Shown: piece by piece, positions 1-39,725 of the stretch
Layout of the letters: every line of letters begins with the position of its first letter
Numbering within the stretch: position 1 is the stretch's first letter
NCBI GenBank assembly: GCA_945903645.1
Contig: CAMDOM010000031.1
Span: 1-39,725 of the forward strand
DNA from: Chryseobacterium gleum
GTDB lineage: Bacteria > Bacteroidota > Bacteroidia > UBA10329
Reading direction: 5' to 3'
Length of the DNA: 39,725 nucleotides
Notes under the pieces: generated by a model
What the model saw: the letters and a program-made list of their open reading frames with translations, nothing else
Databases searched by the model: none
Told to the model about the DNA's origin: nothing
Program-made: the position numbers and the translations under genes

Positions 1-250
1 TGCTGCATCCGCAACAGAGGCATATTGTTGCCCAAATGCCTGTGCTGAATTGGCAGGAGGGGCATTTGCTACGCCAAATAGCCCACCCAACCCAACGTGG
101 TCCTTGCCAACGGGGTGCTTAGCACATTGGATGTGCAAATGAAACGGGATATGCCAACGCCACCAATGCCATAAAGAGAGTAAATGGCGGATGCCGAAAA
201 GCCATAATAGAGTAAGTGAATTATTCAAAAACCAACTTAACTTAAATACC
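1..250. other. Left-edge stretch without a supported gene
   Basis: No convincing gene is visible here. All three plus-strand frames contain stops, although one frame is open from about 82 to a TAA near 180 and could be the tail of a decayed gene. Small inverted repeats are present: GCACAT (122-127) pairs with ATGTGC (131-136) around a three-base loop, and GTGCT/AGCAC lies just before it. The segment is cut by the window edge, so an upstream gene ending here cannot be excluded. Confidence 0.4.
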
Positions 251-1828
251 ATGAAGCAAATTGAAAAAATGAAAAAAATAATAACACTCACATTCGCAAT
301 AATTGTTGTAGTAGCTACTATTCCCTCTTGTGAGAAAGAGAAAGACATAGTTCCTGATGAAACTATAACTGTCGAAAGGACAGATGTCAAGACTTTTGAA
401 ATTGTGAAACTCACCCTTCATCGCAGTCTTGCAGATAGCTATAGTGCTACTTTTGGTTCAACTACCACAGTTTTGCTAAAGGCTTCTGATAGCACCTTAG
501 TGTTTTATGTACCTGAAGTGTTGGAGGGAGCCGCTGCCTTGGAATTTGAATTAGGAAAAATCAATTTTAATATAGAAAAAACACAGGTTGCAGACGCGGA
601 CCAGTTGGTAACAGCTATCTTCCAAAGTTTTGACGCACAGGTTGATGCAATGAGCGCATCCACTGCCGAGGAAATAGCCGACATTGATAGCTTACACCTG
701 TATAAACAAAACGTATTAGCACTTTTCAATTCCTTATCTGCCGAGGATAAAATGAAGAATGCAATGTTTTATGAGGCTAACAAAAATAGGTTCAATTCCT
801 TTCTTACCGTTTTTGCTAACACCTCAGATGCATCTACTGCTTTTAAAACGGAATCGCAACCTGATTGCTCGTCCTTAAGCAATAAGAAATCACGTGGTCT
901 TTGTATAGCAGGAAATATTGCTAAGTTGGCCGATACTCTTGCGTATGAATTAGCTCAGGTAGCAGAAATTCTGGAAGAAAGTCCAAGTATTGTGAGCGGG
1001 GTCTATTTATTAGCTACCGGTGCGCGGCCTCAGATAATCGGTTTAAGACGTATTTTAACGGATTTCTTTAATGCAAAATGGATTCTTGATGATGCCATTT
1101 TTAATAACATTCAAACACAATTTATTCATGACGAGTATACAGACTTAAATTTAAATGCAGAGCTCCGTTCCATCAACGAAGCTAAAGATGCTAACTTTTT
1201 GAACTATGCGGGTGAGCCACTACGATTCTTTGACCGTATTCGATGGCTTGGTAGCCAATGGAATAGATTTGAGTTTTTCGGAGGTTTTCCTGCTTACGTG
1301 GACGTAAAACAAACTGTAGGACTACAATGTGGGGACATTACAATTACATATTCTTCACCTAGTCCCGTAGACTTTCCGGTTTGTGACCCAAGTTCCGCCT
1401 GGTTAAAATTCAACTCTCTAACAGGAACTGAACAGAATTTTAATTTCCATATAAATGTAACTAAGGAAGGTTTTGTTGAAGAAAAGGATATAACTAATGC
1501 AAAAGTAAGTATTGTTTCAGATTCTACAGCGATTTATCGGGCCGCCTGTGTTGGTTGGTGGTCGGTAAGCAGTCCAACAGAATCATTAACTCTTGAATTG
1601 TTTTTAAATGGTCAAGGCACATATCACATTTCTGGAAATCCTACAACATATCCTACAACTTGGAGAATCGAAAAATCAGGAAATGAATACCGATTCTTTG
1701 AATCTGGCTTTTGGCATCCTGCATTCGACAATGTACCAAGAACTAAATTAACATACCCATTAACTAGTTTCTTTACTTATGATCTTCCTAATCCTACCGT
1801 TCCCGTTACCGTGTATACAAAGAACTAA
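251..1828 (+). CDS. Predicted outer-membrane or periplasmic lipoprotein of unknown function
   Basis: I do not recognise the family. The frame is open from 191, but the ATG at 251 (or the one at 269) gives a clean lipoprotein signal: a Lys-rich start, a hydrophobic run of Ile/Val/Thr, and a lipobox ending IPSC followed by the charged residues EKEKD. The mature protein of about 500 residues has a largely helical, Ala/Asp/Ser-rich first half. The last 90 residues, after a VGWWSV stretch, look beta-rich and resemble a small lipocalin-like or stress-response beta-sheet domain, which is only an impression. The gene stands alone and is followed by a nested inverted repeat and a terminator. Its function is unknown; it could be a surface lipoprotein. 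Confidence 0.75.
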   Translation: MKQIEKMKKIITLTFAIIVVVATIPSCEKEKDIVPDETITVERTDVKTFEIVKLTLHRSLADSYSATFGSTTTVLLKASDSTLVFYVPEVLEGAAALEFELGKINFNIEKTQVADADQLVTAIFQSFDAQVDAMSASTAEEIADIDSLHLYKQNVLALFNSLSAEDKMKNAMFYEANKNRFNSFLTVFANTSDASTAFKTESQPDCSSLSNKKSRGLCIAGNIAKLADTLAYELAQVAEILEESPSIVSGVYLLATGARPQIIGLRRILTDFFNAKWILDDAIFNNIQTQFIHDEYTDLNLNAELRSINEAKDANFLNYAGEPLRFFDRIRWLGSQWNRFEFFGGFPAYVDVKQTVGLQCGDITITYSSPSPVDFPVCDPSSAWLKFNSLTGTEQNFNFHINVTKEGFVEEKDITNAKVSIVSDSTAIYRAACVGWWSVSSPTESLTLELFLNGQGTYHISGNPTTYPTTWRIEKSGNEYRFFESGFWHPAFDNVPRTKLTYPLTSFFTYDLPNPTVPVTVYTKN

Positions 1829-1832
1829 AACC

Positions 1833-1911
1833 TGCCCATAACCCCTGCTCGCGCTAGTGTTCCGAAGGATCACTCGAGCGGAACATAACACACACAGTTT
1901 GTAACTGGGCA
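1833..1911. repeat. Nested inverted-repeat element downstream of the lipoprotein gene
   Basis: An outer pair TGCCCA (1833-1838) / TGGGCA (1906-1911) encloses an inner hairpin. AGTGTTCC (1856-1863) pairs with GGATCACT (1867-1874) around a GAA loop with one mismatch, and the stem is extended by GCTCG (1847-1851) / CGAGC (1875-1879) with a four-base bulge. A competing pairing TGTTCCG (1858-1864) / CGGAACA (1879-1885) also exists. The layout, with short outer arms and a longer imperfect inner stem, resembles folded recombination sites or palindromic intergenic repeats. No integrase gene is visible nearby. Confidence 0.6.
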
Positions 1912-1936
1912 TAAGAACATTCCAAATCAAAGCCCC

Positions 1937-1965
1937 GCCCCACCAAGGTGGGGCTTTCTCGTTTT
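1937..1965. terminator. Bidirectional hairpin terminator between the lipoprotein gene and folP
   Basis: GCCCCACC (1937-1944) and GGTGGGGC (1947-1954) form a perfect 8-bp G+C-rich stem with an AA loop. On the plus strand it is followed by TTTCTCGTTTT. It lies between two convergent genes, so it probably stops transcription from both sides. On the minus strand the T-rich tail is weaker. Confidence 0.75.
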
Positions 1966-2821
1966 ACCCCTGCAACGCGATATGAATTTTTACGGCCTCC
2001 ACAGCTTCTTTCACTTCATGCACGCGCAGAATATCGACACCAGAAGCGAGCAGCCTAGCGTGCAGCGCGGTGGTTCCGTTTAGCGCTGTTTCGGGCGTGG
2101 TGCCCAATACTTTATTAATCATGCTTTTGCGCGAAACGCCCACAAGAATGGGTTGATTAAATATTCCCAATTCCGATAAATGCGCTGCCAATTCATAATT
2201 CTGATTTACGGTTTTCCCAAACCCAAATCCTGGGTCTAGGATAATATCGTGAAGTCCATCTGCTTTCAGTGAGGCTATCTTGGTCGAGAAAAACCGAAGC
2301 ATATCAGGCATTATTTCGCCTTCCACAGCGTTTTGTTGCATGGTTTGAGGAGTTCCAAGCATGTGCATGCACACATAAGGAACGTTGTGCGCTGCGGCTA
2401 TTTTGGGTAATTGGGCATCTAGATTTCCTCCAGAAATATCATTTATCATATCTGCCCCCTCATCTAATGCAACGTTAGCAATGCTGCTTCTAAACGTGTC
2501 TATCGAAATAAATGCTTCGGGAAATTCAATACGAATGGCTTTTAAAATGGGAAGCAGCCGTTCTTTTTCTTCTTGTTCAGAAATATGTTCGGCATTCGGC
2601 CTGCTGCTGTATGCGCCAAGGTCAAGAATGGTAGCACCTTCAATTAGTAGTGTTTCGGATCGTTTTAGCGCATCTGTTGGGTTATTGAACTTTCCACCGT
2701 CATGAAAACTATCTGGAGTTAGGTTAATTATACCCATAACCAGCGGGCGATTTATCACCAGCAAACGCCCCCTACAATTCAGTGTCCTTTTCCTTGTCAA
2801 AAGACTAAATTTGCCGCTCAT
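1964..2821 (-). CDS. folP: Dihydropteroate synthase
   Basis: This enzyme condenses 6-hydroxymethyl-7,8-dihydropterin diphosphate with p-aminobenzoate to make dihydropteroate in folate synthesis, in the cytoplasm. Signature motifs appear in order: GIINLTPDSF near residue 31, the aspartate motif ISIDTFRS, NDISGGN, the loop with HMLGTPQTMQ, DPGFGFGKT, GVSRKSMI, and a C-terminal RVHEV. The length of 285 residues is normal for the family. The ATG at 2821 is preferred over a TTG one codon upstream. It leaves about 15 extra residues before the conserved TLNCRGRLL start of the fold, so initiation could also be slightly further in. The gene diverges from the DUF1599 gene with almost no spacer. Confidence 0.95.
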   Translation of the reverse strand: MSGKFSLLTRKRTLNCRGRLLVINRPLVMGIINLTPDSFHDGGKFNNPTDALKRSETLLIEGATILDLGAYSSRPNAEHISEQEEKERLLPILKAIRIEFPEAFISIDTFRSSIANVALDEGADMINDISGGNLDAQLPKIAAAHNVPYVCMHMLGTPQTMQQNAVEGEIMPDMLRFFSTKIASLKADGLHDIILDPGFGFGKTVNQNYELAAHLSELGIFNQPILVGVSRKSMINKVLGTTPETALNGTTALHARLLASGVDILRVHEVKEAVEAVKIHIALQG

Positions 2822-2828
2822 CAATGGC

Positions 2829-2858
2829 CGAAATTACTTCTATAGCCGCTATGCCAAA
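2829..2858 (-). promoter_or_regulatory. Candidate Bacteroidota promoter for folP
   Basis: On the minus strand a TTTG (2855-2858) is followed after 18 bases by TAATTTCG (2829-2836). This is one mismatch from the Bacteroidota -7 consensus TAnnTTTG. The predicted transcription start would fall at or next to the folP ATG, giving a leaderless or nearly leaderless message. The -33 element lies inside the first codons of the divergent gene. Confidence 0.4.
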
Positions 2859-3390
2859 CACAAGTGTGCAATACGATCGCGCAGCAACCGAATGCTTCGA
2901 GGTTTTTATAGGTAAAATGCAAGATTATGGCCCATCTTGGCGCATTCTGAGGTCTTCCAGCATCACGGATCAATTGTTTATCAAAACCAATCGTATTCGA
3001 GGTTTGGAAGAAACAGGTGTCAGCTTGGTAGGCGAAGGAATTCGTCCCGAATATGTAGGCATTGTGAACTACTCTATAATGGGCCTCATACAGCTTGAAT
3101 TGGGAGCGGCTAATGAACCTGATCTTGCAACAAACGAAGCAAAACGCATGTATTTGCATTATCTTAGCGAAGCAAAAGCGCTTATGGAACGCAAGAACCA
3201 CGATTATGGTGAAGCATGGCGAGATATGCGAATCAAATCATTAACAGACTTGATTTTGGTGAAAATTCATCGCATCAAGCAAATGGAGGATAACGCTGGA
3301 AAAACATCGATGTCAGAAGGCGTGGATGCCAATTTGTACGATATGGTAAACTACGCCATTTTTGCACTAATTAAACTTGAAAACGCTTAG
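2851..3390 (+). CDS. DUF1599 (nucleotide-modification-associated domain 1) protein with duplicated domain
   Basis: The protein belongs to the DUF1599 family, which Pfam calls nucleotide modification associated domain 1; its activity is not established. Two copies of the same unit are visible: DYGPSWR...LTDQ-type-helix...KTNRIRGLEE...VNYSIMGLIQLEL in the first half, and DYGEAWR...LTDLILVKIHRIKQMED...VNYAIFALIKLE in the second. The helical make-up with acidic and His/Lys positions is compatible with a MazG-like or metal-binding helical fold, which is inference. A start at 2824 is also open, but the ATG at 2851 places the first DYG at the spacing usual for this family. It is the first gene of an operon that continues into the membrane protein at 3427. 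Confidence 0.85.
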   Translation: MPNTSVQYDRAATECFEVFIGKMQDYGPSWRILRSSSITDQLFIKTNRIRGLEETGVSLVGEGIRPEYVGIVNYSIMGLIQLELGAANEPDLATNEAKRMYLHYLSEAKALMERKNHDYGEAWRDMRIKSLTDLILVKIHRIKQMEDNAGKTSMSEGVDANLYDMVNYAIFALIKLENA

Positions 3391-3426
3391 CATCTAGCGT
3401 TCAAACCTTAATTCAATTATTAGATT

Positions 3427-4725
3427 ATGAAATTTGCACTAAAACTGATTACCGATATTGCCCGCTATGGAGTGGGTATTCTCTTTATTTTCTCTGGAAT
3501 TGTAAAGGCTAACGACCCATTGGGATTTAGCTATAAGCTCGAAGAATACTTTGAAGAGTTTGCCAAATTGGGCCATTATGCTGCTTTCCTCGAGCCATTT
3601 TTTCATTTCTGCAAAGACTATGCGCTTCCTCAGGCCATATTCATTGTAATTCTTGAAGTGGTATTGGGTGTGGCTATTTTGGTTCGCTTCAAAGCACGCA
3701 TTGTAAGTTGGTTGTTGCTTTTACTGATTTTGTTTTTTACGATGCTCACGTTTGCATCGGCCTATTTCGAAATTGTAAAAACGTGCGGATGTTTTGGAGA
3801 TGCTATTCCGCTTACTCCATGGGAGAGTTTCTACAAAGATTTGGTGTTGCTTGTTCTTATAGTCATCATCTTCTTGCGTCAAAAAGCAATAAGCCTAAGC
3901 GAAACAGATATTAACGATTTCGTGCTGGCAGCTATTGGGCTTGGGGTGATGTTTATGCTAAGCAAAGGGCTCGATTGGTACTTCCCCTTCTATTTCGTAC
4001 TCACCACGTTTGCGTTGTTCTTCGGCATTCGATTGGTTGAACACATCAAAGCTCCAATGTATGTAACAGCGCTATCATTTCTGGCAATGGGCTTCTTTTC
4101 GTTCTACACCTACAGTTATTTGCCTGTGAAAGACTTTATGGCCTATGCCGAAGGAAAAAGCATTTCTGAGCAGATGCAAGGCATTCCCGATAAATTGAAG
4201 TATTTCTATATCCTGAAAAACAAAACCACTGGACAAAACGAAGAGTTTGAGAAATTCCCAGAGAACTATCAAGAAACGTATGAGTATGTGGATTCGCGCA
4301 CCGAGGTGACGGAGAAAGGTGTAGAAGCTAAAATTCTGGATTTTGCAATTCTTACCGCTGATGGAGAGGATTTGACCGAGGATTTCTTGGGAAGCGATAC
4401 CTACACGTTTTTTGCTATTAGTTACGACTTGGACTTGAGTTTATTGCAAGTGCAACCACGACTAAACGAATTGGCCACAGCAGTGCAGGCCGAGGGACAC
4501 CGCTTTGTGGGGCTCACTGCAACTGTTCCAGACAAGGCGCTGGAATTCACTCAAGCCAACAACTCCACTTACAACTTCCTGTTTTGCGACCAGATTGTGT
4601 TGAAAACCATTGTGCGCTCCAATCCTGGGTTGCTGCTTATTAAAAATGGAATTATTGTCGGAAAGTGGCACGCTAACAATCTTCCAAGCTTAGAGCAATT
4701 GCGCGCTGACTATTTGAAGCGTTAA
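3427..4725 (+). CDS. BT_3928-like DoxX/MauE-family membrane protein with thioredoxin-like tail
   Basis: The N-terminal half has several membrane helices: about residues 10-27, 70-88, 94-113, 137-150 and more to about 215. A CGCFGD motif (Cys120, Cys122) is typical of the DoxX/MauE group, whose members handle quinone or thiol redox chemistry. The C-terminal 140 residues resemble a thioredoxin-like domain (TYTFFAISYDL...; LKTIVRSNPGLLLIKNGIIVGKW) but have no CxxC pair. In Bacteroidota this family typically lies between DUF1599 and tpiA, as here. The gene starts 36 bases after the DUF1599 gene and ends two bases before the permease gene, so they are probably co-transcribed. The exact function is unknown; a role in envelope redox homeostasis is plausible. 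Confidence 0.85.
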   Translation: MKFALKLITDIARYGVGILFIFSGIVKANDPLGFSYKLEEYFEEFAKLGHYAAFLEPFFHFCKDYALPQAIFIVILEVVLGVAILVRFKARIVSWLLLLLILFFTMLTFASAYFEIVKTCGCFGDAIPLTPWESFYKDLVLLVLIVIIFLRQKAISLSETDINDFVLAAIGLGVMFMLSKGLDWYFPFYFVLTTFALFFGIRLVEHIKAPMYVTALSFLAMGFFSFYTYSYLPVKDFMAYAEGKSISEQMQGIPDKLKYFYILKNKTTGQNEEFEKFPENYQETYEYVDSRTEVTEKGVEAKILDFAILTADGEDLTEDFLGSDTYTFFAISYDLDLSLLQVQPRLNELATAVQAEGHRFVGLTATVPDKALEFTQANNSTYNFLFCDQIVLKTIVRSNPGLLLIKNGIIVGKWHANNLPSLEQLRADYLKR

Positions 4726-4727
4726 GC

Positions 4728-5804
4728 ATGCTGCAACTTGCGGTAGAAAAACTAGCTTACGGTTTAGTGGTGCTTTTTGGCATCGTTACGGTGGTTTTTC
4801 TGCTTTTCAATGCACTTCCTGGCGACCCTGCACAGCTTATGCTGGGTCAGCGAGCTAGCCAAGAGGAAGTGCAAATGATTCGGAAAGATTTGGGGCTAGA
4901 TCTTCCCATTTCTGCTCAGTATTTCGTTTATCTTAACGATTTATCTCCCATTGCTTGTTTTAATGCAGTCGATTCGGAAAGTCCATTTTTTCTGGACACA
5001 GCCAAATATGGACAGCCGTTGCAACTATTCCATTGGGACAATCGCGTCATTGTTGTAAAGCTTCCCTACTTGCGCAGATCCTATCAATCACAGCAATTTG
5101 TAACTGCAATTGTTTGGAATGCACTTCCCGGTACTACTGTTCTCGCGGTTACAGCCATAGGTATGGCAACACTTTTGGGAATTCTTTTTGGAATTATTGG
5201 TGCCCTAAATAAAGGAATGTGGATAGATAGGGCATTGATGGTTTTGTCCATTTTCGGAATGAGTTTACCCACATTTGTTGCCGCAATTCTAGTGATGTGG
5301 GTGTTTGCCTTTTTGCTTGGCGATTGGACTGGATTGCCTATAACTGGCAGTTTATATGAAATAGATGAGTTCGAAGGCAAGAGGTTAGTGTTACGCAATC
5401 TCATTTTACCAGCATTTACGCTGGGTGTTCGACCATTGGCTGTGTTTATGCAGCTTACACGAAGCTCTATGCTAGAAGTTTTAAGCATGGATTATGTACG
5501 CACGGCCACTGCCAAAGGACTGTCGTATGGCACCGTAGTTTTCAAACACGCACTTCGCAATGCATTAAATCCAGTAATTACTGCAGTATCAGGTTGGTTG
5601 GCATCTTTGCTTGCCGGAGCGGTATTCGTGGAAATAATTTTTGGTTGGCAAGGTTTGGGTCAAGTGATGCTGAACGCTCTAAACACCTATGATTTACCCG
5701 TTGTGATGGGAGCAATCATTTTCATTTCCGTCATTTTTGTGGTGATAAATATGCTGGTGGATGTGCTCTACGGTATATTTGACCCAAGAGTAAGAGCACA
5801 ATAA
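4728..5804 (+). CDS. ABC transporter permease, DppB/OppB type
   Basis: This is an inner-membrane permease of the peptide/nickel ABC importer family (binding-protein-dependent transport permease domain). Visible features are an N-terminal membrane helix followed by LPGDPAQLMLG, a periplasmic loop of about 70 residues, then five helices. The EAA loop signature AxxxGLxxxxVxxxHALRNALNPVI lies near residues 260-285, and the C-terminal end FDPRVRAQ is typical. No partner permease (DppC), ATPase or binding protein is encoded nearby, so it is an orphan subunit here. It sits between the BT_3928-like gene and tpiA, and its stop codon shares one base with the tpiA start, indicating translational coupling. 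The substrate cannot be read from the sequence. Confidence 0.9.
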   Translation: MLQLAVEKLAYGLVVLFGIVTVVFLLFNALPGDPAQLMLGQRASQEEVQMIRKDLGLDLPISAQYFVYLNDLSPIACFNAVDSESPFFLDTAKYGQPLQLFHWDNRVIVVKLPYLRRSYQSQQFVTAIVWNALPGTTVLAVTAIGMATLLGILFGIIGALNKGMWIDRALMVLSIFGMSLPTFVAAILVMWVFAFLLGDWTGLPITGSLYEIDEFEGKRLVLRNLILPAFTLGVRPLAVFMQLTRSSMLEVLSMDYVRTATAKGLSYGTVVFKHALRNALNPVITAVSGWLASLLAGAVFVEIIFGWQGLGQVMLNALNTYDLPVVMGAIIFISVIFVVINMLVDVLYGIFDPRVRAQ

Positions 5805-6556
5805 TGATGGAAGATAGAATCGTAGTCGCCAATTGGAAAATGAACCTAACACGTAGTGAGGGTTTGGTGCTTACTGATGCAATAGTAAAAGGAATAGTGG
5901 GTGCGAAAAATGTTACCACAATACTTGCTGTTCCGTTTCCTTTCCTTGCTGAAGTTGGCGAACGAATTTCCAATGTGCCTAATCTTCATCTTGCGGCCCA
6001 AAACTGTTCTGCTGAGGAAAACGGAGCATTTACAGGAGAAATTTCGGCTCAAATGTTGAAATCCTTCGGAGTTGAATATGTTCTTGTTGGCCATTCTGAA
6101 AGACGATTGTATTTCGGAGAAAGAGGTTTGGTGTTGTGCAAAAAAATGGAAGTTGCTATTGCTCATGGGCTAACTCCAATTTTTTGCTGTGGCGAGGATA
6201 GCACGGATAGGAAGAATAAAAAGCAGTTTCCTGTGGTAAAAAGGCAACTTGCTACGGCAGCATTGTTGATGTCTGAAAAGGATTTTAGCCAAATCATGAT
6301 TGCCTACGAACCTGTATGGGCTATTGGAACTGGTCAAACGGCAACTGCTGCTCAAGCGGAAGAAATGCACGAGCATATCTATCAAGTAATTTATTCTCGA
6401 TTTGCAACTGTGGCAAATCGAATTCCGATTCTTTATGGTGGAAGCGTGAAACCAACTAATGCTACCGAGTTATTTAATCAACCACACATATACGGAGCAC
6501 TTGTTGGAGGGGCATCGTTATCAGCGGATGATTTTCTATCAATAGTTAAGGCCTAG
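5804..6556 (+). CDS. tpiA: Triose-phosphate isomerase
   Basis: This enzyme interconverts dihydroxyacetone phosphate and glyceraldehyde 3-phosphate in glycolysis and gluconeogenesis, in the cytoplasm. All catalytic features are present: NWKMN with Lys12, GHSERR with His97, AYEPVWAIGTG with the catalytic Glu169 and the phosphate-gripping loop, and LYGGSVKP and ALVGGASL, which bind phosphate. The length of 250 residues is standard. Two ATGs are adjacent (5804 and 5807); the second matches the usual family length, while the first overlaps the permease stop. It is the fourth gene of the operon, with prmA 73 bases downstream. Confidence 0.97.
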   Translation: MMEDRIVVANWKMNLTRSEGLVLTDAIVKGIVGAKNVTTILAVPFPFLAEVGERISNVPNLHLAAQNCSAEENGAFTGEISAQMLKSFGVEYVLVGHSERRLYFGERGLVLCKKMEVAIAHGLTPIFCCGEDSTDRKNKKQFPVVKRQLATAALLMSEKDFSQIMIAYEPVWAIGTGQTATAAQAEEMHEHIYQVIYSRFATVANRIPILYGGSVKPTNATELFNQPHIYGALVGGASLSADDFLSIVKA

Positions 6557-6629
6557 ATGGGCTCCAATTGCTTGCTGCCAAGAGGTTCCGAGCACAATTC
6601 GATTCAAATCATTATTCCATACTAAGCGC

Positions 6630-7469
6630 TTGAAGCCTTTTTTAATCATTGAAATTTCCCTCAAACCTCTAGAGGACGACACGCGAGATTTGCTTATTTC
6701 CGAGCTTGGAGATATTGGATTTGAGAGTTTTTTAGAAACGGAATATGGCGTGGAAGCGTGCGTGCATGTTCATCTTCTAGAACGTGAGGTGCTAAATGAA
6801 GTGTTAAATCGATTTCGGGCTGAGGGTTTGGAAATCACCACCTCTGAGCGCCAAGAAGTAGACCGAAACTGGAATGAGGAATGGGAGAAGAACTTTGACC
6901 CGGTAGAAATCGGTACGTTGTGTCGCATTCGTGCACCATTTCATTCATCCAGAGAAGGATTCAATCTGGAAGTGCTGATTATGCCAAAAATGTCTTTTGG
7001 CACTGGCCATCATGCCACCACAGCCGGTATGATAGAATTGATGATGACGCACCCATTGCAATCGCCTCTATTGGATATGGGAAGCGGCACTGCCGTGTTG
7101 GCAATCGTAGCCCGAAAGCTTGGTATTACTGACGTAACTGCTATCGATATTGACGATTGGGCCTTTGAAAATGCGCCAGACAATTGTGCCCTAAATGCTA
7201 TAGACGATATTGTGATTCTGCAAGGAGATGCTGCGTTGTTGGGCAATAAAATCTATGGCACAATCGTAGCCAACATCAACCGCAATGTGCTTTTAGGTGA
7301 TATTCAGCATTACACCAACGTGTTGAAACAAGGAGGTTCACTCTTCTTGAGCGGATTTTATTCGGAGGATTTTGTAATAATTCAATCAGAAACCGAAGAC
7401 CATGGTCTTGTTTTGGTGAACCATGTTATAAATAATAACTGGGTAGCGGCTGTGTTTCAGAAAGTTTAG
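6630..7469 (+). CDS. prmA: Ribosomal protein L11 methyltransferase
   Basis: PrmA is a SAM-dependent enzyme that trimethylates ribosomal protein L11. The N-terminal substrate-recognition domain covers about residues 1-65. The methyltransferase domain shows FGTGHHATT (123-131), the SAM-binding loop LLDMGSGTAVLAI (147-159; the more common form has G-T-G-V), an acidic AIDID strand (171-175), and the family ANINRN motif. The length of 279 fits. The start appears to be TTG at 6630, because no ATG exists at the right distance and the reading from this TTG aligns well with the family N-terminus. No Shine-Dalgarno sequence is evident. It is the last gene of the plus-strand operon, and it ends five bases from a convergent aminotransferase gene. 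Confidence 0.95.
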   Translation: MKPFLIIEISLKPLEDDTRDLLISELGDIGFESFLETEYGVEACVHVHLLEREVLNEVLNRFRAEGLEITTSERQEVDRNWNEEWEKNFDPVEIGTLCRIRAPFHSSREGFNLEVLIMPKMSFGTGHHATTAGMIELMMTHPLQSPLLDMGSGTAVLAIVARKLGITDVTAIDIDDWAFENAPDNCALNAIDDIVILQGDAALLGNKIYGTIVANINRNVLLGDIQHYTNVLKQGGSLFLSGFYSEDFVIIQSETEDHGLVLVNHVINNNWVAAVFQKV

Positions 7470-7474
7470 CAAGA

Positions 7475-8590
7475 CTAGCCGTCACAAGTGGAGTAGAATT
7501 CCTTTATGATTCTACAAACCGTGCTAATTTCGTCTTCACGCAATTCGGGAAACATAGGCAAAGAGAGTATTTGATGTTGATTATCATAGGCCACAGGAAA
7601 GTCACTGGGTGAATGACCAAGATACTTGTATGCCTCCAAAAGAGGAAGAATTACGGGATAGTGTAGCATACATCCTATTCCTTTGGCTTGCAGAAATGAC
7701 ATAAGGTCGTCTCTATGTTTTAAGCATCGAATTACATAAAGATGATAGGTGTGTCTGCAATTCTTACGTTCTGTTGGGGTAATTACTTCTGTAACATTCC
7801 GCAATAATTCATTGTACAGCGCGGCATTTTTTCTTCTTGCCTCTGTCCAATCATGAATATACTTCAACTTCACGCTGAGCACCGCAGCTTGAATGGTGTC
7901 CAATCTGCTATTAATTCCTTCCATCGAATGATTGTATTTTTCGATGGCTCCATGATTTGCAAACGCACGAATTCGGATAGCCAATTCGGTGTCGTTTGTG
8001 ACCACAGCACCTGCGTCACCATAAGCTCCAAGATTTTTTCCAGGATAAAATGAAAACGTTGCTGCATGACCAAAGGTGCCAACATTGCGACCATCAAACT
8101 GAGTGAAGTGAGCTTGAGCGCAATCTTCAATCAGCTTTAAATCATGCTTTTTGCATATGGCAACAATGACATTCATATCTGCCGCATTGCCGTGTAAGTG
8201 GACCGGGATAATGGCTTTTGTTTTTGAAGTTATTTTGGCCTCAATGGAAGCGGGATTAATGGTGAATTGGTTGGGTTCACTATCCACAAATACAACTTTG
8301 GCGCCCGTTTGGGTTATTGTTTCTGATGTTGAAATCCAGCTATTCGCCACGGTGATTACTTCATCCCCTTCGCCAATTCCTAACATGCGCAAGGCAATGT
8401 AAATAGCATCTGTACCGTTTCCTACTCCTATACAGTGCTGCATGCCTAACATTTGAGCGAAGTCTTGCTCAAATTTTTTTACAGTATGGCCCCCAACAAA
8501 TGAAGAGTTTTCGAGAACTGCATTTATTGCAGTCGAAAATTCCTCCTGATGCGCTTGATACTGGCGGTTTAAATCGAGAAAAGGAATCAT
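7475..8590 (-). CDS. DegT/DnrJ/EryC1 (WecE-type) sugar aminotransferase
   Basis: This is a PLP-dependent enzyme of the family that transaminates nucleotide-linked keto-sugars for O-antigen, capsule or glycan synthesis. Motifs seen are the N-terminal IPFLDL start, GVGNGTDA near residues 55-62 for cofactor phosphate, LIEDCAQAH (153-161) for the ring nitrogen, and [16 protein letters not shown] with Lys185 forming the Schiff base. The length of 371 is normal. It overlaps the upstream glycosyltransferase gene by four bases (ATGA), so the two are translationally coupled. Which sugar is used cannot be told; a 3-amino-dideoxyhexose route (FdtB/QdtB-like) is one option. No other sugar nucleotide genes are adjacent. 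Confidence 0.92.
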
Positions 8591-9885
8591 TGCCTAAAAT
8601 CTTCTTTTAAATGGGTCGCAAATTTTGCTGCCTGAATACTTCGTTTATACTGTTCCACATTAGTCTCAATGCCTGAAAAAAGGTCAAAATTCCCGTCTAA
8701 ATATTTAAGGTAACACTGCGTGAGAAATTCAGAAACATCAGAAGCATAATCAAAAGATGCACCAGTTTTTGAGCTTTTAAGAATGTTGTTGACCACACCA
8801 TGATCATTTGGAGCCAGCAAAATCTGAGTACCGCTCGCACAATACTCATAAATTCTGCTTGACGTTATTCCTGTTATATCTGGCATGCCAACAAAGAGTA
8901 AAAGATGAGATTGCCGTTCAGCTAGCAGCACCTCGCTATGCGAAATTCTGTTGGTTGTCTCGATATACGGGATAAGTTCATTACTGAAATTCAGCACACG
9001 AGATACTTGTTGGGTATCTATAGCTAATCCTAGAAAACGAATTCTGAAATCATCGCTGCTTATGCTATTTTTTTTGATGAAGTTAGTACAGGCCTGAAGA
9101 AAAATAGATATGTCTTGTATTCTGTAGAGTGTCCCAACATGTGTTATCGTGAATATTGGGTATTTCGGTAGAGCTGGTATGGAATCAAATAAATTATCTT
9201 CAAAACCATTCTCAATAACGCGATAAGGTCTTTGCACAAATTCTCCTATTTCCTTGGCTAAAGGCTCTGATACCGAAGTGATAAACTTGGCTGTCTTAAT
9301 CCATTTTTTTTCGAAAAACCTGTCATACTCATTTAGAATTTTATAGCTAGAGGCTCGCCCCACGAAACTCATTTTACACGTGGTCCATGCATCTCTATAG
9401 TCAGCTATCCATGGAATGTTGAACTTTTTGTTTAAGTGATATCCGATTTTAAATGAAATAAATGGTTGTCCAGATATGATAATCGCGTCAATTTTTTCGT
9501 TCTCGCAAATTTCCTTGGCAATGGAGTACATTTCATGATAACTGGATAGCCTTAAGCTAATGTTTTGAACCAATAGCTCCATAAGGGAAAGAAACTTTCG
9601 AAGAATAATGGCAATTTTCCCAGTATATTTTTGAAATAATAAATCCTTGACCGAAGCTGTATAAGGAACTCTGTGAATGGTACAATTTTCGCACTGCTCA
9701 ACAGTAACTCCCGGTGTAGTTGAGTAGCCAATATCTGTAAAGGTCTTAATGGGGCGCTCCCACTTCCTTGTCACAACTGTACAATTTATACCGTTTTGTG
9801 GAAAATAGCGCGCCCAAGACGCAGTCCTATTAGCTGCGGTGAGCTCGCATGGAGAGAAATAGTACGAAATTATCAGTACGCGCAT
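8587..9885 (-). CDS. Glycosyltransferase, GT4-like (GT-B fold)
   Basis: The protein is predicted to transfer a sugar from a nucleotide donor during surface glycan synthesis, at the cytoplasmic face of the membrane. The N-terminus [12 protein letters not shown] followed by [18 protein letters not shown] is typical of GT4-type acceptor domains. A C-terminal Rossmann half begins around [12 protein letters not shown], and the donor-site region reads [14 protein letters not shown], with a Glu in the usual position. The length is 432 residues. The gene is visibly AT-rich: bases 9421-9480 contain 16 G+C of 60. It heads a two-gene operon with the aminotransferase. Acceptor and donor are unknown. Confidence 0.85.
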
Positions 9886-10015
9886 GGAGAATTAAAATTC
9901 TTTATTTTTTAAATAACTAATAGTTTATTGTCCCAGGCGCCCTATGAATTGAAGAATTGTTTAGTACTGTTTGCTTCAAGTAGAAATAAATTTTCAATCG
10001 CAAAGAGTATATGAA

Positions 10016-10149
10016 ATGCTTGAAACCGAAGAACTAAATGTAGTCATAGCCAATGATATCAGTAAAAGCGTGTTTAAAAGAGTGGTAAAAGTGCATCCAT
10101 ATTTTTAATCATCACCATATTTGTGGTTTTACTGGTAATGGACTACTAG
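10016..10149 (+). pseudogene. Possible remnant of a small membrane protein, interrupted by a frameshift
   Basis: This lies in the 286-base gap before corA. A short ORF starts at the ATG at 10016 (MLETEELNVV...) and ends at a TAA at 10106 after HPYF. If the run of Ts at 10102-10106 is read one base back, translation continues as LIITIFVVLLVMDY and a TAG at 10147-10149, a convincing hydrophobic tail. This suggests a small charged-plus-membrane-helix protein broken by a one-base loss, or a sequencing error. The rest of the gap (9886-10015) is AT-rich, with a small inverted repeat AGAATT/AATTCT near 9887-9900 and nothing else recognisable. Confidence 0.25.
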
Positions 10150-10171
10150 TTTCCCTTCAACAAATTTCAAC

Positions 10172-11245
10172 ATGCCCCATAAACACCGCATTAAAGAACA
10201 CAGCCGAGCATCCAAAAAAGGTCTTCCACCTGGGGCGTTAATACATATTGGAAAGCCTCACACAGAACCTATTACCATAGAACTGTTTGAATATTCGGAA
10301 GCAATGGTAAAGGAAACAGCGATAACTGATATTGATACCCTGCATTTGTGCAAAGAACCTGGCGCAGTGTCGTGGATAAATGTGACCGGAATACATGATG
10401 CAGAAGTGGTTCGAAAAATAGGGGAAGTGTTTGGTATACACGCTTTGGTGTTAGAAGATGTGTTGAATACCAATCACCGCCCTAAAGTGGAACCACAAGA
10501 TGGCCATGTATTTTTTACCCTAAAAATGATGTGGTATGGCGAAAACGAAGTGTTGAATACGGAACAAGTGAGCATCATTTTTGGAAATCATTATGTTATC
10601 TCTTTTTTAGAGGATAAGGATGATTTATTTGACCCCATACGCGAACGCATTCGCCTGAATACTGGTATTGTGCGCAAGAAAGGGGCCGATTTCCTTGTGT
10701 ACCGCTTGATTGATGTGGTCGTGGATAATTACTTCACTATAATGGAGCGCATTGAGGAGAAGTTAGACAATTTGGAAGAATTGATTACCACTGATAACCA
10801 ACATGACCATATGACGGATATACAAGATGTGAAGCGTGAAATGCTGCGGTTGAGACGGGCTATTTTACCACTTCGTGAGGCTGTCGGAGCACTCGAAAAA
10901 GGAGTTGCTGGTTTAGTTTTACCCAATAATCAGAAGTATTACAAAGATGTGCATGACCATTTGGTGCAACTTATCGATAGTGTGGAAAACGGCCGCGAGG
11001 TATTGGGTATGGTGATGGATTTATACCTCGCCAACATGAACAACCGCATGAACAACGTGATGAAGGTACTTACCGTTGTCAGCACCATTTTCATTCCGCT
11101 AACTTTTGTTGTGGGTGTTTATGGAATGAACTTCGACACTATGCCCGAACTACGTTGGCACTACGGCTACTTCATCATCATGGGCTTTATGGCACTTTTG
11201 GTGGTGATTATGCTGGTTTACTTCCGAAGAAAAAAGTGGCTTTGA
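10172..11245 (+). CDS. corA: Magnesium/cobalt transporter CorA
   Basis: CorA forms a homopentameric inner-membrane channel that takes up Mg2+ (also Co2+ and Ni2+). The long cytoplasmic N-terminal domain is rich in acidic residues, and a long stalk helix runs from about residue 190 to 290. Two C-terminal membrane helices follow, the first ending in the selectivity motif YGMN (near residue 318) and the second ending in the basic tail RRKKWL. The length of 357 is typical. The start MPHKHRIKEHSRASKK is basic and unusually polar but in frame with a good ATG. The gene is monocistronic and ends two bases before the convergent acyl-CoA dehydrogenase gene. Confidence 0.95.
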   Translation: MPHKHRIKEHSRASKKGLPPGALIHIGKPHTEPITIELFEYSEAMVKETAITDIDTLHLCKEPGAVSWINVTGIHDAEVVRKIGEVFGIHALVLEDVLNTNHRPKVEPQDGHVFFTLKMMWYGENEVLNTEQVSIIFGNHYVISFLEDKDDLFDPIRERIRLNTGIVRKKGADFLVYRLIDVVVDNYFTIMERIEEKLDNLEELITTDNQHDHMTDIQDVKREMLRLRRAILPLREAVGALEKGVAGLVLPNNQKYYKDVHDHLVQLIDSVENGREVLGMVMDLYLANMNNRMNNVMKVLTVVSTIFIPLTFVVGVYGMNFDTMPELRWHYGYFIIMGFMALLVVIMLVYFRRKKWL

Positions 11246-11247
11246 GA

Positions 11248-13038
11248 TTAAAACACATACCCACCTTCCTTCACCATATACACCGTAATTTCTCTGCGGA
11301 ATTGCTTGGGGTTGATGGCGTAGGATTTGAGCAGTTTGCCAACAATAAACTTGGCTATTGTTTGTTCAAAGCCATCGGTGTAGGCCATAATTGCGTCTAG
11401 CGCGCTTTTGCGGGTACGCTCTACTGCTTCATATAGATACACTTGTAGCATTTTGTGCTGTATAGCAAGTTTCTCTTTGTCTGCGGTATGCTCTATTTCC
11501 AGTTTGCGCATTTTGAGGTAGGCCGAATCGCAGATAAATGCATCGGCTAGCATGTCGGCTAGGTTCATCACTATTTCTTGCTCGTCCACCATGGCTTTGC
11601 CTAGCTTTTTGCCTGCTGCGCCAGAGATGAACATGAAAACGTCTTTGATGGCTTGCACAATACGTGCTTCCTCTTCCTTTCCGCTTTTCTCTCCAAGAAA
11701 AATGGAGGCAATAACGCGCCTTTGCACGTTTTTAGCCTCGCCCATGAGGTCAATCTCTTTGGTTTTGAGGGCGCGCTTGGTAAGTTCCGCCACCGACAGC
11801 ATGCGGTTTATTTCGTTGGTACCTTCATAAATGCGCGTGATGCGTGCATCCCGGTAGGCCTGCTCTATGCCTGTTTCGGCAGAGTAGCCCATTCCGCCAT
11901 AAATCTGCAAGGTTTCGTCCACCACAAAGTCGGCATTTTCGGAGCCTTTCACCTTTAGGATGGCACATTCAATGGCATATTCGCGAATAGATTGCAGCTT
12001 GGATTCTTGAGCGCTCATGCCACCTTTCTTAAATTCTTCGCATTTCAAGTCGATGTCGCGGCCAATGCGGAATAATCCCGCATCTACGCAAAACACCCTG
12101 CTGGCCATTTCTCCAAGCTTGTGTTGCATTGCTCCAAATTGAACGATGGCAGTGTCGAATTGTTTGCGTTCTGAGGCATAGGCAATGGCTTTATCTATGG
12201 CAAATTTGCAACCTCCGTTGGTGCCTGCTGCTAGCTTGATGCGGCCTGTGTTCAATATGTTCAGCGCCATTAAGAAGCCTTCTTGCCGCTTGCCCAGCAT
12301 GTTTTCTACGGGAATAGGACAATCGGAAAAGAACACCTGAACGGTGCTGCTGCCCTTTATGCCCAGTTTTTTTTCTTCGGCACCAATAGTCACCCCACCA
12401 AAGGTTTTTTCAACGATGAAAGCCGTTAGGTTTTTATCGCCCGCCACCTTGGCAAACACAATGAAGATGTCGGCAAAACCTCCGTTGGTAATCCACATCT
12501 TTTGGCCGTTCATAATGTAATGTGTGCCTTCGGTATTGAGCACCACTTCCGTTTTGCCGCTGTTCGCATCACTGCCAGCTGTTGGTTCTGTAAGGCAATA
12601 GCTGGCCTTGAGTTGGGCAGATGCCACTCCGGGCAAATATTTGGCCTGCTGTTCGGGAGTTCCATAATATACAATGGGCAAAGAACCGATGCTGGTTTGC
12701 GCCCCAATGGTTGTGGCAAACGAAAGCCCTAGCGCGATTTGCTCGCCAAACACTAGTCCAGTGTTAAAATCTAAATCCATGCCGCCAAATTCCTCTGCAA
12801 TACTCACTCCGCAAAAACCCAACTCGGCCGACTTTTCTAGCAATGCCACAATTTCCTCACGGTCTTTGGTGGCTTCCAGTTCGCGGCCACGTTTCATCAT
12901 CGGTTCCTGAATCTCTTTGATGCAGAATTCCTTTACCATTTCGGCAATGCTGCGTTGTTCTTCGGTAAATTCTTCACGAATGAAGATGTCCTTCGGGTTG
13001 CCTTGACCAATTATGAATGAACCGCCTTTAAGTGCCAT
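11248..13038 (-). CDS. Acyl-CoA dehydrogenase family protein (about 600 residues, long form)
   Basis: This is an FAD enzyme that oxidises acyl-CoA to trans-2-enoyl-CoA, the first step of beta-oxidation. Domains in order are an N-terminal helical domain (EEQRSIAEMVKEF), a middle beta domain with YCLTEPTAGSDA and KMWITNGGFADIF, a C-terminal helical domain with ASERKQFD, QIYGGMGYSAETGIEQAYRD and the IYEGTNEINRML motif carrying the catalytic Glu, and a C-terminal helical extension of about 150 residues. That extension resembles very-long-chain dehydrogenases (VLCAD/ACAD9). The length of 596 fits that long class, common in Bacteroidota. It is monocistronic, with its start facing the T9SS protein gene at 13204. 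Chain-length specificity is not readable. Confidence 0.93.
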   Translation of the reverse strand: MALKGGSFIIGQGNPKDIFIREEFTEEQRSIAEMVKEFCIKEIQEPMMKRGRELEATKDREEIVALLEKSAELGFCGVSIAEEFGGMDLDFNTGLVFGEQIALGLSFATTIGAQTSIGSLPIVYYGTPEQQAKYLPGVASAQLKASYCLTEPTAGSDANSGKTEVVLNTEGTHYIMNGQKMWITNGGFADIFIVFAKVAGDKNLTAFIVEKTFGGVTIGAEEKKLGIKGSSTVQVFFSDCPIPVENMLGKRQEGFLMALNILNTGRIKLAAGTNGGCKFAIDKAIAYASERKQFDTAIVQFGAMQHKLGEMASRVFCVDAGLFRIGRDIDLKCEEFKKGGMSAQESKLQSIREYAIECAILKVKGSENADFVVDETLQIYGGMGYSAETGIEQAYRDARITRIYEGTNEINRMLSVAELTKRALKTKEIDLMGEAKNVQRRVIASIFLGEKSGKEEEARIVQAIKDVFMFISGAAGKKLGKAMVDEQEIVMNLADMLADAFICDSAYLKMRKLEIEHTADKEKLAIQHKMLQVYLYEAVERTRKSALDAIMAYTDGFEQTIAKFIVGKLLKSYAINPKQFRREITVYMVKEGGYVF

Positions 13039-13203
13039 GATTTTCTATTTGAGGGCACGAAAGTAAGAAAATGGAATGCACGCATTCTAATTAAGCGATT
13101 GGCTATGTTTACTTGGTTAGTGATAGAAATTTTATGGACTATCAGATTTCAAGAAAATAGTACCTTCCCACCCTCAAAGTGCTCATTTCTAAAAAAATAT
13201 CCC

Positions 13204-15240
13204 ATGAAAAAGCTTTATTCCTTCCTTATTGGATTGTTGTTGGCCGCCACTACAGTGCATGGACAAACGTGTTATGAAGTAGTTCAAATGCCCTTTTATC
13301 CGTTTCCTTTTATTGAAGGGAACAACACCAACTTGGTGAGCGATGACGTGAACAGCGATACAATTCCAGTGGGATTCGACTTCTGTTATTTTGGAACTAC
13401 TTATTCTCATGTTATAATTTCCTCCAATGGGTACATAAGTTTCGATACTTCACAGGCAAATATGGGTTCGCCATGGACTATCAATGCGCCAGTTCCGAAT
13501 GATCAAGCCCCGCGAAATGCTATTATGGTGCCGTGGCAAGATATAAACCCTGGTGCATCCTCTGGGGGAATTAATTATGCGATGTACGGGATTGCCCCAT
13601 ACCGTAAGTTTGTTGTAGGCTACAAGGATGTCGCCATGTTTTCCTGCACCGATTTATTCTTCTCAAATCAAGTGGTGCTTTATGAAACATTGAACATCAT
13701 TGATGTAAATATTGCTTCTCGTCCACTTTGTGAAACATGGAATGGTGGTGCTGGAATTGAAGGTATTAGCAATGCCGATGGAACTGAAGCGTATGTGGCG
13801 CCAGGAAGAAACTATCCAGAGTTGTGGACTAGCACGGGCGATTCTTATCGCTTTATTCCAGAATGCTATTGCGCTGCCCCAGATGCGATGCAAGCAGGTG
13901 ATGTGGTTGGTAAAGTATTTTGGGACTACAATCAAGATTGCGTGCTCGATGCGGGTGAGCCCGGTATACCTAATGTTCGGTTCGATATTCAACCCGGTGA
14001 TGGCATTATTTGGAGTGGCTACCAAGGCAACATCGCCTTTACGGCCGAACCCAGCATTTTTACTTTGGAGCACAGTGCCAATAATCCATGGTATATCTCC
14101 AACATTTGCCCCATGGCCCCTGTAGATGTAGCTGTAGTAGCCGATCAAACTGTTGGGCCATTCCTTTGGGGTGATACCATTATTCCTTTTCAAGACCTAA
14201 CAGTTTCCGTAGGAACCACTTGGTTGGCAACCTGTTTCACCAGTCAACAGCAAATTACAGTGTGCAACAATGGAAATATTCCTACTTCCAATGTAACCTT
14301 AAAGGTTATTCTTCCTGACATGCTTAGTCTGCCTGAGGCCAACTATCCTTATGTTCAGAATGGCGACACGTTGGAGTGGTTATTCGATTGGATGGATCCA
14401 GGCGAATGTAGGCAGGTAGCAATCACCGACTCTGTGCCGTGCGACCCCAATTTGTTGAATGAGGTGGCCTGCATTTCTGCTTGGGTATCGGCCGATACGT
14501 CTGATGTGGATATGGTCAATAACAGCGACCAGGGTTGCTTAACTATTCTAGCATCTTATGACCCCAACGATAAGCAGGTGCGCATTGCAGGTTTGGCTGG
14601 TGTTCCTTACACAGAATCCCATGATGTCGCTGCTGATAATAGTTTGGAATATCTCATTCGGTTCCAAAATACTGGTTCTGCCCCCGCCTATAATATTACG
14701 GTTGTAGATACGTTGGATACCGCACTCGACCCACAATCCATTGTTCCCGGAGCTTCAAGTCATTTTTACACTGCCGAACTGCGTGGCAATGTGCTATTCT
14801 TTCATTTTCCTGCAATCTTTTTACCCGATTCCACTAGCGACCCACTTGGTAGTCAAGGCTGGGTAGATTTCACCATAAATCAAGCGTTTGGTAACCAAAT
14901 GGGGACCATTATCCCCAATACTGCAGCTATCTATTTCGATAATAACGAACCTGTGGTAACAGCACCATCCTACAGCATCATTACAGGGTTGGTTGGGTTA
15001 GATGAGTTGAATGTAACATTTAGTCTGTTCCCAAATCCCACCCAATCGGAGTTCAGAGTTCTTGCTTCTAACTTTGCTAACGTTACCGTTGAGGTAATAG
15101 ACATAAATGGTCGAATCATTTTAACACAAACCAATTATATAGGGCAACCAATTGATGTTTCTAGCTTGGCGCAAGGTATTTATCCTGTGCGGGTCAAATC
15201 ACCTAAAGGCATTAGCACCAGCAAGCTGATTCGAAACTAA
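13204..15240 (+). CDS. Secreted T9SS type A sorting-domain protein with DUF11-like/DUF7619 domain
   Basis: The frame is open from 13099, but the ATG at 13204 gives a proper signal peptide (MKKLYSFLIGLLLAATTVHG, then Q). After an N-terminal beta-rich domain of about 220 residues (EGNNTNL...; SSNGYISFDT, as in nidogen-like or calcium-binding extracellular modules) comes GKVFWDYNQDCVLDAGEPGIP, an SdrD/Cna-B-like start with Ca-binding-type Asp residues. Two conserved-repeat modules of the DUF11 type follow; the SYDPNDKQV block is characteristic. The C-terminus FSLFPNPTQSEF...IDINGRI...LAQGIYPVRV...LIRN is a type A T9SS sorting domain. The protein is therefore predicted to be exported by T9SS and attached to the cell surface, probably as an adhesin. 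It has no catalytic motif. Confidence 0.88.
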   Translation: MKKLYSFLIGLLLAATTVHGQTCYEVVQMPFYPFPFIEGNNTNLVSDDVNSDTIPVGFDFCYFGTTYSHVIISSNGYISFDTSQANMGSPWTINAPVPNDQAPRNAIMVPWQDINPGASSGGINYAMYGIAPYRKFVVGYKDVAMFSCTDLFFSNQVVLYETLNIIDVNIASRPLCETWNGGAGIEGISNADGTEAYVAPGRNYPELWTSTGDSYRFIPECYCAAPDAMQAGDVVGKVFWDYNQDCVLDAGEPGIPNVRFDIQPGDGIIWSGYQGNIAFTAEPSIFTLEHSANNPWYISNICPMAPVDVAVVADQTVGPFLWGDTIIPFQDLTVSVGTTWLATCFTSQQQITVCNNGNIPTSNVTLKVILPDMLSLPEANYPYVQNGDTLEWLFDWMDPGECRQVAITDSVPCDPNLLNEVACISAWVSADTSDVDMVNNSDQGCLTILASYDPNDKQVRIAGLAGVPYTESHDVAADNSLEYLIRFQNTGSAPAYNITVVDTLDTALDPQSIVPGASSHFYTAELRGNVLFFHFPAIFLPDSTSDPLGSQGWVDFTINQAFGNQMGTIIPNTAAIYFDNNEPVVTAPSYSIITGLVGLDELNVTFSLFPNPTQSEFRVLASNFANVTVEVIDINGRIILTQTNYIGQPIDVSSLAQGIYPVRVKSPKGISTSKLIRN

Positions 15241-15348
15241 ACGTGAATGGTGCGTGAGAATAGTTATCCTATTTTCGACCCCTGTTTGCTGTTTCCTCAT
15301 TCCAGTTACATGATATTGTGATGTCGTGTTAAACTTACGGCAACCTAT

Positions 15349-15370
15349 ACGTCACTCTTCACACGTCACT
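15349..15370. repeat. Short direct repeat upstream of the NtrC-type regulator gene
   Basis: ACGTCACT occurs at 15349-15356 and again at 15363-15370, a 14-base period, ending nine bases before the ATG at 15379. It could be an operator or simply chance. No -24/-12 sigma-54 promoter (GG-N10-GC) was recognised beside it. Confidence 0.3.
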
Positions 15371-15378
15371 TTCAACCC

Positions 15379-16545
15379 ATGCCCAAAGCCCTCATTATCG
15401 ATGACGAACGCGCTATCCGCAGCGCCATCCGCGAGATACTCGAATATGAAAAGATAGAGGTCGATGAGGCCGAGGACGGCCTGCAAGGCGTGGTGAAGGT
15501 GAAAGGCGCGAAGTATGACGTCATCCTCTGCGACATCAAAATGCCTAAGATGGACGGCACCGAAGTGCTCGACCGCATCATTCTCCTCGCGCCCGACACC
15601 CCTGTTGTGATGATTTCGGGGCATGGAACCATAGAAACTGCTGTAGATGCCCTCAAAAAAGGTGCGTACGATTACATCGCCAAGCCGCTTGATTTGAATC
15701 GCCTGTTAGTGTCCGTGCGCAATGCGTTAGACAGAGGTTCGCTTGTAGCCGAAACCAAAGTGCTGCGCAAAAAGGTGGGCAATGGCCGTGGTGCCGAAAT
15801 GATTGGCGCATCCGAAGGATTGACCCGCGTGCGCGAAATGATTGAGAAAGTAGCACCTACCGATGCGCGTGTATTGGTCACTGGCCCCAACGGCAGCGGC
15901 AAGGAACTTGTGGCCCGCGCCATCCATGCCAAAAGCAACCGCTCCGATGGCCCTTTGATAGAGGTGAACTGCGCGGCCATTCCTTCCGAACTCATCGAAA
16001 GCGAACTCTTTGGTCACGAAAAAGGCGCCTTCACATCGGCCATCAAGCAGAAAAACGGCAACTTCGAAACCGCTACAGGTGGCACACTTTTCTTAGACGA
16101 AATAGGCGACATGAGCCTCTCGGCCCAAGCCAAGGTGCTGCGCGCATTGCAAGAAGGCAAAATAACCAGAGTAGGAGGGGAGAAGGAAATTAAAGTGGAT
16201 GTGCGCATTATTGCCGCCACCAACAAAGACCTCCGCAAAGAAATAGAAGCGGGCAACTTCCGCGAAGACTTGTACCATCGCCTCAGCGTCATTCTCATTC
16301 ATGTGCCATCGCTCAACGACCGCAAAGACGATATTCCGCTATTGGTTAATCATTTTCTACGCATCATAGCCGAAGAGCAAGGCACCACCGCCAAAGCCCT
16401 AGAGCCCGATGCCTTAATCATGCTCAAAGACTACAACTGGACGGGCAACATCCGCGAACTGCGCAACGTGGTCGAACGGCTCATCATCCTATCGGGCAAA
16501 TCCATTACCCGAAAGGATGTGGAATTGTATGTGATGCCCAAATAA
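15379..16545 (+). CDS. NtrC-family response regulator with sigma-54 AAA+ domain and no DNA-binding domain
   Basis: The protein has a receiver domain at residues 1-120 with acidic pocket Asp8/Asp9, phospho-acceptor Asp52, Ser80 and Lys102. It is followed by an AAA+ sigma-54 activator domain with a Walker A loop GPNGSGKE (169-176), the sigma-54-contacting loop GAFTSA (216-221), Walker B TLFLDE (236-241) and the FREDLYHRL region. It ends at residue 388, just after NWTGNIRELRNVVERL and about ten more residues. The usual C-terminal Fis-type helix-turn-helix is therefore absent. It may act from solution on RpoN holoenzyme, as a few NtrC-like proteins do. The gene is clearly more G+C-rich than its surroundings (33 G+C of 60 at 15421-15480). 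No histidine kinase gene is adjacent. Confidence 0.9.
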   Translation: MPKALIIDDERAIRSAIREILEYEKIEVDEAEDGLQGVVKVKGAKYDVILCDIKMPKMDGTEVLDRIILLAPDTPVVMISGHGTIETAVDALKKGAYDYIAKPLDLNRLLVSVRNALDRGSLVAETKVLRKKVGNGRGAEMIGASEGLTRVREMIEKVAPTDARVLVTGPNGSGKELVARAIHAKSNRSDGPLIEVNCAAIPSELIESELFGHEKGAFTSAIKQKNGNFETATGGTLFLDEIGDMSLSAQAKVLRALQEGKITRVGGEKEIKVDVRIIAATNKDLRKEIEAGNFREDLYHRLSVILIHVPSLNDRKDDIPLLVNHFLRIIAEEQGTTAKALEPDALIMLKDYNWTGNIRELRNVVERLIILSGKSITRKDVELYVMPK

Positions 16546-16594
16546 GCCCGTATATTAAGCACTTTCGCACTTCATTATATTCCATACTTAAGCC

Positions 16595-16930
16595 ATGTCT
16601 TCCTTACCAGCTTGCCCTTCTTGCAAATCTCCATACACCTACGAAATGGACGATAAACTCGTCTGTCCCGAATGCGCCTTTGAGTGGACACCTGAAGTGG
16701 AAATTGAGTCAGCTGGCTTGATTGTAAAAGATTCTAATGGCAACATCCTCGCGGATGGCGACACAGTAGTGGTCATCAAAGACCTGCCTGTGAAAGGTGC
16801 ACCAAAATCAATCAAGGCAGGTACTAAGGTCAAGAGCATCCACCTCACCACAGGCGACCACAACATCGACTGTCGCATAGATGGCTTCGGTCAAATGGCA
16901 CTAAAATCGGAGTTTGTGCGGAAGGCGTAG
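16595..16930 (+). CDS. yjdM: Zinc-ribbon protein YjdM (formerly PhnA)
   Basis: This is a small cytoplasmic protein of the YjdM family, once named PhnA for alkylphosphonate uptake, although a role in phosphonate metabolism is not supported for the E. coli member. An N-terminal zinc ribbon is formed by CPSC (Cys7, Cys10) and CPEC (Cys24, Cys27). It is followed by a small beta-barrel with [49 protein letters not shown] and the terminal LKSEFVRKA, all diagnostic. The length of 111 is standard. The gene follows the regulator after 49 bases and may be co-transcribed with it; both share the G+C-rich codon choice. Confidence 0.93.
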
Positions 16931-16941
16931 GGTTTCCCTCA

Positions 16942-16974
16942 AGCTTTGTCAAACTTTGGAAGTTTGACAAAGCT
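16942..16974. repeat. Perfect 15-bp palindrome, REP-like hairpin
   Basis: AGCTTTGTCAAACTT (16942-16956) and AAGTTTGACAAAGCT (16960-16974) are exact reverse complements around a TGG loop. It lies between the yjdM stop and the convergent hydrolase gene. There is no T-run on either side, so it is not a classical intrinsic terminator, though it could still slow transcription. The length and perfection suggest a dispersed palindromic repeat. Confidence 0.8.
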
Positions 16975-17017
16975 GAATTCCTCACATCTGATATCTGTTA
17001 TCTGAAGTCTAAATTTC

Positions 17018-18370
17018 TCAGAACACCTTAAATACCTTTTGGTTTTCTGCCGAATCGATACGCAGCAATTTCAAACCTTGATAGTCAGGAAGGGCGATGG
17101 TAACAGTGATACCTGCTTTTTGGTCTGCAAAGCTTTGCGAACTCAAAAGTTTTCCGCTCAAATCAATCCATTCTGTGCGCAGTTGTCGCGCATCGCTGTT
17201 GAGAAGAATACTCACATTCGTGCGATTTTGAATAAAGCCAAACGCATTGGTTTCGTTTGCGATTCCTGTAGGCGAAATGATTATTTCGTTGGATAGCACT
17301 TCGCATGTGCCCACATTCACAACGCCTACTTGGTAGGTTCCAGTTTGCGTGTAGGCATGTTGCTGTAGCACCTCGTTGCTCAGTGGCTGCCCATCCAAAT
17401 ACCATTGGTAGTTTGGGGCAACAGAGCTTTCGAGCGTACCGTTATTGTCCACAATTACAGGCGCATCATTAGGACAGCTAAGAATGTTTGTTCCCAATCC
17501 AGGATTGGAAGAAATTTCGTTTGTGAAATCGGCAAAAGCAGAACAATCATCCCAAAGGAAATAACGGAGCCAAGGCTCAACAACCGCATAGCTAATGGCT
17601 TGTTGCTGCACACGACTAAGGCTTCCCGCACCTCCTACAGACGTTTCACCAAAATCACAGTTGAAGTTGCTGTTAGCGAAATAGCAATGCGACCCGTTGA
17701 GAATTCTTACATAGTTACGACACGAATTTTGGAGGCCATTAAATATTAATAGGGCATGATCAGCTTCTACTGTAACGTAGTCGCTGTTTCCATGCAAAAT
17801 CAAAGCTGGCACAGTTACGTCAGTAGCGGCAACAGAAGCTAAGGGATCAGTTTCCGCTGGAGCAAGGCCCACAACACATTTTATATTTGAGTTGTTTGAT
17901 GAACCAAGAAATGAGGCTCCACCACCCATGCTGTGCCCCATGAGCGCAGCACGTTGAAGCACGTGATTAAAGAAAGGGGAGGATGCATTCGAATTTTCAG
18001 CTTGAATCTTTTGAGCGAGAAAGGCGAGATCTCCACCAAAGTTTCCATGGTTAGGTGCAGGAATCAGACTGCCTTCTGTAGTGGGAAAAGCCACTATATA
18101 GCCTAAAGGAACAAGAAATTCTCTCCAGTTCTGAAATGCACCAACCGCCATAGCAAATCCATGACCGAATACTACCACTGGAAACTCACCCATAGCAACA
18201 GGCGCATTGTTGCCAGCAGAAGTGGCTGGATAATAAACTTCGGTGGCAATCGCTCGGTTGTTTCGGGCCGGGTCAGTGTAGGTTATGGTACGACTTCCAA
18301 CAGAATAAGGTTGAGCTAACGAGGCAGCGCTGGAAGCGAGAAAAATCAGCGCGGCAAAAAAGTTTTTCAT
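17018..18370 (-). CDS. Secreted alpha/beta hydrolase with polyesterase-like motifs and T9SS-like C-terminus
   Basis: An N-terminal signal peptide (MKNFFAALIF...ASLA) is followed by an alpha/beta-hydrolase domain. Visible elements are FGHGFAMAVGAF with a likely oxyanion-hole aromatic after HG, the nucleophile elbow GHSMGGG (Ser147), VPALILHGNSD (Asp197) and NGSHCYF (His228), in the usual Ser-Asp-His order. These match the dienelactone-hydrolase/cutinase-like polyesterase group, including Bacteroidota enzymes with activity on PET. An Ig-like segment around PNYQWYLDG (about residues 315-370) precedes a weak type A sorting domain ending KVFKVF. It probably acts on ester substrates outside the cell. 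It is monocistronic and diverges from the PhoD-like gene. The substrate is unknown; a lipase or chlorophyllase-like role is an alternative. Confidence 0.85.
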   Translation of the reverse strand: MKNFFAALIFLASSAASLAQPYSVGSRTITYTDPARNNRAIATEVYYPATSAGNNAPVAMGEFPVVVFGHGFAMAVGAFQNWREFLVPLGYIVAFPTTEGSLIPAPNHGNFGGDLAFLAQKIQAENSNASSPFFNHVLQRAALMGHSMGGGASFLGSSNNSNIKCVVGLAPAETDPLASVAATDVTVPALILHGNSDYVTVEADHALLIFNGLQNSCRNYVRILNGSHCYFANSNFNCDFGETSVGGAGSLSRVQQQAISYAVVEPWLRYFLWDDCSAFADFTNEISSNPGLGTNILSCPNDAPVIVDNNGTLESSVAPNYQWYLDGQPLSNEVLQQHAYTQTGTYQVGVVNVGTCEVLSNEIIISPTGIANETNAFGFIQNRTNVSILLNSDARQLRTEWIDLSGKLLSSQSFADQKAGITVTIALPDYQGLKLLRIDSAENQKVFKVF

Positions 18371-18385
18371 TTCAGTTTATTTGGG

Positions 18386-18415
18386 TTGAAAACAGACAAA
18401 CAATGCTCAAATTTG
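18386..18415 (+). promoter_or_regulatory. Candidate promoter for the PhoD-like gene
   Basis: TTG at 18386-18388 is followed after 19 bases by CAAATTTG (18408-18415). This differs from the Bacteroidota -7 consensus TAnnTTTG only at the first base. The predicted transcription start falls at about the ATG at 18422, so the message would have little or no leader. Confidence 0.45.
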
Positions 18416-18421
18416 TTCGGC

Positions 18422-19393
18422 ATGAAATATAGACTTTTTTTCTTAGTAGCGATGTCATTCGCGGTCATAGCGCATGGTCAACAGCAGATTGACCGTATTG
18501 CATTTGGCGCGTGTAGTTTTCAGTTTGGTAAGCAGCAGATTTGGAAAAGCGTGATAAAACAAGAGCCTAATCTCTGGATTTGGTTGGGCGACAATATCTA
18601 TGGCGATACTGAGGATATGAATGCTTTTGCGGTCAAATATGCGCAGCTAGATTCTAATGCAAATTACAGATTACTAAAGCAAAACATGCCAATTCTTGCC
18701 ACTTGGGACGACCATGATTACGGTGGGAATAATTTGGGAAAAAACTATCCCAAGAAAGTAGAAAGCAAAAATCTGTTTCTCACTTTTTTTGGAGAACCGA
18801 AGGATAGCCCGCGATGGAATCGTTCAGGAGTTTACACCAGCTACACGTATGGCTCTGCCGATAGAAAAGTAAAGGTTATTCTACTCGACACCCGTTACAA
18901 CAGAGACGACCCCAGCCCTGATGGCGATATGCTTGGCGAAGAGCAATGGAAATGGTTGGAAGATGAGTTTCGAAACAGCAATGCGAAAATCACCATCATT
19001 GCGTCTAGTATTCAATTTGTAAATACGTTTAAGAAGTTTGAGACGTGGAACAATTTTCCGAAATCGAAGCAGCGAATGCTAGACCTTATTGCTAGCACTC
19101 AGTTGAAAGGCGCAATGTTTATTAGTGGAGATGTTCACCTAGGCGAAATATCACGGCATAAATACGATGCAGTTTCATATCCCATTGTCGATTTTACATC
19201 AAGTGGACTTACGCATGGCAATCAAATTACAGGATTCCGAAATCCATACAGGGTTGGTTTGCGCTGGGGCTTCCGCAATTTTGCGACTATAGAATTTGAT
19301 TGGGAAAAGCAGGAAGTTGGGCTATTGCTGCACGATATGCTTGGCACAAAGGTGTTCAAACACGAAGTTCCCTTTTCGGAGTTGGGCTATTAG
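18422..19393 (+). CDS. Secreted PhoD-like alkaline phosphatase/phosphodiesterase
   Basis: The frame is open from 18386, but the ATG at 18422 begins a good signal peptide (MKYRLFFLVAMSFAVIAHG, then Q). The mature protein starts IDRIAFGACSF, as in PhoD-type metallophosphatases, and carries the metal-site motifs LGDNIYGD (near residue 57), TWDDHDYGGNN (near 107), VILLDTRYNRD, and SGDVHLGEISRH, with the final His/Asp ligands. The family hydrolyses phosphate mono- or diesters outside the cytoplasm. With about 323 residues it is a compact member. Its stop codon overlaps the stop of the convergent YfcE-like gene. Confidence 0.9.
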   Translation: MKYRLFFLVAMSFAVIAHGQQQIDRIAFGACSFQFGKQQIWKSVIKQEPNLWIWLGDNIYGDTEDMNAFAVKYAQLDSNANYRLLKQNMPILATWDDHDYGGNNLGKNYPKKVESKNLFLTFFGEPKDSPRWNRSGVYTSYTYGSADRKVKVILLDTRYNRDDPSPDGDMLGEEQWKWLEDEFRNSNAKITIIASSIQFVNTFKKFETWNNFPKSKQRMLDLIASTQLKGAMFISGDVHLGEISRHKYDAVSYPIVDFTSSGLTHGNQITGFRNPYRVGLRWGFRNFATIEFDWEKQEVGLLLHDMLGTKVFKHEVPFSELGY

Positions 19394-19905
19394 CCCTCTT
19401 GCTTTATCGCTCCGCGCAATCCAAGTTCTACCACTTCAAGGTCTTTGATGGTGCCCGCGTCTAGTGTAAACCGCAGTAGGGTTCGCATGTGATGAAACCC
19501 ATGGATGCCCGCTGCTCCGGGGTTCATATGCAGCAATCCCAACGATTTATCTGAAATAACTTTGAGGATATGCGAATGCCCACAGATGTAGAGCTTGGGC
19601 CTTTCTGTTTGAAGTAATTGCCGCACACGACCTACATAATGACCAGGATAACCACCAATGTGCGTTATGACCACTTTCACGCCTTCCACCGTAAAAATGA
19701 GGTCTTCGGGATAGGATAGCCGCATATTGGCATCGTCAATATTGCCTACCACTGCGCGAAGAGGTTTCCAAGCAGCAAGGGTGTCCGTCACCTTGCGCGA
19801 ACCAATATCGCCCGCGTGCCATATTTCATCACACGATTCAAGGTGTAATCGAATCGTTTCATCCAAATAGCTGTGGGTGTCAGACAGTAATCCTACGCGC
19901 ACCAT
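19390..19905 (-). CDS. YfcE/MJ0936-family metallophosphoesterase
   Basis: This is a small cytoplasmic calcineurin-like phosphodiesterase. Metal ligands are seen in the expected order: LLSDTHSYLD (Asp9, His11), WHAGDIG (Asp38), VVGNIDD (Asn), VITHIGG (His) and ICGHSH (two His). The length of 171 matches the family. The ATG overlaps the TAA of the upstream LamG gene, so translation is probably coupled to that truncated gene. At the other end its stop overlaps that of the convergent PhoD-like gene. The physiological substrate is unknown; members hydrolyse bis-p-nitrophenyl phosphate and cyclic nucleotides in vitro. Confidence 0.9.
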   Translation of the reverse strand: MVRVGLLSDTHSYLDETIRLHLESCDEIWHAGDIGSRKVTDTLAAWKPLRAVVGNIDDANMRLSYPEDLIFTVEGVKVVITHIGGYPGHYVGRVRQLLQTERPKLYICGHSHILKVISDKSLGLLHMNPGAAGIHGFHHMRTLLRFTLDAGTIKDLEVVELGLRGAIKQEG

Positions 19906-20774
19906 TAGCGAATCACATTTACATTGCCTCCGGGCAAGCTTCCCAACGTGTTGCTAGGCCCATAGTTCACACCATCAAACGAGTAGGTATAGCTTGCAAA
20001 ACCTCCTGCGGCAGATAATGCAACTGCGCCATCATTAGCGCCTGCACACGATACATCGGTTGCAACAGATGAACCCGTAAAAGTGAAATTCGCGTTGTCG
20101 TATGTGGGATTCGCTAATAATTGTGGTGCGCCAACCGCAGTACCATTCCATGTGGCATTGCCTTGCTCGTTGATGTGATTGCCGCTGAACTTGTAGTAGG
20201 CTAACCGCCCAGTTTGGGTTGTGAGCGTTGGCAAATTAGACATATTGGCTTGCAATTGGGCTTCGGTTCGTGCCACATTCCAAATGCGCACTTCATCAAT
20301 ATAGCCGTTCCAAGCCTCACATTGACAGGCACTTTGATTGCCGATGGCTGTTGCCAAATTGTTGGTTACCAAGGTGCCCGAATGCGCTACTGATGAAGCC
20401 AAACAACCATTAACATAGTATTTTACAGTCGCTCCATCATACGTAAAAGCCACATGATAGCATTCGTTTGGAGTAGGGCTAAAGTTGGCAGGAGCACTAA
20501 TATAACCGTTGGAAGTTGTGATTTCAACCCCGCCCGGACGAAGGAGATAATTGACGTTGCTGGGGTTAGTGTGCTTGGAAACAATATCGACACTTGGGCC
20601 AACGGACATAACCAAAGCCTCAACGGTAATCTCAGTTTCGGTTACATCCAAATCACTGCACGATAAATAAGACGCACCTCCTGGGCAAAACAACGCTTGG
20701 CTTTTGGCCTGCCAGGGCATCATTCCGATACAACAGAAAAGAAGGACGAGGAGTTTTTTAAGAAAATCGGACAC
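19905..20774 (-). CDS. Secreted LamG-domain protein ending within an SprB-like repeat (apparently truncated)
   Basis: A GTG start gives a plausible signal peptide (MSDFLKKLLVLLFCC...QAKSQ). A LamG/concanavalin-like domain spans about residues 28-195, with the typical ITVEALV, CYHVAFTYDG, VKYYVNGCLAS, GNQSACQCEAWNGYIDEVRIWN and ARTEAQLQANM blocks. The last 50 residues (SCAGANDGAVALSAAGGFASYTYSFDG...LGSLPGG) form the first part of an SprB repeat, the unit of Bacteroidota gliding adhesins. The protein then stops at NVNVIR, before the usual V-T-D-x-x-G-C end and with no sorting domain. This looks like the front end of a larger adhesin cut off by deletion next to the phosphoesterase gene. Export without surface anchoring is likely if it is expressed. 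Confidence 0.8.
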   Translation of the reverse strand: MSDFLKKLLVLLFCCIGMMPWQAKSQALFCPGGASYLSCSDLDVTETEITVEALVMSVGPSVDIVSKHTNPSNVNYLLRPGGVEITTSNGYISAPANFSPTPNECYHVAFTYDGATVKYYVNGCLASSVAHSGTLVTNNLATAIGNQSACQCEAWNGYIDEVRIWNVARTEAQLQANMSNLPTLTTQTGRLAYYKFSGNHINEQGNATWNGTAVGAPQLLANPTYDNANFTFTGSSVATDVSCAGANDGAVALSAAGGFASYTYSFDGVNYGPSNTLGSLPGGNVNVIR

Positions 20775-20885
20775 TTTTAGGAGAGTGGTACTCGGTGGAC
20801 TAGAGTAAAGAACGCCTTTAATTAACGTACCATAGCTGACAAGGATGCCTAAGATAACTGAAAGATTTTGGAGGCATTAGCTTGA

Positions 20886-21482
20886 TTAATCAATGCTTTT
20901 GAGCACCGCCATCAAAATATCATCTGTAATTCGCTGTTTGTAGTTGGGGCTTATGTACTCAAATAATATCTCCGCTTTTGCGCTCACCACCAAAAGTGTT
21001 GGTACAGGCAATATGGTGGTGAATTCTCCAGTCACGTTTTTTGCCATAAATGCTTGAGTTTTCTCGTTTGCTTCAAATCCAATTCCAACTTCTTGCATAA
21101 AAACTCCTTTTGGATCGGACAAAAGCGTAAAACCTGTTTTGTTTTTGTCTGTTGTGGTCAATAGATTCTGAGGTTCTTCGGTGCTAATGGCAATGAGTTG
21201 AAAGCCTAGTTTTATTATTTGATCTTCAAGTGTGGCCAATTCGGACAAATGTGCATTGCAATAAGGGCACCATCCACCACGATAAAACACCACCACCGAT
21301 GCTTTTTCGTTTATCAAATCGTGGAGGTCAACAGGATTTCCATACGCATCTTTCAGTCGACCATTTGGCAAATCTTCGCCAATTAGCAGCGGACAAATAT
21401 CTTCAGCCTTGGTAGGCACTTGACCTATTACATCGAAATTGCAAATACTAGCGAGTATGGCGACAAGAATGAAATGTTTCAT
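20886..21482 (-). CDS. Exported AhpC/TSA-family peroxiredoxin-like protein
   Basis: The ATG at 21482 (three codons inside the open frame) begins a signal peptide, MKHFILVAILASICNFDVIG then Q, so the protein probably acts in the periplasm. The peroxiredoxin-type thioredoxin fold has VVVFYRGGWCPYCNAHLSEL with Cys72 and Cys75 (numbering from this start), then QLIAISTEE, GFTLLSDPKG, and a cis-Pro-like VPTLLVV segment. The GGWCPYC active site is shared with the peroxiredoxin-like subgroup related to bacterioferritin-comigratory protein. It probably reduces peroxides or disulfides. It is monocistronic. A 12-bp perfect palindrome TTGATTAATCAA (20882-20893) straddles its stop codon. Confidence 0.88.
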   Translation of the reverse strand: MKHFILVAILASICNFDVIGQVPTKAEDICPLLIGEDLPNGRLKDAYGNPVDLHDLINEKASVVVFYRGGWCPYCNAHLSELATLEDQIIKLGFQLIAISTEEPQNLLTTTDKNKTGFTLLSDPKGVFMQEVGIGFEANEKTQAFMAKNVTGEFTTILPVPTLLVVSAKAEILFEYISPNYKQRITDDILMAVLKSID

Positions 21483-21759
21483 GGAAATCATCTTTCAGTT
21501 GGTGTGTGACGAAGGTCGTTATACTTTAGATAAAATCCCATATAAATGTTGGTTACCGACTTCCCAATTCAAACTTTAAGAGGGATACAAATGGTTTGCT
21601 AAATCCCAAGAATTCGACAGTTTAACCTATTTCTACCAGCAAAGCCATTAATAACCGATGTTTGCACGCTGAAAAAACGTTAAGATATTGCAATAGAAGA
21701 ATCGAGGGTTTGGACAGGAAACAGTGGCATTTAGCCTTAAATTTAGTTGTGAATAGAAG
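21483..21759. other. Intergenic region between divergent genes, no gene seen
   Basis: This gap of 277 bases separates the minus-strand peroxiredoxin gene from the plus-strand J-domain gene, so it must hold both promoters. On the minus strand, GACCTTCG lies about 25 bases before the peroxiredoxin start and resembles a -7 element with mismatches. On the plus strand, TAAATTTA lies upstream of 21760. Neither has a convincing -33 partner. No RNA gene or repeat is evident. Confidence 0.5.
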
Positions 21760-22233
21760 ATGAAACGTATTAGTGAATACCGCAAATTGTTTGGTACCGA
21801 GGCCGATACCACACTAAAAGAGCTTAAAACCAACTATAGAAATTTGGTGAAAGAATGGCATCCAGATAAGTTTCAATCGGGAGACGAAAAGGCCATTGAA
21901 GCAGAGAAAATGAGCCGTCAAATTATAGATGGGTACCACTTTTTGGTAAGTATTGCGCCCGAAACTAAGGCAGCCAATTTAGAGGAGTACAACAAAACTA
22001 TTTCTGAATCTGGCATAGAAGATTACAAGCATAAGGGCCTTCTTTTGGAGATTACTTTTTTGGATGGAACTACTTATGAGTATTTTGGAGTTTCGGCCAA
22101 TGTATTTGCCAAATTTCACAATAGCGACAAACAGTTTCGTTTTGCAAAGCGCACTATATTCAATTCCTTTTTGTACCGAAAATCGAAAGGTTCGAAAGCA
22201 GATAAGGATGAAGCTGTGACTGAAGGGGCCTAA
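21760..22233 (+). CDS. J-domain protein with C-terminal KTSC domain
   Basis: The N-terminal 65 residues form a J domain (YRKLFGTEADTTLKELKTNYRNLVKEWHPDKF) with the invariant HPD at 34-36, which stimulates the DnaK ATPase. After a short linker, about residues 92-140 match the KTSC domain pattern: LLLEITFLDGTTYEYFGVSANVFAKF followed by FRFAKRTIFNSFLYRK. KTSC domains are small beta/alpha modules linked to lysyl-tRNA synthetase or nucleic-acid-associated proteins and are of uncertain function. The Lys/Asp-rich tail is probably disordered. There is no Gly/Phe or zinc-finger region, so this is a class C J-protein with a specialised client. It stands alone upstream of the isoprenoid-synthase-like gene, 123 bases away. 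Confidence 0.85.
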   Translation: MKRISEYRKLFGTEADTTLKELKTNYRNLVKEWHPDKFQSGDEKAIEAEKMSRQIIDGYHFLVSIAPETKAANLEEYNKTISESGIEDYKHKGLLLEITFLDGTTYEYFGVSANVFAKFHNSDKQFRFAKRTIFNSFLYRKSKGSKADKDEAVTEGA

Positions 22234-22318
22234 ATTTTGAGAGCCTGGTGCAAATTTGCCCACACGAATAGATTAATTTTTTCGTTGTAGTAAAGGCGTG
22301 TTAGCCTTTAGTTTGCTT

Positions 22319-22326
22319 TATTTTTG
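22319..22326 (+). promoter_or_regulatory. Candidate -7 element for the class I isoprenoid-synthase-like gene
   Basis: TATTTTTG matches the Bacteroidota -7 consensus TAnnTTTG exactly. It lies about 30 bases before the chosen ATG at 22357. A clear -33 TTTG at the right distance is missing, so this is tentative. The match overlaps the TTG at 22324, which argues against that TTG being the start codon. Confidence 0.35.
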
Positions 22327-22356
22327 GCAAAAATCCAGACATCGCTATTCACTAGC

Positions 22357-23358
22357 ATGACAAACTACTTTAACAACTTTAGAATTCTTCCAAGCCTGTT
22401 TTTGCAGTTGGTGAATGGGCTTAAGTATCAAAGAAGGTTTATGCAGGGCACAGTTATTCCAGAAATTGAGCGCATCAAAAAAGGTCAAGATGGAAGCCTA
22501 GGTGAGGCTGATTTTAAGAAAATAACCGATTACTACGCTTATGCTGTGCCAGTTATTTGGGGAGAGGCGTTCTCCATGTTGCGCGGAACTAAAATGACTT
22601 TGCACGAGCGAAATGCCCTCACGTATTTGGGTGCTGCAACAGGATTGTTTGATGATTTTTTTGATGAAAAGCGCACCGAGGAGCAGCACATAAAGGCACT
22701 TATAGATAGTCCTTCCGAAGGACTCGCTCGGAATTCTCACGAATTACTTTTCGTACGATTTTTTATAAAGGCGCTTGAGAATACCGATGATATAGATGAA
22801 TTGAAGCGCTATTGTTATCTAGTTTTTGACGCCCAAGTTTTGAGTAGAAAACAAACAAGTGGCAGTTTGAGTAAGGAAGAGATAACTCAGATAACGATGC
22901 AAAAAGGAGGTGTGTCGTTGTTGTTTTACAGATGTGTGATGGGATCATACATTAGCGAAAAAGAACTTTCTATGGTGCATAATTTGGGTAGTGTGTTCCA
23001 ATTGGAAAACGACCTATTTGATATCTACAAAGATTATTTAGGGGGAATTCACACGTTAGCCACCACCGAAACTAAAATCAACAATCTTCGCGAAGTTTAT
23101 TTCAAAATGATTAACGAAACGTTCTCATCTGTGCAGCAAACTCCTTATGCTTTGAGAGATAAAAAGCGGTTTTCGCGGTTTATTTCTTTGATACTTTTTC
23201 GGGGGTTGGTTTGCTTAGACTGGTTGGAGAAGAGTGAGAAAAGAACCCAAGGGGTTTTTTCCATTGGTCAATATTCCCGTAAGGATTTGATATGCGATAT
23301 GGAAAAAGCAAGCAGCGTTTTGCAACTGCTTCGCTGTTATGGTAGAACCAAATTCTAA
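22357..23358 (+). CDS. Divergent class I isoprenoid-synthase-like protein (terpene/prenyl diphosphate chemistry)
   Basis: The protein is all-helical and about 333 residues from the ATG at 22357; a TTG at 22324 would add 11 residues. Two motifs in the right order point to the class I isoprenoid-synthase fold: GLFDDFFDE (first aspartate-rich motif, about residues 97-104) and FQLENDLFDIYKD (second metal motif, NDxxD near 218-222). The second motif closely mimics the FQxxDDxxD of polyprenyl synthases. A Lys-Gly-Gly segment (QKGGVSLLFYR) precedes the second motif, where synthases often have a Lys. Such proteins bind diphosphate through Mg2+ and either condense prenyl units or cyclise them. The overall sequence is remote from ordinary polyprenyl synthases, and length and helices also fit squalene/phytoene-type or terpene cyclases. 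The product is unknown. Confidence 0.7.
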   Translation: MTNYFNNFRILPSLFLQLVNGLKYQRRFMQGTVIPEIERIKKGQDGSLGEADFKKITDYYAYAVPVIWGEAFSMLRGTKMTLHERNALTYLGAATGLFDDFFDEKRTEEQHIKALIDSPSEGLARNSHELLFVRFFIKALENTDDIDELKRYCYLVFDAQVLSRKQTSGSLSKEEITQITMQKGGVSLLFYRCVMGSYISEKELSMVHNLGSVFQLENDLFDIYKDYLGGIHTLATTETKINNLREVYFKMINETFSSVQQTPYALRDKKRFSRFISLILFRGLVCLDWLEKSEKRTQGVFSIGQYSRKDLICDMEKASSVLQLLRCYGRTKF

Positions 23359-23374
23359 ATCCAAATAGAATTTG
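23349..23374. terminator. Hairpin at the convergent end of the isoprenoid-like and nitronate monooxygenase genes
   Basis: CAAATTCTA (23349-23357) and TAGAATTTG (23366-23374) form a perfect 9-bp stem with an 8-base loop across the stop codon at 23356-23358. A second, imperfect pairing GAAAGTAC/GTACCTTTC follows at about 23374-23396 and reaches the stop of the minus-strand gene. No strong T-run is present, so termination efficiency is uncertain. Confidence 0.5.
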
Positions 23375-23380
23375 AAAGTA

Positions 23381-24355
23381 CTAACTGTACCTTTCTAACA
23401 CAGTTTTTTGCTCATTAAGTGCGGCTAAAAATTCGCATTTGAGCCTTTCCACCAAATCAGCCACTGGTAAGTTGTCTTTTACGGTAGCCACACCTTGGCC
23501 AGCGCTCCAAAGCGTTTTCCAAGCTTTTGCCTCGGCTTTTGCTGCATCTAATTCTTCTCCAAAATCTACTTTGGCTTTGTGGTCCCACATATCTTGGGTT
23601 ATGCCCATAAATTCTAAACTAGGCCGAAGAAAATTAGCTGGAACACCAGACACAGCAGCAGTGTAAACGATATCGCTGGCTCCACTCTCTATAATCATAG
23701 TGCGATAGCCTTCGCTGGCTGTACTTTCTGTGGTATTGATAAAACGCGTGCCCATATAAGCTAAATCTGCACCCATTTGCAGCGCAGAAGCAATATCACG
23801 GCCAGTGCTAATACATCCTGAAAGGAGAATGGTTTTTTTGAAGAAGCTGCGAATTTCTTGCACAAATGGCATTGGGTTCAAAGTGCCAGCATGGCCTCCA
23901 GCACCAGCAGCCACTAGAATTAATCCATCTACACCAGCTTCTGCCGCTTTTTCGGCATGGCGCGCTTTAATCACATCATGATAAACCAATCCGCCATAGC
24001 TGTGAACGGCATCTACTAATTGCGAAACCGCGCCCAAGGAAGTAATGATGAGCGGAACTTTGTGCTTGATGCACATTTCCAAATCGGCCTGTACCCGAGG
24101 ATTAGTGTGATGCACTATCAGGTTTACGCCAAAAGGAGCGGCTTTCTTTCCAGTTTCTAATTCAAATGCCTCTAGTTCCGCTTTAATTTGGATAAGCCAT
24201 TCTTCAAAGCCTTCGGTAGTCCGTTGATTAAGAGCAGGGAAAGTGCCTACAATTCCACTTTTGCAGCATGCAATAACCAATTCGGGCCCAGAAATAAGAA
24301 ACATGGGCGCTGCAACGGCTGGTAGTGAAAGCGTTGGGAGAAAGGAAGGAGCCAA
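23381..24355 (-). CDS. Nitronate monooxygenase/2-nitropropane dioxygenase-family flavoprotein
   Basis: This is a TIM-barrel FMN enzyme. Visible family features are LPAVAAPMFLISGPELV at the first strand, GVNLIVHHTNPR, the alpha/beta strand ending ITSLG, GLVYHDV, GVDGLILVAAGAGGHAGTLNP (FMN phosphate and active-site His), KTILLSGCISTGRDIASALQMGADLAYMGTRF, and the YTAAVSGVPANFLRPSLE lid. Members oxidise nitronates or act as enoyl reductases on lipid-type substrates. The start is a TTG at 24355, because a TAA lies three codons upstream and the next Met is inside strand 1. It follows the desaturase gene by 46 bases on the same strand, suggesting co-transcription. The real substrate is unknown. Confidence 0.88.
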   Translation of the reverse strand: MAPSFLPTLSLPAVAAPMFLISGPELVIACCKSGIVGTFPALNQRTTEGFEEWLIQIKAELEAFELETGKKAAPFGVNLIVHHTNPRVQADLEMCIKHKVPLIITSLGAVSQLVDAVHSYGGLVYHDVIKARHAEKAAEAGVDGLILVAAGAGGHAGTLNPMPFVQEIRSFFKKTILLSGCISTGRDIASALQMGADLAYMGTRFINTTESTASEGYRTMIIESGASDIVYTAAVSGVPANFLRPSLEFMGITQDMWDHKAKVDFGEELDAAKAEAKAWKTLWSAGQGVATVKDNLPVADLVERLKCEFLAALNEQKTVLERYS

Positions 24356-24401
24356 GATTAATTAAGAGTTGAAAAATAAAAAAGGATGCTATGGCCAAAA
24401 A

Positions 24402-25286
24402 CTAAAGGCTCGCGGCCAATGGTTGGTTTTTTCGCATGTTCTTGGTGCGCAGTGAAGGGACAACCGCACCAATTATGTAGCAGCGAATAAGAAACCACCA
24501 CAAACTCACTTCGTTCAATTCTGGGTTTATGCGGTTGGCAATTTCCTTGTGCTTTTGTGGTAGTTTGCTCCAATGCAAACCTGGATAAAGATGATGCGCA
24601 GTGTGATAGCCATTGTTCAGTAAAAAGGTATTGAGTACCCAACCTGTAATGTTGCGCGAGTTGTTGTACTCGTCCGTTTCATCGGCATGAATATGTTGCA
24701 CATAATTAAATATCAACACAGAGAAAAGCGAAACCTGCTGTGGGATAATAACATATATAACTGCTTTCCATGGGTCGAGCAGAAGTGCTGTGGCAGTCCA
24801 CACCACAAGCGATAACCACTGCAGAGTGAGAATCCAGAATTTGGCACGGTCAGTTTTCCATTGTGCCTTGTAAAAGCCAATGACCGCAGGTTGCTGATTT
24901 TTACCGCTCAAAGTGGGGTAGGAGAGTAAAGTGAAAATGTTGTTGCGTTCGGTGTAGCGCCATGTTCTAGTATAGTCCGGCTCGGTATTCACGTGCCTGT
25001 GGTGATTGTGCATGTGTGTTGGAACCCAAGAAAAAACTGGGAAACCGTAGAAAATAGTTAACCAATTATCAGTAATGATATTGAGGATTTTGTTTCGCCA
25101 AATGGGCACATGTTTGTGATTGTGCACCATTACAGCCACCGAAACCGACATCAGCAAGAAACCAACATAGAAGATTGTCCACTGCCAATTGGCTATACTT
25201 GTTCCAAAATTCCATAGCCCTACCAAAAGCGAAGTGGTAAGAATCATATAGAACACAGATTTGATATCGGCTTTTTCCTTTAACAT
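24402..25286 (-). CDS. Membrane fatty-acid desaturase family protein
   Basis: This is an integral membrane di-iron enzyme that introduces double bonds or hydroxyl groups into acyl chains. The three histidine boxes are HNHKH (55-59), HMHNHHRH (91-98) and HTAHH (228-232), with an additional HIHADE near 198. Membrane helices lie at about residues 12-30, 36-54, 152-170 and 174-196. The HTAHHLYPGLHWSKLP block is typical of the family. The length of 294 suits a compact desaturase or beta-carotene-ketolase/hydroxylase-type member, so an isoprenoid substrate cannot be excluded. It lies between SOUL and the flavoprotein gene, all on the minus strand. Electron donor genes are not adjacent. Confidence 0.9.
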   Translation of the reverse strand: MLKEKADIKSVFYMILTTSLLVGLWNFGTSIANWQWTIFYVGFLLMSVSVAVMVHNHKHVPIWRNKILNIITDNWLTIFYGFPVFSWVPTHMHNHHRHVNTEPDYTRTWRYTERNNIFTLLSYPTLSGKNQQPAVIGFYKAQWKTDRAKFWILTLQWLSLVVWTATALLLDPWKAVIYVIIPQQVSLFSVLIFNYVQHIHADETDEYNNSRNITGWVLNTFLLNNGYHTAHHLYPGLHWSKLPQKHKEIANRINPELNEVSLWWFLIRCYIIGAVVPSLRTKNMRKNQPLAASL

Positions 25287-25364
25287 CCTTTTGAATTTTC
25301 GGTCACGAAGATAATAGGGCGAAGAGGTACGATTTGTCTGCTGAACGTTGTATAGGATTTCCGC

Positions 25365-25976
25365 TTAGAAAGCTATATAATTCACTTCCACTGCAACTTC
25401 ATTGCGTCTCTTAAACACTTGAAAAGGAGGATTATATCCCATGAACCACGGAGCATTTAGTGGTTCGATTCCAAGGTTCTGAAGAGCTTGCTCAAGTTCT
25501 TTCATGTGAGACGCGATGCTAGCATCATCGGCCCAGCCGCCAAATTGCAAAGCAATAACATAGCGCTCGTTTGCGGTATGCAGTTTTATGCCTCGGTCGT
25601 TGGGCGTTGGTAAGGAATTAAGCATTGCGTTTTTCGGCATCACAAAACTCATTTTAGAGCCATTGTCTCCAAATTCCATGTGCACTGGCGCGGTCATAGC
25701 AATAGATTCTTTATTGGCGTTACCGCCAAAGATGTATCCAGCTAGAACTCTGAAATTTTTGTTTGAGCTAGATTTGTATTTGCCATCAGAATCGTGCACC
25801 GTTGCCATGAGTGCTTCTGGATAGAAGCGTGCTTCAAGGTTATCCTTTCCCCAAATAACTGTATACGATTGTTGTTCGGTTTTTCCCATGTCTGCCGCTA
25901 AGTAAATCTGTGAGATTAGTACTCCCAAAGTAATAATTCCCAACACTACAGCGAGTATAATTCCTGCTATTTTCAT
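25365..25976 (-). CDS. SOUL-family haem-binding protein, membrane-anchored
   Basis: An N-terminal hydrophobic segment (residues 5-27) serves as signal anchor. It is followed by a SOUL/HBP domain of about 170 residues with YTVIWGKDNLEARFYPEALMATV, FRVLAGYIFGGNANKESIAMTAPV, KMSFVMPKNA, and the C-terminal WFMGYNPPFQVFKRRNEVAVEV, all typical of the family. SOUL proteins bind haem or other tetrapyrroles, and an enzymatic role is not known. It precedes the desaturase gene by 78 bases on the same strand and could supply or store haem for an envelope function, although no direct link is shown. Confidence 0.9.
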   Translation of the reverse strand: MKIAGIILAVVLGIITLGVLISQIYLAADMGKTEQQSYTVIWGKDNLEARFYPEALMATVHDSDGKYKSSSNKNFRVLAGYIFGGNANKESIAMTAPVHMEFGDNGSKMSFVMPKNAMLNSLPTPNDRGIKLHTANERYVIALQFGGWADDASIASHMKELEQALQNLGIEPLNAPWFMGYNPPFQVFKRRNEVAVEVNYIAF

Positions 25977-26115
25977 TTGTTTTTTTCTAATTGGGTTCCG
26001 CGTTAATTTAGACGTAACTTGCTAAATTATACTAACAAATGCTAAGTGGATATGTTCTTGGTGTGATTTTACTTATCAATCTTCACGAATCAATTCGTTA
26101 AGGCTTCATCCCTTT

Positions 26116-26123
26116 TAGCTTTG
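26116..26123 (+). promoter_or_regulatory. -7 promoter element next to the saccharopine dehydrogenase-family start
   Basis: TAGCTTTG matches TAnnTTTG exactly and ends only four bases before the ATG at 26128. Transcription would begin at or just around the start codon, so the message is probably leaderless. The -33 region is weak. Confidence 0.55.
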
Positions 26124-26127
26124 CACC

Positions 26128-27480
26128 ATGAAGCACATTTTTCTAATAGGAGCAGGTCGCTCGGCCACCACCTTAATTCAGTATTTATTGCAACATGCTG
26201 AAGTTGGCAATTGGCATCTCATTGTTGGAGATATTTCGCTTGCGTTGGCGCAGCATAAGGTTGGACATCATAAGAGAGGCACAGCCATCGCATTCGATGT
26301 TTTTAATGCAGAAGAGCGCAAAGCTCAAATTGCGAAAGCCGATATTGTTGTGAGCATGTTGCCCGCCCATTTGCACATGGAGGTGGCGCGAGATTGTGTT
26401 GAGTTTGGTAAGCACCTAACCACAGCGAGCTATATCAGTAAAGACATGCGCCTGCTGCATGATGTTGCCGTGGCAAAGGGTCTTACGCTATTGAATGAGG
26501 TTGGACTCGATCCCGGTATTGACCATCTTTCTGCCATGCACCTGCTTGATGGTATTCGAGCTCAAAGTGCGCACATTGAGCATTTCGAAAGCTTTTGCGG
26601 TGGACTTGTAGCGCCTGAAAGTGATGATAACCCTTGGAACTACAAGTTCACTTGGAACCCGCGAAATGTAGTGCTGGCGGGACAGGGCGGTGCTGTTAAG
26701 TTTCTGCACAATGGCAAGTTTAAATATATCCCTTATCATAAGGTATTTCGCAGAACAGAGGCCATTGCAATCGAAGGCTACGGCAAGTTTGAGGGTTATG
26801 CTAACCGCGATTCGCTTAGCTATCGCGAGGCGTATGGTTTGCAGGAAGTGCGCACCATCTATCGTGGCACATTGCGCAGACCCGGTTTTAGTCGAGCGTG
26901 GAATGCCTTTGTAGAACTTGGCGCTACAGACGATAGCTACATTCTAGAAGGGTCGAAGCAAATGACCCATCGCGATTTCATCAATTCGTTCTTGGCCTAC
27001 AGCGTTCACGATTCGGTAGAGCTGAAGGTAGCTCACTATTTGAAACTTGATCAGGACGATGACTTGATGGCCAAGCTCGAATGGTTAGGCATATTTAGCA
27101 ACGAACCAGTGGGCATTAAAGACGCTACTCCAGCACAAATTCTTCAGTCTATTCTCGAAAAAAAGTGGACCATGCGCCCCTCAGACAAAGACATGATTGT
27201 GATGTGGCACAAGGTGGGTTATCTGCACAACGGGCAGAAAATTGTCACCGAGTCGAGCATGGTGGTTATTGGCGATGACCCCGAGAACACTGCTATGGCC
27301 AAGACGGTTGGGTTACCTCTTGCCATTGCCACCCGTATGATTTTGGAAGGGCGCATTACTGAGCGAGGTGTGCTATTGCCTATTTCGCCAAACATTTATC
27401 GGCCGGTGTTGGAGGAATTGGCGCTCAACGGTCTTTCCTTCTCCGAGAAGACCTATGAGGTGGAGGAGTTTACCACATGA
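26128..27480 (+). CDS. Saccharopine dehydrogenase-family protein
   Basis: This is an NAD(P)-dependent oxidoreductase-type protein. It starts with a Rossmann dinucleotide-binding motif (IFLIGAGRSATTLIQYLL), continues with DIVVSMLPAHLHMEVARDCVEFGKHLTTASYIS and EVGLDPGIDHLSAMHLLDGI, and ends in a C-terminal domain with PAQILQSILEKKW. This is the LYS9/Sdh family layout, in which the mature enzyme links lysine and 2-oxoglutarate metabolism through saccharopine. Bacteroidota members are often of uncertain substrate (saccharopine or carboxynorspermidine-type). The length of 450 is normal. It is monocistronic with an apparently leaderless start, and coaD follows after 80 bases. Confidence 0.9.
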   Translation: MKHIFLIGAGRSATTLIQYLLQHAEVGNWHLIVGDISLALAQHKVGHHKRGTAIAFDVFNAEERKAQIAKADIVVSMLPAHLHMEVARDCVEFGKHLTTASYISKDMRLLHDVAVAKGLTLLNEVGLDPGIDHLSAMHLLDGIRAQSAHIEHFESFCGGLVAPESDDNPWNYKFTWNPRNVVLAGQGGAVKFLHNGKFKYIPYHKVFRRTEAIAIEGYGKFEGYANRDSLSYREAYGLQEVRTIYRGTLRRPGFSRAWNAFVELGATDDSYILEGSKQMTHRDFINSFLAYSVHDSVELKVAHYLKLDQDDDLMAKLEWLGIFSNEPVGIKDATPAQILQSILEKKWTMRPSDKDMIVMWHKVGYLHNGQKIVTESSMVVIGDDPENTAMAKTVGLPLAIATRMILEGRITERGVLLPISPNIYRPVLEELALNGLSFSEKTYEVEEFTT

Positions 27481-27560
27481 GTTACTAGGTAAAAAGCCAG
27501 AAACTCGATTTTACCATTTTAACTCCCAACTTTGAACGTTAATCTCTGAATCCAATTATC

Positions 27561-28019
27561 ATGTCCCGCATAGCAGTATTCCCAGGATCGTTTGACCCCA
27601 TCACCAAGGGGCATGAGGACATAGTGAAACGCGCTCTGCCGCTGTTCGATAAGGTGATAATCGCCATTGGTACCAACAGCAGCAAGCGCTATATGTACGA
27701 TATTGAGAAGCGGTTGGAAATGATTCGTTACGTGTTTCGTAATGAGCCCAAAGTGGAAGCTGCCATCTACAACGGTATGACCGTGGACTACTGCCGCGAG
27801 ATAGGTGCGGACTTCCTCCTGCGCGGTCTGCGCACCTCTGCCGACTTCGAATTTGAACGCAGCATTGCTCACATCAATAGTATTTTATTGCCAGGTTTGG
27901 ACACGGTATTTCTCCTTTCGATTCAGGAATACTCGGCCATCAACTCAACTATTGTTCGCGACATATTGCTTAATGGTGGCGATGCATCTCCATTCGTTCC
28001 AGAAGGATTAAAACTGTGA
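27561..28019 (+). CDS. coaD: Phosphopantetheine adenylyltransferase
   Basis: This enzyme transfers AMP from ATP to 4'-phosphopantetheine, the penultimate step of coenzyme A synthesis. Motifs are FPGSFDPITKGHEDI, the nucleotidyltransferase class I motif with T-x-G-H, IAIGTNSSKRYMYDIEKR, FLLRGLRTSADFEFE (substrate Arg), and INSTIVRDIL near the C-terminus, equivalent to the ISST(x)VR motif. The length of 152 is standard. Its last codon overlaps the GTG start of the next gene, suggesting coupling. Confidence 0.96.
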   Translation: MSRIAVFPGSFDPITKGHEDIVKRALPLFDKVIIAIGTNSSKRYMYDIEKRLEMIRYVFRNEPKVEAAIYNGMTVDYCREIGADFLLRGLRTSADFEFERSIAHINSILLPGLDTVFLLSIQEYSAINSTIVRDILLNGGDASPFVPEGLKL

Positions 28020-29506
28020 AGACGATTCCTGTAAAAAAGAATAAATCTGATACCTTTATAGGGCAAGGTAGGAGTCGGCTTAGCGCACTTCTCTTCCAAT
28101 TTTTAATTATTCATTTTTCATTTTTAATTCCGCTTGCGGCATTCGCGCAGCAATGCACTATCAAAGGTTCTGCACCCAATTTTATTGGTAAGGAGATTCG
28201 CCTCGTGGTTCAAGAAGACCCAATTTCGGGTAAGGAAGCGTTGCTGGCAAAGACCAAAGTAGGTGCTGACGGCAGCTTTTCGCTTTCAGGCAATGTGGAG
28301 CCGGTTCAATACGGATTTTTACAAATAGACCGGGAGTGTGGCGACCTTTTTCTACAAGGTGGTAAGTCGGTAGTAGTACGGTTTGCCCCACTGAAACGTC
28401 CAAAAGGCCCAGAGGCATTTTCCGACCGCTATTTTTTTCAACTTGATATTATTGAGGGCGAAGGCGCCAAACTTAATCGCGAAATAAGTTTGTATAACGC
28501 ACGCCTCGATGGCTTCTTAGAAAACCTGTACCCTCTGCTTAAAAAAGGCAAGAATCCGAAACTCATTGCCGACTCGGTGGGAGCATTTAAGTTGAGGACA
28601 GATTCGGAGTTTGCCACCTCGCAAGTTTTCGCGAAGCAATACATGTTTTATGCATTAGGAAATGTGGAGTTGACATTTATCTCAAAACGAAAAATTCTAT
28701 TTGACCGCTATTTAAAAGGTCGCGAGGCGCAACCAAACAACCCTGAGTATATTCGATTTATTAACCAGTTTTTTGAAGGTCAAGTAGAGCGAATGGCATT
28801 GGTAGACAAGAGGGAAGAGTGCATTGCCATTTTGAAAAAGAGCAGCGCGTTTGCAGCACTAGAACAGTTGCTTTTGAGTGACCCATTTCTTCAAGATGTC
28901 TTTATTCGAAGAGCGATTCTGATACAAGGAATGGAAAAATTGTTTGGACATAAAGGGTTTGACGATAACCGAGTTTCGACCACATTGCGCGATTTTTCTA
29001 AGCTTTCGAACAATAGCGATTTAATTAAAGCTGCGAATAACATTGCCGATAGAAAGGATGGACTCCGAGTGAATACACAAGCTCCCGATTTCTCGTTAAC
29101 GGATATTGAAGGTAAGCTTTATCGTCTATCCGATTTCAAGGGGAAGTTTCTGCTACTCGAAATAACCGATGCTGCCAATGCGTATAGTCAACAAGAATCT
29201 TCTGTACTGCGCGATATGCTAAAACGGTTTCCCAAGATAAAATTTCTTGCAGTTTGTGTAGGGAATTCGGAGAAAGAAGTTGCACTCTACAAGCAATTGT
29301 TTGCACCAAATAGGCCGGTTTGCAGCGTAGCCCGAACCTATACGATGGTTTTAGATTATCAGATTGCGAGTCTGCCCGCATTTTTTCTAATCGGACCAGA
29401 TGGTAGGTTTTATCGCTCGCCAGCATTGGATCCGAGCAAAGGTGGCATAAGCGAGTTGGAAGTGCTCCACGCTAAAATTGACGTAAAAGGTAAGATTGGT
29501 GAGTAA
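28016..29506 (+). CDS. Secreted TlpA-like thioredoxin-fold protein lacking the CxxC motif (DUF4369-like N-terminus)
   Basis: A GTG start overlapping the coaD stop is the only reasonable one. It gives a long basic stretch before a hydrophobic signal sequence (about residues 24-44, ending AAFAQ, then Q). The next 90 residues (CTIKGSAPNFIGKEIRLV...ADGSFSLSGNVE...YGFLQID) look like the DUF4369 beta domain common in Bacteroidota TlpA proteins. The C-terminal 150 residues form a thioredoxin-like domain (APDFSLTDIEGKLYRLSDFKGKFLLLEI...; SLPAFFLIGPDGRFYRSP), but the active-site stretch reads TDAANAYSQQE, with no cysteine pair. It is therefore probably not an oxidoreductase and may act as a binding or scaffold domain. 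The 28099-28130 stretch inside the signal sequence is an AT-rich repetitive run. Confidence 0.82.
   Translation: MKTIPVKKNKSDTFIGQGRSRLSALLFQFLIIHFSFLIPLAAFAQQCTIKGSAPNFIGKEIRLVVQEDPISGKEALLAKTKVGADGSFSLSGNVEPVQYGFLQIDRECGDLFLQGGKSVVVRFAPLKRPKGPEAFSDRYFFQLDIIEGEGAKLNREISLYNARLDGFLENLYPLLKKGKNPKLIADSVGAFKLRTDSEFATSQVFAKQYMFYALGNVELTFISKRKILFDRYLKGREAQPNNPEYIRFINQFFEGQVERMALVDKREECIAILKKSSAFAALEQLLLSDPFLQDVFIRRAILIQGMEKLFGHKGFDDNRVSTTLRDFSKLSNNSDLIKAANNIADRKDGLRVNTQAPDFSLTDIEGKLYRLSDFKGKFLLLEITDAANAYSQQESSVLRDMLKRFPKIKFLAVCVGNSEKEVALYKQLFAPNRPVCSVARTYTMVLDYQIASLPAFFLIGPDGRFYRSPALDPSKGGISELEVLHAKIDVKGKIGE
28099..28130 (+). repeat. AT-rich repetitive run inside a signal-peptide coding sequence
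   Basis: TTTTTAATT occurs at 28100-28108 and 28121-28129, with CATTTTT at 28112-28118 and 28119-28125 between them. The run codes for the hydrophobic core of the secreted thioredoxin-fold protein. It resembles low-complexity AT-rich segments often seen between genes in Bacteroidota and may have been recruited, or it may mean that the signal peptide starts differently. Confidence 0.35.
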
Positions 29507-29535
29507 ATCGAGAATGAAAGTATCCACCTTTGCTG

Positions 29536-29566
29536 TTGTCAGTATTATGCAACTGCCGTAAGTTTG
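29536..29566 (+). promoter_or_regulatory. Candidate promoter for the histidine kinase gene
   Basis: TTG (29536-29538) is followed after 20 bases by TAAGTTTG (29559-29566), an exact TAnnTTTG match. It ends five bases before the ATG at 29572. The message is predicted to be leaderless, and the kinase would be transcribed separately from the upstream gene. Confidence 0.55.
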
Positions 29567-29571
29567 ACCCT

Positions 29572-30642
29572 ATGGAAGGCCCATCGCCACGAAACATTGC
29601 TTTAGTCTCTGCCCTAATCTTGGCGGGAGGATTGGCGGTCATTGTTTTTATTCTCGACCTCTTAGTATTGGCTCCGTCTATGCCTTGGACGAATACGTTG
29701 CTGCGCGCTACAGTAGTGTTTCTGCTCCTTTCGGTGGTTGGTTATTTTGCCATTCGCATAGTTATCAACGATTTTATTTATGACCGTATTCGTGTGATTT
29801 ACAAAACTATGCGCAACCAACGCAATACCAAGGAGCACATTAGAAAGGAGATGCGTGACAACGACCATATTTTAGATAAAGTGAATAGCGATGTGGTGAA
29901 TTGGGCGGATCGCCAACGGGATGAAATTCAAAGCTTGAAGGAACAAGAGGAGTTTCGTAGGGAATTTATTGGCAACATTTCGCACGAGCTCAAAACCCCC
30001 ATTTTCAACATTCAAGGATATATCCATACCCTTTTGGACGGTGGTTTGGAAGATGACGAAATCAATAGAAAATTTTTGCGTAGGGCCGATAAAAGTGTAG
30101 ATCGCATGATTTCTATTGTGGATGATTTGGAAACCATCTCCAAACTGGAGAGTAGTCAGATTGAGCTTGCCATTTCCAAAATCAACATTCTCGATTTGGC
30201 AAAGGAGATTGTAGAAATTCAAGAAATGAAAGCGCAACAGCGCAACATGGTAATTCGGTTCAATAAAAAGTATGATAAACCTATATATGTGATGGCAGAC
30301 GCCAATCGGATTAAGCAGGTTTATATCAATTTGTTTGATAATTCCATTAAATACGGCTCACCAGGTGGTTCAATAGAGCTAAGGTTTTACGATATGGATG
30401 AGCAGGTGCTTTGCGAAGTAGCCGATGATGGAAGTGGAATTGAAGAAAAGCATATTCCGCGCCTTTTCGAGCGTTTTTATAGAGTAGATTCAGCTCGCGA
30501 TCGCAATGCTGGAGGTACTGGATTGGGGCTATCCATCGTGAAACACATTATAGAAGCGCATGGTGAAACTATAAACGTGCGCAGTGCTACTGGTGATGAT
30601 AGTGGAACCACATTCTCATTCACACTCAAGAAAGCCCTTTAA
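29572..30642 (+). CDS. Sensor histidine kinase, PhoR-like
   Basis: The ATG at 29572 is preferred over a TTG at 29530, because a promoter-like element lies just before it and the residues between have no signal character. Two N-terminal membrane helices (about residues 9-34 and 46-66) are joined by only a short loop, so no large extracellular sensor domain is present. The dimerisation/phosphotransfer box is ISHELKTPIFNIQGY with His138. The ATPase domain shows YINLFDNSIKYG (N box), EVADDGSGIEEKHIPRLFERFYRVD (G1/F boxes) and GGTGLGLSIVKHI (G2). The length is 356. No response regulator gene is adjacent, and the gene ends with a 17-base convergent overlap with the glycosyltransferase gene. Confidence 0.92.
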   Translation: MEGPSPRNIALVSALILAGGLAVIVFILDLLVLAPSMPWTNTLLRATVVFLLLSVVGYFAIRIVINDFIYDRIRVIYKTMRNQRNTKEHIRKEMRDNDHILDKVNSDVVNWADRQRDEIQSLKEQEEFRREFIGNISHELKTPIFNIQGYIHTLLDGGLEDDEINRKFLRRADKSVDRMISIVDDLETISKLESSQIELAISKINILDLAKEIVEIQEMKAQQRNMVIRFNKKYDKPIYVMADANRIKQVYINLFDNSIKYGSPGGSIELRFYDMDEQVLCEVADDGSGIEEKHIPRLFERFYRVDSARDRNAGGTGLGLSIVKHIIEAHGETINVRSATGDDSGTTFSFTLKKAL

Positions 30643-31681
30643 TAAACCGCTCTAAATGTTTTTTATAGGCTTGCGATGTGGTTGCGGGAAATCCAGAGAA
30701 ATTTTCTGAATTTCCCCAAGCTTCTTCTAAGTTGAAATCGCGCTGAAGCATAAGCATATGCTGTCGATTATTATTAAATAGGTGGCCGAGATATTCTTGT
30801 TCGGTTTGCCCAGGAGTCGGAACAAAAACCGCCTTTTTGCCAAGCACAGAAAGATCCATAATGGTAGAATAGCCTGATCGAGAAATAACGAGTTCCGATT
30901 CTTTTATGGCAATTTCCATTTGGTCTGAGGGCAAATGAGGCACTACGCGATGTCGCAGTTTGTCCGATTTTTCAAAATTCAATTCCGGTGTACCTAAAAC
31001 TACCATTGCCGAACCTTCAAATTTTTCCAAATGTTCAAGCACAACAAGTTCAAATCGAGTGCGCTGTGGTTCTGGGCCGGAAATAAGGACTAAAATATCT
31101 CGCTTTGTTTTGGATTGACCTGGCTTGAATCGCGAAAGCGGCCCAATGAAATAAGCATTTCGAGGCAGCGGATATTTATGGGCCAAATCGCCCGATAAAC
31201 CATTGTTCTCGTAATCGGGCACCCAAACTTCGGTGTATCGATTCATGTAGCGCATGTGCAATTGATACAGCAATGGCTCGAAGAAGGGCGATTTTATCAT
31301 CACTTGATGCGTGATGTAAACGCATGGAACCTTGGATGTGTAGAGGCCAAAACGATTGTCGGAAATCACCGCGTCAATACGGTGCTTGGTAATAATTGCG
31401 TTTAATTCATGATGTTCGGCCGCGATGCGCTTCATAATGCGAGGAGCAGCAACACCCATTTTCCAAGCCATACCTCCGCCTTTGGGATAGCTTATCTGGT
31501 AGCCTACAAACTCGATGAACTCCCGATTAGGAAACTCACATTGAAGTACCACTAACGGGCGCCCCTCAGCGGCAATTATGGCCGTGTGCCCCAGTGACTC
31601 AATGTGCCGAATGAGTGGAATGCAACGTGTTGCATGACCCAATCCCCAATCAAGTGGTGCTATTAATATGCGTTTGCTCAT
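30626..31681 (-). CDS. MurG-like (GT28/GT-B) glycosyltransferase family protein
   Basis: The protein starts with RILIAPLDWGLGHATRCIPLIRHI, a Gly/His-rich loop typical of the GT28/MurG-like nucleotide-sugar transferases. A C-terminal donor domain has ILVLISGPEPQRT, MVVLGTPEL, LVISRSGYSTIMDLSVLGKKAVFVPTPGQTEQEYLG (the Ser-Arg-Ser-Gly and Pro-Gly-Gln elements typical of the UDP-sugar site) and a terminal helical region. The length of 351 is normal. It probably transfers a sugar to a lipid or glycan acceptor; the true MurG has other conserved sequences, so this is not murG. It lies alone on the minus strand, downstream of mqnE by 55 bases, and may be co-transcribed with it. Confidence 0.82.
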   Translation of the reverse strand: MSKRILIAPLDWGLGHATRCIPLIRHIESLGHTAIIAAEGRPLVVLQCEFPNREFIEFVGYQISYPKGGGMAWKMGVAAPRIMKRIAAEHHELNAIITKHRIDAVISDNRFGLYTSKVPCVYITHQVMIKSPFFEPLLYQLHMRYMNRYTEVWVPDYENNGLSGDLAHKYPLPRNAYFIGPLSRFKPGQSKTKRDILVLISGPEPQRTRFELVVLEHLEKFEGSAMVVLGTPELNFEKSDKLRHRVVPHLPSDQMEIAIKESELVISRSGYSTIMDLSVLGKKAVFVPTPGQTEQEYLGHLFNNNRQHMLMLQRDFNLEEAWGNSENFSGFPATTSQAYKKHLERFIKGLS

Positions 31682-31736
31682 AAAAACTAGCGCAAGTTGA
31701 GCAATTTATATGTTAAAATAAGCTAGGAATCGAAGC

Positions 31737-32894
31737 CTATGCAGTAGCTGCTTCTTCGTCAAAAACGTAGTTGGCATAGTCAGTTACGGTGTTGTAAACC
31801 GTATCTCGCTCTATTGGATGACGGCCAGCATCTTTAATCATTTGCACCAATTGCCGTGTGCTTAGTGCTGGATTTTGCTCTTCCGAGCCGGCCATGCTGT
31901 AGATTTTGGTACTATCGTCAATTGTTCCATCTATGTCATCCACGCCAAAGGCTAACGAAAGTTGAGCTGTGTTTCGACCAATCATGGGCCAATATGCCTT
32001 GATGTGCGCGAAATTATCCATGAAAATACGCGCTACAGCATAGTTTCTTAAATCCTCAATGGTGCTAACCTCAGGCACATGGCTCATTTGGTTGTCGCCA
32101 TTCCGAAATTTAAGTGGAATGAACGTGTTAAATCCACCAGTTTCATCCTGCAAATTGCGCAAGCGGTTCATGTGATCCACGCGATGATGATAGTTTTCTA
32201 CGTGCCCATAGAGCATTGTTGCGTTGCTAGGCATACCCAATTTGTGCGCGGTGCGGTGCATTTCCAACCATTGGTCGCTGGTGCATTTGTCTGCACATAT
32301 TTCAGCGCGAATAACTTCATCAAAAATCTCTGCTCCACCACCAGGCAGAGAGTCCTGCCCGTGTTCTTTTAATACACGCAATCCATCCTCATAACTCAGT
32401 TTGGCTTTGCGACACATATAATCTAATTCAACAGCAGTAAATGCTTTAACGTGGATGTCGGGGCGTATTTCCTTAATTTTTTTAATCAGGCTAGCAAAGT
32501 AATGCAATCCCATTTTTGGATGCACACCTCCGACAATATGAACTTCCGTGACAGGCTTACCATCATAACTCCGCACTTTATCCAAAATTTGTTCTTCGGT
32601 CATTTCCCAGCCTTCATCTTTTTGTTTGAGAAGGCGGCTGTAGGAGCAAAACTTACAATCGAACACGCAGATATTTGTGGGCTCCACATGGAAATTTCGA
32701 TTGAAAAATACCTTGTCACCGTGTTTCCGCTCACGAATGTGATTCGCTAAAGTTCCCAAAAAACCAAGTTCGCCATGTTCGTAGAGATAAACACCTTCTT
32801 CAAAGGAAATACGTTCTTGATTTGCTATTTTCTGAGCGATAGTTTTTAATTTAGGGTCAATCGTACTCGAAATAATTTGATTTAATCCTGTCAT
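31737..32894 (-). CDS. mqnE: Aminofutalosine synthase MqnE
   Basis: This radical-SAM enzyme joins 3-[(1-carboxyvinyl)oxy]benzoate with SAM to make 6-amino-6-deoxyfutalosine in the futalosine route to menaquinone. Visible features are FHVEPTNICVFDCKFCSYSR with the cluster cysteines Cys76, Cys80 and Cys83, EVHIVGGVHP, VKAFTAVELDYM, LPGGGAEIFDEVIR, ATMLYGHVENYHHRVDH, FIPLKFRNGDNQ, WPMIGRNTAQLSLAFGVDDIDGT, and GRHPIERDTVYN, all typical. The length of 385 is standard. Its start lies directly against the stop of the M43 protease gene, so the two are probably co-transcribed. The other mqn genes are not in the window. Confidence 0.96.
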   Translation of the reverse strand: MTGLNQIISSTIDPKLKTIAQKIANQERISFEEGVYLYEHGELGFLGTLANHIRERKHGDKVFFNRNFHVEPTNICVFDCKFCSYSRLLKQKDEGWEMTEEQILDKVRSYDGKPVTEVHIVGGVHPKMGLHYFASLIKKIKEIRPDIHVKAFTAVELDYMCRKAKLSYEDGLRVLKEHGQDSLPGGGAEIFDEVIRAEICADKCTSDQWLEMHRTAHKLGMPSNATMLYGHVENYHHRVDHMNRLRNLQDETGGFNTFIPLKFRNGDNQMSHVPEVSTIEDLRNYAVARIFMDNFAHIKAYWPMIGRNTAQLSLAFGVDDIDGTIDDSTKIYSMAGSEEQNPALSTRQLVQMIKDAGRHPIERDTVYNTVTDYANYVFDEEAATA

Positions 32895-34145
32895 TTAACG
32901 GATGATGTGAAGTCTGCTTATTGTTTTTTCGCTGGATGTACTCACTTCCAAAAGATAGATTCCAACTGGAAGATGCCCAACGGGCAGTGTGGCGTTAGAT
33001 AAATTCAAACCATTTTGGCGAATTACCTCAATACCAGTGACGTTTACGATTCGAATATCAGCATTTGATAGATTGGCTGATTCGGATTTTATGGTTAGCA
33101 AATTATTCGCAGGATTGGGATACATCACAAATTGACTGGCAAGGGGCGCTTCTTCAATTCCCACATTAGTTGGAACACAGCCCAACGAAGTTTTAAGACC
33201 TGCTCTAGGGCCATTAAGAGCAGCAAGCATTCTGGTTTTTTGGCCGTTAGTAAAAAGAAATAAGCAGTTGTCCCTTCCATAATCCATGAAATTGTTGAAC
33301 AGATCTCCATTTGGCCCATTGCTGCATGTGATGTGCGGAAAGGTTTGACATCCGTAGTTCGGTCCTTCCTGTTTTGGAGTATCATTCACAGCATCATCCT
33401 GATTGCAATTGGCATTCGCTTCATTTTGGCCCCAAGGATGATCAAGATTAAAGTAGTGTCCAATTTCGTGGGTGGCAGTTCTTCCTTTATTGTACGTTGC
33501 CGAAACACCAGGCACTCCTCGTCCGAAATATGCATAGCCAATTACCAAACCATCCAACGCAGCAGTAATTCCAGGCTGATACGCATAGCCCAACAACCCT
33601 GACCCAATGTTGCATACCCAAATGTTGAGATATTGTCCAGCTGGCCAAGCATTTTTACCTCCTTGTGAAGTGAGTTTTACATCATCTGAGCCATTCCAGC
33701 TTGTGACGGTAGTTTCGGTTCTGGTGATTCCTGTAGTTGGAAAGCCATTTGGATCGCGAACGGCTAAGCAAAATTCTATACCAACATCGGCTTTCACGCC
33801 ATTCCACACGGAGGGAATACTCGCTGCATCGGCATTTAGAAGGCGATAATCTTCATTTAAAACATCTAACTGAGAATAAATTTGCTCATCAGAAATGTTC
33901 TGACTTGCAGTTTTATATACCACATGCACCACCACTGGAATGGTAATTACCTCTCGGTTTTGCTCCGTTCCATGCTCTTCAATCCATTTTTGTGTGAATT
34001 GTTCAATATTTGCTCTTCGGGCTGCTAATCCTAAGTCGGCAGCGAATTGCTCTTGCATTTTCTCCGAAGTAAAGCAATGCGGTTGTTGCGCAAATGCTTG
34101 GCCGCCAATCATTACCAGCATTAGGAAAAATATAAAGTTTCTCAT
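32895..34145 (-). CDS. Secreted M43 (pappalysin-like) zinc metalloprotease with T9SS type A sorting domain
   Basis: The signal peptide MRNFIFFLMLVMIGGQAFAQ is followed by a propeptide-like region and a metzincin domain with the zinc motif HEIGHYFNLDH (His226, Glu227, His230, His236) and a Met-turn around NFMDYGRDNC. The cysteines around residues 247-283 probably pair in disulfides. A C-terminal sorting domain (FVMYPNPANNLLTIKSE...IRIVNVTGIEVIRQNG...LPVGIYLLEVST...LHIIR) shows T9SS export. The length of 416 is typical for the M43 group. A strong Shine-Dalgarno sequence precedes the ATG, unlike most genes here. The stop codon directly abuts the mqnE start, although a functional connection is not expected. 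The protease is probably an extracellular protein-degrading enzyme. Confidence 0.93.
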   Translation of the reverse strand: MRNFIFFLMLVMIGGQAFAQQPHCFTSEKMQEQFAADLGLAARRANIEQFTQKWIEEHGTEQNREVITIPVVVHVVYKTASQNISDEQIYSQLDVLNEDYRLLNADAASIPSVWNGVKADVGIEFCLAVRDPNGFPTTGITRTETTVTSWNGSDDVKLTSQGGKNAWPAGQYLNIWVCNIGSGLLGYAYQPGITAALDGLVIGYAYFGRGVPGVSATYNKGRTATHEIGHYFNLDHPWGQNEANANCNQDDAVNDTPKQEGPNYGCQTFPHITCSNGPNGDLFNNFMDYGRDNCLFLFTNGQKTRMLAALNGPRAGLKTSLGCVPTNVGIEEAPLASQFVMYPNPANNLLTIKSESANLSNADIRIVNVTGIEVIRQNGLNLSNATLPVGHLPVGIYLLEVSTSSEKTISRLHIIR

Positions 34146-34150
34146 CCCTT

Positions 34151-34157
34151 CTCCTTT
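34151..34157 (-). promoter_or_regulatory. Strong Shine-Dalgarno sequence of the M43 protease gene
   Basis: On the minus strand AAAGGAG lies five bases before the ATG (34143-34145). Bacteroidota genes generally rely little on such sequences, so this one stands out and supports the chosen start. Confidence 0.6.
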
Positions 34158-34185
34158 CTAAATGATGTTTGATAATGGTGCTTCA

Positions 34186-37100
34186 TTATCGAATTAAAGT
34201 TACCGTTCCACTTTTTTGATACGCTCCTCCTGTAGAAGAAGCAAACCGAATATGATAGCCATAAGCGCCTTGAGGAGCGAGTTCTCCGTCAATAATTCCT
34301 GTCCAACCACGCAATGGATTGGTGGTTGAAAAGATGAGTTCGCCCCAGCGATTGTATACTTCAAACACATAGTCGCTGTAATCCACATACACGGTAACGG
34401 GAAGGAAAACCGTATTTACTCCTTCGGGTGCAAATGCATTGGGCACAAATACATTGGGCAATTGAAGTGCGCAATCTTCGTTAGATCGACTTACTTCCAT
34501 AAACCGAACGCCATCAGGACTAATAAACGGACCGCTTCCCTCTAAAGCTTCGATGTAATAACAAAACTCGCCTTCGCCCGTTATGAATTCCTCAATTGGA
34601 TCGGTGTAGGTAAGTTGCGATGGTGGCACGGTTGCTATCAGTTCGTAATTACCATCATAATTGCGCCAAATGTTTTGGGCGGCAACTGTTCCTAACCAAC
34701 CTTCATAGGCATTCCAACTCAAATCGTTGGTGCGGTTCGAGTTTGCCGTAGCGCGAAGCAGAATAGTACGCGACAAGTTTAAGGTGTCAGCATTTTGATC
34801 ACAGCTATCAATTCCTACCGCAGCATAGTAATAGCTTAAAGATTTGGGTCGACAAAAGTTATCGGTAAATTGGTAGTAGCGGCTATTTGGATTCCAGTCT
34901 ACAAAATCAATGGCGCTGAGGTCATCTGCAGTTGTGCCGCGTAAAATGTCAAAACCAACATAGCCAGCAGTGCTATCAACAAAGAAGAATTGCTCAATAG
35001 CATCGCTTGTGCTATTCACGGTCACGTTAGATTGGTAAGCGTAATCGGGTCTTTTGGGCACATACATAAATACGCATGCCTGATTGGAAGTGGAAGTTGT
35101 GCGCGAAGAAGCATTTTTCACCGCTCTGACGCGATAGCAATACGCAGCCAATTGGTCTAATCCAGTATGAACGAAAGTGAGGACTGAGTCTGCCGTAATC
35201 CCCACTTTTTCTTCTGCACCCCCATCTTTCGATACCAAAATTTCATACTCACGAACGCCATTTTGCCATATTTCATAGGGGTTCCAAGTTAATGATGTGG
35301 CTTGGTTGCATGTATCCACCAGAACTTCTAGAAATATTGTTCGTTGGTAATTATCGCCTGGTAATCCTGTAACTAGGCAATTATTTCGAGCCTTGATGCG
35401 GTAATATTCTGACTCATTTTGCGCATTGGAACCTAGATTTAACCAGCCTGTATTTGCATAGCCTATGGAAGTGTGGACTACTGTCCAGGCTACCAAATTT
35501 GGATTTTGTTCAATGTCGTATTCAGTAACGTTCAGTTGTGTGTTAGGACTCCAGCCAACAAACGCCATTTGAGTAGCTAGGTCTACTGTTACGGAATCAA
35601 TGAATTGAATACTTGGCTGCGCGGGATTATTCAAAACTTCGCCAGCGATATTCGATGTGGAAATGCACGGCAGATTATCCGTTAGCTGCACATAATAGTT
35701 TACTTGTTCGTTGCAAACAGTTACTGGATCCGACCATGTGAGACCGAAAGTAGTTCCAATTTGAGCCCATGTTCCTGCTGGGTATTCTCTAAAAATTTGA
35801 TACAGCCCTTGGCCATTGCCATTAGAAGAGGGCAGAGGAGGAGTGGTAACTCCATTCCAGCTTAAATCTGCTGTTTGCGTGTTATTTGTAAGGGCAAGAA
35901 AAATGGAAGAAATGGTCGTAGTTGCTGGAGAAAGTACTGCCCCGTTGCATCCACTTCGAGTTCTTATTTGGTAGTAGTTCGGTCCAGTTGCTGACGCCCC
36001 AGCATGCGTGTAAGTTCCAGTGTTGATGTTGGCAACGGTGCCAACTTCTGTAAATGGACCATTTGGGTTTAAGCTATGAAGTATGGCGTATTCCACAAAA
36101 GATGGAGGTACAGCGTTATCCACAATTGGTGCCCAATTCAAAGCCACGCCACCGCCTGGCAACACACTTGCGCAATGCGGTTCTGGACTTGGAAGTACAG
36201 CTTCTCCAATTACCGTAATACTGACGTTTACAAATTTGGTAGAGCGTGCTGGGCAATAATCATCCAAATACTTGAAAATGAAGTTATACGTATTCGAGTA
36301 GTTGGCGCATTGATCCAAAACTGCAACATGGTCGCAACTGGTCTGCCACGTAAAAGTGGTTCCGATATTTCCTACAAGGCTAATGGGCGGTGTGCTATTG
36401 GATAATGTGGCGCATGGTGGCGTTTGGCATCCCCCATTAGCATTGCTGAAATTAGTCCCAAATTGTGAACCTACAGCTTCAAATGTAAGTACTTGGGGCA
36501 AACCATTTACTATATCGTTGTCAATTCCATCCAAGGTAAAACTAACCAGTTCTCCTGCTTGCACAGTTACGTTGTAGCCCGTTGTTCCAGCTGGTGCAAT
36601 CCACGTGGGCACGTTCACAACAGGTGTGTTATTGGGCTCCGAGCATGGAATAATCCACACCTGAATTTCGCGTACGTTTTCTGATATAAGCTGACCACAA
36701 CGGTATGCTCTCACAACGTAGGCTATATTCCATTTTCCCTGCAATCCGCCCGGTGCGTTATATTCGATCTGCCCATTTATGGGGTCAATGGTTACCAAAT
36801 CGTACGATGGATCTAGGGTTGGTCCAGGCAAAGGCACATCGAAGCTATAACCTGCCGCATAAGGCACAGTCCCGTTTTCGTGGGCCGCTGGCACAAACGA
36901 ATAAGCCAGTGAGTCACCATCTTCGTCAATCGCATTACTATTGTAGCTAAGCTGGTAGCCAGAACACAAAAGCGCGGATGGATTTTCTGCAAACTGCGGA
37001 CTGCTGTCATAGCATGGATCCGTGTCTAAACCACTTAACGGGTACATTACTGCGCGATAAGTGATTGTGTAATTTTCTGCACTAACCATGTTTGTTACAG

Positions 37101-37515
37101 AATTTCTACAGCATCGGACAAAAGAAAAAATGAACCCATCCGCAGGTGGTGTGGAACCTAACGAAATAGGAGCTGAGGCGAAAATATATTCTTCTACCGC
37201 CACGTCTGTGCCTCCTGCTCCTAAGCAACTTACACCGCATCCTGGTTGGGTTATGTCTTGTTGTGATTGCAGCGAAATTGGTATCTTTATTATTGAAGGA
37301 TGGTTAGAAACTCTAAGGGTATCAAATACAGGTACGTTAGTATTCTGAGTACAATCTTTATAAAGTTTTAAATAGAAAATAAATGTTCCATTACCTTGAC
37401 AAGCCCAAGTAACCTCACCACCAATGATGTGGTTGGCCGATGCTTTCTTTCCATTTCCCAAAACAAACGTTAGGGAAAGGGTTAGAAACACTAAAAAACG
37501 GGCAATTAGATGCAT
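34186..37515 (-). CDS. Large T9SS type B (gliding-motility-associated C-terminal) surface protein
   Basis: The frame is open to 37578, but the ATG at 37515 gives a good signal peptide (MHLIARFLVFLTLSLTFVLG). The mature protein of about 1090 residues starts ANHIIGGEVTWACQGNGTFIFYLKLYKDC, an N-terminal domain widely found in Bacteroidota surface proteins. A region of PKD/Ig-like modules with many Asn/Thr follows to about residue 460, then four or five fibronectin-type-III-like modules to about residue 1000 (repeated signatures such as LSWNAYEGW and LTWNPYEIW). The C-terminus (LPNVFVPNAFAPEGVN...YVFEVYNRWGELIFST...GWTGIIDG...APQGAYGYHIRFAS...TVTLIR) is a type B CTD as in gliding-associated proteins (CHU_C). 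It is predicted to be exported by T9SS and displayed at the surface as an adhesin or scaffold. Confidence 0.92.
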   Translation of the reverse strand: MHLIARFLVFLTLSLTFVLGNGKKASANHIIGGEVTWACQGNGTFIFYLKLYKDCTQNTNVPVFDTLRVSNHPSIIKIPISLQSQQDITQPGCGVSCLGAGGTDVAVEEYIFASAPISLGSTPPADGFIFSFVRCCRNSVTNMVSAENYTITYRAVMYPLSGLDTDPCYDSSPQFAENPSALLCSGYQLSYNSNAIDEDGDSLAYSFVPAAHENGTVPYAAGYSFDVPLPGPTLDPSYDLVTIDPINGQIEYNAPGGLQGKWNIAYVVRAYRCGQLISENVREIQVWIIPCSEPNNTPVVNVPTWIAPAGTTGYNVTVQAGELVSFTLDGIDNDIVNGLPQVLTFEAVGSQFGTNFSNANGGCQTPPCATLSNSTPPISLVGNIGTTFTWQTSCDHVAVLDQCANYSNTYNFIFKYLDDYCPARSTKFVNVSITVIGEAVLPSPEPHCASVLPGGGVALNWAPIVDNAVPPSFVEYAILHSLNPNGPFTEVGTVANINTGTYTHAGASATGPNYYQIRTRSGCNGAVLSPATTTISSIFLALTNNTQTADLSWNGVTTPPLPSSNGNGQGLYQIFREYPAGTWAQIGTTFGLTWSDPVTVCNEQVNYYVQLTDNLPCISTSNIAGEVLNNPAQPSIQFIDSVTVDLATQMAFVGWSPNTQLNVTEYDIEQNPNLVAWTVVHTSIGYANTGWLNLGSNAQNESEYYRIKARNNCLVTGLPGDNYQRTIFLEVLVDTCNQATSLTWNPYEIWQNGVREYEILVSKDGGAEEKVGITADSVLTFVHTGLDQLAAYCYRVRAVKNASSRTTSTSNQACVFMYVPKRPDYAYQSNVTVNSTSDAIEQFFFVDSTAGYVGFDILRGTTADDLSAIDFVDWNPNSRYYQFTDNFCRPKSLSYYYAAVGIDSCDQNADTLNLSRTILLRATANSNRTNDLSWNAYEGWLGTVAAQNIWRNYDGNYELIATVPPSQLTYTDPIEEFITGEGEFCYYIEALEGSGPFISPDGVRFMEVSRSNEDCALQLPNVFVPNAFAPEGVNTVFLPVTVYVDYSDYVFEVYNRWGELIFSTTNPLRGWTGIIDGELAPQGAYGYHIRFASSTGGAYQKSGTVTLIR

Positions 37516-37620
37516 ATAACTCGTGCGAAATGCAATCTGCGAAGGTAAGTTATATTGAGTTTCCGACCAGCGATGCACTGCATAATAACCAACGCCCCAA
37601 AAGGATATAAGTTGCCTGTT

Positions 37621-38898
37621 TTATGCAGGTTTTGCGCCAGCTGTAACTACTTTCAAATCAGCTTCCTGCAAATAGCGCTGGGCAAGTTCCTGTAGCCGAG
37701 TCGATGTCATTTCATTTATTTGTCGAATGGTGTCGGTATGTGCCTCACTTCCAACATTATATTTCAAATAACTTCTCCATTTTGTTGCCAAGGCAAATGG
37801 GCCGTCCAATCCTTTTAGCATCACTCCAAGAAGGTAATTGCGCACCGTTTCCAATTCTTTTTGGGGCACAAGTTCGTTGCGCAACTTTTCAATCTCAATG
37901 AAGATTTCTGTAAGTGCAGCGCCACTCACATCTTTCCCAACTTCGGTACTAATGTTTAAATGACCCGTGTGGCGCATGCTCACCAATCCAGCTCCAATGC
38001 CATAGGTATATCCTTTGTCTTCGCGGATATTCGCCATCAATCGTGAACCAAAATATCCGCCAAGAACGGTGGTTAAAAATTGCATTCCTGCATAGTCCTC
38101 ATGGTTTCTATTGAATAAAACGCGCCCCACCCGAATGGCGTTTTGCACCGCTTCAGCTTTATTCAAATGCAATTGAGATGTGGCATTTGAAACAGCATCG
38201 CTTGTAAATTGCTGCGAAGGCTGTAATGCAAACTTTCCAAAATGACTGTTCAGTAATGGAATTGTGGACGAAGTGAGTTTGCCTGCTACAATAATGTGTT
38301 GGATGTTACCGTTCATTTTGGTTTGAAAATGAGTGGATACATCTGCCTGCGAAATTGCCAAGTAGTCAGCGGGCATTGCGCCTCTTCCCAATGGGTGCTC
38401 GGTGCCATAAAGTAATCCTTTCAAAGCTCGTGAAGCCAAGTGACCCACCTTTTGCTCGTTAATTTCTGCACTTTGACTGTGGTTTCTAGCATATACTTCC
38501 AGTTCTTCTTCTGGAAATGATGGTGCGTGATATACCTCGGCCAACACGGGCAAAGTTTCCTTTAAATACTTGTTCAGTGTAAATAGCGTTATGGCCGATT
38601 CGTCTGCATCAATGTCCGATTGCAAATGCGCCCCAAAGTAGTCCACCGCTTCTGCCAGCGCAGCGCCTGTGCGAGTGGTAGTGCCTTCTTCCATCAAGGC
38701 CGATGTGGCTGCAGCTACCAATTTCTTGTCTGAAGAGGCATCTCCAGCGGGAAAAACTAACTCCACTTTTAGAAGTTCTTGGCGGCCAGCATTTATCACA
38801 TAAACAGGCAATCCGTTATCCAAATGATGAATTTCGGGATTGGGCAAAACACTGTTTTCTACCTTTCCAAACGAAGGGGCAATTGTTCTATTGAGCAT
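37621..38898 (-). CDS. M16-family peptidase-like protein without the zinc motif (non-catalytic subunit)
   Basis: The fold of the M16 (pitrilysin/mitochondrial processing peptidase) family is clear: IHHLDNGLPVYVINAG..., TRTGAALAEAVDYFGAHL, and in the second half FGSRLMANIREDKGYTYGIGA, the conserved Arg/Tyr region. The position of the HxxEH zinc motif is occupied by SALMEEG, so it cannot hydrolyse peptides by itself. In this family such subunits pair with a catalytic one. The upstream gene on the same strand, 38 bases away, is an M16 protein and is the natural partner. The ATG at 38898 is preferred to a TTG one codon upstream. There is no signal peptide at this start, so the pair may act in the cytoplasm or be exported through the partner. 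Confidence 0.9.
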   Translation of the reverse strand: MLNRTIAPSFGKVENSVLPNPEIHHLDNGLPVYVINAGRQELLKVELVFPAGDASSDKKLVAAATSALMEEGTTTRTGAALAEAVDYFGAHLQSDIDADESAITLFTLNKYLKETLPVLAEVYHAPSFPEEELEVYARNHSQSAEINEQKVGHLASRALKGLLYGTEHPLGRGAMPADYLAISQADVSTHFQTKMNGNIQHIIVAGKLTSSTIPLLNSHFGKFALQPSQQFTSDAVSNATSQLHLNKAEAVQNAIRVGRVLFNRNHEDYAGMQFLTTVLGGYFGSRLMANIREDKGYTYGIGAGLVSMRHTGHLNISTEVGKDVSGAALTEIFIEIEKLRNELVPQKELETVRNYLLGVMLKGLDGPFALATKWRSYLKYNVGSEAHTDTIRQINEMTSTRLQELAQRYLQEADLKVVTAGAKPA

Positions 38899-38936
38899 CA
38901 ATTGTAGTTAAGTACTATAATTAAAATTTTGGAATC

Positions 38937-39725
38937 TTACTTGGCGTTAGTGCTGCGCAAATACACTAAGGTTGAGCTTTTTTCTTTTAGCAAATTTTCC
39001 TCCGCCACGCCCTGAATGTCTGCTGCTGTTGTGGCCCTGTAGCGTTCTATTTCCGTGTTTACCCGGTTGGCATCGCCCATCAATTCGTAGTAGGCTAAAT
39101 TCATAGCTCTATTCAGAATATTGATTTGTGAAAACTCCGATTGGGATTCCGATTGATGAATAGCTTTTTCTAATTCTGAGGCGGTAACCTGTTCGGAACG
39201 AAGCAATTCCAATTCATCCCAAATTGCTTTCTCAGCATCTTCAACACGTTGTCCCTGAGAAACATGACCCGCAACGGTAAATAATCCTGGATCCATTTCG
39301 CCTGTAACAAATGCTCCAACCGAACTTAGAATCCCGCTTTCTTTTACCAATCGTTGGTACAATCGCGAGGAATTTCCTTTCGATAATATGTCGGAAAGCA
39401 AATCCCAACTGGCAAAATCTTTTTCGCTTTTTCCGCTGCAATGAAACGAGATGTAAATAGCATCCATAGGCACATCGCGCTCCACCTCTAGCCGTCTAGC
39501 TTCTGTTTGTGGTGGTTCTGGAGACAAATTGCGTTGCGGTTTTTCGCCTTTCACAATCGGGCCAAACCATTTTTCTGCAAGTGCTTTTGTTTTGTCAACG
39601 GTGATGTTTCCAGTGAGCACCAAAACCGCATTTTTAGGCAAATAATGTTTGTGAAAAAATGCTTTCACTTCTTCCATCGAGGCCTCTGCAATGTGTTTTT
39701 CTTCCTTACCGATTGTGGCCCAATT
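38937..39725 (-). CDS. M16-family peptidase, C-terminal part (gene continues beyond the right edge)
   Basis: The frame is open right up to the window edge: codons before the internal ATG at 39677 read WATIGKEEKHIAEASMEEVKAFF, a familiar M16 stretch. The visible 260 residues correspond to the end of the first M16 half and the second half, with YLPKNAVLVLTGNI, AIYISFHCSGKSEKDFASWDLLSDIL, GNSSRLYQRLVKESGILSSVGAFV (substrate-binding Arg region) and a Glu-rich C-terminus. The zinc motif HxxEH would lie outside the window, so catalytic competence cannot be checked here. It is probably the active member of the pair with the gene at 37621-38898. Confidence 0.9.
   Translation of the reverse strand, partial: NWATIGKEEKHIAEASMEEVKAFFHKHYLPKNAVLVLTGNITVDKTKALAEKWFGPIVKGEKPQRNLSPEPPQTEARRLEVERDVPMDAIYISFHCSGKSEKDFASWDLLSDILSKGNSSRLYQRLVKESGILSSVGAFVTGEMDPGLFTVAGHVSQGQRVEDAEKAIWDELELLRSEQVTASELEKAIHQSESQSEFSQINILNRAMNLAYYELMGDANRVNTEIERYRATTAADIQGVAEENLLKEKSSTLVYLRSTNAK

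Follow-up and report, generated by a model that had tools for sequence, protein, structure and literature searches.

The gene considered here occupies positions 22357–23358 of the plus strand of the window (the whole stretch of 39,725 nucleotides that was analysed), and translation of its open reading frame gives a protein of 333 amino acids. The ATG start at 22357 is backed by relatives with an identical start position; an alternative start, a TTG at 22324 upstream of the ATG, is possible. In Bacteroidota, the promoter −7 consensus is TAnnTTTG, and the candidate found here is weak, a clear −33 element not being seen upstream of the gene. The features of the locus are as follows.

22319..22326, plus strand: putative promoter −7 element TATTTTTG, a match to TAnnTTTG, 30 bases upstream of the ATG
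22357..23358, plus strand: divergent class I isoprenoid-synthase-like protein, 333 amino acids (translation, Pfam, relatives, AlphaFold2 model, PDB matches)
22651..22665, plus strand: metal motif 1, D99-D-F-F-D103, at the C-terminal end of the predicted helix 82–103 (translation, conservation)
22903..22911, plus strand: K183-G-G, with a near-invariant Lys 35 residues before motif 2 (family alignment)
22999..23034, plus strand: metal motif 2, QLENDLFDIYKD, residues 215–226, including Q215, N218, D219, D222 and D226 (family alignment)
23278..23310, plus strand: C-terminal signature R308-K-D-L-I-C-D-M-E-K-A318, the hallmark of the family (family alignment)

Directly upstream lies a gene for a small protein in which a DnaJ and a KTSC domain are fused (21760–22233, plus strand), and downstream, on the opposite strand, are genes for an FMN enoyl reductase/nitronate monooxygenase-like (FabK/NMO-like) protein, a fatty-acid desaturase and a SOUL protein. 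The lipid-flavoured neighbourhood of the preliminary description is therefore present superficially, in the enoyl reductase-like, desaturase and SOUL genes, but no functional linkage follows, as none of these neighbours recurs at the loci of the relatives. The FabK-like gene was found at 79–83% identity in five regions of the same genus; because it is the only neighbour common to them, same-genus synteny gives no inference of an insertion.

Established profiles scarcely recognise the protein. In Pfam, PF00348 (polyprenyl_synt) stayed at 20.6 bits, below its cut-off of 27, with the match confined to residues 137–226, and PF19086 (canonical terpene synthase) gave no match at E-values up to 10, so that of the two profile searches proposed beforehand one ended below its cut-off and the other empty. 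NCBIfam returned zero matches for the protein, which together with the PF00348 score agrees with the earlier remark that, outside the motifs, it is unlike standard polyprenyl synthases. A phmmer search of the PDB sequences gave no meaningful match, a profile built from 20 relatives reached geranyltranstransferase 1rtr at E 0.005, and PF00494 (squalene/phytoene synthase) matched one of 20 family members (E 0.012). Public annotation pipelines may presumably give such proteins a generic class 1 isoprenoid name.

The 20 relatives, 28–53% identical, were found by scanning 84,980 species genomes; 19 are labelled Bacteroidota or lower taxa, and the single record labelled 'Chlorobiota' has a gene neighbourhood nearly equal to that of one Bacteroidetes record. 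Across the phylum Bacteroidota, the family profile matched in 12 of 395 genomes (about 3%), and within the class in 21 of 395, counts that include a few ordinary prenyltransferases or members of a distant sister group (E near 1e-4; proteins of 413–436 amino acids), compared with one of 198 sampled Bacteroidota genomes for PF19086. With profiles barely recognising its members and relatives almost confined to Bacteroidota, the family is indeed an unlabelled one of that phylum, and a search of part of the literature retrieved no paper on this terpene-synthase-like family. None of eight genomes of the same genus carries the gene, so the distribution is patchy, whether through transfer or through loss. 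The profiles on which terpene mining depends miss the family; if its members are terpene synthases, they would constitute an overlooked terpene source in Bacteroidota. Proteins of 413–420 amino acids at four loci (L034, positions 904–2145; L091, L092 and L093) form a more distant sister group; the sequence was compared for L034 alone, whose protein has SDNYLDD as motif 1 and QLIDDLQDIADD as motif 2, without the RKDLICDME signature.

The AlphaFold2 model, computed from a 20-row alignment, is all helical (pLDDT 93.5, pTM 0.90) and represents a class I isoprenoid-synthase bundle, in which the long helices 82–103 and 201–221 carry motifs 1 and 2, respectively, at their C-terminal ends, the placement expected of the superfamily. 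Every one of the best 50 PDB matches listed by Foldseek for this model is a prenyl or terpene enzyme, with probabilities of 0.96–1.00 and weak E-values of 1.4e-3 to 3.2e-2; the matches listed include CrtM, trans-prenyltransferases, BalTS-type class IB enzymes, Sat1646 and UbiA homologues, with dehydrosqualene synthases at the top and Sat1646 giving the best TM among them (0.55/0.62). Because these matches are uniform but remote, we regard the fold as secure and the solved structures as all distant. The different fold that the preliminary description had named as contrary evidence was not seen, and the window protein almost certainly belongs to the class I isoprenoid-synthase superfamily. Two uncharacterised giant-virus proteins, A0A6G8MX44 (Cedratvirus kamchatka) and A0A481ZCB8 (Pithovirus LCPAC403), were matched in BFVD at E 2e-6 and 8e-6, values better than those of any solved structure. 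A viral origin was considered and rejected, as a scan of viral contigs revealed no member of the family and these matches share the fold only, at 16–17% identity; a search of plasmids likewise revealed none.

In the protein, DDFFDE starts with D99 and FQLENDLFDIYKD has residue 226 as its last, D99 and N218 lying 119 residues apart. Conservation was scored in an alignment of 49 family members, many of them just 25–50% identical. The three Asp residues of motif 2 (D219, D222 and D226) occur in all 49, D99, K183 and Q215 in 48 each, R308 in 45 and D100 in 41, while residue 103 is Asp in 45 members and Glu in three. Since the Asp and Lys residues are kept across the 49 homologues, the pairing of two class I metal motifs, whose order had been recognised from the sequence beforehand, is not due to chance. 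All nine residues that were checked are present in 39 members, including all of the clade to which the window protein belongs; the other 10 are without part of the set, mostly in motif 1, and to judge from these sequences the chemistry may have been changed or lost in some of them. The sole near-invariant basic columns of the family are K/R55, K183 and R308. K183-G-G takes the position of the K(T) motif of trans-prenyltransferases and lies close to the SGG/SGA helix break of terpene synthases, and N218 precedes R308 by 90 residues in 26 of the 49 members (87–91 in 47); in the canonical terpene synthases compared, NSE and RY mostly lie 89 residues apart.

By profile comparison, the family appears nearest to the trans-prenyl diphosphate synthases. 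The hhalign P values, which are single-comparison and weak and serve for ranking alone, were 0.0012 against Bacteroidota trans-prenyltransferases (residues 94–227, with both motifs and the Lys aligned), 0.039 against canonical terpene synthases and 0.15 against Bacteroidota squalene/phytoene synthases; HMM cross-scores among the families were near noise in every direction. With the PF00348 enzymes the family has in common the fold, a DDxxD motif followed after about 120–130 residues by a second Asp motif, and the conserved Lys before the latter. However, the basic motifs of the IPP site of prenyltransferases are missing: every matched canonical Bacteroidota trans-prenyl diphosphate synthase carries DDxxDxxxxRR and, with three exceptions, also GxKxxR, and both canonical trans-prenyltransferases of the host carry RR after DDxxD as well as GxKxxR, whereas the family alignment has no basic consensus at the GGKxxR and RR-after-DDxxD sites. 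The family further differs in a loop of 35 instead of 41 residues between the Lys and motif 2, at the first Asp position of motif 2 (residue 218), which is Asn in 30 of 49 members as against Asp in trans-prenyltransferases, and in the extra C-terminal RKDLICDME signature.

Canonical terpene synthases (PF19086) have the same fold, as represented by Sat1646, and a single set of metal motifs. The family sequence NDLFDIYKD matches their NDxxSxxKE except for the replacement of S by D and of E by D, and R308 resembles the Arg of their RY pair in spacing, but is followed by Lys with no Tyr; moreover, the family is without significant profile similarity to these enzymes. Motif 2 can thus be read as intermediate between the DDxxD of prenyltransferases and the NDxxSxxKE of terpene synthases, and, if the proteins are terpene synthases, such intermediate motifs would allow mutagenesis to test directly how cyclases arose from chain-elongating enzymes. 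The closest precedent is provided by the non-canonical class I synthases, of which classes IB to IF were found by structure (PMC11234867). Among them, BalTS (class IB), with the motifs DYLDNLxD and DY(F,L,W)IDxxED, and PeuTPS (class ID), with D(N/D), ND and RxxKD and active though its gene lies outside clusters (PMC11234867), are like the family in having divergent Asp motifs and a fold detectable mainly by structure; the family is set apart from classes IB and ID by their published motifs, which do not match its own.

The missing IPP-site basic motifs, the spacing of R308 and the terpene-synthase-like motif 2 support, although they do not prove, a non-elongating terpene-synthase-like enzyme. 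We accordingly favour, with a probability of roughly 0.55, a Mg-dependent class I enzyme that would ionise an allylic diphosphate and then cyclise or eliminate, without elongating the chain, and we consider terpene-synthase-like chemistry somewhat better than even. The protein is real, divergent and most likely enzymatic; it probably makes a terpene-like product, and terpene cyclase is our best guess, by inference only, as to its identity. The fold, the conserved motifs, the missing basic motifs and the spacing were computed directly; for the substrate and the product, the use of Mg2+ and the functions of K183 and R308, we infer the following scheme. A soluble enzyme, descended from or sister to the trans-prenyl diphosphate synthases and having lost chain elongation, would draw its allylic substrate, probably a C15 or C20 prenyl diphosphate, from the two ordinary trans-prenyltransferases of the host. 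DDFFD and NDLFDxxKD would hold the Mg2+ through which the diphosphate is bound, and K183 and R308 would be the basic residues in contact with the diphosphate. The carbocation left by ionisation would either be turned into a terpene, by cyclisation, rearrangement or loss of a proton, or be captured by water or a non-IPP acceptor. Because two canonical trans-prenyltransferases are encoded, prenyl diphosphates should be available in the host and a third elongating enzyme is not needed. Searches of the host genome found neither a squalene/phytoene synthase (PF00494), which 49 of 51 sampled Bacteroidota genomes have, nor a match to PF19086, so that no ordinary cyclase of these two families would compete.

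A prenyl transferase acting on an acceptor other than IPP (an aromatic compound, a sugar, glycerol phosphate or a second prenyl diphosphate, in head-to-head or head-to-middle fashion) would suit the dehydrosqualene synthases at the top of the fold matches listed, which have the bundle in common with the family, and a host devoid of PF00494 genes. We nevertheless judge it unlikely, because profile similarity to the Bacteroidota squalene/phytoene synthases is lacking (P 0.15) and the motifs are of different types: those of squalene synthase are of the DxxxD type, whereas the family has DDxxD in motif 1 and N/DDxFDxxxD in motif 2. These differences speak against the head-to-head synthase suggested by the preliminary description. 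A replacement of squalene/phytoene synthase by the family was also considered and rejected, as five other carrier genomes have such synthases too.

Less probable still is a prenyl-diphosphate hydrolase, carrier or regulatory pseudo-enzyme, which would bind its ligand without turning it into a terpene. The 10 members with incomplete residue sets would fit such a role, as would the solitary position of most of the genes and the tandem paralogues of one genus (g216), which could form a heterodimer; yet a pseudo-enzyme would not usually keep both motifs so strictly, and the window protein's clade retains all nine residues. In g216, up to three copies occur, with an overlapping tandem pair in four genomes (L065–L068, in G450, G579, G601 and G640; at L065, for example, 7631–8626 and 8619–9605); each position of the pair forms a separate clade, a third copy lies elsewhere in three genomes, and a heterodimer or a two-step pathway is possible for the pair.

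A trans-prenyl diphosphate synthase that is unusual in sequence but does elongate chains, with IPP added to an allylic primer, is the least probable of the alternatives, for its position nearest by profile, its sub-threshold PF00348 match and a motif 2 register (QxxNDxxD) resembling FQxxDD are opposed by the loss of GGKxxR and RR, the shorter Lys-to-motif-2 loop, the two canonical copies in the host and the patchy distribution.

Most family genes stand alone, most lie in no recognisable terpene gene cluster, and a conserved operon across clades was sought and rejected. At L006 and L007, a SAM methyltransferase gene (7153–8004 in each) overlaps the start of the synthase gene, and at L082, in a distant clade, a methyltransferase gene of the same length and 32% identity (7758–8618) lies 116 bases upstream of a synthase whose motif 1 is degenerate. 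Methyltransferase and terpene synthase together constitute an established route to C11, C16 and C17 terpenes (PMC13022886). The methyltransferase matches geranyl diphosphate 2-C-methyltransferase at 64–73 bits, and also sarcosine/dimethylglycine and DVU_1556 methyltransferases; because several families match, all below cut-off, its substrate is not fixed by the profiles. Its family, with the conserved N-terminus DYYDQT..YxxWWK..L..HYGxWD, is found elsewhere in Bacteroidota with other neighbours. As a general partner of the synthase it was rejected, being rare (12 of 390 genomes, two of which also carry the synthase), adjoining the synthase at three loci only and having no isoprenoid synthase in its other neighbourhoods. 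At L018, a geranylgeranyl-reductase-family gene lies 11 bases upstream (TIGR02032, 200 bits against a cut-off of 158.8) of a member with one checked residue missing (Gln in place of N218).

In favour of the terpene-synthase-like enzyme we count the reductase gene at L018 and the adjacency of the methyltransferase in two separate clades; against it we count the closer sequence relation to trans-prenyltransferases than to terpene synthases, the weak Foldseek E-values, the 10 members with incomplete residues and the rarity of the methyltransferase. We tentatively speculate, while holding it rather doubtful, that the family may be a new class I terpene-synthase subclass that arose from trans-prenyltransferases within Bacteroidota and is marked by a hybrid NDxxDxxxD motif and by RKDLICDME as a lid motif; in some lineages it would act on a C-methylated prenyl diphosphate from the adjacent methyltransferase. 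Elsewhere in the window, on the minus strand (31737–32894), lies a gene for aminofutalosine synthase MqnE, matched above cut-off by TIGR03700, so that menaquinone is probably made by the futalosine route.
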